A stretch of DNA of 64,000 bases, from assembly GCA_023356605.1 (NCBI GenBank), contig JAKQYE010000002.1, positions 1 through 64,000 on the forward strand. Reading direction: 5' to 3'. The translations under genes and the position numbers were made by a program. How positions within the stretch are numbered: position 1 is the first letter of the stretch; every line of letters begins with the position of its first letter. The stretch is from Trichodesmium sp. MAG_R02. GTDB taxonomy: Bacteria > Cyanobacteriota > Cyanobacteriia > Cyanobacteriales > Microcoleaceae. Below the pieces are notes generated by a model. It saw only the letters and a program-made list of their open reading frames with translations, was not told where the DNA came from and did not search any database. Below, in pieces: positions 1 through 64,000 of this stretch.

Positions 1-345
1 TAAAAACTGTTATGGAGGAGAGGATTTTTTAATTTCAGTATGAACAATGTAATCTTAATAGACAGTTTCCAGCTCAACAAGGAGAATTAAATCGTCAATT
101 ACAAACTGAGTTAGGAACTATTAACCGTTTATTTCTGGCTGAAGAAGGAAAGTTAAATCGGGAATTACAAACTGAGTTAACAAGATTGAATAGGGAGCAT
201 CAAATTCAGGATCGGAAATTCAATCGGAAAAATGCTTATCAATTAGAACTTTTTCGCGTTACCCTAGATGATAAAAAAATTAAGGAAATTGTAAAAGTGG
301 ATTTAGCATTATACATATTTCAAGCCCATGGTTTCAGATAGAAAT
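1..345 (+). pseudogene. decayed partial copy of the downstream coiled-coil gene
   Basis: Bases 1-255 match the coiled-coil part of the next gene (about 667-920) almost base for base, including the glutamine-rich repeat coding for LNRQ/LNRE units. The copy then jumps to sequence matching about 1075-1120, so roughly 150 bases are missing inside it. It fades out near 345, starts outside the window and contains stop codons, so it is not a working gene. It shows that the coiled-coil gene has been tandemly duplicated. Confidence 0.8.
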
Positions 346-475
346 ACTAGTAACTGATAAATGAAATGACACACCTTAGAAGCAATTAACTTTATCCGTT
401 ATGGTCTTGGAAAAACCTAAGGAATAATTGAAGTCTAATACCCAGTCCTTTCTTGATTAAATTAGAGTTTGATAA

Positions 476-2278
476 ATGGAAAAATTTTTACCTAATAAAA
501 AAAATTGGTTTCAACATTTAGCAGAAGGATTCAGCGATTTTTTTTGGGGAACTAGGTCTGCAAGAATGTCATCGGAAGCTCTGCGGATAAATAATGATAA
601 TTTAATTGAATATTATGAAAAAAGAGATAGTATTCAACAACAAATACAGATTGCTCAAATACAGTTAAAAACTGTTATGGAGGAGAGGAATTTTCAATTT
701 CAGTATGAGCAAGGTAATCTTAATAGACAGTTTCAAGCTCAACAAGGAGAATTAAATCGTCAATTACAAACTGAGTTAGGAACTATTAATCGTTTATTTC
801 AGGCTGAAGAAGGAAAGTTAAATCGGGAATTACAAACTGAGTTAGCAAGATTGAATAGGGAGCATCAAATTCAGGAGGGTAAATTAAATCGTGAAAATGC
901 TCATCAATTAGAACTTTTTCGGGCTCAATTACAAATATTTTTACAGGAAAAACAAAAAGATTTACAACTTCAGTTAAAAGAAATAGATGCTACATTAGCT
1001 AGAGAATTAAAAGCTATTGATTTGCAAAATAATCTCACAGTTATTCGTCAACAACGCCGATTAAATAATTGGCCTCTTACCCTGGATGATGAACAAATTA
1101 AGGAAATTGTAAAATCTGATAATTTACTCATTTTATTTGTTCCACCTATTCTTAAATATGACCGTGCTGGTGCTGGTGCAAATAGCCAACCTAATACTTT
1201 TCCTGATATTGAACAAGGATTAAATAGACGGTTAAGAGCTTTCCTAGAAAAGTATAAACAAACTGGTAGAAAAGTCGATTTTTTAACCGGTGCATGGATG
1301 ACAAAAGCTTTGTCTGGAGAGGGAGCTTTTAAAACTATTTTTAGTGGTTTGAAAAGTAAACCAATGTTAGTTATCAACACATTAGTTGAAAGAACTTACT
1401 ATCATCTAGAATATAGTTATTGGAGTCAAAATTTTCCAGAACCTTATATTGATTCTTTGCCTAAAGAAGATCCTTTGTCTTGGCTAGAATTATTATATTT
1501 TGCTGTTAAAGAAAGGTTATTAAAATGGGAAAAACAACGAAATCAGGAAAAAATAGAAACGGGAACAACAGAAGAGTTTGATGCAGATTGGGGTGAGGAA
1601 GTAGTTAAGAAGTTTTTGGCAGATTTACAGTTGATAAAACGAGAAAAGAGACTGTTAGAAAGAGGTCAAGATCCTAACAATTTACCTAATCGTAACTATA
1701 CAGTTCTTGATTCAGACAAAGAAACTTTTTCTCGTTTCATTGCTATTCAAGTTTCTCTCTTAATAGGTAGAACCGCCGATGCATATTTTCTCTTAGATGT
1801 TCCACCTCAAGAACGCAAACGCCCTTTGCTTCCTGAATTATTACCTAATCTTTTAGAGGAAATTCCTTCAGAAGAACGAGAAAAAATTATTGAGTATCTT
1901 GTTTATTTTTATCAATCTTTATATCAGCAATTAGGGGAAGAAGAATGGGCTTGGGTTCCAGAAATGCTGATAGATTTTGCTAGTAGTTTGATTTATCTAG
2001 ATAACAAGTTTTGGGCGAAAGAACAGATAGAAAAATCTGTAGAATCTTGGTTATTAATGCGTGGAATTAAATCTTTAGATCAGGTTAGTAATTTAGAGGT
2101 GATGAAATATGTTTTAGTCTCAGGAGATGACGAATATTTAGACAGACTAAACCAGTGTATATTATTACTTGGAAGAGAAAATTACGTGATTATAGCAGAA
2201 ACTTTACTAGATACTTGGCGAAAGCTGAAGATTAAGGGCTGTATTGGAGTAGATGGACATGGACAAACTTTATTTTGA
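476..2278 (+). CDS. coiled-coil protein of unknown function, first gene of an Hsp70/GrpE-like cluster
   Basis: 600 residues; I do not recognise the family. Residues about 40-190 form a long charged, glutamine-rich coiled coil built from repeats of about 11-15 residues such as GELNRQLQTEL, GKLNRELQTEL and GKLNRENAHQL. The C-terminal 400 residues look globular and mostly helical, with many aromatic and acidic residues (for example EEEWAWVPEMLIDFASSLIY). No signal peptide or membrane span is visible. The Hsp70-like gene follows after 17 bases on the same strand, so the two are probably co-transcribed. A broken copy lies just upstream. The coiled coil suggests a scaffold or client-binding role for the adjoining ATPase, which is inference only. 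Confidence 0.8.
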   Translation: MEKFLPNKKNWFQHLAEGFSDFFWGTRSARMSSEALRINNDNLIEYYEKRDSIQQQIQIAQIQLKTVMEERNFQFQYEQGNLNRQFQAQQGELNRQLQTELGTINRLFQAEEGKLNRELQTELARLNREHQIQEGKLNRENAHQLELFRAQLQIFLQEKQKDLQLQLKEIDATLARELKAIDLQNNLTVIRQQRRLNNWPLTLDDEQIKEIVKSDNLLILFVPPILKYDRAGAGANSQPNTFPDIEQGLNRRLRAFLEKYKQTGRKVDFLTGAWMTKALSGEGAFKTIFSGLKSKPMLVINTLVERTYYHLEYSYWSQNFPEPYIDSLPKEDPLSWLELLYFAVKERLLKWEKQRNQEKIETGTTEEFDADWGEEVVKKFLADLQLIKREKRLLERGQDPNNLPNRNYTVLDSDKETFSRFIAIQVSLLIGRTADAYFLLDVPPQERKRPLLPELLPNLLEEIPSEEREKIIEYLVYFYQSLYQQLGEEEWAWVPEMLIDFASSLIYLDNKFWAKEQIEKSVESWLLMRGIKSLDQVSNLEVMKYVLVSGDDEYLDRLNQCILLLGRENYVIIAETLLDTWRKLKIKGCIGVDGHGQTLF

Positions 2279-2295
2279 TAAATTAGGTAAATTAG

Positions 2296-4008
2296 ATGGA
2301 CAAATCATTTGAGGTCGTCGTAGCAATTGACTTCGGAACATCTCGTTCTGGCTTTGCTTATAAGTTTAAAGAGTCGGACGTTTCTGTCTTTCGAGACCTG
2401 TGGCCTGATAACCCCATGTCTTATCCTAAAACCGCAACCTATTTATTGCTTTCTTCTACAGGAGAAGTAGAAGCTTGGGGCTATACAGCAATGAAAAAAC
2501 TGGCTCAATTTCGTGCTCAGGGAACTGCTAAAGATTATTACTTTGCCCGTAACTTTAAAATGGAGTTACATTCTGGTAAAAAAGACGAAAGTGGACCTTA
2601 TGTCATTAATGAAAATAACGGAGAAAAAATTTATGTTATTGACTTGATAGCTAAATATATTCGTCTCATTAAAGACGAAGCTCTCAAGGAAATTAAAAAC
2701 AGTACCTCTGGAGAATTAAAGGATCAAGAAATTAGGTGGTGTTTAAGTATACCAGCAATTTGGAAAAATGAAGATAAAGATTTGATGCGTCGTGCGGCAC
2801 GAAAAGCTGGATTAATTACTTCCTCTGATGATGAAGCTGAACGTCTTTTCCTTGTATTAGAGCCAGAAGCAGCTGCTATCTTTTGCCAAGAAGAAGATAA
2901 AAATGCACTAACACCTGGTAATAAGATTATGATAATTGACTGCGGTGGCGGTACAGTCGATATCACTGTTCATAAGTTGGTCAAAGATGGTGGACTTGAT
3001 GAGGTAGCTCCTGGGACAGGTGGTCCTTTTGGCTCGATATATGTAGATAAAAGCTTTCAAGAATATTTGACCGAAAAACTCTCTGCTGAAATGGTGAAGC
3101 TTTTCCATGATCAGGAGCCTGTTCATTATTTGAAGATGATGGAGGACTGGGAACGAATAAAGTGCAACTTCGATCCAGAAACTAGTGGTGATGTTATTTA
3201 CTTTAACATTCCAACCAGACTTTACAATTTTATCTCCAAGCGTAAAGCAAAAATCCTCGAACAGCTAGCTGATGAACAAAACGGGGATGATGAAAATATT
3301 CATCTAAGTGACTCAACAATGGAAAATATTTTCGGTCCAACTTTAGATGGTTTAGTTTCAACAGTTAAAAATCAATTTAAAGAGTTGGGAGATGAAGAAG
3401 TTGACATCATCTTTCTTGTTGGCGGATTTTCTACTTCCCCTGTACTTTGCCAGCGAATTAAAAAAGAGTTTGGAAGCAGGGTCAAGAAAATTGTTATGCC
3501 TCCACGTCCGGGTGTTGCCATTTTAAAGGGGGCAGCATCTTTTGGTGTTGCTCCGGCCATCATTCGTGCCAGGAGGAGTCGATTAACCTATGGTGTTGAA
3601 GTCTGTGAGGAATTTAATCAATTTATCGATCTAGAGAGTAAAAAGTTTTGGGCTGAAGATTTAGGACGTTATCAATGCGATAATCTCTTTAAGACTTTTG
3701 TTACTATCGGAGATAGTGTACCTGTCAATAAAGAGATTGTAACGCAGTACACACCCACACAAGCAGAAATGACAAATATGTATTTTTCGTTTTATGCAAC
3801 CTCCAAAAAAGAGGTTCGTTACATAGATGAAAAAGGTGTTGAAAAAATAGGGGAAATGACAGTAGAAATGCCATCTACAGAAGGCGGTGTTAACAGGAAG
3901 GTAGACCTATTTTGTTACTTTGGAGATACAGAAATTAAAGTTAAAGCAGTTGACCGTACATCAGGTTCTAAGTGCAAAACTTCTCTTCGTTTTTTATCTA
4001 GTTATTAA
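2296..4008 (+). CDS. Hsp70/actin-fold ATPase (DnaK-like, divergent)
   Basis: 570 residues. The three nucleotide-binding signatures of the Hsp70/actin superfamily are present and ordered: phosphate 1 (VVVAIDFGTSRSGFAYKF, residues about 7-24), phosphate 2 (IIDCGGGTVDITVHKL, about 212-227) and the adenosine motif (IIFLVGGFSTSPVLCQRI, about 371-388). After the ATPase, about 140 residues do not look like the DnaK substrate-binding beta-sandwich plus helical lid, and there is no EEVD-like or glycine-rich tail. It is therefore a divergent stand-alone family, closer in style to HSPA12-type proteins than to a housekeeping DnaK. It sits between a coiled-coil protein and a GrpE-like protein, which suggests a dedicated chaperone-like ATPase cycle. 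The client is unknown. Confidence 0.85.
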   Translation: MDKSFEVVVAIDFGTSRSGFAYKFKESDVSVFRDLWPDNPMSYPKTATYLLLSSTGEVEAWGYTAMKKLAQFRAQGTAKDYYFARNFKMELHSGKKDESGPYVINENNGEKIYVIDLIAKYIRLIKDEALKEIKNSTSGELKDQEIRWCLSIPAIWKNEDKDLMRRAARKAGLITSSDDEAERLFLVLEPEAAAIFCQEEDKNALTPGNKIMIIDCGGGTVDITVHKLVKDGGLDEVAPGTGGPFGSIYVDKSFQEYLTEKLSAEMVKLFHDQEPVHYLKMMEDWERIKCNFDPETSGDVIYFNIPTRLYNFISKRKAKILEQLADEQNGDDENIHLSDSTMENIFGPTLDGLVSTVKNQFKELGDEEVDIIFLVGGFSTSPVLCQRIKKEFGSRVKKIVMPPRPGVAILKGAASFGVAPAIIRARRSRLTYGVEVCEEFNQFIDLESKKFWAEDLGRYQCDNLFKTFVTIGDSVPVNKEIVTQYTPTQAEMTNMYFSFYATSKKEVRYIDEKGVEKIGEMTVEMPSTEGGVNRKVDLFCYFGDTEIKVKAVDRTSGSKCKTSLRFLSSY

Positions 4009-4040
4009 TTTACATATGAATTTGTAGGAGGTTAGTTAAT

Positions 4041-5285
4041 ATGAATTATTTGCCACGAGGAAGTCAAAACCAAAATCCACAATTTGTAAACAATAAGGAT
4101 ACAATTATAAGTCAAGAACAGCAAAGTGATAATCCCGAAAATTGGGAAAATTGCTTGAGAGGATGTAAAAATAAGAATGATTTTTTTGATTGGTTATTAA
4201 ATAATTTTGATATTCAGTATTCCAATCATAATCATGAACAAGAAAAACAGCAAATTAACTCTCTTCAAAATGCACTTAAAAATCCTAAAAAACTTCTAGA
4301 AAAATTTTATAATATCTACCTAATGATTGTAGAGAAAAAAAAAAGATACAACCAAAAACACAAGCAAGAGCTGAAGGAAACAGTATACTTGCTAAACCAA
4401 AAAATTCAAAGCCAAGAAATACTAATAAATGAGCTTAAGAGGCAAAATGAAAAACTCCGTGAATCGAAAAGTTCTCTTTTAAGTAAGTTAAGCGATCGCG
4501 ATCGCGACACAAGTAACACAATTACTTCTGATGAATCACGCCCCCAAAGAGATGTTTTAACTGAGAATTTTATCCAACTTAAGACCCAAGAAATTACAAG
4601 TGTTGGCCATGAAATATTCAATCATTTATCTCAAATAAATTCAGATTTAAAAGTTAATCGTAAGCGAGAGATTGCCAAAATTAAATATGTATTTTCTCAA
4701 CAGATATTTGACAAAGGAAGTCAATGTTTTACTGGCGATAATTCAATAGGAGAAGATAAATTTCCTCAAGTTGTCGAGGACTTTACAACTTCAATATTAA
4801 CTGATTTACAAATTACAGAAGCAGCTAAATTTCCAGAACCTATTCCCACAAATTTAAAGAACTTGGTAAAAAAAGGATTAAAATTAGTAAAAGAGATTGT
4901 TAATGACGACCCTCCTGGTCATTTCTTAATTGCTAGCCAAGGAGAGACCTTTAATCCTGAAAACCATGAACCTGTCCCCGGTTGTGAACCCAGTGGCCAG
5001 ATTGTTTATACTACCTATCCAGGATACTGGGTAAACAACCGTATTATTGGTGAATCACTTAAAGCTTCTGTATTTACCGAGCCTGATAAACAACCTGAAG
5101 ACCAAGAAGAACAACCTTCTGAAAATAATCAAAATCATCAACAGCCAAATTCTATAGAAAATGAACAGCAGTCTCCCTGTAATCAGCAATTAAAACCCAC
5201 TTCCAATCATCAGAACCCAGTTCCACAACCTTCTGAAAATAATCAAACTCACCAACCGCCAAATTCTACAGAAAATAAACAGTAG
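4041..5285 (+). CDS. coiled-coil protein with a GrpE-like C-terminal domain
   Basis: 414 residues. Residues about 70-160 form a lysine/glutamate-rich coiled coil. Residues about 300-350 resemble the GrpE beta domain: FNPENHEPVPG followed by GYWVNNRIIGESLKASVF parallels the GrpE pattern of DPxxHxAv followed by GYxLngRviRpAxVxV. The last 65 residues are low-complexity Gln/Asn/Pro sequence with a repeated PSENNQ-H-QPPNS unit. The ATG is preceded by a good ribosome site (TAGGAGG, 4025-4031). GrpE is the nucleotide-exchange factor of DnaK, so its place directly after an Hsp70-like gene supports a cognate exchange-factor role. The long N-terminal extension and Q/N tail are not usual for GrpE. The GrpE match rests on motif reading only. 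Confidence 0.65.
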   Translation: MNYLPRGSQNQNPQFVNNKDTIISQEQQSDNPENWENCLRGCKNKNDFFDWLLNNFDIQYSNHNHEQEKQQINSLQNALKNPKKLLEKFYNIYLMIVEKKKRYNQKHKQELKETVYLLNQKIQSQEILINELKRQNEKLRESKSSLLSKLSDRDRDTSNTITSDESRPQRDVLTENFIQLKTQEITSVGHEIFNHLSQINSDLKVNRKREIAKIKYVFSQQIFDKGSQCFTGDNSIGEDKFPQVVEDFTTSILTDLQITEAAKFPEPIPTNLKNLVKKGLKLVKEIVNDDPPGHFLIASQGETFNPENHEPVPGCEPSGQIVYTTYPGYWVNNRIIGESLKASVFTEPDKQPEDQEEQPSENNQNHQQPNSIENEQQSPCNQQLKPTSNHQNPVPQPSENNQTHQPPNSTENKQ

Positions 5286-6006
5286 TCCCTTATTACACAC
5301 TGAAACTAAGAGCATCCCAGACAGACCCTACCTTTTAGAGCTATACTTGACGAATATTATTTCTTAACAAAAGACTTGACACAGTATACGATTTATGTTA
5401 ACAAACTTTTTAAATAGGGTTTGCTGAAAAAGTCTTTTTCAGGAGTAGGGGACCCACCCCTGACATCTCCCAGGAGGAGAAGTAGGGACGTTGCATGCAA
5501 CGTCCCTACAGAGGAACGGGGAATTGCTAGAAGAGGTAGTTGGATATATTTGTTCCTTCATTTTTCTACCATGGGAGTGCCCGAAATCCTAACTTCGTCA
5601 GCTTAAACCAGCAAAAAGCTAGCACTTTTTACCTCCCAAATCAGGCTAAAGCTTTTATTGAATTGACACTACTCCCTTAACCCCTTCTCCTCTCCTGGAA
5701 GGGGTTAGTAGCTTAAAAGGGTATGTTTTTTATAATTATGCCCAAGGGTTGTGGGGAATGGGGAGTAGAGAGAATAACAACATATATTTTTTTTGCACAA
5801 TTTTCTGTATTAAATATCACATTTTTATAAGAATAGTCACTAACCCCCTGTGTTTAAAACATACCCCTGTGAGGGAGTTGTGGGGGGTCTTCTTTTTCCC
5901 AAAAAGCTTTTCAGAAGTTCCCTATCTCTTATATATAGATAGCTTTTAGAGTAGGGCAACTCCAGTGAGGAAGTTCAATAGTTACTTATTGTTCCAATTT
6001 AGCTAT
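5286..6006. other. intergenic, repeat-rich, no gene seen
   Basis: Between two convergent genes. It holds a perfect 28-bp palindrome (separate entry), short cyanobacterial repeat debris (ACCCCTGACATCTCCCAGGAG near 5455) and two related AAACATACCCCT/GGGTATGTTTT segments near 5718 and 5857. Short ORFs here overlap these repeats and have no family resemblance. Confidence 0.6.
5482..5509. repeat. 28-bp perfect palindrome
   Basis: Each arm is GTAGGGACGTTGCA, giving a perfect inverted repeat with no loop. Fragments of the same repeat (ACAACGTCCCTAC) occur at about 19803 and 38820, so it is a dispersed genomic repeat rather than a local operator. Confidence 0.85.
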
Positions 6007-6972
6007 CTACTTCACTGTAGCCAGAGTAGGTTCTAGTTCTTGAAACAATGGAGTACTTAAATAACGCTCCCCAAAACTAGGCTGAATCATCACTATTAAC
6101 TTCCCATCATTCTCTGGACGCTTGCCCACTTCGATCGCAGCACAAAGAGCAGCTCCCGTAGAAATACCAGATAAAATACCTTCTTCCTTCGCTATACGAC
6201 GACCATAAATAATTGCATCATTATCAGGAACCTGAATTATCTCATCAATAATCTTCGTATCCAAAACATCCGGCACAAAACCAGCTCCTATTCCCTGAAT
6301 TTTATGTGGTCCTGGTTTTCCCCCAGATAGAACTGGACTATTAGAAGGTTCAACAGCGATCGCTTTAAATTCAGGCTTTCTTGCTTTAATAGTCTCTGCC
6401 ACCCCTGTAACTGTCCCACCGGTACCAACGCCAGCAACCAAAATATCCACCTTTCCATCAGTATCTTCCCATATTTCCAGGGCCGTAGTTTTGCTATGAA
6501 TTTCTGGATTAGCTGGATTCTGAAATTGCTGTAACATATAATAATATTCATTACTAGCTGAATCAACAATCTCTTGTGCTCTAGTAATCGCACCTCTCAT
6601 ACCCTCACTACCAGGAGTTAACACTAACTCTGCCCCATAAGCCCGTAACATAGCACGGCGCTCCATACTCATTGTTTCTGGCATAGTCAAAATTAGCTTG
6701 TAACCCCTAGCCGCAGCCACCATGGCCAAAGCAATACCTGTATTTCCAGAAGTTGGTTCAACTAATGTCGTTTTCCCTGGTGCAATCGAACCTTCACGCT
6801 CCGCTACATTAATCATATTTACACCAATACGATCCTTCACTGAGGCAGCAGGATTCATTCCTTCTAGCTTTACTACTATTTTAGCCAAACAACCTTCTGT
6901 TTTAGGGATATGATTTAACTGTACTAGAGGAGTACTACCTACTAATTCTGTAATATTATGAGCAATACGCAT
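6007..6972 (-). CDS. cysK: cysteine synthase A (O-acetylserine sulfhydrylase)
   Basis: 321 residues, the normal length for CysK. The PLP-binding lysine lies in [11 protein letters not shown] (Lys46), the substrate loop is [11 protein letters not shown], and the cofactor-phosphate loop is [13 protein letters not shown]. The C-terminal part contains [11 protein letters not shown]. The enzyme makes L-cysteine from O-acetylserine and sulfide in the cytoplasm. It is monocistronic in this window, with no visible neighbour in sulfur metabolism. A CysM-type enzyme is possible but the motifs fit CysK better. Confidence 0.95.
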
Positions 6973-7440
6973 GATATATCTAAATCTAATGTTAAACTTA
7001 TAACTACATCAATAAATGATAAATAATGGGTATTTAATCGTAAGAATTCAGACTTCACCCATAAACCTCATTTCCTCGATAGTACAAATCAGTATTGAGA
7101 TTGTTAGTTCTAATTTTTCTCTGGATACCCAATACTTAGTTATAATTGCTTTAGTTTATATGTATATAATGTAGTTGTAGTGTAGTAATTTTGACCAATT
7201 GATACACTTTAGATTTTTCTTTATCCTTCCAATAGTATATCCCTAAGTATGATTATTTAGTATTGCTCCAGGGTACTATGCCTGCTCAGGTTAGGACCGA
7301 ACAGTCTACCTCTATATAACTTGGCCATAGAAATCAGGTTACCAAGATAAGCCTTAGGGTCGAAAAACATACCCCTAAGCAAAAATCAGGTTTTCTGGTT
7401 TGGCATAGAAAAATCATCTTCAATTAATATTCAATTAATT
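6973..7440. other. intergenic, nothing recognised
   Basis: AT-rich DNA between the cysK start and a MITE. It presumably holds the cysK promoter, but I cannot pick a convincing -35/-10 pair. No ORF, tRNA or strong hairpin is visible. Confidence 0.4.
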
Positions 7441-7543
7441 CAGGACTTACGCAAAGAAACCCAGTTAAGACAGTAAATCATTGTTTTCAACACATAAACA
7501 TCTACGAGAAACCGGGTTTCTCAGTTTGCCTGCGTAAGTCCTG
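7441..7543. mobile_element. MITE with CAGGACTTACGCA terminal inverted repeats
   Basis: It begins CAGGACTTACGCA and ends TGCGTAAGTCCTG, a perfect 13-bp terminal inverted repeat over 103 bp. A 103-bp relative lies at 37318-37420 and a 90-bp one at 60333-60422, with half copies near 47709 and 38960. There is no coding capacity, so it must move with an outside transposase. Confidence 0.85.
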
Positions 7544-7550
7544 TAATTTA

Positions 7551-7571
7551 TAGGGTGGATAATACCACCCT
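7551..7571 (-). terminator. stem-loop 3' of the porin gene
   Basis: AGGGTGG-ATAATA-CCACCCT is a 7-bp perfect stem 20 bases after the porin stop codon. A T-run follows it on the + strand (TTTTTTT at 7575), which appears as A-run before the stem on the - strand. It may therefore act as a terminator in the + direction too. Confidence 0.5.
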
Positions 7572-7591
7572 AACTTTTTTTCAGCTAACCA

Positions 7592-9508
7592 CTAGAACTG
7601 AAAAGTAGTTCTGATAGTACCAATAATTAACTCATCATTATCATCATCTTGGTTAGCATTTGTAATTACAGTCACACCAGGAGTAATTGAAATGTAATCT
7701 GTAACTTGATATTTGTAGAATGCCTCAATGTGCCATGACATATCTTGTCGTAATCCTGAATCTAACCCATTAGGAAGTTCTAAATCATTCAAGTAAGGTT
7801 CCCGACCTACAACGATACCACCCAAACTACCTTCCTTCAATAAATCAGGGAAAGCAATAGTAGCTCCATAAGTCCAGATTTCAAAATCACCTTTGCCAAT
7901 TAGTTTCCCATCAAGATATGTACCAAAACCATTAATAGTTACCCAGTCAGCCGCTCGCCAAGACATTTCTACACCATAAGCATTAGTCGAAACTGGCTTA
8001 GTAATATTAACTGAACCTGGTCGGCGGTCATTGAGTCCAGCATTTAGACCATAAACACTGTTAGCAATACCAGTTCCTACAAATCCACTGTTTAAACTAC
8101 CATTATCACCTAGACCCGTAGCTGCACCATCATCAAATCCGAAGTTTCCTGGGCCAAAATAACCTTTGTTGTAAGTAAGTCCAATCTGGAAATTTCTGAT
8201 GGGAGTAAAAGTTAGTTGAGCCAGTGCAGCATAGTCTCCGTTAAATAGACCTTTCCCTTGACGAGGATCTTCACCTTCTGCTGCTAAGTAGCCAAAAGAC
8301 ACAGAAAATGGACTAAAGGTACAAGCATATTGGTCTTTACAACCAAAATCATACTCAACTCCAAGTCCTTTACCACCCCCTAACCGATAGATTGGGTTCC
8401 TTTGGCCAAAAGCACTGAGAGAACCACTTCCTCCATCAAAATCTTCCATATAAGGATTAAGTGTAGGAACAAAGTCGTACCAACTCACCTTATTAGCAGC
8501 AATAGTTACTCTGATATTATCTCTGACAGGGAACTTGTAGAAAAGTTTATCTAGCTGAAGCGTATCATCTGTGCGATCAAGAATATTAAAGGTTTGCTGT
8601 CCTTCAGACTCAGCTATTTTTTGGTTAAATGCTTGAGCATTACCTGCTTGTAACCTGGTAAATAATAAGTCTTCACCAGAAAAGCTAGTATTTAAATTCA
8701 GACGTGCCCTATATTGGAATACTGTTTGATCCTCATCCTGAATACTATCACCGAACGCTCCATATTTCCCTTGGTCTTCAAAGTTATCAACAAGGGCAAA
8801 AATTACCTCACCCCTAAGTTTGGTAGTTGTAGAAAATTGATTAGCCTCCAATTCAGCAGCACGAGCTTCTAGAGCATCAACACGACCCCGGAGAATCGCT
8901 AATTCTGCAGAAAATTCTTCCTGTAACCTTTGCAGAATAGCCAGGTCTTCTCTAGTTACTGTATCTTCTATAGCTGCCTGTAAAAGTTCCATAATTCTAT
9001 CTAGGCAAGCATTAACACCAGCGGCAAATTCAAAACGAGTCAAGGCACGGTTGCCTCTGTAAGTACCATCTGGATATCCAACGATACATCCATAACGCTC
9101 AACTAAGGACTGTAGTGCTTGAAATGCCCAATCTGTAGGCTGAACATCAGAAAGTTGAGATACGGAAGTGACTTGTCCTTTTCGCCTCCGACTGTTCGTA
9201 ATATTACGAAGACCTGGTTGGCGAAGATTACGACCTTCTCTACCGTAGCGGTTGATTTGTCGTATGGTAGTTGCGGGTGTATTCCCAATAGAATTAGTTG
9301 AATTGTTTCCAGTAACCTGAGTTAAGATTTCAGGTTCCTGTACCTCTACATTATTATTTTTTGATATATTTTCAGTTGTTCCAGCTTGGGACAGAATGAC
9401 TGTATTAGTTGTTTGACTTTCAGTGGCCACAGCAGCCGAGGATGCAACAAGGGTTGCTCCTAAAACTGCTGGACTAAGTAGTAGACAATACCAGAATGTT
9501 TTTGACAT
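7592..9508 (-). CDS. SLH-domain OprB-type outer-membrane porin
   Basis: 638 residues. The signal peptide covers about residues 1-28 (cleavage near AAVA-TES). An SLH domain at about 115-180 starts VQPTDWAFQALQSLVERYG and contains GYPDGTYRGNRALTRFEF. A short coiled coil (about 190-225) follows, then the OprB beta-barrel ending in TTFQF with a terminal aromatic residue, as expected for an outer-membrane barrel. The SLH domain ties the porin to the peptidoglycan or its secondary polymer. Members of this cyanobacterial family carry solutes and inorganic ions, and some are linked to iron uptake; the substrate here cannot be read from sequence. It is monocistronic, with a long AT-rich upstream region. 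Confidence 0.93.
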   Translation of the reverse strand: MSKTFWYCLLLSPAVLGATLVASSAAVATESQTTNTVILSQAGTTENISKNNNVEVQEPEILTQVTGNNSTNSIGNTPATTIRQINRYGREGRNLRQPGLRNITNSRRRKGQVTSVSQLSDVQPTDWAFQALQSLVERYGCIVGYPDGTYRGNRALTRFEFAAGVNACLDRIMELLQAAIEDTVTREDLAILQRLQEEFSAELAILRGRVDALEARAAELEANQFSTTTKLRGEVIFALVDNFEDQGKYGAFGDSIQDEDQTVFQYRARLNLNTSFSGEDLLFTRLQAGNAQAFNQKIAESEGQQTFNILDRTDDTLQLDKLFYKFPVRDNIRVTIAANKVSWYDFVPTLNPYMEDFDGGSGSLSAFGQRNPIYRLGGGKGLGVEYDFGCKDQYACTFSPFSVSFGYLAAEGEDPRQGKGLFNGDYAALAQLTFTPIRNFQIGLTYNKGYFGPGNFGFDDGAATGLGDNGSLNSGFVGTGIANSVYGLNAGLNDRRPGSVNITKPVSTNAYGVEMSWRAADWVTINGFGTYLDGKLIGKGDFEIWTYGATIAFPDLLKEGSLGGIVVGREPYLNDLELPNGLDSGLRQDMSWHIEAFYKYQVTDYISITPGVTVITNANQDDDNDELIIGTIRTTFQF

Positions 9509-9984
9509 TTTACTCTCATCCTCACACCGATTACAGAGAGACTATTTGGCTCTTTATATTTAGTTAGTTTTAATAAGGTGGGATTGTTAATTATTGCCCT
9601 ATAAACCCGCATTTCCTTGGTTACTAGTTAAGGATTGATAAGGGATTCAATTGCAGGTAGTCCAAAATTTCCTCATGGTCCAGATTAATTTATCCAGAAC
9701 ATAGTCTTTTCCAGCAATATTAAAATAATTCCAGCCCTAGAACAAATTTTTATACTTGTTCGACTTTTTTATAGCACAAACAGACTCTTTTATGACCTTT
9801 ACTGCAAAATTTAGATTTTTCACCTTAGTATTTTAAGTATATCCAAGCTGAGAATTACAAAAGGAACAGCTTGTCTATAATAAGTTAGGTAGATGATTGA
9901 CAGACTATCACAATTTTTTTGTATCAACAACCTTATATTCAAAATCTCTAGGGCCATAACCCCATCCACTATTTACCGAAATTA
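9509..9984. other. intergenic upstream of the porin gene, nothing recognised
   Basis: AT-rich leader and promoter region of the - strand porin gene. No ORF or strong hairpin is seen. Confidence 0.4.
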
Positions 9985-10143
9985 AAAAGTTTATCAAGAA
10001 CTAATTTTTTCTGAGAAAATTAGTTACAATTCTTTATAACAGTGAAAATTGATGCCTATAGCTATAAGACCTTCAGGGAGAGCATTCGGGGCGATAGATC
10101 AATAAAACTTATCAATTGAATGTTAAGAAGTGTGGAATGTGGG
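9985..10143. mobile_element. left-truncated MITE (CCCACATTCCGCACTTC family)
   Basis: It matches the right two-thirds of the 250-bp elements at 13914 and 14906, including GGGGCGATAGATCAATAAAA and the end AAGTGTGGAATGTGGG. The left inverted repeat is missing. Confidence 0.75.
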
Positions 10144-10917
10144 CTAAATCATTATCTAAAATCACTAGGCTTGTTAAAAAATAGCTCCAATGACTTCGGG
10201 ATAAGTACCTTCTGCCTCCTGCCTCAAAAAAACAGCCCATTTTTCTCTCTCTATTGTTTATGGTATTAATCTAATTTTAAAAATACTATATAGGAGGATC
10301 AGCAAATTAGATGTGTTTGCTCTGGGGGAATAGAGAAATTTACTTAAATATAGCTAATTTTTCAGTATTGGAGTATCGTTATAGCAGTTATCAAAAACTT
10401 TGCTATTCTTTAGTTTTCTATTTCTAAATACTATTTATTAACTTAGTTTTATTGTTAACTAACCTCTATTATTTTTCTAGTTATTTTTACCATCTTCCAA
10501 GTAGAGTATTACTTTTGAGAAACAGTATTAAAATCTAACTGCAAATTTGGTCTAATTTAATTAGCTTCAATAATAATAATTTGTGAATTGACCTTCAAAG
10601 ATAACTGATAAATTTGCCGTTTTTATTGAGTCTGGGAAGCAAAATTTCCCAGTTCTCCTTATATCTATAAATAGCAATTCGTGTATAGGTTTTAATAATT
10701 CAAAAACTCAACATAATGACTATATTTATCCCTTGATTTTTCTGCCTATTAAGTGCCCAAAACACTAACTTTTTGAGCTCTCAAGACCAAAAACTAAACT
10801 CTTTTTTCGAGTTTAAAAATGCTAAAACCTTTATGTTTCAATACTTTTGGATTTAATCAGTAAACCCTAAATAGACATATAAAGTCCGAACATAGCAAAG
10901 TTTTTGGTAATTCCGTA
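10144..10917. other. long intergenic stretch, no gene seen
   Basis: About 770 bases of AT-rich DNA 3' of the HD-GYP gene. No ORF of note, no tRNA and no recognisable transposase fragment was found by eye. Confidence 0.4.
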
Positions 10918-12549
10918 TTATTTACTATGTCCTAGCATAGAAAAGACTTGTTTCTGTTTAAATAGTTCAAATAAATGACTATTAATTTTATTCTCGGCTG
11001 CTTCAGAACCCATAATTCTCAGAGCAACTTCTACAGGTAAGCCTTGTTTATATGGGCGATCGCCAGCGGTTAAAGCATCATATATATCTGCGATAACTAT
11101 TATTTGAGTTTGAATAGAAATTTCGTTTTCCTTTAGTCCCCTAGGATAACCACTACCATCCAACCTTTCATGGTGTCCATAAGCAATGTTTGGTATCTTC
11201 TGTAATTTTTTTGTCCAGGGAATTTGCTTTAAAAATTCGTAAGAATCTGTGACGTGAGCCTCAATAGCTTGTCGTTCTTCAGGAGTCAAGTTTCCTCTGG
11301 GAACTGTAAGTTGAGCCATTTCCTCTGGTGTAATCAGATGTTTAATTTGGCCATCTATATCTTTGTAGGTATAAAGTGATATTTCCTGTAGTTGCTTCAA
11401 TGGTTCTTCTGCTAAAATTCTTGGTTCATTAGCCGTTAGTATTGTTTGCCAATAGTCGTTAAGCTGAGTAATTGCTACTTCTAGTTCTAAATCTAAATTT
11501 TTGATTTTTTGACACAAAAGACAACTTTTTTGAGTATGTGATTGATATATGTCAGACAAATGTCCAGATAAGTACTTGTATTTGGTTTGAGCATATTCCA
11601 TTTCCAAGGTACGTTGGGCTAAAGAAAATCTTTGCTGGATTAGCTCTAATTGTTCTTGATATAGTTTTTTGCGTTTTGTTAATATAGCTTCTGGCACCCC
11701 TATTTTACCAAAATCATGTAACAGGGCTGCATATCGGAGCTCTTGAATTTGCTGATTGCTAAAATATATTTCCGAGAATATTCCACTATTTATTATATTG
11801 ACTTCTTGAGACAGTCCTACCGTTAACTTAGCTACTCGCTCTGAATGACCTGATGTGCAGGAGTCTCTAGCTTCTATTGCCCGTACTGATGCTTTGACAA
11901 AACCCTCAAATAAATTTTCTATATTTTCTTGTAGATTATTTCTCTCTATAGATATAGCTGCTTGAGAAGCTAGAGAAGTTAATATTCTCTCTTCCCATTC
12001 TGAATATGGCTGAGTTAATTCTTTGGCATTTTCTTGTGTAAGTAAAACATTCGATTGAATCTTACGGTTAATTAGCTGAAGCACTCCAAGAACTTCCAGA
12101 TGTCGGTTTTGTATTGGTAAAATTAAGACTGAACAAGTTCTATAACCTGTTTTCTCATCAAAACTTTTATCAAACTTATAGGGAGTATTTTTAGGAAGAT
12201 TGTAAGCATCCGCTAAATTCAAACTCTGACCAGTTAGAGCCACATAACCAGTCAAGCTTTCAGACGTGATAGCTAAAGCTTGTTCCTGAAAGGCAAGATC
12301 TGGCAAAGAATCATTTTGGGCAGCCTTGAAAACTAATTTACATTCTTTGACATTTAACTCATCTACTAAGTAAACACTACCTGCATCACTACAAGTTATT
12401 TCCCGACTTTTGGACAATATCAAATTCAATAGTTCACCCAAATCATAGGTGTCGGATAGAGCTACTCCAATGTCTAATAGCTGCTCTATCAATAATTCAG
12501 TGGCCTGAGTTGGTTGCTGCAACCACTTAAGTGTATTTAACTGGGTCAT
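10918..12549 (-). CDS. GAF - HD-GYP protein (putative cyclic-di-GMP phosphodiesterase or sensor)
   Basis: 543 residues. Residues about 20-200 form a GAF sensor domain (ESLTGYVALTGQSLNLADAY is typical). The HD-GYP core follows: the first histidine in SGHSERVAKL, the HD pair in HDFGKIGVPEAIL (about 278-290), HHERLDGSGYP (about 459-468) and ADIYDALTAGDRPYK. HD-GYP enzymes cleave cyclic-di-GMP. Between HDFGK and the GYP block there are about 100 more residues than usual, including a coiled coil, SCLLCQK (a CxxC) and a tyrosine-rich segment. All metal ligands I can recognise are present, so activity is plausible. It has no signal peptide or membrane span. It is monocistronic. Confidence 0.9.
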   Translation of the reverse strand: MTQLNTLKWLQQPTQATELLIEQLLDIGVALSDTYDLGELLNLILSKSREITCSDAGSVYLVDELNVKECKLVFKAAQNDSLPDLAFQEQALAITSESLTGYVALTGQSLNLADAYNLPKNTPYKFDKSFDEKTGYRTCSVLILPIQNRHLEVLGVLQLINRKIQSNVLLTQENAKELTQPYSEWEERILTSLASQAAISIERNNLQENIENLFEGFVKASVRAIEARDSCTSGHSERVAKLTVGLSQEVNIINSGIFSEIYFSNQQIQELRYAALLHDFGKIGVPEAILTKRKKLYQEQLELIQQRFSLAQRTLEMEYAQTKYKYLSGHLSDIYQSHTQKSCLLCQKIKNLDLELEVAITQLNDYWQTILTANEPRILAEEPLKQLQEISLYTYKDIDGQIKHLITPEEMAQLTVPRGNLTPEERQAIEAHVTDSYEFLKQIPWTKKLQKIPNIAYGHHERLDGSGYPRGLKENEISIQTQIIVIADIYDALTAGDRPYKQGLPVEVALRIMGSEAAENKINSHLFELFKQKQVFSMLGHSK

Positions 12550-12989
12550 AGTTTAGGCTTAGTCAATAGCCTTGAGTTTAAATCAACTTAATTGTTAATT
12601 AATATAACGATTTTCACAATGATACATCCGGAGAAAAGATGATTTTAAATTAAAAGTATTAAATTTTAGGGCTTTAAATAATTAGCTTTTCATTAGGAGC
12701 TGCTAAATAAATAATAGACTATTAATTAACCATTTGAGACATCTTTGTCAGATCATCAATCTAACTGTTTCTTAGTTTAATTATTATTGGCATGAATGCT
12801 TGATACTTTATCATTAGCAAGTCCGAAGTCACTTAATACACTAGATAGTTCAGAAGCTAATTTAACGAGACAAAAATATCAAATGAATTCTATAGATATC
12901 ATAAGTTTAAAAAGTGCAAGAAACAGCAAAAATCACTACTTGTAGACCACCACATGTTTAGGTATTGCACAAAAGAGAATTTAGCTTCT

Positions 12990-13170
12990 AAGTTGCCCTA
13001 AATCTAAGCTCCTTCAAATACTTCATCAGTGGATAAGGTAGCCTTAGATTTGACACCTAAATCTACACCTACCACATCTACTGAGAAATCAATAATTTGA
13101 GATTCTCTTTCCACTTTGAAGCTCAAAAACCAACGGCCTACCTTTCGACTGATAGTTACTTACTTGGGGT
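12990..13170 (-). pseudogene. TnpB (IS200/IS605) internal fragment
   Basis: On the - strand one frame reads TISRKVGRWFLSFKVERE and then VVGVDLGVKSKATLSTDEVF. This is the segment around the first RuvC aspartate of TnpB (consensus GvDLGi..lAtlStGe). The frame stops soon after and has no flanking TnpB sequence, so this is a relic. The rest of 12550-13258 holds nothing recognisable. Confidence 0.75.
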
Positions 13171-13258
13171 TATAAGAATTCTATATGGAAGTTTTTCCTT
13201 GACTTTCTTAGCACAATTCAAAGAAAAAATCATGGTAGGAGATGAATAGATGATTTAG

Positions 13259-13540
13259 TTAACTTAAGCTAGATATCGTTTTAGCCATGCTAAAGTCTTT
13301 TTCTGTTAAGCCACCAGCATCATGGGTTGTTAATATGACTGTTACTTTATTATAAGATACTTCTAAGTTGGGATGATGTTGTAATGTTTCAGCCGGGTCT
13401 ACTAATTTCTTGACAAAATTAATCGCTTCAACAAAATCTTTAAATCTTCTTATACATTTAAGCTTGTTTTCTTCTAATTCCCAATCTGATAGTTTACTAG
13501 CACGTTGATTAATCTCTTCTACAGTCAGTAATTTAGTCAT
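13259..13540 (-). CDS. pterin-4a-carbinolamine dehydratase
   Basis: 93 residues from the chosen ATG (MTKLLTVEEINQRASKL). The family motif is clear: ETLQHHPNLEVSYNKVTVILTTHDAGGLTEKDF carries the catalytic histidine pair and the later histidine. The enzyme dehydrates 4a-hydroxytetrahydropterin and also occurs widely in bacteria without phenylalanine hydroxylase. A longer start at 13573 would add an odd RNFRNFRN leader encoded by a short direct repeat (CCTAAAATT); the internal ATG with AGGAA before it is preferred. A terminator hairpin of an upstream RNA ends 35 bases before this start. Confidence 0.9.
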   Translation of the reverse strand: MTKLLTVEEINQRASKLSDWELEENKLKCIRRFKDFVEAINFVKKLVDPAETLQHHPNLEVSYNKVTVILTTHDAGGLTEKDFSMAKTISSLS

Positions 13541-13574
13541 TGAAGTATTCCTAAAATTCCTAAAATTCCTCAAA

Positions 13575-13647
13575 CAAAAAAACTATCCGCTCTTATCCTC
13601 GATAGAGTCTTAGTATATAACTAAGCACTAAATTCAGATAAGAGCGG
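13575..13647 (-). terminator. intrinsic terminator of the leader/ncRNA
   Basis: On the - strand CCGCTCTTATC pairs perfectly with GATAAGAGCGG, with a smaller CTTAG/CTAAG hairpin in the loop. ATAGTTTTTTT follows directly. It lies between the structured RNA and the carbinolamine dehydratase gene. Confidence 0.8.
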
Positions 13648-13750
13648 TCTAGGGGGTCACTTTGATTGGAACCTGACTGCCGGGAGGAACCCTATATCAG
13701 CCTGGTAAAGATTTATCTTATAGCTCCTAGGGAGGAACAAAGGCCAACTA

Positions 13751-13822
13751 CTAGAGAGCAGCCCCGGCACACAGCCGGCATTTTCCAATCAGGTGACCCA
13801 CGCGTTTACTACTATCTTGCAT
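13751..13822 (-). CDS. short leader ORF (23 codons) with a strong ribosome site
   Basis: It encodes MQDSSKRVGHLIGKCRLCAG followed by AAL and a stop. The ribosome site is AAGGAGGTG, a full match to the 16S tail, ending 6 bases before the ATG; another ATG two codons upstream is too close to the site. The ORF covers the 5' arm of the long stem, so translation would open it. A CxxC is present but no family is recognised. It may be a regulatory leader peptide rather than a functional protein. Confidence 0.4.
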   Translation of the reverse strand: MQDSSKRVGHLIGKCRLCAGAAL

Positions 13823-13913
13823 AGGCATCACCTCCTTTTTTCCCTAAGTGGTTCTTTCTCTTGATTACATATTCTATGTTAGCACAAAAATTTCAGAATG
13901 CAATTGTTTTAAT

Positions 13914-14165
13914 CCGACATTCCGCATATCTTCATATATCTTTATGTATATTTAAATTTTCAAATAGACTTATACGAAAAAACATTATTATAGAACTTAA
14001 TATCAATAAATTTCATCGATAACTAATTTTTCATGAGAAAATTAGTTACAATTATTTATGATAGTGAAAATTGATGTCCATAGCTATGAGGCTTTTAGAG
14101 AAAGAATTCGGGGCGATAGATAAATAAAACTTATCAATTTAATGTTAAGAAGTGCGGAATGTGGG
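13914..14165. mobile_element. MITE, CCCACATTCCGCACTTC family (252 bp)
   Basis: It starts CCGACATTCCGCATATCTTC and ends GAAGTGCGGAATGTGGG, imperfect terminal inverted repeats. It is nearly identical in plan to 14906-15156, with partial copies at 9985 and 45428 and a shorter relative at 56797. There is no ORF. Confidence 0.85.
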
Positions 14166-14304
14166 TTTAATGATTTTTTTTGAAGCTATAGCAGTGTTCA
14201 GCCCAGTTTTTGTTAAGGGACTTCCAATTAATGGGTATTTACGACTACAGAAGCTAGGAAAGAATCAGAAAGGGTTTATCAAGGTAGGTTGGTTGATTCC
14301 CTGG

Positions 14305-14422
14305 TTGACATCGTCCCCGGCCTAAAGCCACGGGGAAATAACCAAGCCTTAGCCCCTCGGCTAGTTGGCATCTCACAGGCTGCTGCTACTTTGGTAATAG
14401 TTTTATGCTGGCTGACCCGTCC
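14305..14422 (-). ncRNA. orphan TnpB-type omega-RNA / right-end scaffold remnant
   Basis: Read on the - strand it matches the + strand block at 37773-37905: GGACGGGTCAGCCAGC, then GCAGCAGCCTGTGAGA, then a CCCCG-TTTA-CGGGG type hairpin and GATGTCAAC. This is the layout of the 3' end of IS605-type tnpB elements that gives the omega-RNA scaffold. No tnpB ORF lies beside it. A short ORF over this block is a by-product. Confidence 0.6.
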
Positions 14423-14460
14423 GTTTTTTTTTGTCTCGGCATGCCCAACCGCGACTAATA

Positions 14461-14553
14461 TATAGTCATTTGATTTAAGAATGAAAAATTTTTTCCCTAG
14501 AAAACCTTTCATAGCAAGAAAAACTTGTCTCAATCTCAAGTAAAACGACTATA
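14461..14553. mobile_element. about 93-bp MITE, TATAGTCATTT family
   Basis: TATAGTCATTT at one end and AAACGACTATA at the other, with an internal CATAGCAAGAAAAACTTGTC segment shared by all copies. Other copies are at 14566, 19394, 20537, 40323 and 63707. The TA-rich ends suggest IS630/Tc1-type mobilisation. Confidence 0.8.
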
Positions 14554-14565
14554 TTTATTGTGAAT

Positions 14566-14658
14566 TATGGTCATTTCAAATAAGAATGGAAAGCTTCTTC
14601 TGCTGAAACTTAGTTATAGCAGGAAAAACTTGTCTCAATCTAAATTAAAATGACTATA
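14566..14658. mobile_element. about 93-bp MITE, TATAGTCATTT family
   Basis: Ends TATGGTCATTTCA and TAAAATGACTATA, interior as in the other copies. It lies 13 bases from the previous copy. Confidence 0.8.
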
Positions 14659-14784
14659 AAAAGCAAGAAGGATAGAACCTGTGGGAAAAATAAACTAAAA
14701 AGTCGCCTTAGAAGGACGATGCTTTAAACCTAATTTTTCGGTAAACCCATCTAATTTGCTAATTCCCATATATAGTGTTTTTTT

Positions 14785-14837
14785 GCATCTTCCCCGGCCT
14801 GAAACTACGGGGATCCTTACCAAGCCCCAGCTCCGAT
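14785..14837 (-). ncRNA. short omega-RNA-like right-end remnant
   Basis: On the - strand: CGGAGCTGGGGCTTGGTAAG, then CCCCGTAGTTTCAGGCCGGG and GAAGATGC. It is the same arrangement as 14305-14422 but shorter. No tnpB lies next to it. Confidence 0.5.
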
Positions 14838-14905
14838 AAAGTAATTGTCAAAGAAACAATAAACTATGGTGTATGAATCAGAACTTACACAGGAAAGCAA
14901 CATAA

Positions 14906-15156
14906 CCGACATTCCGCATATCTTTATATATGTTTATGTATATTTACATTTTCAAAGAGACCCATAACAAGAACCTTTATCCTAAGAATTAATATCAATA
15001 AGATTTATCAACAACTGATTTTTAATGAGAAAGTTAGTTAGAATCATTTATAACAGTTAAAATCAATACCCATGGCTATAAAGCTCCCAGGACAGGTGTT
15101 AGGGGCGATAGATTAATAAAACTTATCAATTTAGTGTTAAGAAGTGCGGAATGTGG
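14906..15156. mobile_element. MITE, CCCACATTCCGCACTTC family (251 bp)
   Basis: Full-length sister of the element at 13914, with the same terminal inverted repeats and the internal GGGGCGATAGATTAATAAAA block. It ends 60 bases before the psbD stop. Confidence 0.85.
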
Positions 15157-15168
15157 GATATAATGAGT

Positions 15169-15202
15169 AACCCACGCCACACTATAAAGTTGGCGTGGGG
15201 TT
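15169..15202 (-). terminator. stem-loop 3' of psbD
   Basis: AACCCCACGCCA pairs with TGGCGTGGGTT across an 11-base loop, 17 bases after the psbD stop. There is no T-run on the - strand, so it may act as an mRNA-stabilising 3' hairpin rather than a classic terminator. Confidence 0.6.
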
Positions 15203-15218
15203 ATTATATTAAGGCATA

Positions 15219-16277
15219 TTATAGAGCATTACCACGAGGCAACACTTCTTCTGGGAAGATAAAGTTTTGATGTGGCTGATCTGCAGGAGACATCCAAGCT
15301 CGGATACCCTCGTTCAGCAAAATGTTTTTGGTATAAAATGTTTCAAACTCTGGATCTTCTGCTGCCCGTAACTCTTGGGATACGAAGTCATAAGCTCGTA
15401 GGTTAAATGCTAAACCTACTATACCTATGGAACTCATCCACAATCCTGTTACTGGTACAAACAACATGAAGAAGTGCAACCAACGTTTGTTGGAAAATGC
15501 GATACCAAAGATTTGAGACCAGAAACGATTAGCTGTTACCATCGAGTATGTTTCTTCAGATTGAGTAGGCTCAAATGCGCGGAAGGTATTTGATGCTTCT
15601 CCATCTTCGAAAAGTGTGTTCTCTACTGTAGCACCGTGAATAGCACATAAAAGTGCACCACCCAATATTCCTGCTACGCCCATCATATGGAATGGGTTAA
15701 GTGTCCAGTTATGAAATCCTTGTAGGAATAGTATGAATCGAAAGATGCCAGCTACACCAAAACTAGGTGCAAAGAACCAGCTAGATTGACCCAATGGGTA
15801 CATCAGAAATACACTAACAAAAACTGCAATTGGTCCTGTGAAGGCAATGGCATTATAAGGACGTATTCCAACCAAACGGGCAATTTCAATTTGACGTAAG
15901 CAGAACCCAATTAGAGAAAATGCACCATGTAGGGCAACGAATGACCAGAGACCCCCGATTTGACACCAACGGGCAAAGTCCCACTGAGCCTCTGGGCCCC
16001 AGAGAAATAGTAGGGAATGTCCCATGCTATAAGCTGGGCTGCTAACTGCAACGGTGAGAAAATTACAACCTTCTAGGTAAGAACTGGCTAACCCATGGGT
16101 ATACCAGGAAGTAACGAAGGTAGTGCCAGTTAACCATCCTCCAATGGACAGAAATGCACATGGAAAGAGAAGTATACCAGACCAACCAACAAAGACAAAG
16201 CGATCGCGTTTGAGCCAATCATCGAGGACATCAAATGGTCCTCTCTGAGATTGTGTGCGTCCGACTGCTACAGTCAT
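15219..16277 (-). CDS. psbD: photosystem II D2 reaction-centre protein
   Basis: 352 residues, the standard D2 length, beginning [20 protein letters not shown] and ending PRGNAL. Transmembrane helices and the ligand regions are intact, for example [20 protein letters not shown] (pheophytin/iron/quinone region) and [15 protein letters not shown] around the redox tyrosine. D2 pairs with D1 and binds QA in the thylakoid membrane. The ribosome site TAGGAG lies 9 bases before the ATG. In most cyanobacteria one psbD copy overlaps psbC at its 3' end; here no psbC follows, so this is a monocistronic copy of the psbD2 kind. Confidence 0.98.
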
Positions 16278-16870
16278 TACGGAATTCTCCTAATAATTAT
16301 GATAACTACGGCTAATGTTTTTTGTTCACCATTATCGGTGATGGCATTCTGCAATATCAGAATATGATAATTTTTCTAAACATTGTTTAATTTTGTTACC
16401 GCAGTTTTAATTATAAGGGTAATTTTTAATCAGGGCAACCAGAAAAATGAGTTTTTCAGGACATTATTTTATTAGATTTTAGATTTTTCAAGTAGACATC
16501 TCAACTAAATATGGCAATACAATCTCTAGTCAACTAAGCCTTTACTAAAAATTGGGTTTAAAGCTCTTATTTAGCTAGGGGCTGTAGCTTTAAAAAATAC
16601 CATTATGCTAAGGATGATTTGCCATGAGGTATACAGTATAAGGGATTGCTGTGTGACAAAATATGTAGTTGGTTTCGTGTAACTCCTTAGAAATCCTATC
16701 TGAATAGTTAAATATTGAGGCTGCTTTAAGGCAGAAGGCAGTAGGAAAAGGAATTGAAACTATTTTTTGAAAAGGCATGTGATTTTCAAATGATTTAGGA
16801 TTGTTATATGTGTTATTAGCTATATATGTTAATGTTGTTATCGTGCTAATTAATTAGTAGCGGGAGGGCA
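16278..16870. other. psbD upstream region
   Basis: Between divergent transcription units (psbD - and UPF0367 +). It should hold the psbD promoter and 5' leader, but I cannot place them with confidence. No ORF or known RNA is seen. Confidence 0.4.
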
Positions 16871-17033
16871 GTCCGAGACAAAAAGTGGACGTGGAGGCAG
16901 GCGGAACTCACCCCTATCTTTTTATGGGATAGGAACTAAAGGGGTAAGTAAAGTTGTCTTTGAAATGTCAACCCGCTCTTGATCTTCGGCTCGGCAGGGA
17001 TCCCTTTTCCTTATGACCGGGGAGGATGTTAAC
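16871..17033 (+). ncRNA. orphan omega-RNA-like scaffold remnant
   Basis: GTCCGAGACAAAAAGTGGAC, a GGCGGAACTCACCCC block, CAACCCGCTCTTGATC and finally ATGACCGGGGAGGATGTTAAC form the right-end layout seen at 37773. A hairpin (CCCCTATC/GATAGGAAC type) sits inside. It ends 23 bases before the UPF0367 start, with no tnpB adjacent. Confidence 0.5.
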
Positions 17034-17056
17034 CTTCAAACTCACTAATTAAAAAA

Positions 17057-17323
17057 ATGTTCACCATTGACATCATTGTGAAGTACACTCCTGTACCATT
17101 GTCAGTACAACGTAAGTCCGCTGAGGATGCTGAGGCTATCTATCAACAGATTGTTGAGTCTATTCGCTCTGGAAATCCTCAAATTTTAGAGCTTACTTGT
17201 GAGAAAATACCAGAGAAAAAGATTGCTGTAGTAATAAGTGAGGTTTCTGGTGTTCAGATTTCACAGAAATCCGGTGCTGCTGCTACTGGAAGACCTCCTG
17301 GTTTTGTCTCTGTGGCCCAATGA
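17057..17323 (+). CDS. UPF0367 family protein
   Basis: 88 residues, the usual length for this cyanobacterial family: MFTIDIIVKYTPVPLSVQRK at the start and AAATGRPPGFVSVAQ at the end are characteristic. The function is unknown. The next gene starts on an ATGA overlap with this stop codon, so the two are translationally coupled, and the pairing of UPF0367 with an ABC ATPase suggests a shared role. No clear ribosome site precedes the ATG. Confidence 0.93.
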   Translation: MFTIDIIVKYTPVPLSVQRKSAEDAEAIYQQIVESIRSGNPQILELTCEKIPEKKIAVVISEVSGVQISQKSGAAATGRPPGFVSVAQ

Positions 17324-18015
17324 AGTCTAAGGATGAAGCTAATAAGGTTACTCGTCCAGCAATTTTAGTAGAGGATATCTATTTCAATTGGCCTAATGGC
17401 AGTCAAGTATTGCGCTCTTGTTCTCTAGAAGTACCCAAGGGACAGTTTTGGATGCTGTTGGGTAATAATGGAAGTGGTAAATCAACTTTATTAAGATTAT
17501 TGGCCCGAATTTTGTCTCCTCGCTCAGGAACAATTCATTTTCAAGGCCAAGTGGGTTTTGTTTTCCAAAATCCTGACCACCAACTTGTGATGCCTACAGT
17601 AGGAGCAGACGTGGCTTTTGGGTTAGTTGCAGAGAGACTTTCTCAAGTTCAAATTCGTAATCGGGTAGAAGATTCCTTAAGTGCTGTAAATTTATTAGAA
17701 TTACAACGCCGACCTATATATGCTTTGAGTGGGGGACAAAAACAAAGAGTTGCTATTGCTGGTGCTATTGCTCGCAACTGTGACATCTTACTTTTGGATG
17801 AACCTACAGCTTTACTAGATCCAGATAGTCAATTAGATTTGGTAACTCAAGTGCAAAGTTTGGTGAAAAACAGGGGCATTACTGCTCTCTGGGTTACTCA
17901 TCGTTTAAGTGAGTTAGATTATTCTGATGGAGCATTTTTGTTAGATAAAGGCCAAGTAGTAGCTCAAGGTAGACCTGAACTTTTGAAGCAACGTTTAATT
18001 AAAGATTCATCTTAA
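17320..18015 (+). CDS. ABC transporter ATP-binding protein (CbiO/ECF-like)
   Basis: 231 residues, a complete nucleotide-binding domain: Walker A GNNGSGKSTLL (about 49-59), Q-loop VFQNPDHQL, signature LSGGQKQRVAIAG, Walker B DILLLDEPTALLD and H-loop WVTHRLSEL. The Q-loop context (QNPDHQ) is typical of CbiO/EcfA-type ATPases that energise vitamin or metal uptake. No permease gene lies beside it. The start overlaps the UPF0367 stop by 4 bases. Confidence 0.93.
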   Translation: MKSKDEANKVTRPAILVEDIYFNWPNGSQVLRSCSLEVPKGQFWMLLGNNGSGKSTLLRLLARILSPRSGTIHFQGQVGFVFQNPDHQLVMPTVGADVAFGLVAERLSQVQIRNRVEDSLSAVNLLELQRRPIYALSGGQKQRVAIAGAIARNCDILLLDEPTALLDPDSQLDLVTQVQSLVKNRGITALWVTHRLSELDYSDGAFLLDKGQVVAQGRPELLKQRLIKDSS

Positions 18016-18184
18016 GTCATCGCTCCTTGACTTATATCGCTAATCCTTTTAGTTTAAGCTTCAAGATACTATTCTATGCTTTGATGATGTTGGGTAAATT
18101 CTCTTTGATTGCCCTATAAAATTAGAATAAATGTTATACTGGGGGTATTTGCTAGTATTATCTGAATAATTATTACCTGATTTT

Positions 18185-18733
18185 ATGTCACACCCTTTAA
18201 GACAAACTATTCTGCTTGTAGATGGCTATAATGTCATTGGTTTATGGCCTCGTATCCGAGAAGTTTGCAATTTTCATGGCTTAGAAACAGCCAGAAGAGA
18301 TTTAATTGAGGCTTTGGTAAACTACAGTGCTAGTGAGGACTTAAATACTCAGATAGTATTTGATTCTCAATACCAGTACACTCCTACTGCTAAGGAAATT
18401 ATTACTGATAAGTTATCTGTTCATTATACAGAATTTGGTCAAACAGCAGATACATATATAGAGAAAGCTTGTGCTAATCTTCGTCAGGAGATAAATTTGT
18501 CTAGAAGTAGGCTAATTGTAGCTACTTCAGATAGAGATCAAAAGCTTACTGTCATTGGTTATGGCGCTGAATGGATGTCTTCCCAACAACTTGCCCATGA
18601 TGTTGAAAGTGTGGCGAATAATGTTCGGAGTAAATGTCAACGAAGAAAAAGATCATCAAGTCGTTTTCTGGCTAGTTACTTAGATCCAGAATCCCAAAAG
18701 CGTTTAGCTGAATTAAGAATGGGAAAAAAATAG
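18185..18733 (+). CDS. NYN-domain (YacP-like) RNase family protein
   Basis: 182 residues. ILLVDGYNVIGLW near the start carries the first catalytic aspartate of the NYN/PIN-like nuclease fold, followed by VATSDRDQKLTV with the later acidic pair. The YacP (Rae1) group cleaves ribosome-bound mRNA in Bacillus; the cyanobacterial role is not known to me. The C-terminus is basic (KCQRRKRSSSR), which suits RNA binding. It stands alone, 169 bases after the ABC gene. Confidence 0.88.
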   Translation: MSHPLRQTILLVDGYNVIGLWPRIREVCNFHGLETARRDLIEALVNYSASEDLNTQIVFDSQYQYTPTAKEIITDKLSVHYTEFGQTADTYIEKACANLRQEINLSRSRLIVATSDRDQKLTVIGYGAEWMSSQQLAHDVESVANNVRSKCQRRKRSSSRFLASYLDPESQKRLAELRMGKK

Positions 18734-18890
18734 GTCATTATCACATATTTTGACAAAAGTCAAATAAAATTGATAAAATTATATAATTATAAACATAAGA
18801 ATAAAATATCAAAAAGGGGTTGTCAAATCTTTTAAATTAGGATTATAATGAAATTCGGTTGCTTAGGGATAAATAAGTGTAAGTGTTCGG

Positions 18891-18962
18891 TCCTCGGTAG
18901 CTCAGCGGTAGAGCGGTCGGCTGTTAACCGATTGGTCGCAGGTTCGAATCCTGCCCGGGGAG
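18891..18962 (+). tRNA. trnN: tRNA-Asn(GTT)
   Basis: 72 bases with a 7-bp acceptor stem (TCCTCGG/CCGGGGA, one G-T pair), D arm AGCTCAGCGGTAGAGC, anticodon loop CTGTTAA with GTT, and T arm GCAGGTTCGAATCCTGC. CCA is not encoded. Confidence 0.97.
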
Positions 18963-19018
18963 TTTGAAATTTTTAGCTAAATCCTGGAGAAGCCTCGCGC
19001 TATAATCTCTGATTTGGT

Positions 19019-19290
19019 GTGAGGTGGATTAACGGTAAATCAATGGGACTCAGTGGGGCATTGATGGATAGTGTTATTCTGGTTTTTTTTGATTCTCAAC
19101 TTGTGGTGAAAAAGTCCCCAAAGAATTACTTAAAAGAACTCCCCAATTGTTCACATTGCGGTATCTTAATAGAGCGTGATGTAGGTTTAGGGATAAATAT
19201 AAAAAACGGGGCGGTAGGGCATTGAGTCCTTAAAGCTCCTGGAGTCCGAGGATTTGCGGGACACGGAAGTGAGAATCTCACATTATATAT
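19019..19290 (+). pseudogene. TnpB C-terminal remnant with right-end sequence
   Basis: The frame reads LPNCSHCGILIERDVGLGIN followed by IKNGAVGH. This is the zinc-finger/RuvC-III end of TnpB (CxxCG..., RDvNAAxNI), with Asn-Ala-Ala degraded to GLG. After the stop, GGAGTCCGAGGATTTGCGGG and GAAGTGAGAATCTCA match the usual 3' end of IS605-type elements. The upstream catalytic part is absent. Confidence 0.75.
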
Positions 19291-19393
19291 AGTGTCAGTT
19301 TAGTGTGGAGATATGTCACTGTTGGGAGGAGATTGACCAGCATTTAAATTACTTTTCTCTTCAAATTTAGCCTAGAAGGAGGCTAGTAGATGA

Positions 19394-19485
19394 TATAGTT
19401 ATTTTAAATAAGTATGAGACATTTTTCGCCTGAAATGCTTTCATAGCAAGAAATACTTGTCTCAATCTAAAGTTAAATGACTATA
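19394..19485. mobile_element. about 92-bp MITE, TATAGTCATTT family
   Basis: Ends TATAGTTATTTTA and TTAAATGACTATA; the interior holds TTTCATAGCAAGAAATACTT. Confidence 0.8.
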
Positions 19486-19494
19486 ATTTTGGTA

Positions 19495-19620
19495 TCCTGA
19501 AACTGATCAGATTGATCAACTACAAATTTTTATCGGCTCAAAAAACCAAATTTGGGTCTGGACGGTCGTCTATAGCAAAATTCCAATTCTTAAGTTTGTG
19601 ATAGGCGATCGCCATAGGGA
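19495..19620 (+). pseudogene. IS1-family transposase (InsB) fragment
   Basis: The frame gives IDQLQIFIGSKNQIWVWTVV and LKFVIGDRHRD. This is the IS1 InsB stretch E.D.L..F...K...iWvWt...IL.FviGDRs. The same segment occurs at 39766. Neither copy has a full ORF. Confidence 0.7.
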
Positions 19621-19689
19621 TGGGGAGTATTATAGCGATTCTCAGAAACTTTGCTATACTTGATTGTTCTCTTATATATAGTGATCAAA

Positions 19690-20038
19690 TTGTGATCAGG
19701 GGATATAGCTGCCGCACTTCCTCCGCCGACCCTTGATTATAGTTCTATCCCTAACTGTTTCTGGCCATTCATTTGCCATTTCTTTTTGAGGGAGTTTGCA
19801 TACAACGTCCCTACAATGTGGACAATTTTTTTGAATTCTTCTAAATCTGGTATTTTGGGATCATATCTTTTTTGAGCACCTGTTTTTCCTCTTATATCCC
19901 TGGTTTCTCTTCTATGTAACTCAATATTGATGGTATTACAACTAATTTTAAATATAGAACTTTCTGGATAATGCTCACCCCATCATCGATGGCATTAATA
20001 ACTTTTTGTCTTAAGTTGTAGCTATAAGGAGTAGGCAT
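19690..20038 (-). pseudogene. IS630-type transposase N-terminal fragment
   Basis: On the - strand it starts MPTPYSYNLRQKVINAIDDG, the typical helix-turn-helix start of IS630-family transposases. Scattered pieces such as TGAQKRYDPKIPDLEEFKK follow in shifted frames. Stops and frameshifts make it non-functional. Confidence 0.7.
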
Positions 20039-20536
20039 AATCTTTCTTAAATGATTTTTCTAGCATTATGTCATAATCTTTGCTTCGACTGCTGTACTAT
20101 GAAAACTAGGATAGATTAGTGGATAATTTTATCTCTGATTATAGAGATTTTTTGATGATTACTATCAATAGATAATAGCATAGTTTAGGTGGGAATACTT
20201 GGGGTTTATTCCTCATAATTTGATAGCTTATTATATGTAGCGATCGCCTAGACAATAAATTTTAAATTCCACGCAGTCAAAACGTAATATTTTCAAACGT
20301 AATATTTTCAAGATTAATGTCAATAACTAATCATTTATATTAACTGAACACTACATATACAAGAGTACCTATTCTCGAAATATAAGCGTATCTGAACTCA
20401 AATATCCAACAATTAAAATGACAGTTATTTAAGTATTTATGGATTTTTTAAAATCAGCGACACTGGGCGATCGCTATAACTTTTTAAGGGTTGGCGGAGC
20501 AAGTGCGGTAGCTACATCGCCTAAATTTGTAGGGGC

Positions 20537-20628
20537 TATAGTCATTTAATTTAGATTGAGACAAGTATTTCTTGCTATAACTAAGTTTCAGCAGAAAAAT
20601 TTTTCCATCCTTATTTGAAATGACTATA
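20537..20628. mobile_element. about 92-bp MITE, TATAGTCATTT family (reverse)
   Basis: Ends TATAGTCATTTAA and TGAAATGACTATA, interior in the opposite orientation to the 14461 copy. Confidence 0.8.
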
Positions 20629-21116
20629 TATGTAGTGTATTTGCACAATTTATACTGCTATAGCATTATGTCTTTTGGTTAGGACAATAAATTTGGGTGG
20701 TAAAGGAATAGGAATTAGGCAATTAGGTAATATAAAAATGTGCTAGGCTGTTCACTATTTAGATTGCCTATTCTCATAATAACCAATTCAAGGAAAATTT
20801 TTGTGCAGTAAGGATTTGGCTATTTTAGTAAAATTTAGAATACATCGTTTAAATGCTTAACAACTTAATACCAATTTGAACAAAGAATGTTACGAATACT
20901 AAGAGCAATAAAAAGACTTTATAGGATATATCTATTTAATAAAAAAGATAATTTATGACCTAAAAACGGTATTAAAGCAATTCATTATCACTCCTGAATC
21001 CTGACTCCTAAAAAATCCTCTAGTCATTTATAAAAAACATTCATAATATTGGTATAACTTATTTGTATAGGGGTATATAAAGTATCTTATTAAAGCCTAT
21101 TTAGTATCAATACTCT
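20629..21116. other. intergenic, no gene seen
   Basis: AT-rich stretch after the VWA-like gene (- strand). No ORF, RNA or clear terminator is found. Upstream, at about 20071-20100, lies an end of the TATAGCAGTCGAAG MITE family (TTTGCTTCGACTGCTGTA). Confidence 0.4.
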
Positions 21117-22514
21117 CTAATTTTTCTGAATAGCATAACAAAGCCGAGCGAGTGCTATTGGATTATTTTCCATCAAATCAGTTGTCAGACTTTTTAAACC
21201 TTGTAAAAAGTGTTCCAAATTATGAGTTTTTGAACCATCATTTTCGCAATCACGATCCTCACAGTTCCAATTCTGCCACCAATCTTCTTCTCCTAAACCA
21301 TTAGCTATTACATCAACTTGGAAAAAATAAATATTTGCTTGTGGTAATTCATTGGGTTTAATTGTAGTTGTAAAATTTAACTCGCGATCGCTGCCTACTT
21401 TCCAGTTACTAAATTGCATTGAATTGAGTAGTTTTCTTTCTATTGTAGGTTCTTTTGATGAGGAAATAAATTCTTTTGTTGACTCATCATAATATTTACT
21501 TTTACTAATTTTAGCTTGTATAGAATTAGCCGATGGTGGCAATGTATACTCATTCAAAATCGGCAAACTAACCTTGTATTCAATTGGTATTTCTTCTTGG
21601 AAATTGGGGTTTATTTCTAACAACTCAATTGGTTGATTTTTGGGGAGTTCGATCGCTACTTTACCATTATTAAGAGAGAAGGGTCGCTTCAGACCTGGTA
21701 TTGGTTCGCCTGGATTTTTTGATTCACTCATAACTGATAAATTATTTATGATATTACTAGGTGAAAAGATTGTAAATTCACTGTTTTTAATTAATTCTCC
21801 TCCATCCCGCTGCAGTTTGTCAAAGTAGTAGAGAATATGTTTGTAGGGACCTAAAAATATTACATAAAAAGGCCTTAACTTTTCTATTGGTTTCCCTTCA
21901 GTGTTATAAGGAAAGTTAAAGTTATCTCTATTGCTGCCAACAACATAAACCTTTCCATTAAATTCACTTCTAATTGCTAAAATACCTGCTGCATATCCTT
22001 CTTGATTAAGATAATGTTGTCTAATTTTTTGGTTTACTGCGGTGACATCGCCTTGATTTTGATATAAATCTGTGATGAGAACTAAAAGTTCTTTTCCTTC
22101 CTTTTGTGGTGCAATAGCACCTGTTAGATTACTTGTGACTCGATCTTCGTAGTAAAATCCCTCTTTTATTGCTTCTAGGAATTTTGAACGACTGATTTTC
22201 TGTTTCTCAGGCCCTCCAACACGATAGTATTCAACTAAGTCAGATATCGAAAATGTGCGGTCTAGCAGTTGTATTGTTTTTATATAACGACTCGCACCGT
22301 TAGTTAAATATCCCGGCATAGATTCTGAGCCATCTATGTTAAGGCTAATATTGATTGGTTCTGGTGGTGCATCCAATGAGGGAGACTTATCTGTCATCGT
22401 AGGTGGATCACAAGATAGATCCTCAATAGTTTTTGGTATACAGGCTGTTGTGATACCTATTAGCATTAATAATAGAAAGGGAATTTTCCATCTTGTAATT
22501 TTTGTTGAATTCAT
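21117..22514 (-). CDS. lipoprotein with a von Willebrand A-like domain
   Basis: 465 residues. The N-terminus has a lipoprotein signal with the lipobox ITTAC (Cys25). Residues about 52-65 read ISLNIDGSESMPGYL, a DGSxS metal-site motif like the MIDAS of VWA domains, and LLVLITDLYQNQGDVT (about 145-160) matches the later VWA strand with its aspartate. The rest is beta-rich and unknown, ending in LARLCYAIQKN. It is probably anchored to the outer face of the plasma membrane or periplasmic side of the envelope. It is the last gene of the 37016-21117 cluster, 212 bases after the previous gene, so it may have its own promoter. Confidence 0.75.
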   Translation of the reverse strand: MNSTKITRWKIPFLLLMLIGITTACIPKTIEDLSCDPPTMTDKSPSLDAPPEPINISLNIDGSESMPGYLTNGASRYIKTIQLLDRTFSISDLVEYYRVGGPEKQKISRSKFLEAIKEGFYYEDRVTSNLTGAIAPQKEGKELLVLITDLYQNQGDVTAVNQKIRQHYLNQEGYAAGILAIRSEFNGKVYVVGSNRDNFNFPYNTEGKPIEKLRPFYVIFLGPYKHILYYFDKLQRDGGELIKNSEFTIFSPSNIINNLSVMSESKNPGEPIPGLKRPFSLNNGKVAIELPKNQPIELLEINPNFQEEIPIEYKVSLPILNEYTLPPSANSIQAKISKSKYYDESTKEFISSSKEPTIERKLLNSMQFSNWKVGSDRELNFTTTIKPNELPQANIYFFQVDVIANGLGEEDWWQNWNCEDRDCENDGSKTHNLEHFLQGLKSLTTDLMENNPIALARLCYAIQKN

Positions 22515-22689
22515 AATAAGTTACTTAATTTATTTTATTAATTTTCAAAGAATATAATACAGCAGTTTTTATTTGAGTAAAGTAGATTAGGAAAGCTTTA
22601 TAGAAAGTCCTTACGAGGTTTTGATTTTGACGTGAGGTCATCAATACTGAAAAGCTCTCTAATACGTTTTCATAGAAATCATTTGACTT

Positions 22690-22736
22690 TCTTTAATTCT
22701 GACTTTTGACTTTTGACTTTTGACTTTTAACTTTCT
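22690..22736. repeat. short tandem repeat (GACTTTT)n
   Basis: Seven-base units GACTTTT/AACTTTT repeated about five times just 3' of the next gene. A similar run is at 48822-48868. These are the short tandemly repeated repeats common in filamentous cyanobacteria. Confidence 0.75.
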
Positions 22737-24526
22737 TTTGTCTGATTTTCATTTTCAGAGTTATCCTCATCTTTTAACTTCCTAGATTCAAATTTTAATA
22801 CTCCCAATTCTAAAACTTTCCACTTACCTCTATCTCCTGTAGGTTCGACTTTTGCTAGCTTCAGTAATTGAAACTGCTTCAACTCCCCTGAGGAATCTCC
22901 ATAACATTCAAATAAACCTTGCACATCTTCATTATTATCTGGGTTAATGTTGGCCTTCTGTCTGGGAGCTAAATAGTCACCGCTTTCCTCAGATAATATC
23001 CAATAACGTCCCCATTTACTTTTTTCCAAAACAACTGTATCGCTACTATCATTTACTTTTGAAACTGTTGTCGGTCTCTTCGATCGCCAGCTATGATAGC
23101 CATTATAAAATTCTACCAAGTTAGCTTCTTCAGGTGATAGTGGTGGCAGAATTACTTGTGGTTCTGGGGCTGTTTCTGGGGCTGTTTCTGGGGTTGGTTC
23201 TGGGGTTGGTTCTGGGGTTGGTTCTGGGGTTGGTTCTGGGGTTGGTTCTGGGGTTGGTTCTGGGGTTGGTTCTGGGGTTAACTCCTCTTTTGTCTCTGGT
23301 ATTGGTTCTGGTGTTAGCGTTGGAGTGTCTAGGGATGCCACTTCTATCTGTATCCACTTAACTACACCACGCTCTGATAACCGCCAACTTTGACCTGGAT
23401 TAATTGGAGATACTTTAGCAGGTTTCAGGAGTAACAGTGTGTTAAACTTTTCCTGTAAACCGTGACCTTCAAATAATTGGTCAAAAGTTTTTTGATTATG
23501 TTTGTTAAGTTTGATCTGCTGTTTAGGAACCAAATAATTGTCACTTCCTTGGGAAATTATATAATAGTTTCCCCTTTTGTCAATTTCCAAAACTATCTCC
23601 TGAGTAGATTGACTATCTGAGACTGTTATTGCTGTTTCTGTTTCTAATAAGGAATTTGGGTTTGCATTATAAGTTGCTGCTAATTCAGCTTCTTGCCAAC
23701 TTAGATTTATATCTGCTAACGATAGAGGAGGTGATACCTCTTCTGGGTAGGAAGGTTGTTCAATTTTCTCTAGTCTTTCTGTCAACGAACTAATCTGTTG
23801 ATAAATTTTCTCCAAGATTTTGTTTTGATTACTCTGTTGAGACAATTTTGCCGAAAGCTTCTGCAAGTTTGTTTCTATGATTGATAACTGAGATTTAAGA
23901 TGCATTAGCTCTTGATTTCCTACTGCTACTTGCTCATTTAACTTTTCGACTATTTCTGGCAACTTAGATTCTGAATTTTCCATAGGATCGATTTTTTTGG
24001 GTAATTTTTCTAAAATATTCTGCAAATTTGTTTCTATTTTTGATAACTGAGATTTCTGAATATCTTGTTCCTTATTGCCCGCTACTACTTCCTCGGTCAA
24101 ATTATTCAATTTTTCTACTATTTCTGGTGGCGATCGCTCTTGTTGGGTTTCCTGGTATTCTGCTTGTAGTTGATTATACTTTTCTGTGTAATCATCTAAT
24201 TCTGATTTCAATCGCGATCGCTCCTGTTGGGATTGTGAGAATTTTGTTTGTAACTCTTCGTATTCTGCCCTCAATTGTTGTAACTGAGATTCCTGTTCCT
24301 CTGTATGGGCCAATGCTTCTAAGTTTGGTGGCTTTCTCAATGAGGACTGCCACTTTCGTATCGCCCACTTTTCTGCTTTTTGAAGGGCCTCGGACGAACT
24401 CAACCCCGAATCTTCAAGAACTTCATCACCACTGGTGGAAGAAAGCCCTAAATACCAACCGCATTTGAGACAAAAATTCACCTGTTGCTGTTGATATTCT
24501 GTATTGCAAACCGGACAATTTGGCAT
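22727..24526 (-). CDS. zinc-ribbon, coiled-coil protein with two copies of the cluster-specific domain
   Basis: 599 residues. The N-terminus is a zinc ribbon (CPVCNTEY...FCLKCGWYLG). Residues about 70-260 are coiled coil. A first copy of the roughly 120-residue cluster domain spans about 270-395 (core RGNYYIISQGSDNYLVPKQQ, end WRLSERGVVKW). A TPEP repeat linker (residues about 403-455, encoded by about eight 12-bp repeats) leads to a second copy at about 465-585 (core WGRYWILSEESGDYLAPRQK, end WKVLELGVLKFES). No signal peptide, so probably cytoplasmic. The ribosome site GGAAAG precedes the ATG. Function unknown; it looks like a multivalent adaptor. Confidence 0.82.
   Translation of the reverse strand: MPNCPVCNTEYQQQQVNFCLKCGWYLGLSSTSGDEVLEDSGLSSSEALQKAEKWAIRKWQSSLRKPPNLEALAHTEEQESQLQQLRAEYEELQTKFSQSQQERSRLKSELDDYTEKYNQLQAEYQETQQERSPPEIVEKLNNLTEEVVAGNKEQDIQKSQLSKIETNLQNILEKLPKKIDPMENSESKLPEIVEKLNEQVAVGNQELMHLKSQLSIIETNLQKLSAKLSQQSNQNKILEKIYQQISSLTERLEKIEQPSYPEEVSPPLSLADINLSWQEAELAATYNANPNSLLETETAITVSDSQSTQEIVLEIDKRGNYYIISQGSDNYLVPKQQIKLNKHNQKTFDQLFEGHGLQEKFNTLLLLKPAKVSPINPGQSWRLSERGVVKWIQIEVASLDTPTLTPEPIPETKEELTPEPTPEPTPEPTPEPTPEPTPEPTPEPTPETAPETAPEPQVILPPLSPEEANLVEFYNGYHSWRSKRPTTVSKVNDSSDTVVLEKSKWGRYWILSEESGDYLAPRQKANINPDNNEDVQGLFECYGDSSGELKQFQLLKLAKVEPTGDRGKWKVLELGVLKFESRKLKDEDNSENENQTKES
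23165..23285. repeat. 12-bp tandem repeat encoding TPEP
   Basis: About eight units of GGTTCTGGGGTT, with a related start of GGGGCTGTTTCT. Coding on the - strand as Pro-Glu-Pro-Thr. The copy number probably varies between strains. Confidence 0.85.
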
Positions 24527-24582
24527 TAGTTATCTTTCCATTTATAAATTTACTTCAAGTCTACTGCTTATTAATAAACTAA

Positions 24583-24687
24583 TATAGCAGTCGAAGTATA
24601 GCACTACGGGTAAGTAAGAAGTCAGAAGTAATCTCTGACTGAATTTCAGCATTTAGTAATGTCCTAACCTTTGCTTCGACTGCTATA
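24583..24687. mobile_element. MITE with TATAGCAGTCGAAG ends, providing a stop codon
   Basis: 105 bp with ends TATAGCAGTCGAAG and CTTCGACTGCTATA. Its right end lies inside the 3' end of the next gene. The intact sister gene at 28342 stops directly after GVLQFY; here the element continues the frame with SSRSKG and supplies the stop. It inserted at a TA, as expected for IS630/Tc1-type elements. Confidence 0.85.
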
Positions 24688-26256
24688 AAATTGCAGTACT
24701 CCACGTTCCACAACCTGCCAAGTTTCACCTCTGGAAATAGCAGACACTCTCGCTGGTTTTATCAGTTGAAACCCGGAGTATCCAGACCGATATCCCTGAC
24801 ATTCAAATAAGTTTGCAACTGTATTCAGGTTATACTCATTAATTTTGATATTATTTTTAGGAACCACATAATCAATCCCACCCTCATTTAATATCCAATA
24901 GTTTCCCCTACGAGCTTTCTGAAGAATTGCACCTTGAGCACTACCATCAAGACGTTGGTCAATGCGACGTTGGTCAATGCTTTGGTCCGTTTCCGAGACC
25001 TCTATAGCATTTCTTGATAACAAACGGGGGTTTTGCTGATAGGTTAATATTAATTGAAGATCCGACGAGCCAAAATATTGATGGGTAGGTATTTGTGGAT
25101 TCATTTGAGGTTCTGGTGTTACTTGGCTAGTTAAATGATTGGTTGTTATTCGAGATTCTCTGTGAACTCCAGCTACATTGTCTGAAGTCCTTAGTTTCTG
25201 ATTTTGTTGGAGCTGGTTTATTTGATTTTGTAGGTTCCTTGATTTAATATCCCATCTTTGATCAATTTCTTGTTGTAATTGCCTACAAATTTCCCCTATT
25301 CTATCATTTACTACTTGAAGAATCAACTTTTTATTATCGACATTATTACCTGGAGTTTGGGCTTGCAGATCTTGTTGGAGCGTGATTATTTGATTTTGTA
25401 ATTTTTCCCTTTCATCCTCTCCAATTTTAGACATTTTGATGTTATTAATTTCACTTTCTTCTAGTTTTGATAATTGAGACTGCAACTGCGACAACTTTTT
25501 ACTTAACTCGGGCTTCAATTGTGCCAACCTCTCAAACTCGGCCTCCAAATTGGAAGATCGTTGCTCCTGAAGCACCCCTGCCTGTTCCAACTGTTCTAAA
25601 CGATCCGTCAAATTACTCCGCCAGCGATCGCCTTCCTCCAACTTGGCCAAAGTCTTCTGTAAGCGATCGTAAGCCAACTCTGCCACCTGAGAAGCGAAGC
25701 GATCGCGCTCGTCCCTGGCCAACCTCAACTCAGATTCCAGTTTTTCTCGCTCCTCCTTTACTCCTTCCAGTTCCGACTGTAGCCGAGATAATTGAGAATT
25801 ACCACCAAAATCTAACACCCCCCGCTCCTCCAACCGCCACTGATCTCCCCCTGGCGTCAGAGAAACCTTAGCCAGTTTAACCAGGATAAACTCCCGCGCA
25901 TCCTCTGAAAGAGAACCATTGAACTTGAAGAAAGATTTAACAGTATCCTTGTTAAAAGAATTAATTCGGAAATTTGCTTTAGGTAATAACCAGTAACATC
26001 CCTTCTCCGTAACCATTACCCAATAATTCCCATTTCGCTCTTCACCGAGCAAAACTTCTGAATTAGAATATCTCCCTCCCCTAAAGTCAATTTTTGAAAC
26101 CTTAATAGCCTTTCTTGAGAGAACCCTCGGCGCATAATTATAAGCTTCGATCAATTCATCTTCAGACAAACTTATCCAACCCCGTGGGAGAGTTTCCAGG
26201 GTTTTCGTCACCCGCACCGAGTTAGTTAATTCTGAGGAATAATTATCTGGTTTCAT
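24664..26256 (-). CDS. coiled-coil protein with two copies of the cluster-specific domain
   Basis: 530 residues. Residues about 25-160 are one domain copy (NGNYWVMVTEKGCYWLLPK, then WRLEERGVLDFGG). A strongly charged coiled coil follows at about 160-350. The second copy is at about 390-524 (RGNYWILNEGGIDYVVPK, LFECQGYRSGYSGFQLIKPA, WQVVERGVLQFY). The last six residues (SSRSKG) come from a MITE. The C-terminal 200 residues are almost identical to those of the lipoprotein gene at 28342, so the two genes have recombined or duplicated. There is no signal peptide and no recognised enzyme motif. Confidence 0.82.
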   Translation of the reverse strand: MKPDNYSSELTNSVRVTKTLETLPRGWISLSEDELIEAYNYAPRVLSRKAIKVSKIDFRGGRYSNSEVLLGEERNGNYWVMVTEKGCYWLLPKANFRINSFNKDTVKSFFKFNGSLSEDAREFILVKLAKVSLTPGGDQWRLEERGVLDFGGNSQLSRLQSELEGVKEEREKLESELRLARDERDRFASQVAELAYDRLQKTLAKLEEGDRWRSNLTDRLEQLEQAGVLQEQRSSNLEAEFERLAQLKPELSKKLSQLQSQLSKLEESEINNIKMSKIGEDEREKLQNQIITLQQDLQAQTPGNNVDNKKLILQVVNDRIGEICRQLQQEIDQRWDIKSRNLQNQINQLQQNQKLRTSDNVAGVHRESRITTNHLTSQVTPEPQMNPQIPTHQYFGSSDLQLILTYQQNPRLLSRNAIEVSETDQSIDQRRIDQRLDGSAQGAILQKARRGNYWILNEGGIDYVVPKNNIKINEYNLNTVANLFECQGYRSGYSGFQLIKPARVSAISRGETWQVVERGVLQFYSSRSKG

Positions 26257-26344
26257 TGTTTTTTTATGATATATATATAGCCTTTTTTACTGGTCAAATA
26301 TTATCGAGTTTATTTAACGAAATTTCAATATATTTTACTACCTA

Positions 26345-28161
26345 TTAATCAAATTGTAGTATACCACGTTCGACAAGCTGCCAAGTTTCACCTTTTGAAA
26401 TAGCAGATACTTTTGCTGGTTTTATTAGTTGAAACCCGGAGTATTCAGATTGGTATCCCTGACATTCAAATAAATTTGCAACTGTCTTACTGTTATATTC
26501 ATTAATTTTGATGTTATGTCTAGGAACCATGTAATCAATATCAGCCTCATTTAGTATCCAATAGTTTCCTCTGCGAACTTTCTGAATAATTACTGCTTGA
26601 GTGCTACTTATACGAGGTTGAACCATGCTTCGGTCTGCTTCTGAGACCTCTATAGCATTTTCTGATAAAGAACGGGGATCTTCTTTATATATTAACATAA
26701 ACTCAAGATTGGGCAAACCTCCAGCTATATTATCTGGAGTCTTTAGTTGCTGATTTTGTTGGGGCTGGTTTATTTGATTTGGTAGGTTCCTTAATTCAAG
26801 ATCCAATCTTTTACGAATTTCTTGTTGTAATTGGCCATGAATTTCCTCTTTCACTGCTTCAAAAATCAGCTTTTTATTATCGGCATTGTTGTCTGAAGTC
26901 TTTAGTTGCTGATTTTGTTGGAGCTGGTTTATTTGATTTTGTAGGTTCCTTGATTTAATATCCCATCTTTGATCAATTTGTTGTTGTAATTGCCTATAAA
27001 TTTCCCCTATTCTATCATCTACTACTTTAACAATAAACTTTTTATTATCAACATTATTACCTGGAGTCTTGACTTGCTGATTTTGTTGGAGATAGTATAT
27101 TTGACTTTGTATTTTTTCGCTTCAGCATCCCATGAGTTATACATTTCTTTTAATCTATCATCTACTTGATCAATAAGTTCTTGAGTGTCTAAAATACTGG
27201 CTTTATTAACAGCATGATTCTGTTGTTTGGTATTTCCAAAGTTTTTTTTATACCTTGCCCAAATCCGTTTTATTTTCCTTCTATATGGCCCAATATAAAG
27301 ACATAAAACGATTAAGACTGTGGCTAGTACCAGCACTATTATTATAAAATCAAATATCACTTTTCTTCGTATAGTTTTAAACTGATTTAATTGATTATAA
27401 AATTCTTGTTTTTCAGAGTTTAAATTCTTAATTTCTTCCTCATTCTTCTTAGCAATAGCGGCTAATTCACTATTTCTTGCTTCCAAATCAGCTATTTTTC
27501 TGGTTAAGTTATCAATATTTGTTGGGGGAGCAGATGGTTTGATAAATCCACCAATTTCACCAATATTCCTAATTTGAGCTTTTAACTGTTCGCTATTTGT
27601 TGTCAATGAGCTATTGATTTCTGTTGTAGTATTTGGACCTAATGCTCCGTAATTATTGTCATTAGGACTTTGAAAAATACCCAAATATATTTGAACTTTA
27701 CCAATTTCGTCTTCGCCTAATCCACCTTTTAATTTTTCAGTTATTTGTTTAATGTTGTTGATATTTTGATTTATATCATTAAAATTTTGGTCTAAATTTT
27801 CTAGATTTATTGTTGGCAAAATTTGATTTTTATACGTCTTAACTTTTTTTTCCAGTTCTACTAGTCTTTGATTAACTTGAGAACTATTTACTAATTCCCT
27901 GTTTTTGGAACCCTCTCTTACTGCAGCAATGTCCTTAATAAAATCATCTAATAATGTTTGAAATTCATTGTTTGTTTTTTGAACATCATCAAAGCTGTTC
28001 TTTGAATTTCCCTGATCTGGATTTAAAGGAATTGATGTTGTCGAAGGACTAGATTTGGTTTCTGGCCCTGTTTGTACACAAGCCACTAAAGAACCAGACA
28101 TTAATACCAAAGACAGAAATAAACTGTATGTGCTTTTCCAACTGTGTATGCTTTTCCACAT
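26345..28161 (-). pseudogene. frameshifted copy of the cluster lipoprotein gene
   Basis: The first part (28161-27120) encodes a lipoprotein signal (LVACVQTGPE), a glutamine/asparagine-rich region, a coiled coil and a membrane span (IIIVLVLATVLIVLCLYI), and is very close to the intact gene at 28342-30093. At about 27115-27120 one base is missing against the sister sequence (GAAACGACAAG versus GAAGCGAAAA). The sister reading then continues in another frame, open to 26345, with the cluster domain at the end (RGNYWILNEADIDYMVPRHN, WQLVERGILQFD). Both halves remain otherwise open, so the break is recent, or the two parts might be made separately. Compared with the sister it has one extra coiled-coil repeat and lacks the HYQYFGSSD-type linker. 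Confidence 0.8.
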
Positions 28162-28341
28162 AAAAACTCACTTTTTTCTTCAAAATACATCCCCATAATA
28201 AGGTTTGTAAACCCTTATAGCACTGTTCCAAAATTAGTATTTTGGGAGAAGTCTAATAAACGAACTAATAAACTATTGTATCCTTTTCACTGCGCAATTA
28301 TCTAACTGAGAATTGACTTCCCCAAAATATTCCATTGCCCA

Positions 28342-30093
28342 TTAATAAAATTGCAGTACTCCACGTTCCACAACCTGCCAAGTTTCACCTCTGGAAATAG
28401 CAGACACTCTCGCTGGTTTTATCAGTTGAAACCCGGAGTATCCAGACCGATATCCCTGACATTCAAATAAATTTGCAACTGTATTTAAGCTATGCTCATT
28501 AATCTTGATGTTATTTTTAGGAACCATGTAATCAACCCCACCCTCCTGTAATATACAATAGTTTCCCCTGCTAACTTTCTGAAGAATTGCTCCTTGACCG
28601 CCACCGAGACGACGTTGGTCAATGCTTTGTTCTGTTTCCGAGACCTGTATAGCATTTTTTAACAAAGAACGGGCGTCGTGCTGATACATTGATATCAATT
28701 GCAGATCTGACGACCCAAAATATTGATGGGTAGGTATTTGTGGGTTCATTTGAGGTACTGGTGTTACTTGGCTAGTTAAATGATTGGTTGTTCTTCGAGA
28801 TTCTCCGTGAACTCCAGCTACATTGTCTGAAGTCCTTAGTTTCTGATTTTGTTGGAGCTGGTTTATTTGATTTTGTAGCTTCCTTGATTCAATATCCCAT
28901 CTTTGTTCAATTTCTTGTTGTAATCGCCTATAAATATCCCCTATTCTATCATCTACTACTTTAACAATAAACTTTTTATTATCAACATTATTACCTGGAG
29001 TCTTGACTTGCTGATTTTGTTGGAGATTGTATATTTTATCTTGTATTCTTGTCGTTTCAGCATCCCATGATTTATACATTTCTTCTAATCTATAATCTAC
29101 TTTATCAATAAGTTCTTGAGTGTCTAAAATACTGGCTTTATTAACAGCATGATTCTGTTGTTTGGTATTTGTAGAAGCTTTTTTATATCTTTTCAAAAGC
29201 GGCTTTATTCTCCTCCAATCTTGCCAAATATAAACACATAAACCACTTAAAAATACAGCTATTACCAGCACTATTATGACAACAAATGTCTCTAATTTTA
29301 GTCTATTTTGAAACTGATTTAATTGATTATAATTTTCTTGTTTTTCATAGTTTAAATTCTTAATTTCTTCCTCATTCTTCTTAGCTATAGCGGCTAATTC
29401 ATTATTTCTTGCTTCCAAATCAGCTATTTTTCTGGTTAAGTTATCAATATTTGTTGGGGGAGCAGATGGTTTGATAAATCCACCAATTTCACCAATATTC
29501 CTAATTTGAGCTTTTAACTGTTCGCTATTTGTTGTCAATGAGCTATTGATTTCTGTTGTAGTATTTGGACCTAATACTCCGTAATTCTTGTCATTAGGAC
29601 TTTTAAAAATACCCAAATATATTTGAACTTTACCAATTTCGTCTTCGCCTAATCCACCTTTTAATTTTTCAGTTATTTGTTTAATGTTATTGATATTTTG
29701 ATTTATATCATTAAAATTTTGCTCTAAATTTTCTAGATTTATTGTTGGCAAAATTTGATTTTTATACGTATTAACTTTTTCTTCCAGTTCTACTAGTCTT
29801 TGATTAACTTGAGAACTATTTACTAATTCCCTTTTTTTGGAATCATCTCTTGCTGCAACGACGTCATTAATAAAATCATCTAATAATGTTTGAAATTCAT
29901 TGTTTGTTTTTTGAACATCATCAAAGCTGCTCTTGAAATTTACCTGATCTGGATTTGAAGTACTTGATGTTGTCGAAGAACTAGACGTTGTTTCTGGCTC
30001 TGTTTGTACACAAGCCACTAAAGAACCAGACATTAATGCCAAAGACAGCAATAAACTGTATGTGCTTTTCCAACTATATATGCTTTTCCACAT
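28342..30093 (-). CDS. membrane-anchored lipoprotein with coiled coil and C-terminal cluster domain
   Basis: 583 residues. The signal peptide ends in a lipobox (LVACVQTEPE, Cys28). Residues about 45-265 form a helical or coiled-coil region with NDINQNINNIKQITEKLKGG. One membrane span lies at about 269-292 (VVIIVLVIAVFLSGLCVYIW). A second coiled coil follows, then the roughly 120-residue cluster domain (RGNYCILQEGGVDYMVPKNN to WQVVERGVLQFY). With the lipid anchor outside and the membrane span after it, the C-terminal domain should be cytoplasmic, linking the envelope to the cytoplasmic adaptors of the cluster. It starts 26 bases after the zinc-ribbon gene, so the two are co-transcribed. A frameshifted paralogue follows. 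Confidence 0.82.
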   Translation of the reverse strand: MWKSIYSWKSTYSLLLSLALMSGSLVACVQTEPETTSSSSTTSSTSNPDQVNFKSSFDDVQKTNNEFQTLLDDFINDVVAARDDSKKRELVNSSQVNQRLVELEEKVNTYKNQILPTINLENLEQNFNDINQNINNIKQITEKLKGGLGEDEIGKVQIYLGIFKSPNDKNYGVLGPNTTTEINSSLTTNSEQLKAQIRNIGEIGGFIKPSAPPTNIDNLTRKIADLEARNNELAAIAKKNEEEIKNLNYEKQENYNQLNQFQNRLKLETFVVIIVLVIAVFLSGLCVYIWQDWRRIKPLLKRYKKASTNTKQQNHAVNKASILDTQELIDKVDYRLEEMYKSWDAETTRIQDKIYNLQQNQQVKTPGNNVDNKKFIVKVVDDRIGDIYRRLQQEIEQRWDIESRKLQNQINQLQQNQKLRTSDNVAGVHGESRRTTNHLTSQVTPVPQMNPQIPTHQYFGSSDLQLISMYQHDARSLLKNAIQVSETEQSIDQRRLGGGQGAILQKVSRGNYCILQEGGVDYMVPKNNIKINEHSLNTVANLFECQGYRSGYSGFQLIKPARVSAISRGETWQVVERGVLQFY

Positions 30094-30119
30094 GATAACT
30101 AACCTCTTAGTTCAATAAA

Positions 30120-31229
30120 TTAACCAATAAATTCCAGTTTCCCTGGCTCGGACAGTTGCCACTTTTCTTCTCCAATAGAAGAAACTTTAGCAGGCTTTAA
30201 TAGTTCAAATTTACCCTTAGATCCTTCACTATTGACACCTTGACACTCAAACAACTTTTTCAGGGTATCCATGCTATATTCATTAATGTTTATTGTATCG
30301 CTAGGAACTAAATACTGCGAACTACCTTGTTTTAATATCCAATAGTTGCCCCGGCGCTTTTTTTCCAGAACTGATTTACCAATACCTAAACGACTGTTAT
30401 CAATACTCTCTGTTGCTGCTGAAACAGTTATCGCATTTTGTGATAAAATATCACGTTTTTTTTCGTCCTTGTAGTCTTTCAACAACTGTTCTTCTTCACT
30501 CAGAGGTAATTGATATTTTCCTTCCTCCTCTACTTCTCTGGTGGTATTTAGTTCTGTAGATGTTTGCAACTTTACTTGCGGGTCTATCGTTGTGGTAAAT
30601 GGCAGATATTCTGGATTATTTTTGAACCATTCTCCAAACAGACCAATCAACTCTTTGATTGGCCTCAACTCATCTTTCAACTGTTGTTGCAATTCCTCTT
30701 TGATTTTTGATATCTCATTATTAATTTGGTTATTTTTTTCTCTTTCTGCTTCTAAAAAAGCAATATTGTTGTTCTGCTTCTGAGTTAGTTCTTGCAACTG
30801 AGATTGGAATGGTGTTAATATTTCCTCTTCCAACTGTCGTTGCAATTCCTCTTTGAGTTTTGATATCTCATTATTAATTTGGTTAATTTCTTCTCTTTCT
30901 GCTTCTAAAGAAGCAGTATTGTTGTTCTGCTTCTGAATTAGTTCTTGCAACTGAGATTGGAATGGTTCTAACAATGGTCCTAACATTTGAACCAATTGCT
31001 CTTTTATATTATACTGTGGTTGGGGAGCATATGCTGATAGTTGGGGAGCATATGCTGATGGTTGGGGAGCATATGCTGATGGTTGGGGAGCATATGCTGA
31101 TGTTTCTCTAATATTGTCAAACCCTTGAGGTTTCTCGCCAGTTAAACTATCATGCAAAGGATGACCACAAGACCGACAAAAATTATCGTCCTTGTTTACT
31201 TCAGCCTGGCACTTTGGACAGTTACTCAT
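30120..31229 (-). CDS. zinc-ribbon coiled-coil protein with cluster-specific domain
   Basis: 369 residues. The N-terminal zinc ribbon is CPKCQAEVNKDDNFCRSCGH. Four SAYAPQP repeats (about 43-70, from a 21-bp DNA repeat at about 31017-31100) follow. Two near-identical coiled-coil blocks (QSQLQELIQKQNNN and QSQLQELTQKQNNN) come next. The C-terminal 120 residues are the cluster domain (RGNYWILKQGSSQYLVPSDT, LFECQGVNSEGSKGKFELLK, WQLSEPGKLEFIG). The ribosome site TAGGAA precedes the ATG. Same plan as the 22727 protein (zinc ribbon, coiled coil, domain), so probably a cytoplasmic partner. Confidence 0.82.
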   Translation of the reverse strand: MSNCPKCQAEVNKDDNFCRSCGHPLHDSLTGEKPQGFDNIRETSAYAPQPSAYAPQPSAYAPQLSAYAPQPQYNIKEQLVQMLGPLLEPFQSQLQELIQKQNNNTASLEAEREEINQINNEISKLKEELQRQLEEEILTPFQSQLQELTQKQNNNIAFLEAEREKNNQINNEISKIKEELQQQLKDELRPIKELIGLFGEWFKNNPEYLPFTTTIDPQVKLQTSTELNTTREVEEEGKYQLPLSEEEQLLKDYKDEKKRDILSQNAITVSAATESIDNSRLGIGKSVLEKKRRGNYWILKQGSSQYLVPSDTININEYSMDTLKKLFECQGVNSEGSKGKFELLKPAKVSSIGEEKWQLSEPGKLEFIG

Positions 31230-31542
31230 ATTTCCTACTAAGCTCCTTAACTTCTCTAAAATGGTATATTGCGACGAATTATTAAATCATTTTTACAGCT
31301 AGTCATTAAAGCTATCTAACACATCCTACTAGACCAACAAATCTCAAATTGTGCATTACTACGGATTGATAAATCTCTTTTATAGTATTAATTTAAACCC
31401 TCTAAAGCACCCTAAAAGTTTTGTTACAATAACCCAAATTAAGCAAATTAATATGATTGCAGATTCAGACATATCTAGTAGTATCCCTAGCAGCCGAATT
31501 TCTGGCTGCCAGTATGGAGACTTCCAGCCAGAATTAAACTAT
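31230..31542. other. intergenic within the cluster, nothing recognised
   Basis: 313 bases between the large ATPase gene and the zinc-ribbon gene. It may hold a promoter for the downstream part of the cluster. No repeat or hairpin stands out. Confidence 0.4.
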
Positions 31543-34500
31543 CTACTTACCTGCCCACTCCTTAGCTAAAACATGTAATAGAGCTTTCAGCCCAATAATA
31601 AAAGGCGGTTCCACACGAATATCATCCGTTTCTCCCTTCATATTCAACAAAACATTTGTCAACTCCCTCTGGGTATTTCGCCAAAGAGTCTGGTTATAAG
31701 TAGATTCTGGTTCTGCCCCTGGTTCGTCCCCCAGTTCATAATCCTGTAGCGGGAGAATTTCCTCAATCTCCAACTCCTTCAAAGATACATGAAAATCATC
31801 TAGAAATGTTCTTAACTGTACTAAATCAGGAATTTTTAACTCCCGAATATTTCCCTCAAACTCCAAGCGTTCGCTCCAGTCGATGGGATTACCATTAATT
31901 TCACAATCCTCTCCTGCAATCAACGGATCTTTAGTTTTCTTCCCTAATCCTGTCAACCTAGTACGACCCAAGACCAAACCACAAGCTACCTCGTCTTTTG
32001 GTCTCTGACTCAATCTTGTTTTTTCCAATATGCGATCTTCAAATCCAGACCCTTTAGTCAACATCTGACTCAGGAGATCGCTAACTTCCGAAGAAGGAAG
32101 AAACTTACCCCTTTCAGCCAACCAGTTTAATAGTCGAGAACCATTTCCGCCAATATAAACAGGAGTAATTTCGCGACTCTGGTATTTTTTCTCTTGTTCA
32201 AGAACTCCCAAGATCGTCCCCACATAGTAATACAATCCCCCCATGCCAATTGCCATTAGCTGCAGCAAACCTTGAAACTTCGGATCGTCCTCTGCAAAAT
32301 CTCTTTTATTTTTCAGCCAATTTTCACTTTCCAGACGTAGAAATACATCCAGCTTGGCACTAAACTTGTCTTTAGTTAATCGATCCCAGTCTGTCAAATT
32401 CTGCTCGAATAGCTGGGAGAAAAAATTTGGATTCAATTCTAAGAAATCCGATAACAAATGACGACCAGCCAATAAAACCGAACATTGATGAATGAGCTCG
32501 TTGTTGTACCAAACCGAAATATCGGAAGTTCCACCTCCCATATCAATACAAGTTGTTCGGATTAAATCATGTTTTTCCTGGTCTGCAAAATATTGAGCGA
32601 TCGCCAAACTCTCAGTTTTGAATAAACCTACATCATCTGACTGCGGGCAAATGTGTTTAATTCCAGTTTGAGCTTGAAGTTCCTCAGTCAAATCTTGCCA
32701 AGTCTTCGCATACCTATTTTTATCACGACGAGAAAAAGCCGTAGGATAGGAAATACACCACTGAATTTGTTGGACTCCTTCCTTGGCCGCAACCGCGCTT
32801 ACATGTAAGGCTAAATGTTTCAAAAACAATTTGTTAGGATTGTAATTTTTCCACTTCAAGTCTGTTTCTATCCATCCCCTGAGCGGTTCAAACCTGTTGC
32901 GTTCAGGAACATATATTCTGCCATCAATAATTGGGAAACCTTGGTTTTCCGTCTTATTTGGCTTCCCCCTAGTTGTCAGCACGCTAGACAAGGGTAACGG
33001 TTTGTCAATCGGGATAAAGCTTTCCGGGACAAAGTATTCAAACAATACAGGCCTGCGGGTTTCTGTCAAAACCTCCGTCACCTTCAAGTGCAAATTTTCC
33101 AACTTCAATGGCTCCGATAAATCGTTACTATTGACATAGATATTGGTGAAAGAAGTGCCGAAATCTACCCCCACTTTCCATCGTTCTCCCAGCCTAATTT
33201 TCTCTGGACTTTTCAGCATAATCAAGCCAATGGGACTTCCAGAACTATCCTGACACTCAATGAAACTAGGAAATTCTTCTAGGTGAGTTATTTGATAAGC
33301 ACCCCTACCATCTATGAAAGGATGACGCTCTTTCGCTTCCGGTAGATACACTTGAAAAGTATCCTCTCCAAATTCAGCATCGTAATAAAAAGCATAATAA
33401 GAGCGCCATCCATCCGCCAGGAAATTAGGCCATACTTCCAATACCGGAACTTCCGGCAAAGCATTTTTATCTTCTATGGGATAATCTTTGGAAATCCGAT
33501 AATTCTGAGGTTGCCGAGAGTCATTTTTCATCCCTGACAAAGGCAAGTCCAGGGTTACCCGCACTTGAGGTCCATCACTACTATTTATTTGAGCAAACTC
33601 GACCTTAGCGATTAAATCTTCCGGAGTAAAATAGTCGAGAAGTACAGGATTGATAGGTATCAGGGGCGTAATACTTTTACCCTGAAAAATTAACTTCGTC
33701 CCCGGAGGTAGAAAAGCTCCCGGTAGAGCATCTTCTTGGTCTACAAACCGAAATTTATCCATAAATAAATCCTTGGACTCCTTCCACTCAACATCTGGCC
33801 AAGTAATTTTCTTTTCACGCAAGTCTTGTATTTGTAGGGAAGCCAGAGTTTGCTCCTCGTGTATCCAAATATCTTGAGGCGGTTTTCCCCAAGCTGAAGA
33901 AATGTTCTGGTCAATAATCAATAGAGGTTTTACCTGTCCCTTACTCTTACTAGGAACTAAGCGAACCCAAGAAGACTGAGCCTCAGCTTTCACCGGACGA
34001 TTAATACCTTCCAACACCCCTCGATTAATGGCCACACCAAAAAACTGAGGATTATTGCTCAAACTCAGGCCCTGCTCCATCGGGCGAGACCCCAAACTAT
34101 TTTGGAAGTCATCTAGCAATCCGCCGATCGCATCAATTGCCTCTGCTTGGCCCTCATAGGAAGGATCGCCTAAAATTCTCCGCAGATTTTCTAACCAGCG
34201 CCAGAGGAGAGCCTTCTCGCTGACATTGAGATGTGGTTGAGGAGACTCCAACTGACCCGTCAGTTTGTTCCACCAAGGCAGGCCATTCCATTTTCCTTCT
34301 TCAGAGGGGGCCACTATAGTACTGGGAGTAGTAAGACCCACAGGTAGACCATCCCACATAAATATATAAATGTCTTCCCAGGGATTTTTGGGTTCTGAGG
34401 CATACAGGGCATTAACTGGATCAGGTAGCAGTTCGTATAGAGAACGGGCGAAAGGGTTTTGATCTTTTACTTGCCCCAACTCCAACAATTGAGCAGTTAT

Positions 34501-34818
34501 GGGAAAGCGGCGTACTTCTGCCAAAGCAACCGCCGCCAACATCCCCTGCCACTGTTGGACCATTTCATCTCGGATGGGATAATAGGGATTATGTAAAGCC
34601 ATCTCCATGGATAAGGGACGAGCCCACATAGTCGGTACAGAGCTAACACTTTTCATTTCTCCTGGAGCTTTATAATCCAGACTAGAGGCCACATCTTGAA
34701 AGGCTTTTGCTGGTTGTGCCTCCCATTTACCAGGAGTATCGCTGGATTTCACATCACTATCCCGCTTTAACTTGGGCAGGACTAAAACGTAACTTTTGTT
34801 AACTTGTGTTCCTGTCAT
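31543..34818 (-). CDS. large protein with an Hsp70/actin-fold ATPase core
   Basis: 1091 residues. The first 540 residues are unknown and mostly globular, with tryptophan- and proline-rich stretches. The ATPase follows: phosphate 1 WKVGVDFGTSFTNIYVN (about 546-562), phosphate 2 TTCIDMGGGTSDISVWYN (about 752-769) and adenosine motif PVYIGGNGSRLLNWL (about 882-896). The last 130 residues are again unknown. No signal peptide is present. Known Hsp70/actin superfamily members use this fold for ATP-driven conformational change or filament formation. The position directly downstream of a tubulin-like gene and the unusual N-terminal half set it apart from DnaK, MreB and ParM. A relic omega-RNA and a 7-base tandem repeat lie before the start. 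Confidence 0.85.
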   Translation of the reverse strand: MTGTQVNKSYVLVLPKLKRDSDVKSSDTPGKWEAQPAKAFQDVASSLDYKAPGEMKSVSSVPTMWARPLSMEMALHNPYYPIRDEMVQQWQGMLAAVALAEVRRFPITAQLLELGQVKDQNPFARSLYELLPDPVNALYASEPKNPWEDIYIFMWDGLPVGLTTPSTIVAPSEEGKWNGLPWWNKLTGQLESPQPHLNVSEKALLWRWLENLRRILGDPSYEGQAEAIDAIGGLLDDFQNSLGSRPMEQGLSLSNNPQFFGVAINRGVLEGINRPVKAEAQSSWVRLVPSKSKGQVKPLLIIDQNISSAWGKPPQDIWIHEEQTLASLQIQDLREKKITWPDVEWKESKDLFMDKFRFVDQEDALPGAFLPPGTKLIFQGKSITPLIPINPVLLDYFTPEDLIAKVEFAQINSSDGPQVRVTLDLPLSGMKNDSRQPQNYRISKDYPIEDKNALPEVPVLEVWPNFLADGWRSYYAFYYDAEFGEDTFQVYLPEAKERHPFIDGRGAYQITHLEEFPSFIECQDSSGSPIGLIMLKSPEKIRLGERWKVGVDFGTSFTNIYVNSNDLSEPLKLENLHLKVTEVLTETRRPVLFEYFVPESFIPIDKPLPLSSVLTTRGKPNKTENQGFPIIDGRIYVPERNRFEPLRGWIETDLKWKNYNPNKLFLKHLALHVSAVAAKEGVQQIQWCISYPTAFSRRDKNRYAKTWQDLTEELQAQTGIKHICPQSDDVGLFKTESLAIAQYFADQEKHDLIRTTCIDMGGGTSDISVWYNNELIHQCSVLLAGRHLLSDFLELNPNFFSQLFEQNLTDWDRLTKDKFSAKLDVFLRLESENWLKNKRDFAEDDPKFQGLLQLMAIGMGGLYYYVGTILGVLEQEKKYQSREITPVYIGGNGSRLLNWLAERGKFLPSSEVSDLLSQMLTKGSGFEDRILEKTRLSQRPKDEVACGLVLGRTRLTGLGKKTKDPLIAGEDCEINGNPIDWSERLEFEGNIRELKIPDLVQLRTFLDDFHVSLKELEIEEILPLQDYELGDEPGAEPESTYNQTLWRNTQRELTNVLLNMKGETDDIRVEPPFIIGLKALLHVLAKEWAGK

Positions 34819-34852
34819 ATCAGTTATCAGTTATCAGTTATCAATTATCAGT
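34819..34852. repeat. short tandem repeat (TTATCAG)n
   Basis: Four units of TATCAGT/TATCAAT directly upstream of the large ATPase ATG, on which no clear ribosome site can be seen. Confidence 0.6.
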
Positions 34853-34943
34853 ATCGACAGCTAAAGCCAGAGGCTTGAAATACCTATGACATTTTTTTCA
34901 TCCCCTTGAAAAGGGAGGCTTGAAACCTGATTTTCTGGCCATA

Positions 34944-35010
34944 ATTGATATCCTCCCCGTTCTAAAGTCCCGGGGGAAGTTATACTGGGCCTTAACTCAA
35001 GAGCTGGTTG
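34944..35010 (-). ncRNA. omega-RNA-like right-end remnant inside the cluster
   Basis: On the - strand: CAACCAGCTCTTGAG, then CCCCCGGGACTTTAGAACGG and GGAGGATATCAAT. The layout matches the block at 16871-17033. It lies in the 252-base gap between the tubulin-like and large ATPase genes, so an IS605-type element once sat here. Confidence 0.45.
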
Positions 35011-35070
35011 AAGTTTTGTACTTAGCACCCGCTCTGGGCTCCGTAAGTAGTTGCTAACTTAAGTTTTTCC

Positions 35071-36543
35071 TTAAATCCTAGAGGCCATATATACGGACTT
35101 AGCCAGTCCTATAGTCCCACCGGGTGGAGTAGCCTTAAGTCCATCCTTGAGTTTTTTCACCGTATCTCGGGATTTTTTGCCTTTATCGCGACTATCCCCA
35201 ACTATCAGATTTGGCAGTTCATTTCCGGCCAATTTTTTGTTAGGGGGGAAAGCATCGGCTTGAAACAAAGCGATATTATCACCTTCGCACTGATGCAGAG
35301 AGTACAGCCAGCCCAAATAATCTTCACACCAATTATTAATTATTCCAATAGCTTCCTGTTGGTCAACATCAGAAAAGTCCGGTTTAGTCCCCCCAGATTT
35401 ACTGCCAGTTTGGTAGAATTCCATCATCCAGGGAGCCAACCTTTGAAAGCGAGCATTTTTTTCCTTTTTCGCTTCTTCTAGTTCGGGAGCAATTTCTGCT
35501 AGCCATGTAAAAGCAAATCTGGTGGCATTCACTAACTCTGGTTGGACTTCTGCCTTGTCTGGGATATCGTCCCAGGAAATAGTCCCACTCTGCTGGCGAG
35601 TCATCAATATCACAGACCCTTTGGCTGTGGATGAATCTCGCCAAAAGTTACGCGCAGCCAGTGCGGCGTATAGTTCTAGGAAATGGGGATCGTTGCGCTG
35701 ACTATCTTTACCGATACTAAAGTTGACTCGGGATAAGTTTTGATTACCTAGGAGATAAACTCGGTCAAAGATTTCCTGACCTTGAGTGACGTAATAACGA
35801 AGGGCCGCTTCCGTGTTCAGTAAAAACTGCTCGGAGCGAGCGTAGACCCCATCTGGGTTATCCCCGGGTGTTGGAGCAAAACCAAAATAGGGGAGTACAA
35901 AGAGGCAACCAGTTTGAACCCTATCACGTACCTTGATTCTCTTCAACTTATTATCGATTAGGCGGGCAATAGTCGGCAGTCCAGAAGCTCCAGTTCCCCC
36001 AAATATAGATCCACAAAGAAAAATTTTCGGCTCTTTACCGCTACCCGTGTCTCCCTGAATTTCCTCAATCAAGCTTCCCCAAGGCTCTTGCTCCAACCTG
36101 TCCAAATCTACCTGACTCATCACTGCTGCACCAATGGCCGGTCTGCCCCTAAATCCTACATCTAAGTTAGCTTCCCGTTCTTCTTTAGTGTAAAGGACAT
36201 CGAATAAATTGGCCAAAGTCGGTTGGTTTTGCTTGATTGTGTTGTAGTTAAAAAATGTTCTGAGTTCTTTCTCTTGGGCAAAAGGCGACCAATGATCGAA
36301 AGATTCGATTTTGCTTTTCATCCACCCACAATGTGTTTTGTCCCCAGTAGGCATCAAATCATAAGTTCTTTTATAGGTACCGATGCTAGTCCTAGCACGA
36401 GCTAGATTTCCATTAGTTTCATCTGCATCTACAAATAAAACCTTAATGGGTTCTTCAGTAAACAAACCCATAGCAGCTAATTTAGCCACTGCTTCAACAC
36501 ATTTAGCCCCCGTTCCACCAATTCCAATTAGATAAAGTCCCAT
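35071..36543 (-). CDS. tubulin/FtsZ-superfamily-like protein
   Basis: 490 residues. It opens with MGLYLIGIGGTGAKCVEAV, a nucleotide-binding loop like that of tubulin/FtsZ, and residues about 181-191 read GSIFGGTGASGLP, close to the tubulin signature GGTG(T/S)G. This fits the 'tubulin like' family (Pfam Tubulin_2) known from bacterial gene clusters. FLCGSIFGGTG and VLPYFGFAPTPGDN are typical of that family. The C-terminal 150 residues are alpha/beta and unclear. It begins 2 bases after the membrane-protein gene, so it depends on the same transcript. Tubulin-fold proteins bind GTP and often polymerise; neither has been shown here. Confidence 0.8.
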   Translation of the reverse strand: MGLYLIGIGGTGAKCVEAVAKLAAMGLFTEEPIKVLFVDADETNGNLARARTSIGTYKRTYDLMPTGDKTHCGWMKSKIESFDHWSPFAQEKELRTFFNYNTIKQNQPTLANLFDVLYTKEEREANLDVGFRGRPAIGAAVMSQVDLDRLEQEPWGSLIEEIQGDTGSGKEPKIFLCGSIFGGTGASGLPTIARLIDNKLKRIKVRDRVQTGCLFVLPYFGFAPTPGDNPDGVYARSEQFLLNTEAALRYYVTQGQEIFDRVYLLGNQNLSRVNFSIGKDSQRNDPHFLELYAALAARNFWRDSSTAKGSVILMTRQQSGTISWDDIPDKAEVQPELVNATRFAFTWLAEIAPELEEAKKEKNARFQRLAPWMMEFYQTGSKSGGTKPDFSDVDQQEAIGIINNWCEDYLGWLYSLHQCEGDNIALFQADAFPPNKKLAGNELPNLIVGDSRDKGKKSRDTVKKLKDGLKATPPGGTIGLAKSVYMASRI

Positions 36544-36545
36544 AA

Positions 36546-37016
36546 TTATTCGCTAAAAAAACGACGCAAGTGAATTGAACCCGGGGGAACAAACTTTAAA
36601 CCCCCAGGAGTACTGGTTGCAGTTGGCAACCAAAAAAGTAATAAGATGTCCAACACAAAAAAGATAGTCAAAAACACAAGTGTATCATTGCTACCTTGAA
36701 AAAAGCCTATGGCCACACAAATACTCAATACGGGAAATAGCAAAAATATCCACCATGCTACCATCCACCGGGCCACTTCTTTAGCTTGGTGAGCTTTTGC
36801 GTTAGCGGTTATTAAATACCAAATTATAGTTGACAGTACCGATACTACGAAAACTACAATTCCCCCAGGGTTGTAATAATTATTGATCCAATTCCCTACA
36901 TCAATATCTGATATTCTTAGGATTCTGCTTCTATAAAGAAAAGGTTGTACTAGGAACATTACGATTAATCCTGTCAGGCTAAAAAAAATGATCCGAATAA
37001 TTTCCGATGCTTTCAT
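36546..37016 (-). CDS. small membrane protein, first gene of the tubulin/actin-like cluster
   Basis: 156 residues from the ATG at 37016 (MKASEIIRII), chosen because TAGGAGATTCA precedes it; a TTG start seven codons upstream is less likely. Four hydrophobic spans can be seen: IIFFSLTGLIVMFLVQPFLY, IVVFVVSVLSTIIWYLI, WWIFLLFPVLSICVAIGFF and LVFLTIFFVLDILLLFWL. No family is recognised. The tubulin-like gene follows after 2 bases, so this protein may anchor it to the membrane (inference). Confidence 0.75.
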   Translation of the reverse strand: MKASEIIRIIFFSLTGLIVMFLVQPFLYRSRILRISDIDVGNWINNYYNPGGIVVFVVSVLSTIIWYLITANAKAHQAKEVARWMVAWWIFLLFPVLSICVAIGFFQGSNDTLVFLTIFFVLDILLLFWLPTATSTPGGLKFVPPGSIHLRRFFSE

Positions 37017-37317
37017 TGAATCTCCTATCAGTTTCAACTATTTCTATTGCATTCCGCCAGATTAATCCTGGAGTTTAAATTTATCCCCATATTTTCTTGC
37101 TTGTCCTCGAACACCATATTAGTGTAACTAACTACTTAATATCCTCCCGACCCTGCTCTACGAAACAAGACTGGATTTCCTAACATCAAGCTATAGGGGC
37201 TTTCTGGTTCTGGCACACCTACCCTCAAAGATTTCTTCCCTTCGGATCTTACGGTTTCTCCACAGCACCTCCCCACTACGGCTACCCTAGAGACTGGGAG
37301 TCTTGACACAAAATATT
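37017..37317. other. upstream region of the tubulin/actin-like cluster
   Basis: The promoter of the - strand cluster should lie here. I cannot place it. A short ORF at 37136-37444 runs into a MITE and has no family features. Confidence 0.4.
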
Positions 37318-37420
37318 CAGGACTTACCCAAACCAACCAATAAACCAGGTTTATAACCCTGATTTTTGCTGTCCAAATAACCAAATTTCCTAGATAAACC
37401 CGGTTTATGCGTAAGTCCTG
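37318..37420. mobile_element. MITE with CAGGACTTACCCA/TGCGTAAGTCCTG ends
   Basis: 103 bp, sister of 7441-7543, with inner ACCAGGTTTAT and AACCCGGTTTAT segments forming a second hairpin arm. Confidence 0.8.
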
Positions 37421-37772
37421 ATATTTAAAGTAGAAGTGTGTCAATCATTAAAAGAGAAGCAAATAAATTCTCAAAGGACTAATTTACTGGCTTTTCAAAT
37501 TTTATCAACCCATCATTTTTTTTGTGGGCCAAAAAATTGGGTTTAAAGTCTCCCCCATAAGCGGGCGACAATCCATGTTATAAAAGAAGAGGTCTGAATA
37601 CTTCCCCAGTCTCATAAATGCTGTAGAAAAGAAGAGGTCTGTCGAAACTCCCTCTTTTGAGAGCAGAACTTAGGAAGCCTATGGTCCATTATCAGCTTAT
37701 TTCCATCAAGGGGCAAATAAAGACCGACAAGAATTTTTGGTAAGTCGCCCTTGGGCATTTCGAGACTTTAAG

Positions 37773-37905
37773 TGGACGGGTCGGCCAGCCTAACCTATTC
37801 CTCTTCCCGGTGGGGGCAGCAGCCTATGAGAACTCAACCCGAACCTGCATCGGAGCTACCGCTCGGTAGGTATCTCCCTGCCTTTAAGCCGGAGAGGATG
37901 TCAAA
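37773..37905 (+). ncRNA. orphan TnpB-type omega-RNA scaffold remnant
   Basis: GGACGGGTCGGCCAGCC, GCAGCAGCCTATGAGAACTC, CGGAGCTACCGCTCGGTAGG and CCCTGCCTTTAAGCCGGAGA then GGATGTCAA match the - strand block at 14305-14422 in the same order. That is the 3' end layout of IS605-type elements. No tnpB ORF lies upstream. Confidence 0.6.
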
Positions 37906-39050
37906 GACTATTAGGGTTAGTTAATTATTGTTGATTGAGTAATATTTATTGACATAAGTTAATATATGTTGATAGAGTTACAATAATCAAATTATATAGA
38001 TTATGGCACAGTTCTAGAAATTGATTGAAAAGGTAGGCTTGAGGCTTTACTTTTTGCTCATAGAACATTTGTAATCCCATACTTTATGTTGAGTGACTTT
38101 GGCAAAATACAGGATTTTCACAGTAAAGGATTTTTCTCTAGTGACAATATAAATGGAAAAAGCTGATACTGAAAAAATAAGAACAGACAGAAGGCACCTT
38201 ACATTCCACAGGTTATTGTAGAAGTTTTGAATATTTTTACACTAAGACAGGGCAAGGATTTCAAGATTTTTGCCTTTATAGATCATGGGAAAAAATTCCT
38301 CCTTTAATCCTCCTCGGTTCCATTCTGTTTCCAAGAGGGTATGTTATGATGACCCTCCATGGCGCGATCGCATTTAATTACTCCTAAACCAATCATTAAC
38401 CGTACTTTAACATTTTTCCCAGGGAAAATGCCTTCAAAGCTCGTAGTAACAAGAGAAATACATCAAGCGACTAAAAATAGCTCAAACCTAGTATATCAGG
38501 AAATAGGTTGATTAAATGTAAAACCTATGCTATGTAAGGGGTTAGTGCCATTTTTAACATATTTTCTGCCAAAGTACTGTTAATACCAACCATTTCTCAA
38601 AAACTTTTCTACCTATATCTTGAATAGGAAACCTACCCCTAATCCCGACTGTGGAGGGGGAATAGGGGAGTGGAGGAGTAGGGGGAGTGAGGGAGTAGGG
38701 GAGAAATAAACATAAGAATAATTAACACACTTGGGAGAGAGCGCTAATTATCAAAAAGGTTATTTAGTTTGTATTACGGCAGTTTTCATGTCGGTAGACT
38801 ACAGTAGGGACTTTAAATACAACGTCCCTACAAGGTTTTGGTTATGGGGATGTAGTTCATCAATTTGAAAAGTGCTGTAATTACGACTTAGGCAAACTTC
38901 TAGATAATAACCGATCTGCAGGGAGCAAATGGGAGAAATACCCTACTAGATATGGCAGTTATGTGTAAGTCCTGAATTATAACAGAAGTATCATATTAGT
39001 ATTACATTTTTGCATAGAAATTGGCGTGATATCAGTTCAACTAAACTTAA
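37906..39050. other. intergenic transposon debris, no gene seen
   Basis: Contains a fragment of the AACGTCCCTAC repeat (38818) and a decayed CAGGACTTA-type element ending GTAAGTCCTG at 38974. A - strand open stretch near 38360-38430 (FPGKNVKVRLMIGLGVIKCD) is not assignable. Confidence 0.45.
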
Positions 39051-39330
39051 CCAAACTCACCCAACACCTATTTTGAGCTAGTGAACTAGGTTCGGTGTTT
39101 CACCCATATATCACTTACCGCAATCTCTAACTTATCTACAACCCAGACTAGAAACTACCTGGGAACTCAAGCAACTTATGCACATAGTTTTGCAGGTTAA
39201 GCGCAGCATTGAAATCTCTAGTATGCTGAAAATCCCCAGTTGCCACATTCCTCAGTTCTCTTATGCAGTGGCATTTTCTGTTTCTGCCCACACTGAGAAC
39301 ACAACTGACAACTTGGATAAAATGTATCTG
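39050..39330 (-). pseudogene. TnpB C-terminal remnant (copy 1) with right-end sequence
   Basis: On the - strand CQLCSQCGQKQKMPLHKRTE and ECGNWGFSAY give the TnpB zinc finger with the last Cys changed to Trp. After one frameshift the frame continues RDFNAALNLQNYVHKLLEFP and stops after GSF at 39148. The block below 39148 (AACCTAGTTCACTAGCTCA) resembles an element right end. The catalytic N-terminal part is gone. Confidence 0.75.
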
Positions 39331-39484
39331 TTATCAATTGTTTCAAAGAATAGATCAGCAATAAAAGTAATTTGCACAACATATCAATAGACTTGGAGTA
39401 GTATAAAAAAGTTTTGCAATGTAACAAACCGACTCGACTAAACTTACCCAAATTATCCCATGACTTGCCCAAATTATCTCATGA

Positions 39485-39670
39485 ATAATGGCGCGAGCTT
39501 TGGAGCTAGCTTCAGTGTATCACAGAAGACAAATGAGCGCAGTCTATAACTTGTCTACGACCCAGGCTAGAAACTCCCTGGGAACTCAAGCTACTTCTGC
39601 ACATAGTTTTCTAGGTCAACCGCAGCATTAAAGTCTTAGTATTTCTTAAAACCGTAGTTCCCGCATTGTC
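39485..39670 (-). pseudogene. TnpB C-terminal remnant (copy 2) with right-end sequence
   Basis: On the - strand the reading is CGNYGF then, past a stop, DFNAAVDLENYVQ and, past another stop, LEFPGSF ending at 39567. It is a more decayed sister of 39050-39330, and both share TTGTCTACGACCCAGGCTAG-like sequence after the stop. Confidence 0.7.
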
Positions 39671-39765
39671 TAATTATTCGGCTTCAGTAGTTAGTCCTAA
39701 GTAGTTAAAATGGCAGTTTTCTCCTTTTACTCTGATAATGGCTGTTTTGCTGGATGATCACAATG

Positions 39766-40250
39766 CTAGATTTTGCAAAGAAAAAACTTTGACTGGCCAG
39801 TCAGCTCAAGAAAACAAGTCCAACCTTGAATCATCTGCCATAATATTGGGAAAGTAACGGCGGAGCGATCGCCTATCACAAACTTCATAATTCCTGACTT
39901 TTGGCTATTTATGACTGTCCATACCCAAATTTTGTTTTTTTGAGCAAACACACATTTTGCAGTTCATCAAGGGTGAGCAGTTTCAGGATATCAAAGTTCT
40001 CCAGTTTGAATATATGCTTAGTGCTGGCCGTAGGCAGTTAAGCACTGTCCAAGAGGGAAGTACTAGTCACTCTCTCAATAGCATAGCTCAGGAACCCTAC
40101 CGTTAAGGGACATTTTTGGACAAGACAAAGCCCTTTAACATTAGAAGTATAACCAATATGGCAGGGGCCTTCTCAGACATTTACGGCCACACTCACGGCA
40201 CAAATAACTCCGTTTTCCCGAACTATGATCATTTTTCCCTACTTTATGGC
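39766..40250 (-). pseudogene. IS1-family element remnant (InsA and InsB pieces)
   Basis: On the - strand the right part reads GKRSYLCRECGRKCLRR, the zinc-ribbon end of IS1 InsA. The left part reads AQKNKIWVWTVINSQKSGIM and MKFVIGDRSAVTFPILWQM, the InsB catalytic stretch. Frames are broken between them. It is related to the fragment at 19495. Confidence 0.7.
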
Positions 40251-40322
40251 TTTAACTATAAGGACAATCTATCTGTCAGCAAAATTCTAGAATATCATTC
40301 TCTATTGTCTAACACTCAATAA

Positions 40323-40415
40323 TATAGTTATTTAAAATAAGAATGAAACACTTTTTATGCTGAAACTTACTTATAGTAAGGAATATTTGTCTTAACCTAA
40401 ATTAAAATAACTATA
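40323..40415. mobile_element. 93-bp MITE, TATAGTCATTT family
   Basis: Ends TATAGTTATTTAA and TTAAAATAACTATA with the common interior. Confidence 0.8.
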
Positions 40416-40967
40416 AGTTGGCTAAAATTCTGATAATGACTCATGTATCTTTGTGTACTACATTACCAAATTACGAAGTCGGGAATATGGGTTTTTATGT
40501 TCGCAACCTAAAAACAACTATAAATTTGCATAGTTTTCACTCACCACAGATGAATAAGATAACACCTATGGTAATAGACTAAATGTGTTAATGATCGCAC
40601 TATAGCAGCATCATTTAGAGTTACTGATAATTTAAATTACCCACAAAACCTATTTGATAGCTCCTCACCTAATCATTAATCTTGCAGTCTCTGAGTATAA
40701 TTTAGATGGCATAAACAGTTCCTAATCTGTCATTACAAGGGTCCTAAATTAATTAATCTTGAATATATTAGCTACTTCAGCAGGGGTATTTAGCTTTCAA
40801 AAGATACCCAGTAGATATTGTATAACCTATAGGTAACTCATAAGTAATACCTTATGAATTTGAGGATTTATAAATACCCTAATCTTTGCTTCTACCGCTG
40901 TAGAAATAGTTAGTAACTAGTCCAAAGATAAATCAGCCACTAACTATCATAACAAAATATATCAAAA
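40416..40967. other. intergenic, no gene seen
   Basis: AT-rich DNA 3' of the DUF1830 gene. One end of the TATAGCAGTCGAAG-type repeat (TTTGCTTCTACCGCTGTA) lies at about 40884-40901. Confidence 0.4.
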
Positions 40968-41270
40968 CTAGTTTGATGTATTTTCACCTATTAATTCTTT
41001 ATCATCTTTCTCATCTTTAACTTTAAAGTGTTTGCACGAAAAACTTTCACGTCTAATTTCATCATTTTCTTGATCTTGACTAAAAATTTCTAATTTTGCT
41101 TCAGGAACTGCTTCAAAGAATAAACGCTGTCCAGGGAAAACTGTACGCTCCCAGTATTGATTTTTAATATTACGAATCCTAGCGATCTGCATCTTACGAG
41201 AAGTATTCTCATAGAAACATAGCATTTTTTGACTCTGTTGTTTTGTTTGTCTATCTAGTGCTATAGTCAT
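40968..41270 (-). CDS. DUF1830 family protein
   Basis: 100 residues. MLCFYENTSRKMQIARIRNI and WERTVFPGQRLFFEAVPEAK are the conserved heart of this small cyanobacterial family (about 70 residues). The C-terminal 30 residues are charged and disordered. Function unknown. It stands alone on the - strand, 198 bases from the HemW-like gene. Confidence 0.9.
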   Translation of the reverse strand: MTIALDRQTKQQSQKMLCFYENTSRKMQIARIRNIKNQYWERTVFPGQRLFFEAVPEAKLEIFSQDQENDEIRRESFSCKHFKVKDEKDDKELIGENTSN

Positions 41271-41468
41271 AATCTTTAAATTCCCTCTAAGTTTTTGCTA
41301 CCGATTAGCAACCCGACTGAATCTTGATATCTTTGAGTGCCAATACTATTATTATAAGCATATAGGAATCTCTTAAGTATCTTTTGAATTACTTTTATTA
41401 AATAAAGTTAATTTAACTTAAGTTTTCCACTTTTGAATTAGTATTTCATCATTATAAATGCTCATAAT

Positions 41469-42734
41469 TTAGCTATCCATATGAATAGAATTACTAATTT
41501 TACTAAACAATGTTGATAAAACAGTATTAGAGAACAAAAAACCTTCAGGATCAGTTAATCTCAAATATCCCTCTATTGGAAGTTTTTGGTTATCAGAGAA
41601 AGGGGTTGCTACACCATTTTGATTGATAAACTCTACCCACCCTAACTGTTGATAGGGATGTAAATAGATTAATAAATTTTCTAGAGTTTTTTGACCAAAC
41701 TCCCGAGATAATTTTGACAAATGTACCCCTTCTGCCAAGCGGAATCTTAGCATCAGTGTTTCTAACAAAAAATCCTGACTCGATGCTTTAATACCCTGAT
41801 TGTCTAAACTATAACCTTGAAAAGATAACACCCATTGATAATATTTTTTCCGCGTGCGCGGTCTGGTAAATCTTTGCCCTTCTAAATAGCTGGCTGCACC
41901 CATGCCAAAGCCATAATAAGGATGATTTTCCCAGTAAACTCGATTGTGGCTACACTGATAGCCCCGCTTGGCGTAATTAGATATCTCATAATGTTCATAT
42001 CCTGAATTTGATATCAATTGCTGTGCCATTCGATACATTTGAGCTGCTATTTCATCTGTAGGTAAAGGAGTATGACCTGGTTTATAATAACGTCCAAAAG
42101 CTGTAACTGGCTCTACTACAAGGTCATAGCTGGATATATGAGTTGGGCAAAGAGCTATTCCAATGTCTAAAGAAGTTTGCCATTGTTCTAAAGTTTGGTG
42201 TGGCAGTCCTGAAATCAAATCAATACTGAAGTTAATAATTCCTGCCTGATGCAATATGTTTACTGCTTTGTAAATATCTGAGACATTGTGGGAACGTCCA
42301 CAAATCTTTAATAAATCATCTTGAAATCCTTGCACTCCCAGACTGACTCGATTTACTCCTAGGGATTGATATCCTTGCACTTGTTCTAAGTCAAAAGTTC
42401 CGGGGTCCATTTCTATAGAGATTTCAGCATTGGCCACAATTCCAAATTTTTTTTCTAGGGAATCTAAAATCAAACTTAATTGATTCACTGACAATAGGGA
42501 AGGAGTGCCACCCCCAAAGAAAATTGTTTTTAAGGGTTGACAAAAAGACTTTGTAATGTTAACCTCCTTGCAGACTATCTCGACATATTCTTGAATTGGA
42601 GAAAAATTATCACCTTTTTTACCATCACCTACTACAGAGATTGGAAAATCACAGTAATAGCATCGCCGTCGGCAAAAAGGGATATGGACATAAGCCGAAC
42701 TAGGAATGCAATAATTTCCAACTGGCCTTTTCAC
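41469..42734 (-). CDS. hemW: radical SAM heme chaperone HemW-like (formerly HemN-like)
   Basis: 421 residues. The radical SAM cluster motif is CRRRCYYCDF near residue 22, and FFGGGTPSLL is the SAM-binding GGE-like loop. HNRVYWENHPYYGFGMGAAS carries the HNxxYW motif typical of HemW, whereas true HemN has a longer N-terminus and CxxxCxxCxC. HemW inserts heme into respiratory proteins and is often mis-annotated as coproporphyrinogen dehydrogenase. The start is GTG with a weak upstream site, and the first real family residues are AYVHIPF. Confidence 0.9.
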   Translation of the reverse strand: MKRPVGNYCIPSSAYVHIPFCRRRCYYCDFPISVVGDGKKGDNFSPIQEYVEIVCKEVNITKSFCQPLKTIFFGGGTPSLLSVNQLSLILDSLEKKFGIVANAEISIEMDPGTFDLEQVQGYQSLGVNRVSLGVQGFQDDLLKICGRSHNVSDIYKAVNILHQAGIINFSIDLISGLPHQTLEQWQTSLDIGIALCPTHISSYDLVVEPVTAFGRYYKPGHTPLPTDEIAAQMYRMAQQLISNSGYEHYEISNYAKRGYQCSHNRVYWENHPYYGFGMGAASYLEGQRFTRPRTRKKYYQWVLSFQGYSLDNQGIKASSQDFLLETLMLRFRLAEGVHLSKLSREFGQKTLENLLIYLHPYQQLGWVEFINQNGVATPFSDNQKLPIEGYLRLTDPEGFLFSNTVLSTLFSKISNSIHMDS

Positions 42735-43809
42735 TGTTGATTCACTATATTAAGAGTTACAAATTATTTTATTGATAAGAATATTTTAAATAATTATGAA
42801 TTTAATGACGAGTTGTATTTGGGTAAATCTCAAAAATAATATTTTTTAGGGAGGACAAATATTATTTAAATAACAAAGTAAAAAAAAGCACTTATTTCAT
42901 GTCCATCAGCATAGCTTGGGAATAAAATCAAGTCACAACTGGAAGAAAAACTTCTGGTTCCTGCATTCTATACTTTGCCTCCCCTCCACCAAAGTGGAAA
43001 TATTCGGGTGGGCATTATAGGACGGAATTTTTAAAAAAGACCGTTTATAAATAAAACCTTAAGCTTTTGTCGGGGGATTAGACAGACAGAGGACTGTAAT
43101 TCTTTGTAATGCTATATACGATCTAAAACACCAAATAGTGATATTTCTTTCTTAAGATTTACTTTATAAATTCTTTATAAATTCTTTATAAAAATACTTT
43201 AATAGTAATAAAAAAAATTACTACACAAATAGATTTTAGGCAGTAAATTCTAGATAGAAATTCATGTTCTCAATCTAGCTAAATCCAGTTTGAGTAGTTT
43301 GTGTGTTTGGCTATGGCCGACATAAAATGCTGCAGAACATCAAAAGCGCCAGAGTAACATACCGAGAATTAACATTATAGATGATGCCTTATATTTTATT
43401 AATGCATCGTATTAGACTGGCTAATTCACGTGGTTTATTTCTAATATTATTTAATCGATTGAGTACAAATGTTTCACCATAATTCTGAATCAAATCAGTA
43501 ACACTCTAGAAATTTTAATGACAAATCAAGTAATAATAATCACATTTTTTGCTTGTAAGATAGATTTTGTACTTCAGGAGCAACTTTAAAGAGAAGACAG
43601 AATTATTAATTGTTGGCAAATTCTAATGAGGTTAAAACCCAATAAAAAGAGAACCTTAAAGAATGGTAAATCAACTGTTATAGATATAATAGAGGTAACG
43701 TTGAGCAGGCCAAAAATTATCAAAAAATTATGGTTCTCAATCATTATTTTATTGTTTAGTACCTCTTAGAGAAATATCTCTTATAAAACAAAAAAACAAA
43801 CTAAAAAAA
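42735..43809. other. long divergent intergenic region, no gene seen
   Basis: About 1.1 kb between the HemW-like gene (-) and the PIN-TRAM gene (+). It is very AT-rich, with a small direct repeat TTATAAATTCTT at about 43164-43188. No transposase fragment or RNA was recognised. It should contain promoters for both genes. Confidence 0.4.
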
Positions 43810-44889
43810 ATGCTTGACGCAATCATTATCATTTCATTTATATTTGCTGGAGCGACAATAGGTTTCTATAGTATAGAAATACTCCCACCTAATGTACTAC
43901 TAGAAGTTACTAACATAGAAGGTTTACGTTCAGTATTATCCGCCTTCACCTCTTTGATTGGATTTGTAGTAGGATTGGTCTTTCAAACCACATATAGACG
44001 AGTGGAAACAAAATTCAGACAAATGCCTGTAGACTTATTATTAACGCGGGCCATCGGATTAGTGATCGGACTATTAGTAGCCAACTTAATGCTGGCGCCA
44101 CTATTTTTACTGCCTATTCCCGATGAGTTTAGTTTCATTAAACCTCTTGTGGCAGTTTTAGGTAGTGTGATGTTAGGTTTTACTGGAATTAATGTTGCTG
44201 ATACTCATGGTCGTGGTTTTTTACGGTTGATTAATCCTAACAGTCTGGATGCAGTATTAATAGCAGAAGGTACTCTTAAACCTTCTGCTACTAAAATTTT
44301 GGATACTAGCTGTATTATTGATGGCAGAATAGAAAATTTGTTGGAGACAGGTTTTCTGGAGGGCCAGATTATGGTGCCACACTTTGTTTTACAGGAATTA
44401 CAGCTTATTGCTGATGCTTCTAATGATCAAAAAAGAGTCAGAGGCAGACGAGGGTTAGATATCTTGAATAGACTTAAAGAGGTTTATCCTTCTCAGATTC
44501 AAATCCATTTTGCAGACTATGAAGAAATTTCTACTGTGGATGCGAAGTTAATTCGTTTTGCTCTAGAAATTAATGGTACTTTGCTGACGAATGACTACAA
44601 TTTATCTAAGGTTGCTAGTTTACAAAAGGTTCCTGTTCTCAATATCAATGACCTGACTCAAGCGGTACGCCCAAGTTATTTGCCTGGAGATACTATTGAA
44701 ATCAAAATTCGTAAGGAGGGAAAGGAACCTTCCCAAGGTATTGGCTATTTAGATGACGGTACGATGGTTGTTGTGGAGTCTGGTAGTGGATATGTTGGTG
44801 ATGAGGTGCGGGTTATTGTTACCAGTTCTTTACAAACTTCTGCGGGTAGAATGATTTTTGCTCGTACTCAAGAGTCGGCGATCGCCTAA
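43810..44889 (+). CDS. integral membrane PIN-TRAM protein (YacL-like)
   Basis: 359 residues. Four hydrophobic spans in residues 1-135 (for example AIIIISFIFAGATIGFY and FVVGLVFQTTY). A PIN domain follows with ILDTSCIIDGRI (Asp165), LQELQ and LTNDYNLSKVA carrying the acidic cluster. The C-terminal 60 residues are a TRAM RNA-binding domain (GIGYLDDGTMVVVE). PIN domains are Mg-dependent RNases; this membrane-anchored family is widespread in cyanobacteria and Firmicutes. The start ATG has no clear ribosome site. Confidence 0.92.
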   Translation: MLDAIIIISFIFAGATIGFYSIEILPPNVLLEVTNIEGLRSVLSAFTSLIGFVVGLVFQTTYRRVETKFRQMPVDLLLTRAIGLVIGLLVANLMLAPLFLLPIPDEFSFIKPLVAVLGSVMLGFTGINVADTHGRGFLRLINPNSLDAVLIAEGTLKPSATKILDTSCIIDGRIENLLETGFLEGQIMVPHFVLQELQLIADASNDQKRVRGRRGLDILNRLKEVYPSQIQIHFADYEEISTVDAKLIRFALEINGTLLTNDYNLSKVASLQKVPVLNINDLTQAVRPSYLPGDTIEIKIRKEGKEPSQGIGYLDDGTMVVVESGSGYVGDEVRVIVTSSLQTSAGRMIFARTQESAIA

Positions 44890-45250
44890 TCAACTTAAAA
44901 GTCAAAACTTCAAAGTTCAAAGTTAAAGCTCAAAAATTTTATTAAAGAGATCACCCTATTAGTTAGGGTGAGGGTAAAATCTAATTTGGTTAGGACTTAT
45001 ATATAACCCCACAGAAAAGTTGTCCGCAGGGACGAAGGGGTGAGATTAATTCTTTCCACTCCGTTTTAGTCGTTCGTTGCGGACATGCAATAACTGGTAG
45101 TACTACATAGTAATGGTACATAGTCAAAAAAGGAAGACCCGGGACGGGAGCAAAATCCTCCCACTGTTCTGATGAACATTCATTGGCGGATAATGCATGA
45201 CCATTACAATGCACTATCACCTAATGATACCATTTATCAAAAACTTTTCA

Positions 45251-45424
45251 ACCCACCCCTAACCCCTGGGGAAGTAAATACCCACCCCTAACGACTCCCT
45301 AAAGGGGAAGTAAATACCCACTCCTAACGACTCCCTAGAGAGGAAGTAAAGACCCACTCCTAACGACTCCCTGGAGGGGAAGTAAATACCCACTCCTAAC
45401 GACTCCCTGGAGGGGAAGTAAATA
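45251..45424. repeat. 36-bp tandem repeat, four and a partial unit
   Basis: Units start ACCCACTCCTAACGACTCCC and end GGAAGTAAAT; the boundaries are 45280, 45316, 45352 and 45388, with a shortened unit at 45251. Units differ by a few bases and have no spacers between them, so this is not a CRISPR. The length is a multiple of three and one - strand frame stays open through it (GVGIYFPSRESL per unit), but I see no gene around it. Confidence 0.9.
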
Positions 45425-45427
45425 TAA

Positions 45428-45580
45428 CCCACATTCCGCACTTCTTAACATTAAATTGATAAGTTTTATTAATCTATAGCCCCGAATGCTATCCCTGAAA
45501 GCCTTATAGCTATAGACATTAATTTTCAATATTATAAAAAATCGTAACTAATTTTCTGATAAAAAATTAGTTATTGATAT
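45428..45580. mobile_element. partial MITE, CCCACATTCCGCACTTC family (reverse)
   Basis: It begins with the intact terminal repeat CCCACATTCCGCACTTCTTA and matches the right 150 bases of the 13914 element in reverse. The far end is missing. It abuts the 36-bp tandem repeat. Confidence 0.8.
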
Positions 45581-45644
45581 CGCAATCCTAAATAGGTCGC
45601 AACAGATGTAATAATAATAACATATCCACTTCCCTAGACAAAAA

Positions 45645-46669
45645 ATGAATATTTTAGATGAACTAGACGATTTTATAAATCAAACATACATGGTGAGGTA
45701 AGTATCGTACAGGTGGACTAAATCTTTTACTAGAACCAAAGAAAAATCTAGGAGAGAGGCCAAGTTCAATTCCACCAAATGTCATCGAAAAATTAGAAGC
45801 ACAATTGCAAAACCCAGAAGGTTTCCAAAGCTATGGTAAAATTCAGTAGTGGTTAACAACTTGTTTTGACATCAATCTATCTTATCGAACAGTTCATCAA
45901 CTAGTCAGATATAAATTAAAAAGTCAATTAAAAGTTCTACGTTCAAATCACATAAAACAAAATCAAGAAGCTCAAGAAAACTAAAAAAAAACTCTCATCT
46001 TAACTAGAGGATAAGATTGCTGTTAATTAATAAATATTCGGAAAATTAACTGCCAATTCGCTATTGGCGTCAAGACTTTACTAGAATTGGATTAAAAACT
46101 ATAACAGGTACAGTAATTACTGCTTATGGCGTTAAAACTATTGGTTTATCTCAATGGCTATTTAAATATCTATGGCTAATTGGTGTAGTAGAAGCCAAAA
46201 CAAGAGATTCCTTTTTTTATAAATTTAGTCATCTAGATACCCCAAGATTCGAAAAATTTTTAGAGCTTTTTTCTCAAACATATCCAGCAAGAGATTCTAA
46301 TCATTCAACTAGATAACAGGGGAGGGCATCTAGGGAATAATTTAGGAGGTGATAACATTATTTTGCTATTCCAAACTCCTTATTGTCCCAAAATTAAACC
46401 AATTTCATAAATTTAAGTCATACTACTTATTTTAATTAATCTATAATCTTGAGATATGATGTGTTGCCGTACTTAAGAAAATTGGTATTAATCCCATTGA
46501 AAGACTGTGGAAAGAGGTGAAAAAATTATTGAAAAATAGAGTTTTCGATTCCTTGGATTTATTACGCAGAATTCTGAGAAATATATTAACTGGATTTAGT
46601 CAAAAAGATATTGCTTTTTGTACAGAATATGATTTTATTCTTGAAGTATTATCTGTAGTCTCACTTTAA
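45645..46669 (+). pseudogene. IS630-family transposase, decayed
   Basis: Pieces in shifting frames: GERPSSIPPNVIEKLEAQLQ and LSYRTVHQLVRYKLKSQLKV (helix-turn-helix), IGLKTITGTVITAYGVKTIG (start of the DDE domain), LDNRGGHLGNN and ERLWKEVKKLLKNRVFDSLD (end of the DDE domain). Several stops and deletions are present. About one-third of the catalytic core is missing. Confidence 0.8.
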
Positions 46670-47061
46670 GAAATTAGTATAATTACTTAATGAAATGCTC
46701 AGTTTCTATGAGTTTAAGCATCTTCTGATAAATGTGAATGGTATAGCAGTCTCTGAGTAATAGCTGATAGGTTTTATCCAAGTCCCAAGTTATGTTCTAA
46801 TTGTATACATCAACAGAAAATACTATTGCACTTGAGAATTTATAAATGTTATAAGTTTGATTTGGCTAAGGAGAGACATTTTAATACTACTGTCAAGGTA
46901 TCATAACTATATGTATTCAGTTAGGTAGAGTTATTACTGGTGTCTAGCTTATCGATAAAACAAGCTGAGATGACTATTATCAGTGATTCTCAATGAAGCA
47001 CGAAGCTAGCTCTAAAACTCATACAATCACACGGGGGTAAGTTTGGGCACGGAATCTGAAA
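46670..47061. other. intergenic, no gene seen
   Basis: AT-rich DNA upstream of the glycosyltransferase-like gene, with one end of a TATAGCAGTC-type repeat at about 46743. Confidence 0.4.
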
Positions 47062-47673
47062 ATGAATAATCAACAGCTAATTATTTTTACTCGTTATCCG
47101 GAACCTGGAACAACAAAAACACGGTTAATTCCTGTTTTGGGAGCTAAAGGTGCGGCAAATCTGCAGTTTCAGATGACTGAGACAACTATCACAAAAGCTA
47201 AGAAGTTATCTAATATGATGTCATTGTTAGTTGAAGTTAGATTTGCTGGTGGCAATTTACAGTTAATGAAAAACTGGTTAGGAGTGGAGCCTGATTTAAA
47301 ATATCAAGAACAGGGTACAGGTGATTTAGGTGAACGTATGACAAGAGCTTTTGAATCTGCTTTTAATCATGGGATGAAGTCTGTTATAATTATTGGTACC
47401 GACTGCCCTGGTTTAACCGCTGATATTATGTTGGAAGCTTTTGCTAAATTAACTGAATCTGATGTGATCATTGGTCCGGCAACAGATGGGGGTTATTATT
47501 TAATTGCTATCAAAAAAAATATTCCTGAGTTGTTTCAAGGAATATATTGGGGAACTTCTGAGGTATTGTCAAAAACTGTCGCGATCGCTCAAAATCTTAA
47601 TTTAGCTATTGACTATTTACCTGAACTTTCTGATATTGACCGTCCAGAAGACCTGGAAAAATTACAATTTTAA
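47062..47673 (+). CDS. DUF2064 / TIGR04282 family glycosyltransferase-like protein
   Basis: 203 residues, the full family length. The N-terminal IIFTRYPEPGTTKTRLIPVL resembles the nucleotide-binding loop of GT-A/nucleotidyltransferase proteins. IIGTDCPGLTADIM and GPATDGGYYLIAIKK carry the conserved acidic residues, and DIDRPEDLEKL ends the fold. Members are often named arsenosugar-biosynthesis glycosyltransferases; no arsenic genes lie nearby, so the substrate is unassigned. Confidence 0.88.
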   Translation: MNNQQLIIFTRYPEPGTTKTRLIPVLGAKGAANLQFQMTETTITKAKKLSNMMSLLVEVRFAGGNLQLMKNWLGVEPDLKYQEQGTGDLGERMTRAFESAFNHGMKSVIIIGTDCPGLTADIMLEAFAKLTESDVIIGPATDGGYYLIAIKKNIPELFQGIYWGTSEVLSKTVAIAQNLNLAIDYLPELSDIDRPEDLEKLQF

Positions 47674-47708
47674 ATTATAGCAACGTGCGCTGGTATGTTT
47701 ACATATTA

Positions 47709-47745
47709 CAGGACTTACGCAAAGACACTATATATAGCCCATGAC
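47709..47745. mobile_element. half MITE, CAGGACTTACGCA family
   Basis: CAGGACTTACGCAAAGACAC starts 36 bases after the previous stop, close to the element at 60333, but the matching right end is not found. A short ORF here (47695-47922) is read from this debris. Confidence 0.6.
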
Positions 47746-47984
47746 AATTTCGACGAACTTCACGCTTTGTCACGTGCGTTAGCGGAGCTTTGCGTTAGCA
47801 ATCGCCTAACTATTTTTATTCAAAAAACCAATAGTAGTTTAAGTCAAATAACCTTCATTCTAATTGAAGGATATTGTAATTGGTCAGTTAGATATTTTGA
47901 TAATAATCCGTGCTTAACTTGATAAATATTTTTGCCTATATAATAAGCAAATATTTTTAAGAACTTCCACACGCTCCATTGCAC

Positions 47985-48400
47985 AAGCAATATGATTTTT
48001 TAATTATTCGCAGACGACACTGACACGCCTCCTAAACCTGTTAATTGCTTAAATATATGAGTTAAAATTTTATAATGTATAGGTAAAACACTCTTTTCCC
48101 AAGCTAAACTAATCATTAATATATTAGTATTTTGCCACTAATTTCTATCTAAAATTAATACTAATTATGAGCTAAAACTAAATAAATTTTCTATTATTTT
48201 TTTTACTAAAGGGAACCAAAATAAAGGGAAACTCAACTCTTTTACAGTTAAAATTTTTTGTATATATTTTCGTTTACTTTCTGATTTTATTGGTAGGTAA
48301 AAATAACTACTTAATTTTGATATATGTACAGTTTTATGTACTGATATTAAGTATAATAATATTTGTAATGTTACTACTTGAGATGAACTTAATATGATGC
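47985..48400 (-). pseudogene. IS4-family transposase fragment
   Basis: On the - strand the frame gives VLILDRN-stop-WQNTNILM, ISLAWEKSVLPIHYKIL and upstream VVTLQILLYLISVHKTVHIS. The block LDRTxWxxxNILMvSLvWxxRalPixW is the DDE start of IS4-type transposases. In-frame stops and missing ends make it a relic. Confidence 0.65.
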
Positions 48401-48640
48401 TTAATATGGTCTTGATAAAAGCCTAATATTTTCACTTTTATTGATTTTTATTTGTAATTACTAACCCTTTTTTATCATATTTTTAACTATTTCCAAAACT
48501 TTTTAAATGAATAAATAATCAACTCGAAGTGGGAGGTGTAGTGCGAGCGCTCTGCCCTCGCACTACACCCCATGCATTCTCAATAAAGGTTTTCTTTTAG
48601 TTGAAGCATTCTTCAGATTATTTGGCAAATTCCTCCTATA

Positions 48641-48779
48641 TATAGCAGTCCGCCCATAGGTCGCGACAAATCAAAAAGTAAATAAAACTTTTAAAGCTCT
48701 TGCCTATTCTCTGTTCCCTGTGCCCTGTTCCCTAAAAAACAGTAGGATTTTTGCCATGAACACTCATAGGACTGCTATA
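48641..48779. mobile_element. MITE with TATAGCAGTC ends (139 bp)
   Basis: Starts TATAGCAGTCCGCCCATAGG and ends CTCATAGGACTGCTATA, imperfect terminal inverted repeats. The interior contains CTGTTCCCTGTGCCCTGTTC. Confidence 0.7.
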
Positions 48780-48821
48780 TAGCTTTTGACTAGCTTGTCA
48801 CCCCGTGAGGTCCTGATGACA

Positions 48822-48868
48822 CAACTTTTAACTTTTAACTTTTAACTTTTAACTGTTGACTTTTGACT
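48822..48868. repeat. short tandem repeat (AACTTTT)n
   Basis: Seven-base units AACTTTT/GACTTTT, about six copies, ending just before the stop of the - strand gene at 48870. The same family occurs at 22690. Confidence 0.75.
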
Positions 48869-48869
48869 T

Positions 48870-50267
48870 CTACGATCGCTTTAATATATATTTTCTCAAA
48901 AGCCAAGTTAACAAACTAACAAATAAAACTAATATAAGATGATATACTAGTGTACTTTGACAAAGGAAAAATTGATCACCGAACATAGACTTACACTCTG
49001 CCGTTGCCTTGTCTCCTGTTAAACTAGCAACAGCTACTCCTGTACCTACTACAGCAATTAATTCTTTAAAGTCATGATCGCTCTTAACCTTTTCTATTTC
49101 TGTTTGGCTACGGATAGCGTTAATATTATCTTCTAATAATCTTAATCCTAGTTCCAAACTTTCTAAATCTTTTTTAATTTGCAAAAGATATTTTTCTTTA
49201 ACTAATTGGCTAAAATCCTCCAAAAAATTAATCTTAGTTGGATGCTCAACTACTTTTTTTGTAGCCTTGTTAGTAAGAGTTTGTAATCTTTTATCATAAT
49301 TATTTAAGTTAATTTGTATTGTGACTTGTTGAAATTTGAGATTATTGAGATTCTCCGTGTATTGATTGATAATAACTTGCACTTGACTGAGGATGTTGCC
49401 TATTTTTTGCAACCTATTAACCTTAACATTCTCTTCAGTAATCTTTTCTTCTATAGATTCAGTTATTGTCTGAATTTGACTAAACATTTCCTTGACTCTA
49501 TTTTTTAAAATACGACTTTGACCATAAGCCCAAATAATTTTGTGGTGGTAATATAATAAGCGCATCCAGTCTGTATATAACTCCCCTAACTTATGGAAAG
49601 TTTCTTTGTCTGGATATATAGCAATAATAATATGTTGACTTTGGACAAAAGTAGATTTTTTTTTGTCTCTTAGTTTGACTACCTCTTCTTTGAAGCTACT
49701 ATCAGAATACTCAAAAATTCTAGCCCCTATAAATGCACCTTCGTTGTCAAATTCGATTTCTTCTTTATTAGGAAAAACTGCTTTGTAACAGTCTTTGGCA
49801 ATTTGTTCTATGTCTTTTGAACTTGTTTCTGAGGAATTAGATAGGTAGGTAGATAGCATCCAGGTACAACCTAATGTAGCTGTATTTTCTCCTAATTTTT
49901 GTTGAATTTTTTCCCTTAATTCGGCAAAAAATTCTGGTTTTTTTTCGTCCGATGCAGTAAATTCAGCAACTTCTAATAATAATCCATAACTATCTCCTAA
50001 TCGTACTGGATAATAATAACCATTTTCTTTAGGATTATCAGGTTCTAAGGGAACATAATTAGATTCAAGAAGGGGAATATATTCTACTTCTAGGTTGTGC
50101 TTTTGGTTCTGATCTTTTCCGTCTCGTTTTAATTTTTCCTGAACAGTTTCATCGAATTTTTGATAAAAATATTGGCGTTTTTCCTCTATATCTTTTTGAT
50201 CATCACCGAGACTGTTTCTTAAGTCATAGAGAAATAAGTCAATGGTAGGATTAATAATATTGGTCAT
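48870..50267 (-). CDS. coiled-coil protein with C-terminal membrane segments, unknown function
   Basis: 465 residues. I do not recognise it. Residues 1-215 look globular (LLLEVAEFTASDEKKPEFFA and GCTWMLSTYLSNSS). Residues about 225-400 are coiled coil. Near the C-terminus are a weak hydrophobic stretch (LIAVVGTGVAVASL) and a strong membrane span (LVYHLILVLFVSLLTWLLRK) followed by a basic tail, so the bulk is probably cytoplasmic with a tail anchor. It is monocistronic, with transposon debris on both sides. Confidence 0.75.
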   Translation of the reverse strand: MTNIINPTIDLFLYDLRNSLGDDQKDIEEKRQYFYQKFDETVQEKLKRDGKDQNQKHNLEVEYIPLLESNYVPLEPDNPKENGYYYPVRLGDSYGLLLEVAEFTASDEKKPEFFAELREKIQQKLGENTATLGCTWMLSTYLSNSSETSSKDIEQIAKDCYKAVFPNKEEIEFDNEGAFIGARIFEYSDSSFKEEVVKLRDKKKSTFVQSQHIIIAIYPDKETFHKLGELYTDWMRLLYYHHKIIWAYGQSRILKNRVKEMFSQIQTITESIEEKITEENVKVNRLQKIGNILSQVQVIINQYTENLNNLKFQQVTIQINLNNYDKRLQTLTNKATKKVVEHPTKINFLEDFSQLVKEKYLLQIKKDLESLELGLRLLEDNINAIRSQTEIEKVKSDHDFKELIAVVGTGVAVASLTGDKATAECKSMFGDQFFLCQSTLVYHLILVLFVSLLTWLLRKYILKRS

Positions 50268-50593
50268 TTCAGTTATTAGTTATTAGTACTTCGGACTTAA
50301 GCTAGAGGCTTGAAAACTAGAACTTTATTTTTCAAATATCTTGTTTTATTTTCAGAATATGTTGATAAAACATAGCTCCTACAAGCAAAGAAAAGAAGTT
50401 TCTATATCCAATGTTCATAGGGAATGGAGTGGAAAGCTTATACCAAATCCGATCCATGAAAAGCTAGTCTATCCAGATTATTCTAACACTCCTGGCTCGT
50501 GCCTCCTAACTTCTACCTCCTCCTCCTACCTCCTACCTCCTGGGTTCTATGGTAATTATGGTTTATTTATTCCTTGAACAATTTTGACGAATA

Positions 50594-50630
50594 TAGTTTT
50601 TTTTAAATAAGAATGATACACTATTTGGCC
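50594..50630. mobile_element. half MITE, TATAGTCATTT family
   Basis: TATAGTTTTTTTTAAATAAG matches one end of the 93-bp elements. The other end is replaced by transposase debris. Confidence 0.55.
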
Positions 50631-50787
50631 CAAGAACTACGAATAATTTCCAAATCGAGATGTATTGATAGGTGAATACATTCTAGCTCTTTTTAATGCA
50701 CTAAAATCATGTTCTATGTCATTTAAATCAGGAGAGTATTTTGGCAAAAATAGTAATTGGTAACCCCCTGCTTCTACTAATTCTCTA
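50631..50787 (-). pseudogene. IS630-family transposase C-terminal fragment
   Basis: On the - strand: LVEAGGYQLLFLPKYSPDLN and DIEHDFSALKRARMYSPI. This is the last DDE glutamate region of IS630 transposases (LPxYSPDLNPIExxxS.lK). It is only about 50 codons long. Confidence 0.8.
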
Positions 50788-51127
50788 ATAACGTTAAACT
50801 ATCTAATAACTGCTCAAACTTGCTAATTTTTTAACTATTTCTGATAGCTCTGGTGATAAGAAAACCTGGATAGACATATTGGTAATTTCTTTTTTATTTG
50901 TTATATCTAAAGCATCAGGTCTAATAATGGGAAGTTTATCTAGTGCAACTGTGTTTGGGATAACTGCTGCTAATTCATTTTGACTGGGAATTAAATTTTC
51001 AGGAATATTTTCAATTTTTTAAAATTTGGATTTAAAGTCTTGAAAGATTGTATTTAATCTTACATTCTGCACTTCATATTGTATGACAAAAGGGAAAAGG
51101 AAATATCTAATTCCTTTTCCCTTTTGA
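50788..51127. other. intergenic, possible short gene fragment
   Basis: On the - strand a 72-codon open stretch (about 50810-51022) reads SQNELAAVIPNTVALDKLPI and IVKKLASLSSY, with no start codon and a stop before it. It looks like the C-terminal end of a lost gene. An ATTCTGCACTTC piece of the MITE end lies at about 51063. Confidence 0.4.
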
Positions 51128-52252
51128 TCACGTTTCTGGATTTGTAATTTCTCCCATAAACAAAATGGTTCCAGAATCATTATCTCTAATTACAAAAAAG
51201 AAGGGGCGATTAATTAACATATCGACAGTTTGTACTATTGTTAATGAAAGAAGTTGGAATTTTAAACTGGTAGTTGCTGCTGCTTCTGTTCCTGTTTCAT
51301 TCACTTCAACAAATGTTTTCTGTTTAACTTTACTGATATATAAATTTGGTGGAATGGGGCCCATACCAGAAAAATCTGCTGCACTTTCATCAAAAGCTAT
51401 TTTCATTCCCAAAGATTTCAATGCATCATTGAGGGTAACTTCATATTCAGTTTTAAATTTTGGCAACCCCAAATTAACTTTATAATCTTCAAACTGTTCC
51501 ATCCAATTTTTCCAGTTTTCTTCATTCAAAACTTGATAAAATCCCTCTAAACCTACTTGTTCCCTGGGGAGAAATATATACATACTAACCAGACCTTTTT
51601 TATAGGGCAAACTCACTGCCTGAAAATCTTCATTTTCGTAATATAAGTGTTCTGATGATTGGAACATAATTGGATGTTGTTTTTGAGTTCCATTGGCTAA
51701 ATAAAAGGGCATCTCTTTAGTAGAATCTTCGTCAAATTGTTCTTCCCAATTACCCTTGAAATAAATAGCATTTAATAACACCATTACATCATTATAGTTA
51801 AGTTCTTGAATAATTTTTTCAATTTTGCCTTCAGTCTTATCTTTTACCCAATTATTGATAATTTTCAGACTCTCAGGATGGCTAAAATCAATTTTTCTTA
51901 CTTGGCTCTGGTAAAAATCTTGATTTACTTGCAGAAAACTTGGAGAAAAGGATATTCCCTTTCCAGTCCAGATAGAGTTAGCAATATTTAACTTAATCTC
52001 TGGATTTAAACTATTTAATAATATCCCTAGCTCCTTATTTGCTTGGTTAATTTCCTCTAAACTCATGCCCTGAAAGTTTAAAGTTTTAGCCATAGCTTCT
52101 TGAGTTTCTCCACCAGCACCATTGTAAGTCATTGATAAGGCGATCGCTATACTTATTGGCGAGACAAAAACATTTTTATTTGATTGGGATTTCTGAATTT
52201 CTGAAAATAGCTTAAAACCAAATTTATTATTGGCATCAACTAATCTTATCAT
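51128..52252 (-). CDS. serpin (serine/cysteine protease inhibitor), copy 1
   Basis: 374 residues, a full serpin core without a signal peptide of its own. NVFVSPISIAIALSMTYNGA and NAIYFKGNWEEQF are serpin hallmarks. The hinge FVEVNETGTEAAATTS leads to the reactive loop and RPFFFVIRDNDSGTILFMGE closes the fold. Aligning the hinge puts Leu-Ser at the likely P1-P1' position (QLL-SLT). Serpins trap proteases by covalent suicide inhibition; the hinge here is of the inhibitory type (small residues). It overlaps the small anchor ORF upstream by ATGA. The ribosome site AAGGAGAT lies 9 bases before the ATG. Confidence 0.93.
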   Translation of the reverse strand: MIRLVDANNKFGFKLFSEIQKSQSNKNVFVSPISIAIALSMTYNGAGGETQEAMAKTLNFQGMSLEEINQANKELGILLNSLNPEIKLNIANSIWTGKGISFSPSFLQVNQDFYQSQVRKIDFSHPESLKIINNWVKDKTEGKIEKIIQELNYNDVMVLLNAIYFKGNWEEQFDEDSTKEMPFYLANGTQKQHPIMFQSSEHLYYENEDFQAVSLPYKKGLVSMYIFLPREQVGLEGFYQVLNEENWKNWMEQFEDYKVNLGLPKFKTEYEVTLNDALKSLGMKIAFDESAADFSGMGPIPPNLYISKVKQKTFVEVNETGTEAAATTSLKFQLLSLTIVQTVDMLINRPFFFVIRDNDSGTILFMGEITNPET

Positions 52253-52401
52253 GGTATTTTATCTCCTTTTTGGGCTAATTTATACTGTACTTGACTTGTA
52301 TCTTTATCGGTATCAAGTTTCCGATTTCTGAAAATTACTGTACTGCCAGGTAAATTATATACTCCAAGAATTACAATTAAAATAATTGTTCCTAGAAACA
52401 T
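52249..52401 (-). CDS. small membrane-anchor ORF upstream of serpin copy 1 (5' end broken)
   Basis: 50 residues from the internal ATG: MFLGTIILIVILGVYNLPGS is a membrane span, followed by 30 polar residues ending QKGDKIP. The full version upstream of serpin copy 2 has 15 further N-terminal residues. Here that part is shifted by one extra base (AAGAACCTTGTC versus AAGAACTTGTC). Its stop overlaps the serpin start as ATGA. Confidence 0.5.
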   Translation of the reverse strand: MFLGTIILIVILGVYNLPGSTVIFRNRKLDTDKDTSQVQYKLAQKGDKIP

Positions 52402-52550
52402 TTTGCTGGAAATACCAGAAAATTTCTTGACAAGGTTCTTTAAACATTTTTTGACTTCATATGACTCATTTCAGTTATCAGTTTTCAGTAGGTCCTATTG
52501 AAGTTTATTCTTTTCATTTTCTGAAAATGGGAGAATTGAGACCTAACTAA

Positions 52551-52671
52551 TTTCAGAAAAATCTACTTTGCCTTTAAAAGCCGTTTCCATTCCTCATTAT
52601 TTCAGTTGCTGATTGAGAGTAATTTTATATCCAGTTTTAAATTTTGGCAAATCTAAATTAACTTCATATCC
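52551..52671 (-). pseudogene. serpin fragment between the two copies
   Basis: About 120 bases matching the region from ADFSGM back to KFKTEYEV of the serpin genes, with several changes and a lost frame. It marks the edge of an older duplication. Confidence 0.75.
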
Positions 52672-52705
52672 CTACCTTTGTTTTCTATTTCCTTTTCCCT
52701 TTTGA

Positions 52706-53830
52706 TCACGTTTCTGGATTTGTAATTTCTCCCATAAACAAAATGGTTCCAGAATCATTATCTCTAATTAGAAAAAAGAAGGGGCGATTAATTAACATAT
52801 CGACAGTTTGTTCTATAGTTGATGACATAAGTTTTATCCTTGAACCGGTAACTGCTGCTGCTTCTGTTCCTGTTTCATTCACTTCAACAAATGTTTTATG
52901 TTTAACTTCACTGATATATAAATTTGGTGGAATGGGGCCCATACCAGAAAAATCTGCTGCACTTTTATCAAAAGCTATTTTCATTCCCAAAGATTTCAAT
53001 GCATCATTGAGGGTAACTTCATATTCAGTTTTAAATTTTGGCAAACCTAAATTAATTTTGTTATGCCTAAACTTTAGCATCCAATTTTTCCAGTTTTCTT
53101 CATTCAAAACTTGATAAAATCCCTCTAAACCTACTTGTTCCATGGGAAGAAATATATACATACTAATCAGACCTTTTGTGTAGCGCAAACTCACTGCCTG
53201 AAAATATTCATTTTGATAATATAAATGTCTTGATGATTGGAACATAATTGGATGTTGTTTTTGAGTTCCATTGGCTAAATAAAAACGCATCTCTCGAGTA
53301 AAATATTCTGAAAATTGTTCTTCCCAATTACCCTTGAAATAAATAGCATTTAATAACACCATTACATCATTATAGTTAAGTTCTTGAATAATTTTTTCAA
53401 TTTTGCCTTCAGTCTTATCTTTTACCCAATTATTGATAATTTTCAGACTCTCAGGATGGCTAAAATCAATTTTTCTTACTTGGCTCTGGTAAAAATCTTG
53501 ATTTACTTGCAGAAAACTTGGAGAAAAGGATATTCCCTTTCCAGTCCAGATAGAGTTAGCAATATTTAACTTAATCTCTGGATTTAAACTATTTAATAAT
53601 ATCCCTAGCTCCTTATTTGCTTGGTTAATTTCCTCTAAACTCATGCCCTGAAAGTTTAAAGTTTTAGCCATAGCTTCTTGAGTTTCTCCACCAGCACCAT
53701 TGTAAGTCATTGATAAGGCGATCGCTATACTTATTGGCGAGACAAAAACATTTTTATTTGATTGGGATTTCTGAATTTCTGAAAATAGCTTAAAACCAAA
53801 TTTATTATTGGCATCAACTAATCTTATCAT
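52706..53830 (-). CDS. serpin, copy 2
   Basis: 374 residues. The first 177 residues are identical to copy 1. From there to the end the two differ at about 30-40 positions, many of them charge changes (P to R, E to R, EQFEDY to LKFRHN). The hinge is FVEVNETGTEAAAVTGS and the likely P1-P1' is Met-Ser (KLM-SST) in place of Leu-Ser, so the protease target probably differs. It has its own ATGA-coupled anchor ORF. No signal peptide. Confidence 0.93.
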   Translation of the reverse strand: MIRLVDANNKFGFKLFSEIQKSQSNKNVFVSPISIAIALSMTYNGAGGETQEAMAKTLNFQGMSLEEINQANKELGILLNSLNPEIKLNIANSIWTGKGISFSPSFLQVNQDFYQSQVRKIDFSHPESLKIINNWVKDKTEGKIEKIIQELNYNDVMVLLNAIYFKGNWEEQFSEYFTREMRFYLANGTQKQHPIMFQSSRHLYYQNEYFQAVSLRYTKGLISMYIFLPMEQVGLEGFYQVLNEENWKNWMLKFRHNKINLGLPKFKTEYEVTLNDALKSLGMKIAFDKSAADFSGMGPIPPNLYISEVKHKTFVEVNETGTEAAAVTGSRIKLMSSTIEQTVDMLINRPFFFLIRDNDSGTILFMGEITNPET

Positions 53831-54024
53831 GGTATTTTATCTCCTTTTTGGGCTAATTTATACTGTACTTGACTTGTATCTTTATCGGTATCAAGTTTCC
53901 GATTTCTGAAAATTACTGTACTGCCAGGTAAATTATATACTCCAAGAATTACAATTAAAATAATTGTTCCTAGAAACATTTTGCTGGAAATACCAGAAAA
54001 TTTATTGACAAGTTCTTTGAACAT
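53827..54024 (-). CDS. small membrane-anchor ORF coupled to serpin copy 2
   Basis: 65 residues: MFKELVNKFSGISSKMFLGT, then a hydrophobic span (GTIILIVILGVYNL) and a polar tail ending AQKGDKIP. Its TGA overlaps the serpin ATG (ATGA). The tail carries the serpin ribosome site. It reads like the detached N-terminal anchor of a once-fused secreted serpin, or a coupling leader. Confidence 0.6.
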   Translation of the reverse strand: MFKELVNKFSGISSKMFLGTIILIVILGVYNLPGSTVIFRNRKLDTDKDTSQVQYKLAQKGDKIP

Positions 54025-54054
54025 TTTTTTGACTCATTAGAGTCATTTCGGTTA

Positions 54055-54420
54055 TCAGTGCCCGAACATTTAGAGTTTTAGCCATCGCTGCTTGAGTTTT
54101 GCCCTTAGCGCCATTGTAAGTCATTGAGCGATCGCTATGGTAGTCGGTGGCATCAAGATATTTTCATTTGAGCCTGATTTTTGAATTTCTGAAAATAGTT
54201 TAAAAGCAAATTGATTATTCACAGAAACTAATTTCATACTCATGTCCATATATCCCGTTTGAGCTAATTTATTCTGCATCTAAACGGTATGATTATCGGT
54301 ATAATTTTTTGGTCCTTTAACTTGATTACATCTCCTGGTAAATGATAGACCCCAAGAATTACAATTAAAGCAATTCCCCCTCAAGACATTGTGACAGAAA
54401 TAGCATAACATTTATTTATA
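54055..54420 (-). pseudogene. third, decayed serpin + anchor ORF copy
   Basis: 54063-54237 matches the first 60 codons of the serpin genes with deletions (SISVAIALS region and NKFGFKLFSEIQK). 54237-54420 matches the anchor ORF (ALIVILGVYHLPGD). Frameshifts and stops are present. Confidence 0.75.
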
Positions 54421-54465
54421 AGTTCTCCTAAAATTTTATTACCTTAGTGGAGTCAATAAATAACA

Positions 54466-54933
54466 ATGACAATCGATTTAATTTTCAACGGTGCTAATTT
54501 ATTTGTATTACCATTCTGGGCATTAATTATATTTTTACCTAACTGGAAGGTGACTCGTAAAATAATGGAATCTTTTATTCCTTTTATATTATTAGTAGCC
54601 GTTTATCTTTATCTACTTATTAGTAGTCTTACCCCTGAATCTATAGCAGCTTTATCTAGTTCTACTCTATCAGATATTGCCAAATTCTTTGGAGAAGAAT
54701 CAGGCGCAGCAACAGGATGGGTTCATTTTTTAGTTATGGATTTATTTGTTGGTCGTTGGATTTATTGGGAAGGACAACGTACTGGTGTTTGGACTTCCCA
54801 CTCAATAATTCTTTGTTTGTTTGCCGGACCTTTAGGCCTATTATCTCATATTTTAACCTCTTGGATAAGTCAAAATTTCTTAAGTAATCCTAAGGAAAAT
54901 ACAACTTCAAAATCTACTGTAGAAGGGGTATAA
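54466..54933 (+). CDS. DUF4281 / ABA4-like membrane protein
   Basis: 155 residues with four hydrophobic spans (LFVLPFWALIIFLPNW, FIPFILLVAVYLYLLIS and others). GWVHFLVMDLFVGRWIYWEG is the family signature with conserved His, Asp and Arg. The plant homologue ABA4 is needed for neoxanthin formation; the cyanobacterial role is not established. The start has no clear ribosome site. Confidence 0.88.
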   Translation: MTIDLIFNGANLFVLPFWALIIFLPNWKVTRKIMESFIPFILLVAVYLYLLISSLTPESIAALSSSTLSDIAKFFGEESGAATGWVHFLVMDLFVGRWIYWEGQRTGVWTSHSIILCLFAGPLGLLSHILTSWISQNFLSNPKENTTSKSTVEGV

Positions 54934-54970
54934 AATTAAGAGAGTTCATCTAAAAAAAAACTCAAATTTA

Positions 54971-55085
54971 TATAGCAATCCTATTTTATTTGTGTTGAAA
55001 ATATTACCGCTTTTTGATAATAGATAATAGTTGCGGAGTTGATTTCTCTTTTTTGAATTGTTACAAACTATTTAGGATTGCTATA
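54971..55085. mobile_element. MITE with TATAGCAATCCTA ends (115 bp)
   Basis: Starts TATAGCAATCCTATTTTATT and ends AACTATTTAGGATTGCTATA; the outer 13 bases are nearly perfect inverted repeats. No ORF. Confidence 0.8.
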
Positions 55086-55218
55086 CTAATATTATCAGAG
55101 TTAAATAATTATGGATAAGGCAGTAATAAATAAAATTTATTAATCAGGAAAAAAGCAATAAAAAAAAATTACCAATCACGATTATATACTAAATTTAAAA
55201 CATCCCTAATTACAAGAG

Positions 55219-55260
55219 GTACTAATAACTAATAACTAATAACTAATAACTAATAAATAG
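55219..55260. repeat. short tandem repeat (AACTAAT)n
   Basis: Five to six units of TAACTAA directly before the flavoprotein gene, of the short tandem repeat type also seen at 34819. Confidence 0.75.
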
Positions 55261-55270
55261 AGGTAAAATT

Positions 55271-56692
55271 ATGGTAGTTAAATATGATATTGTGATTATT
55301 GGTGGTGGTTCTGCTGGGTTAGTAGTAGCTTCTGCTGCTGCTCAATTAAAAGCTAAAGTAGCATTAGTAGAACGGCATAAATTAGGTGGTGATTGTTTAT
55401 GGTTTGGTTGTGTTCCTAGTAAGTCTTTAATTCATGCTTCTCGTGTTGCTTATCAAGTAAAAAATGCTGCTAGATTTGGCATTTATACCGAACCTCCAGA
55501 AATTGAATTTGCTAAAGTAACTGGTCATGTTCAACAAGTAATAGCTAATATTCAACCCCATGATTCACCAGAAAGATTTCGTGGTTTGGGTGTTGAAGTT
55601 ATTTTTGGGGAAGGCAAATTTATAGATAAGAAAACCTTTGAAGTTGATGGTCAACAATTAACAGCAAGAGCTTTTGTTATTGCCACGGGTTCTCGACCTG
55701 CTATTCCATCTGTTGAGGGATTACATTCTGCTGACTTCCTAACAAATGAAAAGGTATTTGATCTAAAAGAACGACCAAATTCTTTGGTAATAATTGGCGC
55801 TGGCCCAATAGGTTGTGAGTTAGGTCAAGCTTTTTCTCGTCTTGGTAGTAATGTGACTATTATCTCTAGTAAAAGTCATATTTTACCGAAGGAAGAACCG
55901 GAAGCTGCTCTAGTTGTACAGAAACAATTTGAATCGGAAGGGATTAATATTTTAAAGGAAGTTAGAGCAGAAAAAGTGGAAGTTGTGGATGGGAAAAAGC
56001 AAGTAACTGCTGGTGGAAAAAATATTATAGTTGATGAAATTTTAGTCGCTGGTGGTAGGTTGCCCAATGTAGAATCTTTGAATTTAGAAGTTGCTGGTGT
56101 AGAAGTAGGAAAGCCAGGAATTATTGTTAATGAGAAGTTGCAAACTACTAATTCTAAAATTTATGCTTGTGGAGATGTAATTGGTGGTTATCAGTTTACT
56201 CATGTGGCTGGTTATGAAGCGGTTGTTGCTTTAACAAATGCGTTATTTTTTCCTATTAGTAAAGTTAATTATCGGGTTATTCCTTGGGCAACTTTTACTG
56301 ACCCAGAGTTGGCAAGGGTAGGGTTAACAGAAAAGCAGGCAAAAGAACGTTATGGAGATGATGTTTGTGTATTGAAGCAACCTTTTTCTGGTGTAGACCG
56401 CGCCCAAGCTGAGGCAGCTACAACTGGATTTTGTAAGATTATTACTAAAGGTAATGGGGAAATTTTAGGAGCACATTTAGTTGGTATTTCTGCTGGTGAG
56501 TTAATCCATGAAATTGTTTTGGCAATGTCGCATAAGTTGCCTGTTTCTGCTTTGACTGGGATTCATGTTTATCCGACTTTATCTGAGGTGAATAGTAAGG
56601 CAGGTTTATTGTTGAAAAAGCAGAAATATGCCAATAATTTATCCCAGCAAAATTTATTAGAGCAGTTCTTTAATTGGAGGCGTTATTTTTAA
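55271..56692 (+). CDS. flavoprotein disulfide reductase, MerA/lipoamide-dehydrogenase-like
   Basis: 473 residues. FAD-binding DIVIIGGGSAGLVVASAA, redox disulfide GGDCLWFGCVPSKS (Cys42/Cys47), NAD(P)-binding LVIIGAGPIGCELGQAFSRL and a second FAD contact VYACGDVIGG-like KIYACGDVIGGYQF. The C-terminal active-site motif reads HVYPTLSEV, with Tyr where lipoamide dehydrogenase has its catalytic His (HxHPT). MerA also has Tyr there, but the vicinal Cys pair at the MerA C-terminus is missing (end FFNWRRYF) and there is no NmerA domain. So it is neither a normal lipoamide dehydrogenase nor a proven mercuric reductase. Substrate unknown. Common in cyanobacteria. Confidence 0.9.
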   Translation: MVVKYDIVIIGGGSAGLVVASAAAQLKAKVALVERHKLGGDCLWFGCVPSKSLIHASRVAYQVKNAARFGIYTEPPEIEFAKVTGHVQQVIANIQPHDSPERFRGLGVEVIFGEGKFIDKKTFEVDGQQLTARAFVIATGSRPAIPSVEGLHSADFLTNEKVFDLKERPNSLVIIGAGPIGCELGQAFSRLGSNVTIISSKSHILPKEEPEAALVVQKQFESEGINILKEVRAEKVEVVDGKKQVTAGGKNIIVDEILVAGGRLPNVESLNLEVAGVEVGKPGIIVNEKLQTTNSKIYACGDVIGGYQFTHVAGYEAVVALTNALFFPISKVNYRVIPWATFTDPELARVGLTEKQAKERYGDDVCVLKQPFSGVDRAQAEAATTGFCKIITKGNGEILGAHLVGISAGELIHEIVLAMSHKLPVSALTGIHVYPTLSEVNSKAGLLLKKQKYANNLSQQNLLEQFFNWRRYF

Positions 56693-56796
56693 GATTTATA
56701 ATTTTTATGGTGGGAAATAATATTTTTTTATCTTGATATTCTATCCTAGAAAATTTGCCTAATTATTCTCTTGTTAAGATTTTTTTTTACTAATAA

Positions 56797-56988
56797 CCCA
56801 CATTCCGCACTTCAAGTATACTACAAGGGTATTTTTAACCAATAAGGTGGATTACAGCCTCTGTTATTGCTAATAACTATCAATAAATTCTGTAATATGT
56901 ATTTTAACTTACAAACTTCAGAATTATTTTCAGACAAAGCTTTCAATAGCATATCTGATATACTACATTTTGACGTGCGGAATGTAAG
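56797..56988. mobile_element. MITE, CCCACATTCCGCACTTC family (192 bp)
   Basis: Starts CCCACATTCCGCACTTCA and ends TGACGTGCGGAATGTAAG. The interior is different from the 250-bp elements, so it belongs to a sub-family. Confidence 0.8.
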
Positions 56989-57131
56989 TAATAAAATATA
57001 GCGCTACTAGCACTGTACTTGAGTGAAATTCTGAAGTATCATCAATTTCTATGGCAAATATATAACTTCTCTCTTTTCTCAAATTTTATGAAAAGAAAGA
57101 TGTTTATAAAGCCTAAGCTTAAAGGGTGAGG

Positions 57132-57137
57132 TATAAT
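57132..57137 (+). promoter_or_regulatory. candidate -10 box of the CHAT operon
   Basis: A perfect TATAAT lies 39 bases before the ATG of the EACC1-like gene. No good -35 hexamer sits 17 bases upstream, so it may be an activated promoter or a chance match. Confidence 0.35.
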
Positions 57138-57170
57138 TATAGTCAAACACAAAAATAAGTTAGTTGAACA

Positions 57171-57506
57171 ATGCTCAAAATAGCTATTGATGGTTTAGAT
57201 GCTGTCCAAGCTACTAAAGAAATTCTAGCCATTGAAGGTATAGAAGGTAGTTATAAAATAGATGGAGATTGCCATGAAAAAGGTGTTACTTTAGCAACGA
57301 TTCTGACAATAGTTGGAATTGGTTCAGGAACTTCTATCATTATTAATAATACTCTAACCATTGCAGAGAAGATTTTACAGTGTTACAAAAAACATGAGAA
57401 AAAACTAGAGAAGGTCGAAATTGTGTCTGGAGAAAAGCGAGTTGTACTTCGAGGTACAACTGTAGAACAAATTAAAGATATTTTGGAAAATTTCCTGAGA
57501 AAATAA
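57171..57506 (+). CDS. EACC1-like small protein (effector-associated constant component)
   Basis: 111 residues. A hydrophobic segment (LATILTIVGIGSGTSIIINN) is followed by a basic helix and by KVEIVSGEKRVVLRGTTVEQ and IKDILENFL. The order is the same as in EACC1 proteins described by Aravind and colleagues, which sit beside conflict-system effectors in actinobacteria and cyanobacteria. The match is from memory of the family layout. It ends 2 bases before the CHAT gene, so the two are coupled. Confidence 0.6.
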   Translation: MLKIAIDGLDAVQATKEILAIEGIEGSYKIDGDCHEKGVTLATILTIVGIGSGTSIIINNTLTIAEKILQCYKKHEKKLEKVEIVSGEKRVVLRGTTVEQIKDILENFLRK

Positions 57507-57508
57507 TT

Positions 57509-60346
57509 ATGCAAATTCTTCACTTAGATTTGAAATTAATAGGGGATAGTTATGCTCAATTCCGATACTTTTGGAATAATCCCAATGATTACCAATCTTA
57601 TCAATTATCTTTGACAGAAATTTCTGCTCTCATCAACAAATTAGATGAAAATTATTATACAAGACTACCAGAAGACTACGCCAAAACTGGTCAAACACTT
57701 TATAACTGGTTGGATGGAAATAATCGTATTTTTCGACAAGAACTTGATAAATATCAACGGGAAGGAATTGTTTTAGCTATTTCTACTTCAGAAAGATTAG
57801 CTCATTTACCTTGGGAGTTGCTCCATGATGGTCAAAAATTTTTAGTTCAGCGTAAACCTGCTACTATTCCTGTTCGTTGGGTGACCGATAGTCAACAACT
57901 TTCTTTTCAAAATCAACCTAATAACCGAGCATTAAATGTGGTGTTTATGGCAAGTTCCCCCCGAGACCATTTTCCTGAACTTGATTTTGAAGTGGAGGAG
58001 GGAAGTATTTTGGAAGCAACCAAAAGATCGCCTTTGTTTTTAGAAGTAGAAGAAAGTGGTTGCTTGACTGAGTTAGGTTATCTGGTGGAAAGTCAGGAAG
58101 AGAATTTTTTCGATGTTGTTCATCTCACAGGTCATGCAACTTTTGAGGATGGTAAACCTTGCTTTATTACTGAGACAGAATATGGGGAAGCAGAATATAG
58201 TAGTGCGGAAGATATTGCTACAGAATTACAATTTCAGCACCCGAAACTAATTTTTTTATCGGGTTGTCGGAGTGGATATTCACATGACGAAAATGTTCCA
58301 TCAATGGCAGAATCTTTATTAAGTAAAGGTGCAACAGCAGTTTTAGGATGGGGCGATCGGGTTTTAGATACAGAAGCAACAAAAGCAGCAGCAAAGCTAT
58401 ATCAGGGGTTGTCCTCTGGTAAAGGAGTAACGGAAGCATTAGGAGAAACTTACCAGGAATTAATTGAGGTTGAAGCTAGAGATTGGCATAAATTACGACT
58501 TTATGTAGCGGGTAGTTTACCGGGAGCGTTGGTAACCCCTTTGAGAAAACGAGGTCGGAAACCAGCACCCCGTTACCAGAAAACCATTGAATTTAGAGAC
58601 CCAGAAGGTAAACTTAGGGTGGCCACTCGTGAAAATTTTGTTGGTCGTCGTCGTCAGTTACAAAATTGTCTCCGTACTTTTAAGTTAGATTCTGATAAGT
58701 TGGGAGTGTTAATTCATGGTATGGGAGGTTTGGGAAAAAGTACCATTGCTTCTCGACTTTGGGAGCGTTTATCGGAATATGAAAAGGTTTTATGGTGGCG
58801 ACCAATTGATAATTCTAATTTAGTGGAAAAATTGGCAGATAAATTGAAAGATGCTGACCTGCGTTTTGCCTTAAAAGATAATCAAAATGAACTTAAATAT
58901 AGGTTGCGAGATTTATTTGAAAATTTCATTGAAGCTGGAGCCAAACCTTTTCTTTTCCTGTTTGATGACTTTGAATGGAATCTTGAACCTCGTGAAGGTG
59001 GATATGTTTTGAACCCTGAAGCAGCAGAAGTTTTAAATGCTTTAATTTGGGCAATTCAGGAAGTAGGTGCGAGGGAAAAAATTATTATTACTTCTCGTTA
59101 TGAGTTTCAATTTGAATTATTAAGTGAGTTTTGGGTACAAGGTTTAGAAGCATTTCGCAAAGCTGATTTAGAGAAAAAATTGAAACGTCTGGAGAATTTT
59201 AATTCGGGAAAAATTGATAAACAATTAATTGAAAGAGCGTTAAAACTAGCCGAAGGAAATCCTCGTTTATTGGAATGGTTGGATAAAGATGTACTTGCTT
59301 GTGGGGATATTGACGGGAAGTTAAGTAAACTTGAATCTAGTTCTGAAGATTGGCAGGGGAAAATTATTTGGTCTGAACTTTATGCACAAATTGATGAAAA
59401 AATTATTCAGGTATTGAGTCATTGTTTGGTATTTAAAATTTCTGTACCGATGTTAACTTTAGAGGCGGTTTGTGAGTCTATTTATGGCTATCAAAAACAA
59501 CTTAAAAGAGGGATTAATTTAGGTTTGATAGAAGTTGGTTCAGAAGTAGAAGAATCTGAGCGTGTTTATCAGGTTTCACGAATGTTGCCTCGTATTATTT
59601 CGAGTATTAAATTACCTGAAGTTCCTGAAGTTTATTCTTTCTATGAAAAAGGTTCAGAAAAATTGTTTGAGTTGTGGGGTACAATACGCAATAAAAACAG
59701 GGAAAGATGGCGTGAGATTTTCCGGTTAAAGTTTGCCAATAAAGAAAATCCTGAGCGATTTCGACAGGGGTTGTCTCAAATGTTATCCTCCGACTATTAT
59801 AATAATAATAATAGTACATATTATTATAGTGTAGCTGATTATGCTTATAAGGATGAACTTAGGCAAATCGAAACTGAACTAAAAGAACTGCTACAGGATA
59901 ATAAAATTTTTAATAATTTGGAAGAATATTTGCGTCAAAGTGAATGGAGAAAAGCTGATGAGGAGACAGTAGTAATTTTTTATCAAGTAATAGCATTTAC
60001 AGATATTAATAGTAAAACATCTTTTATTTATGATGATAAGGAGATTCCGCGGTTAATACTTGAGTACATAGACCAACTTTGGATAAAATATAGCGATGGT
60101 AAGTTTGGTTTTTCCGTCCAAAAGAAAATTTATCAGAGTTTGGGTGGAAAAGGAAAGTATGACAGGGAAGTATACGAAGCATTTGGTAATGAAGTCGGAT
60201 GGCGTTCAGGAGAAAAACAGTTGTATTACTCTGACCTAACTTTTAGCTTAGATACGCATTATACGGGGCATCTCCCATTTCAGGCATGGCAGTATTGGGA
60301 AGCGACATTAAGACCGCGGATAGTAAATCTAGCAGGACTTACGTAA
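57509..60346 (+). CDS. CHAT protease - STAND/NB-ARC-like NTPase - GUN4 fusion
   Basis: 945 residues. The CHAT (caspase-like) domain spans about 100-340, with the catalytic pair in VVHLTGHATFED (His209) and IFLSGCRSGYS (Cys253). The NTPase has Walker A HGMGGLGKSTIAS (about 400-412) and Walker B PFLFLFDDFEW. The C-terminal domain (about 800-935) is GUN4: YLRQSEWRKADEETVVIFYQ, IDQLWIKYSDGKFGFSVQKK, VGWRSGEKQLYYSDLTFS and GHLPFQ. GUN4 binds tetrapyrroles, so it may serve as ligand sensor while CHAT cleaves a target once the NTPase assembles. No TPR or WD repeats. The last residues (AGLT) and the stop come from a MITE. Confidence 0.88.
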   Translation: MQILHLDLKLIGDSYAQFRYFWNNPNDYQSYQLSLTEISALINKLDENYYTRLPEDYAKTGQTLYNWLDGNNRIFRQELDKYQREGIVLAISTSERLAHLPWELLHDGQKFLVQRKPATIPVRWVTDSQQLSFQNQPNNRALNVVFMASSPRDHFPELDFEVEEGSILEATKRSPLFLEVEESGCLTELGYLVESQEENFFDVVHLTGHATFEDGKPCFITETEYGEAEYSSAEDIATELQFQHPKLIFLSGCRSGYSHDENVPSMAESLLSKGATAVLGWGDRVLDTEATKAAAKLYQGLSSGKGVTEALGETYQELIEVEARDWHKLRLYVAGSLPGALVTPLRKRGRKPAPRYQKTIEFRDPEGKLRVATRENFVGRRRQLQNCLRTFKLDSDKLGVLIHGMGGLGKSTIASRLWERLSEYEKVLWWRPIDNSNLVEKLADKLKDADLRFALKDNQNELKYRLRDLFENFIEAGAKPFLFLFDDFEWNLEPREGGYVLNPEAAEVLNALIWAIQEVGAREKIIITSRYEFQFELLSEFWVQGLEAFRKADLEKKLKRLENFNSGKIDKQLIERALKLAEGNPRLLEWLDKDVLACGDIDGKLSKLESSSEDWQGKIIWSELYAQIDEKIIQVLSHCLVFKISVPMLTLEAVCESIYGYQKQLKRGINLGLIEVGSEVEESERVYQVSRMLPRIISSIKLPEVPEVYSFYEKGSEKLFELWGTIRNKNRERWREIFRLKFANKENPERFRQGLSQMLSSDYYNNNNSTYYYSVADYAYKDELRQIETELKELLQDNKIFNNLEEYLRQSEWRKADEETVVIFYQVIAFTDINSKTSFIYDDKEIPRLILEYIDQLWIKYSDGKFGFSVQKKIYQSLGGKGKYDREVYEAFGNEVGWRSGEKQLYYSDLTFSLDTHYTGHLPFQAWQYWEATLRPRIVNLAGLT

Positions 60347-60422
60347 AGGCACTACTTGTAGTGTAAATATCTGAATTTATTGTCAAAAATGCACTATATA
60401 TAGCGGCACTGCGTAAGTCCTG
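60333..60422. mobile_element. MITE, CAGGACTTACG family, supplying a stop codon
   Basis: 90 bp with ends CAGGACTTACG and TGCGTAAGTCCTG. Its left end is inside the CHAT-GUN4 gene: CAGGACTTACGTAA encodes the last residues and the TAA stop. Confidence 0.85.
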
Positions 60423-60477
60423 TCTAGGGTAAGCCCTAAATGTTGAATGATTTATTTAATTGATAACTGAAATTACC

Positions 60478-61113
60478 ATGACTAAAACATTATTAAAACC
60501 AGAAAATACAACCCTATTAATGGGGATTAGATGGGAAACCTATCAAGCATTATTGTTAGATCTAGCAGAAAATCCTAGTAAAAAATTAACCTACGACCAG
60601 GGCACATTAGAAATTATGACTCCCTTACCAGAGCATGAAATTAATAAAGGTTTTTTAGGACGACTGGTACAGACAACTACGGAAGTATTAGGATTAGAAA
60701 TATCAAGTCTTTGTTCGACAACATTAAGTCGAAAAGATTTGCAAAAAGGAGTTGAACCAGATGAATGTTATTATATCACCAATGAGGAATTAGTACGAGG
60801 TAAAATTAAATTTGATTTTAATCACGACCCACCTCCAGATTTAGCAATTGAGATTGATATTACCAGCAGTTCCTTAGACCGTTTAAAAATTTATGCTGCT
60901 TTAGGTATCCAAGAAATATGGAGATTTGATGGGGAAAACTTATTTATTTATTGTTTGCAATATGGAAATTATCAGGAACAAGAAAAGTCAAATGTTTTGC
61001 CAATTTTATCGAGGTCAGTTATTTTAAATTTTCTTATTAGGCGAGGAGAAAAAGGCGAAAATGCTTTGCTCCGAGAGTTTCGTGAATGGTTACAGAACCC
61101 AGAGAATAGGTAG
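60478..61113 (+). CDS. Uma2-family (DUF820) putative restriction-fold nuclease
   Basis: 211 residues from the ATG at 60478 (MTKTLLKPENTTLLMGIRWE); a TTG six codons upstream is less likely. LPEHEINKGFLGRLV, GVEPDECYYI and PPPDLAIEIDITSSSLDRLK are the conserved blocks of the PD-(D/E)XK-fold Uma2 family, with the acidic pair DE/EID. The family is greatly expanded in cyanobacteria and its function is unknown. It lies 55 bases beyond the MITE behind the CHAT gene. Confidence 0.9.
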   Translation: MTKTLLKPENTTLLMGIRWETYQALLLDLAENPSKKLTYDQGTLEIMTPLPEHEINKGFLGRLVQTTTEVLGLEISSLCSTTLSRKDLQKGVEPDECYYITNEELVRGKIKFDFNHDPPPDLAIEIDITSSSLDRLKIYAALGIQEIWRFDGENLFIYCLQYGNYQEQEKSNVLPILSRSVILNFLIRRGEKGENALLREFREWLQNPENR

Positions 61114-61363
61114 AAGTAAATGATTTTTTTTCTGAGTCATAGCGATCGCTCTTTTCTACAAAGGTTTAATTATAAATATTCCTACTTTATATACTTGAAA
61201 CCCTCTCTCTCTATAATTTAGGGCTAAAACCCGACTACCCACCTTCATTATAACTATTCAATCAGACATAATATAATTTATTAAACTTATCCTGACAAAA
61301 ACTCCTGTAATATTTTTCTCAAATATCCAGGAGTTTAGTAAAATTTTCCCTACTCAACTAACT

Positions 61364-63370
61364 TTATTCCACCACTTTTTTTTCCTGCTCATTCAAACTA
61401 ATTTTGACATCCTCATCAGACTCTTCTGAAGCTTTTGTCAACTCAAAAATTGGCGGTTCTAAATCAGGAATAGGTACTTCAAACCCTGGGGGTAAAGGTG
61501 GCAGTTGTGGCAGACCAGAACCATTATCTTTAGTCTGCTTCAGCAACTCATTAATACTAACTTCTGGTACAGGCGGTATTTCCGTCACCTTCAATGCTGC
61601 CATCAAATTCCCCAAAGCAAACTCAATATGACTATCTGGGTCTTTCGTCACCCATCCATCCTTTGTTAACTGTCGCATTTCAAAATGTAAATGGGGACCT
61701 GTAGACATTCCTGTACTACCAACCCTGCCAATAACTTCACCCTGTTGTACAAACTCCCCTGGCTTCACAAAAATTTCTGATAAGTGACCATAGAGAGTTT
61801 CCAATGACTTTTTCTGGTGGTCTAGCACAACAGCTACACCATAACCACCTAACCAGTCAGCGATCGCTACTTGACCTGCATAAGTGGCAACTACTGGAGT
61901 TCCGGTTGGTGCCCCTAAGTCTGTTCCAGTATGAAACTTTCTATAACCTAAAACTGGATGTTCTCTCCAACCAAATAATGAAGTAATAGGTGCTGGAACT
62001 GATAGAGGAAATATTAACCGGGTATTACCATTTCCAGGTACTGCCGGAGGTCGCATAGTGCGTTTGTAATAAGCTAAACCTGACTGGGATATGGGGTTAT
62101 CAAATAGTCCCTGCACCTGAGCAGGTAATACTGCTGCAACTTCCACTCCTTGAGAAGAGTCTGAGTAGTTGGGAGCATAAGAGGTGCTGGAGTAATAGCC
62201 ACTTTGACTCGAAGATGAATTTGAATAGTAACTTGTTTGACTATCACTAGAAGTATCTGAATAATAACTATCATTGGAAGAATAGTAGCTATTATCATTA
62301 GAAGAGTAATAACTATTATCATTGGGGGAGTAATAGCTATTTTGGGAAGAGTGATTTTGCTGACTTTTCCCATACCATGAATTGTGAGATGATGTTTGAG
62401 TAGTCCCACTCCAATTATTTGTTGCAGTAGTCCTACTCCAGTTATTATTCTGAGTGGGAGCGCTCCAGTTATTATTATCTTCCCCGACAGCACTCCAATT
62501 TTCATTACTTGTTGGATATTGAGCAACTTCACCTGTGGAACGTTCTGAGAAAACTACTGTACTTGGTGCCTCATAACTCTCAGTTGCACCGACTTTGTAA
62601 TCTGTATCATCTATATAAGCGTTAGTCGAACCATCATAGTAGTAAAGTTTCTCAGGTTTTGGTAATGTTAGGGGTGGCAAGCCATTTTTGGGTTCCTTTG
62701 ATAGCTTGACCTTAGCATTAGTCGGAGGTGCTACATATAGATTTTTGGGTAGATAGATAGTATTATCAGGTTCAGGTTCCGGTTCAGGTTTATAGTAACT
62801 GGGTGCTGGTTGGGAATAATAAGGTTCCGGTTCGTAGTAACTGGGTGCTGGTTGGGAATAATAAGTTTCCGGTTTGTAATAACTAGGTGCTGGTTGAGAA
62901 TAGTAATAAGGGTCCGGTTCTGGTTCGTAATAATATGGTTCAGAATAGCTAGGTGAAGCAGAATAATATGGTTCTGGTGAATAATATGGTTCTGGCGAAT
63001 AATATGGTTCTGGCGAATAATATGGTTCTGGCGAATAATATGGTTCTGGTGAATAGGATGGTGCTGGTGAATAATATGGCTCTGGTGAATAGGATGGTGC
63101 TGAATAGGATGTTTCGGGAGGATAAGTATCTACAGGGGCGGGCTGATATGATGGTTCATAGTCATATACTTCTATTTCCAAAACCATCTCTGCTAAAACC
63201 ATACCTCTACTCAGTATTCCTAAACTAGCTAGATAAAAACCTAGCTGCATAAGTAATTTGCGAGTGAGAAGTTTGGTTTGAATCAAATTTTGCTTTTGCT
63301 TATGCCCAAGAGTTATTTCCTGCATTTCAGCTTTAGACTCAACTGATTGATTTTGGTTCTCCGGTGACAT
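61364..63370 (-). CDS. M23 peptidase with long Tyr/Pro/Ser repeat region
   Basis: 668 residues. An unusually long polar N-terminus (about 32 residues) precedes a hydrophobic export signal (LLMQLGFYLASLGILSRGMV). Residues about 70-200 are repeats of YYSPEP and PSYY-PE, followed by a Ser/Asn/Tyr-rich stretch to about 400. The M23 domain (about 450-580) keeps the metal ligands: HTGTDLGAPTGTPV and GPHLHFEMR. M23 enzymes cut peptidoglycan cross-bridges, or act as inactive regulators; here the ligands are intact. Probably cell-wall bound through its low-complexity region. Confidence 0.92.
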   Translation of the reverse strand: MSPENQNQSVESKAEMQEITLGHKQKQNLIQTKLLTRKLLMQLGFYLASLGILSRGMVLAEMVLEIEVYDYEPSYQPAPVDTYPPETSYSAPSYSPEPYYSPAPSYSPEPYYSPEPYYSPEPYYSPEPYYSPEPYYSASPSYSEPYYYEPEPDPYYYSQPAPSYYKPETYYSQPAPSYYEPEPYYSQPAPSYYKPEPEPEPDNTIYLPKNLYVAPPTNAKVKLSKEPKNGLPPLTLPKPEKLYYYDGSTNAYIDDTDYKVGATESYEAPSTVVFSERSTGEVAQYPTSNENWSAVGEDNNNWSAPTQNNNWSRTTATNNWSGTTQTSSHNSWYGKSQQNHSSQNSYYSPNDNSYYSSNDNSYYSSNDSYYSDTSSDSQTSYYSNSSSSQSGYYSSTSYAPNYSDSSQGVEVAAVLPAQVQGLFDNPISQSGLAYYKRTMRPPAVPGNGNTRLIFPLSVPAPITSLFGWREHPVLGYRKFHTGTDLGAPTGTPVVATYAGQVAIADWLGGYGVAVVLDHQKKSLETLYGHLSEIFVKPGEFVQQGEVIGRVGSTGMSTGPHLHFEMRQLTKDGWVTKDPDSHIEFALGNLMAALKVTEIPPVPEVSINELLKQTKDNGSGLPQLPPLPPGFEVPIPDLEPPIFELTKASEESDEDVKISLNEQEKKVVE
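62945..63115. repeat. 24-bp class tandem repeats encoding YYSPEP
   Basis: Units of GAATAATATGGTTCTGGC, about seven copies with small changes, inside the M23 gene. Length variation between strains is likely. Confidence 0.85.
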
Positions 63371-63706
63371 TATTATTTAAGTTACTTTTTATAAACAATT
63401 TAACAGACTAAGAAATTTTGACTTCGACAGGACTTACACCAAATACGAAAATATACACCATCTGTAGGGGTTAAAGGCTGTTAACTCCTAATAGATATTA
63501 GATAAAATATCAAGTCTATCCCACTGTGGAGAGACTAACAGATGTATTTTAACCTCTACCCCACCCTCCTACTCCTTACGAGGGTAAGTTTTTTACAGAG
63601 ATAACCCTGGTAAGACTTGGTAGACTTGGGTGGAAAATAGACAAGGGAGCACAAATGTATCCAAATTAAAACTTATAAAAATTGAGTTATCTATCATGCC
63701 AGTATT
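63371..63706. other. upstream region of the M23 gene
   Basis: Contains CAGGACTTACACCAAATACG at 63430, one end of the CAGGACTTACG MITE family without its partner. No ORF or RNA seen. Confidence 0.45.
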
Positions 63707-63800
63707 TATAGTCATTTCAAAGAAAAATAATACACTTTTTTTACCTGAGACCCTTTAAAGCCACGAAAGTCTAGTTTCAATCTAAACTGAAATGACTATA
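63707..63800. mobile_element. 94-bp MITE, TATAGTCATTT family
   Basis: Ends TATAGTCATTTCA and TGAAATGACTATA, a near-perfect terminal inverted repeat. The last 200 bases of the window beyond it hold nothing recognisable. Confidence 0.8.
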
Positions 63801-64000
63801 ATTCAACAATGACACTTACTTTTTTCCCCTTGTCACTTTGTCATCCTCATCACTTTGTCCTTCTTCTCTTATTACAATTTGTCATAGCCTAGACTGATTG
63901 TACCTGGTTTCAAGTATATTTCTGAGGGCAATATTTGAGACTGAGTTTTTGGGGTGGGTAAACTCTGGTTAATTTTTACTTTTAATTCCCCACTATTTGT

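Follow-up and report, generated by a model that had tools for sequence, protein, structure and literature searches.

Proteins of the tubulin fold and of the actin fold make up the two great families of cytoskeletal NTPases, and a gene cluster that encodes one of each beside membrane-anchored proteins raises the question of whether these genes form a single system and what such a system would do. The cluster was analyzed in the window, a stretch of 64,000 nucleotides from Trichodesmium sp. MAG_R02, where it comprises nine genes or gene remnants, all on the minus strand, between positions 21117 and 37016 (Table 1). The genes of the original prediction were recovered on that strand at their stated positions. 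Promoter and terminator scans of the operon in the window gave counts near those of shuffled sequence. A candidate CRP site upstream of the operon was rejected, as its matches were at chance level.

Table 1. Genes and gene remnants of the cluster in the Trichodesmium window.
Feature	Coordinates	Strand	Basis
TM4, four-span membrane protein, 156 aa	36546..37016	-	hydropathy: four spans
TUB, divergent Tubulin_2 GTPase, 490 aa	35071..36543	-	PF13809 match, T1/T4 loops
ATP, 1091 aa: N-terminal region and actin/Hsp70-type ATPase core (544-961)	31543..34818	-	AF2 and motifs
ZR369, zinc ribbon, coiled coil, D domain	30120..31229	-	Zn_Ribbon_1 match; D-domain seed
LP583, lipobox, coiled coil, transmembrane span, D domain	28342..30093	-	lipobox C28, span 262-293
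Frameshifted second copy of LP583 (frames 27022-28161, 26345-26854)	26345..28161	-	DNA identity to LP583
D530, D domain, coiled coil, D domain; without membrane anchor	24664..26256	-	two D-domain matches
ZRd599, N-terminal CxxC zinc-ribbon-like motif, coiled coil, two D domains split by TPEP repeat	22727..24526	-	translation
VWA-type lipoprotein, DGSxS MIDAS motif	21117..22514	-	lipobox; alignment with relatives

TUB scored 35.5 bits against the Pfam family Tubulin_2 (PF13809; cut-off 27), and its profile matched that of canonical FtsZl1 with a probability of 97% in hhalign (E 4.6e-11). The T1 loop (G-x-GG-x-GAK) and the T4 loop (GGTGASG) showed no variation in 15 relatives, while a Pfam search found no FtsZ C-terminal domain and inspection by eye revealed no clear T7 loop. 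TUB is a sister branch of FtsZl1 in the wider Tubulin_2/FtsZl1 group. Gene clusters of FtsZl1 (Tubulin_2), VWA, and OmpA were reported previously (Makarova and Koonin, 2010; PMC2875224), and they share with the TUB cluster a Tubulin_2-type GTPase, a VWA partner, and membrane-associated partners. In contrast, TUB has 490 aa and is without the extended coiled coil and helical C-terminal domain that mark canonical FtsZl1 as a protein of about 1000 aa (the canonical members compared are mostly 1050-1170 aa long), and TUB-type proteins score 19-39 bits against PF13809, compared to mostly 200-380 bits for canonical FtsZl1. The regular actin/Hsp70-fold partner, TM4, and the D proteins further distinguish the TUB cluster from canonical FtsZl1 clusters.

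The structure of ATP was predicted by AF2 with a pLDDT of 88. Its predicted core (residues 544-961) has the actin/Hsp70 fold, with matches to MreB (Z 20.6, rmsd 3.5 over 277 residues) and DnaK (Z about 18) when the prediction was compared to known structures. The phosphate loops DFGTS and D-x-GGGTSD and an adenosine motif are conserved in its relatives. Approximately 130 residues follow the core, and some Hsp70 structure matches extend to 1065-1073. ATP had no match among the HSP70 Pfam families, and it remained below the cut-offs for FtsA (18.2 vs 31.8) and MreB (10.3 vs 27); a weak FtsA match recurred in all 18 ATP proteins compared. Identification as the virulence factor SrfB was dropped, since only one of the 18 matched, with an E-value of 0.16.

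The MIDAS motif of the VWA lipoprotein reads DGSES in the window, and a DxSxS-type motif was found in 56 of 58 relatives. When aligned with 13 relatives, D61, S65, M66, and T148-D149-L150 were invariant, while no significant match to Pfam VWA was obtained. The gene adjoins TM4 in most relatives; in the window, it lies at the opposite end of the cluster. Taken with the hydropathy of TM4 and the lipobox of the VWA protein, the four main assignments made from sequence were borne out: a tubulin-superfamily protein, a 1091-residue protein with an Hsp70/actin core, a four-span membrane protein, and a VWA-like lipoprotein.

The remaining proteins are joined by a new C-terminal domain of about 130 aa, here named D, which is carried once by ZR369 (30120-31229) and LP583 (28342-30093), twice by D530 (24664-26256) and ZRd599 (22727-24526), and by the remnant at 26345-26854. 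With the D domain of ZR369 as seed, the domain was recovered by profile in relatives. The domain of LP583 folded confidently in prediction (pLDDT 91, pTM 0.83) and had no significant match in the PDB or among viral structures, a lack of match that does not by itself prove a new fold. ZR369 also scored 28.1 bits against Zn_Ribbon_1 (cut-off 25). Five proteins or gene copies had been proposed to share a new domain; the domain proved real, but 27022-28161 and 26345-26854 are one frameshifted copy of LP583, with 92% DNA identity over 1274 bases that continues in another frame. The counterpart of this copy in another Trichodesmium genome (L070) is an intact frame of 427 aa, and the ZRd599 counterpart there likewise has two D domains. 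The 3' part of D530 is 88% identical to LP583 in DNA. D is also fused to ATP paralogues, and the distant D-like domains of loci L147-L149 matched the cyanobacterial D profile weakly (29% probability, E 6e-4).

Conservation of the neighborhood was assessed among relatives with enough flank around the ATP gene (n=64; n=62 for D proteins). TUB was found near ATP in 60 of 64, TM4 in 58 of 64, the VWA lipoprotein in 52 of 64, and D proteins in 53 of 62. Since the same gene order is found in about 60 genomes and the distance matrices of ATP and TUB are correlated with r = 0.97, the cluster is beyond chance. The pairing of tubulin and actin folds with membrane anchors lies in a conserved neighborhood, which clearly contradicts the condition set to refute the original prediction, namely a lack of such a neighborhood. 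The pairing was strengthened by two natural fusions, in which TUB and ATP form a single polypeptide of 1660 aa in one Syntrophomonadaceae (clostridial) genome and of 1704 aa in one Spirochaetaceae genome; genes for VWA, membrane, coiled-coil/zinc-ribbon, and D-like proteins lie beside them. To our knowledge, tubulin- and actin-fold NTPases have not been described before as one polypeptide. The distribution is patchy, with presence in 23 of 292 genomes in the phylum. Bearers include spongiarum-type and marine picocyanobacteria, uncultured Bacteroidales, clostridia, and spirochaetes, copies occur on five plasmids, and there are degenerate extra copies. No relative was found in IMG/VR or phage records, and a viral or phage origin was rejected.

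A counterpart in a model organism was identified in Synechocystis sp. PCC 6803, where sll0443-sll0449 match a locus of the same genus (L049) in order and domains (VWA, TM4, Tubulin_2, FtsA-like, and three D proteins). Judged by gene order, gene number, and domains, these seven genes are probably orthologues of the cluster, although no zinc-ribbon D protein is among them and the Synechocystis-type ATP is about 33% identical to that of the window. Published accounts of the genes (PMC9880817, PMC2633013) do not describe them as a system with relatives. Knockouts of sll0445, sll0446, and sll0447, reported in 2021, impaired phototaxis, and Sll0445 was found by co-fractionation and AP-MS to interact with the pilus proteins Slr2015 and Slr2018 (PMC9880817). 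These mutants are insertions whose complementation is unmentioned in the text, and photosystem II kinetics were also changed (PMC9880817); the effects may therefore be indirect. The operon belongs to the SyCRP1 regulon together with pilus genes (PMC2633013), and the regulation of Sll0445 and Sll0446 is disturbed when comFB is mutated (PMC12313861). The third protein was labelled DivIC (PMC9880817), an identity that was not reproduced here; D domains were found there. Separately, three prepilin-like starts were observed downstream in locus L045.

Further indications of function were provided by gene fusions. Predicted NTP-dependent conflict systems fall into three classes, DO-GTPase, MoxR-vWA, and EACC1-caspase (Kaur et al., 2020; PMC7159879), and domains of all three are fused or joined to the TUB-ATP cluster in some cyanobacteria. 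Specifically, an EACC1-type caspase is fused to TM4 in locus L130 (148.9 bits, cut-off 140), and a caspase is fused to the ATP core in a relative. In Phormidium, ATP carries a fused MoxR-vWA adaptor domain, as does TUB in Calothrix, with iSTAND-MoxR-CoxE genes adjoining both. A DO-GTPase was identified in a single relative (L036; 35 bits, cut-off 27), and the DO-GTPase operon runs on directly from the cluster in Microcystis viridis. Each such join was limited to one or two genomes, and genes of this kind abound in cyanobacteria. The window locus carries none of these modules; it is without the core switches of the conflict systems, and a Pfam search of its genes gave no DO-GTPase. In common with the cluster, the published systems include rare tubulin effectors, and themes of tubulin or HSP70 occur in DO-GTPase systems, but these two themes are described as non-overlapping (PMC7159879).

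Additionally, ZorA/ZorB-like genes (MotA/ExbB- and OmpA-type) were found within or next to 14 ATP loci, in varied arrangements. The same pair occurs in a subset of TUB-ATP loci and in a subset of FtsZl1 loci, the latter including a canonical one of Trichodesmium sp. MAG_R02 (C54), while none was found at the window locus beyond coiled-coil matches. These proteins differ from Zorya in scoring far below the NCBIfam Zorya cut-offs, and ZorC and ZorD were not seen among the neighbors checked. The PADLOC defence models gave no match for the core TUB, ATP, and VWA proteins, and matches of the coiled-coil proteins (LmuB, JetC, and ZorA tails) were judged to be artefacts.

The best explanation, to which a probability of about one half is assigned, is an assembly on the inner side of the cell envelope that is switched by nucleotides and would act on surface structures when triggered by stress or conflict. 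TUB and ATP would form one complex, and the D-domain proteins, as lipoprotein/transmembrane or zinc-ribbon coiled coils, would dock it to the inner membrane beside TM4. The VWA lipoprotein may serve as a periplasmic or outer arm, to which some lineages may add a ZorA/ZorB-like peptidoglycan-binding motor pair. Once triggered, the assembly would act on the envelope and on surface structures, type IV pili among them. Most likely, stress or conflict provides the signal; in Synechocystis it would be transcriptional, through cAMP-SyCRP1 and LexA, and in other lineages it would come from caspase, MoxR-vWA, or DO-GTPase modules that are fused directly to the machine or share its operon. The parts and their conservation can be read from the sequences, as can the intact motifs for NTP binding, the fusion of TUB with ATP, and the fusions with modules. 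The literature in support (PMC9880817, PMC2633013, PMC4759255) adds, for the probable Synechocystis orthologues, the co-fractionation with pilus proteins and the impaired phototaxis, and stoichiometry, docking by D, trigger, and action are what we infer. A location at the inner side of the plasma membrane is plausible for the putative assembly.

Three other readings were weighed against this one. That the cluster is an accessory dedicated to type IV pilus motility and phototaxis, in which TUB-ATP organizes or powers the pilus machinery and the conflict-module joins are incidental, would fit the gliding of Trichodesmium, and the Sll0445 interactions, the phototaxis mutants (PMC9880817), the regulon shared with pilus genes (PMC2633013), and the comFB effect (PMC12313861) argue for it. 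However, a strict prepilin-signal pattern occurred in none of the 1188 reading frames of 80 named-genome loci, and caspase and MoxR-vWA adaptor fusions would not be expected of such an accessory. The cluster is also present in picocyanobacteria, uncultured Bacteroidales, clostridia, and spirochaetes, lineages where type IV pilus motility is unlikely, and this reading is considered rather doubtful.

The module joins (PMC7159879) and ZorA/ZorB-like partners, together with the patchy presence, plasmid copies, and degenerate extra copies, could instead indicate a stand-alone immune or programmed-death system, whose envelope arm senses phage or damage and whose TUB-ATP switch leads to death or membrane disruption. 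This appears improbable, since the core has neither toxin nor nuclease, its TUB, ATP, and VWA proteins have no PADLOC match, ZorC and ZorD were not seen, and the phototaxis phenotype arose without phage. Least credible, and very improbable, is a cytoskeletal or cell-division variant that positions the septum or plasmids in the manner of FtsZ and FtsA. The tubulin fold beside an FtsA/MreB-like fold and the DivIC label (PMC9880817) would suit it, but the cluster is dispensable and patchy, neither an FtsZ C-terminal domain in the Pfam search nor, by eye, a clear T7 loop was found in TUB, and the label was not reproduced. Bearers of the cluster are also expected to have FtsZ.

With the envelope assembly preferred, the view that the function cannot be told was too pessimistic, as published genetics and conflict-domain fusions narrow it. 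Nor was the system wholly undescribed, given that Tubulin_2/FtsZl1 with VWA partners was known in 2010 (PMC2875224) and the sll0445-sll0447 knockouts date from 2021 (PMC9880817). What is new is the system as a whole, together with the ZorA/ZorB-like partners that it has in some lineages and its joins to all three predicted conflict-system classes. It is possible, though less likely than not, that it represents a new class of machine, a mixed tubulin-actin immunity effector: a stoichiometric, sometimes fused switch that is docked to the envelope by a new-fold adaptor domain and plugged into caspase, MoxR-vWA, or GTPase modules.

The cluster brings together Zorya-type motors, the NTP-dependent conflict systems, the 'membrane remodelling' loci of FtsZl1, and a phototaxis operon of Synechocystis that had lacked an explanation, and it makes of these strands one testable object in a tractable, non-pathogenic model cyanobacterium. 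If true, the proposed assembly would help to explain the purpose of bacterial FtsZl1-type systems, which has been in question since 2010.

The region 21117-37016 of this Trichodesmium genome contained nine genes or gene remnants, all on the minus strand and listed in order of transcription in the table. The original prediction listed these genes correctly, except that two of the proteins it names are fragments of a single gene, either broken or misassembled, given a 92% DNA identity with LP583 and an intact counterpart of 427 aa in another Trichodesmium genome (L070). The ATPase (ATP) is 95% identical to its nearest named relative, from T. erythraeum GBRTRLIN201. At the DNA level, the end of D530 shares 88% identity with LP583, so the array of proteins sharing the C-terminal D domain is turning over by duplication. 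Additionally, a run of 12-base repeats (23186-23285) codes for the TPEP repeat separating the two D domains of ZRd599. This genome also has an incomplete second copy of ATP on another contig (C153, L056:7973-9199), which is 78% identical to the window gene and truncated by the contig end. Its phosphate-2 loop is altered (CIYMRRETSD versus CIDMGGGTSD in the window gene), and the copy has probably decayed.

Genes and gene remnants of the cluster, in order of transcription
Feature	Position	Strand	Description
TM4	36546-37016	-	four spans
TUB	35071-36543	-	Tubulin_2, 35.5 bits vs cut-off 27
ATP	31543-34818	-	1091 aa
ZR369	30120-31229	-	D protein
LP583	28342-30093	-	D protein
LP583 copy, frameshifted	27022-28161 + 26345-26854	-	92% DNA identity to LP583 over 1274 bases
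D530	24664-26256	-	D protein
ZRd599	22727-24526	-	D protein
VWA lipoprotein	21117-22514	-	DGSxS MIDAS

The finding is real and conserved, and it has been partly described already. A scan of 84,980 species returned 80 loci, almost all of them from cyanobacteria; the exceptions were in Nitrospirae, Bacteroidales, Syntrophomonadaceae, and Spirochaetaceae. Five loci were plasmid-borne, and no relative was found in viral and phage collections. The system is patchy in the phylum, as ATP occurred in 23 of 292 sampled genomes. The order VWA, TM4, TUB, ATP, and D proteins was seen again throughout the loci. Among loci with at least 3.5 kb upstream of ATP (n=64), TUB was found in 60, TM4 in 58, and VWA in 52, and the first D profile detected D proteins in 53 of the 62 loci with at least 2.5 kb downstream; several of the loci negative by this profile bear divergent D domains. 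ATP and TUB distances correlated at 0.97, and the remaining pairs among ATP, TUB, VWA, and TM4 at 0.89-0.93; co-inheritance would be expected to produce such correlation, which by itself is no proof of interaction. The ATP cluster also appeared in a record labelled Euryarchaeota (L128), a contig that is likely mis-binned since it nests within picocyanobacteria in the tree. In several Synechocystis-type loci (L050, L051, and L053), TUB and ATP are separated by an inserted gene that presumably resembles the Uma2 family.

The two NTPases go together. In uncultured Syntrophomonadaceae and Spirochaetaceae genomes (L148 and L149), they form single frames of 1660 and 1704 aa, with TUB N-terminal to ATP. 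Upstream of these fusions are a VWA lipoprotein and a membrane protein, and downstream are zinc-ribbon proteins and coiled-coil proteins whose D-like C-termini match the cyanobacterial D profile weakly. The predicted structure of ATP, mostly confident over residues 65-540, has an actin/Hsp70-fold core (MreB, Z 20.6; FtsA, actin, and DnaK close behind). The phosphate 1 (DFGTS) and phosphate 2 (D-x-GGGTSD) motifs and the GG of the adenosine motif are invariant or almost so. TUB retains the T1 and T4 loops, and no clear T7 loop was identified in it.

The D domain (129 residues) was predicted with an AlphaFold2 pLDDT of 91 and a pTM of 0.83. Foldseek gave no PDB match below E 0.7, the best VIA-align Z was 2.4, and no significant match was found among viral structures. 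Because D lies C-terminal to zinc ribbons or to coiled coils with a lipobox and span, when not doubled, and is fused to ATP paralogues, it may serve as a docking adaptor.

Canonical FtsZl1 proteins mostly score 200-380 bits against PF13809, versus 19-39 for the TUB clade, while a profile comparison of the two groups (97%, E 4.6e-11) supports common descent. TUB differs from canonical FtsZl1 in size and C-terminal architecture, and the system is therefore a variant of the FtsZl1/VWA kind outside the canonical group. FtsZl1 was described with VWA, GTPase, and OmpA partners and a proposed role in membrane remodelling (Makarova and Koonin, 2010; PMC2875224); the VWA partner is common to both kinds of loci. 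The window genome has two further Tubulin_2 loci. One is a canonical FtsZl1 locus (C54, L057:8810-16371), in which VWA and FtsZl1 (1099 aa) are followed by a ZorA-like and a ZorB/OmpA-like gene. The same ZorA/ZorB-like subfamily adjoins 14 ATP loci of the tree, including Gloeobacterales and Nitrospirae, either upstream, downstream, or on the opposite strand; two of the Microcystis loci retain the ZorB-like gene only. These proteins clearly match PADLOC and NCBIfam Zorya models but score far below the NCBIfam cut-offs, and are thus named ZorAB-like only. On the tree, their presence beside ATP loci implies no fewer than seven gains or losses.

Synechocystis-genus loci (L049 and L122) carry VWA, TM4, TUB, ATP, and then D-type proteins, with seven genes in L049. 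By this gene order and number, sll0443-sll0449 of Synechocystis 6803, a seven-gene unit with a CRP site (PMC2633013), would be orthologous. Sll0445 (Tubulin_2), Sll0446 (FtsA-like), and Sll0447 co-fractionate with the pilus proteins Slr2015/Slr2018. AP-MS supports an interaction of these pilus proteins with Sll0445, and when the three genes are disrupted by insertion, phototaxis is impaired and photosystem II kinetics change (PMC9880817). In a lexA mutant, several members of the seven-gene unit increase about 4-6 fold (PMC4759255). A pure pilus accessory would suit the co-fractionation and phototaxis results, and is rated fairly unlikely; joins to conflict modules would not be expected of it.

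Such joins, each in one or two genomes, cover all three conflict-system classes of PMC7159879, whose authors mention rare tubulin effectors. TM4 is fused to a caspase of the EACC1-associated type in Xenococcus (L130; 148.9 bits vs cut-off 140), and in Planktothrix (L046/L101) an ATP core has a caspase in place of its N-terminal region. In Phormidium OSCR (L039), TUB and ATP are separated by iSTAND, MoxR-like, and CoxE-VWA genes, and ATP is fused to a 249-aa adaptor. Calothrix (L114) has the same trio; there it is TUB, split in that assembly, that carries the fused adaptor (37% identity, E 2e-43). In 12 other loci fetched (L234-L245), the adaptor lies directly after or within the CoxE-VWA protein, with diverse effectors after it, including some that look FGS- or FHA-like by eye; in all these cyanobacterial loci it has no Pfam match. 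In Microcystis viridis (L036), DO-GTPase genes continue unbroken after the D genes. Several loci have inserted AAA_35/WD40 genes, which carry little weight because such genes are common in cyanobacteria. A full immune system would accommodate these joins, and is considered quite improbable. The likeliest mechanism, with a probability of about 0.5, is a membrane-docked TUB-ATP switch that would act on the envelope and be set off by stress or conflict signals.
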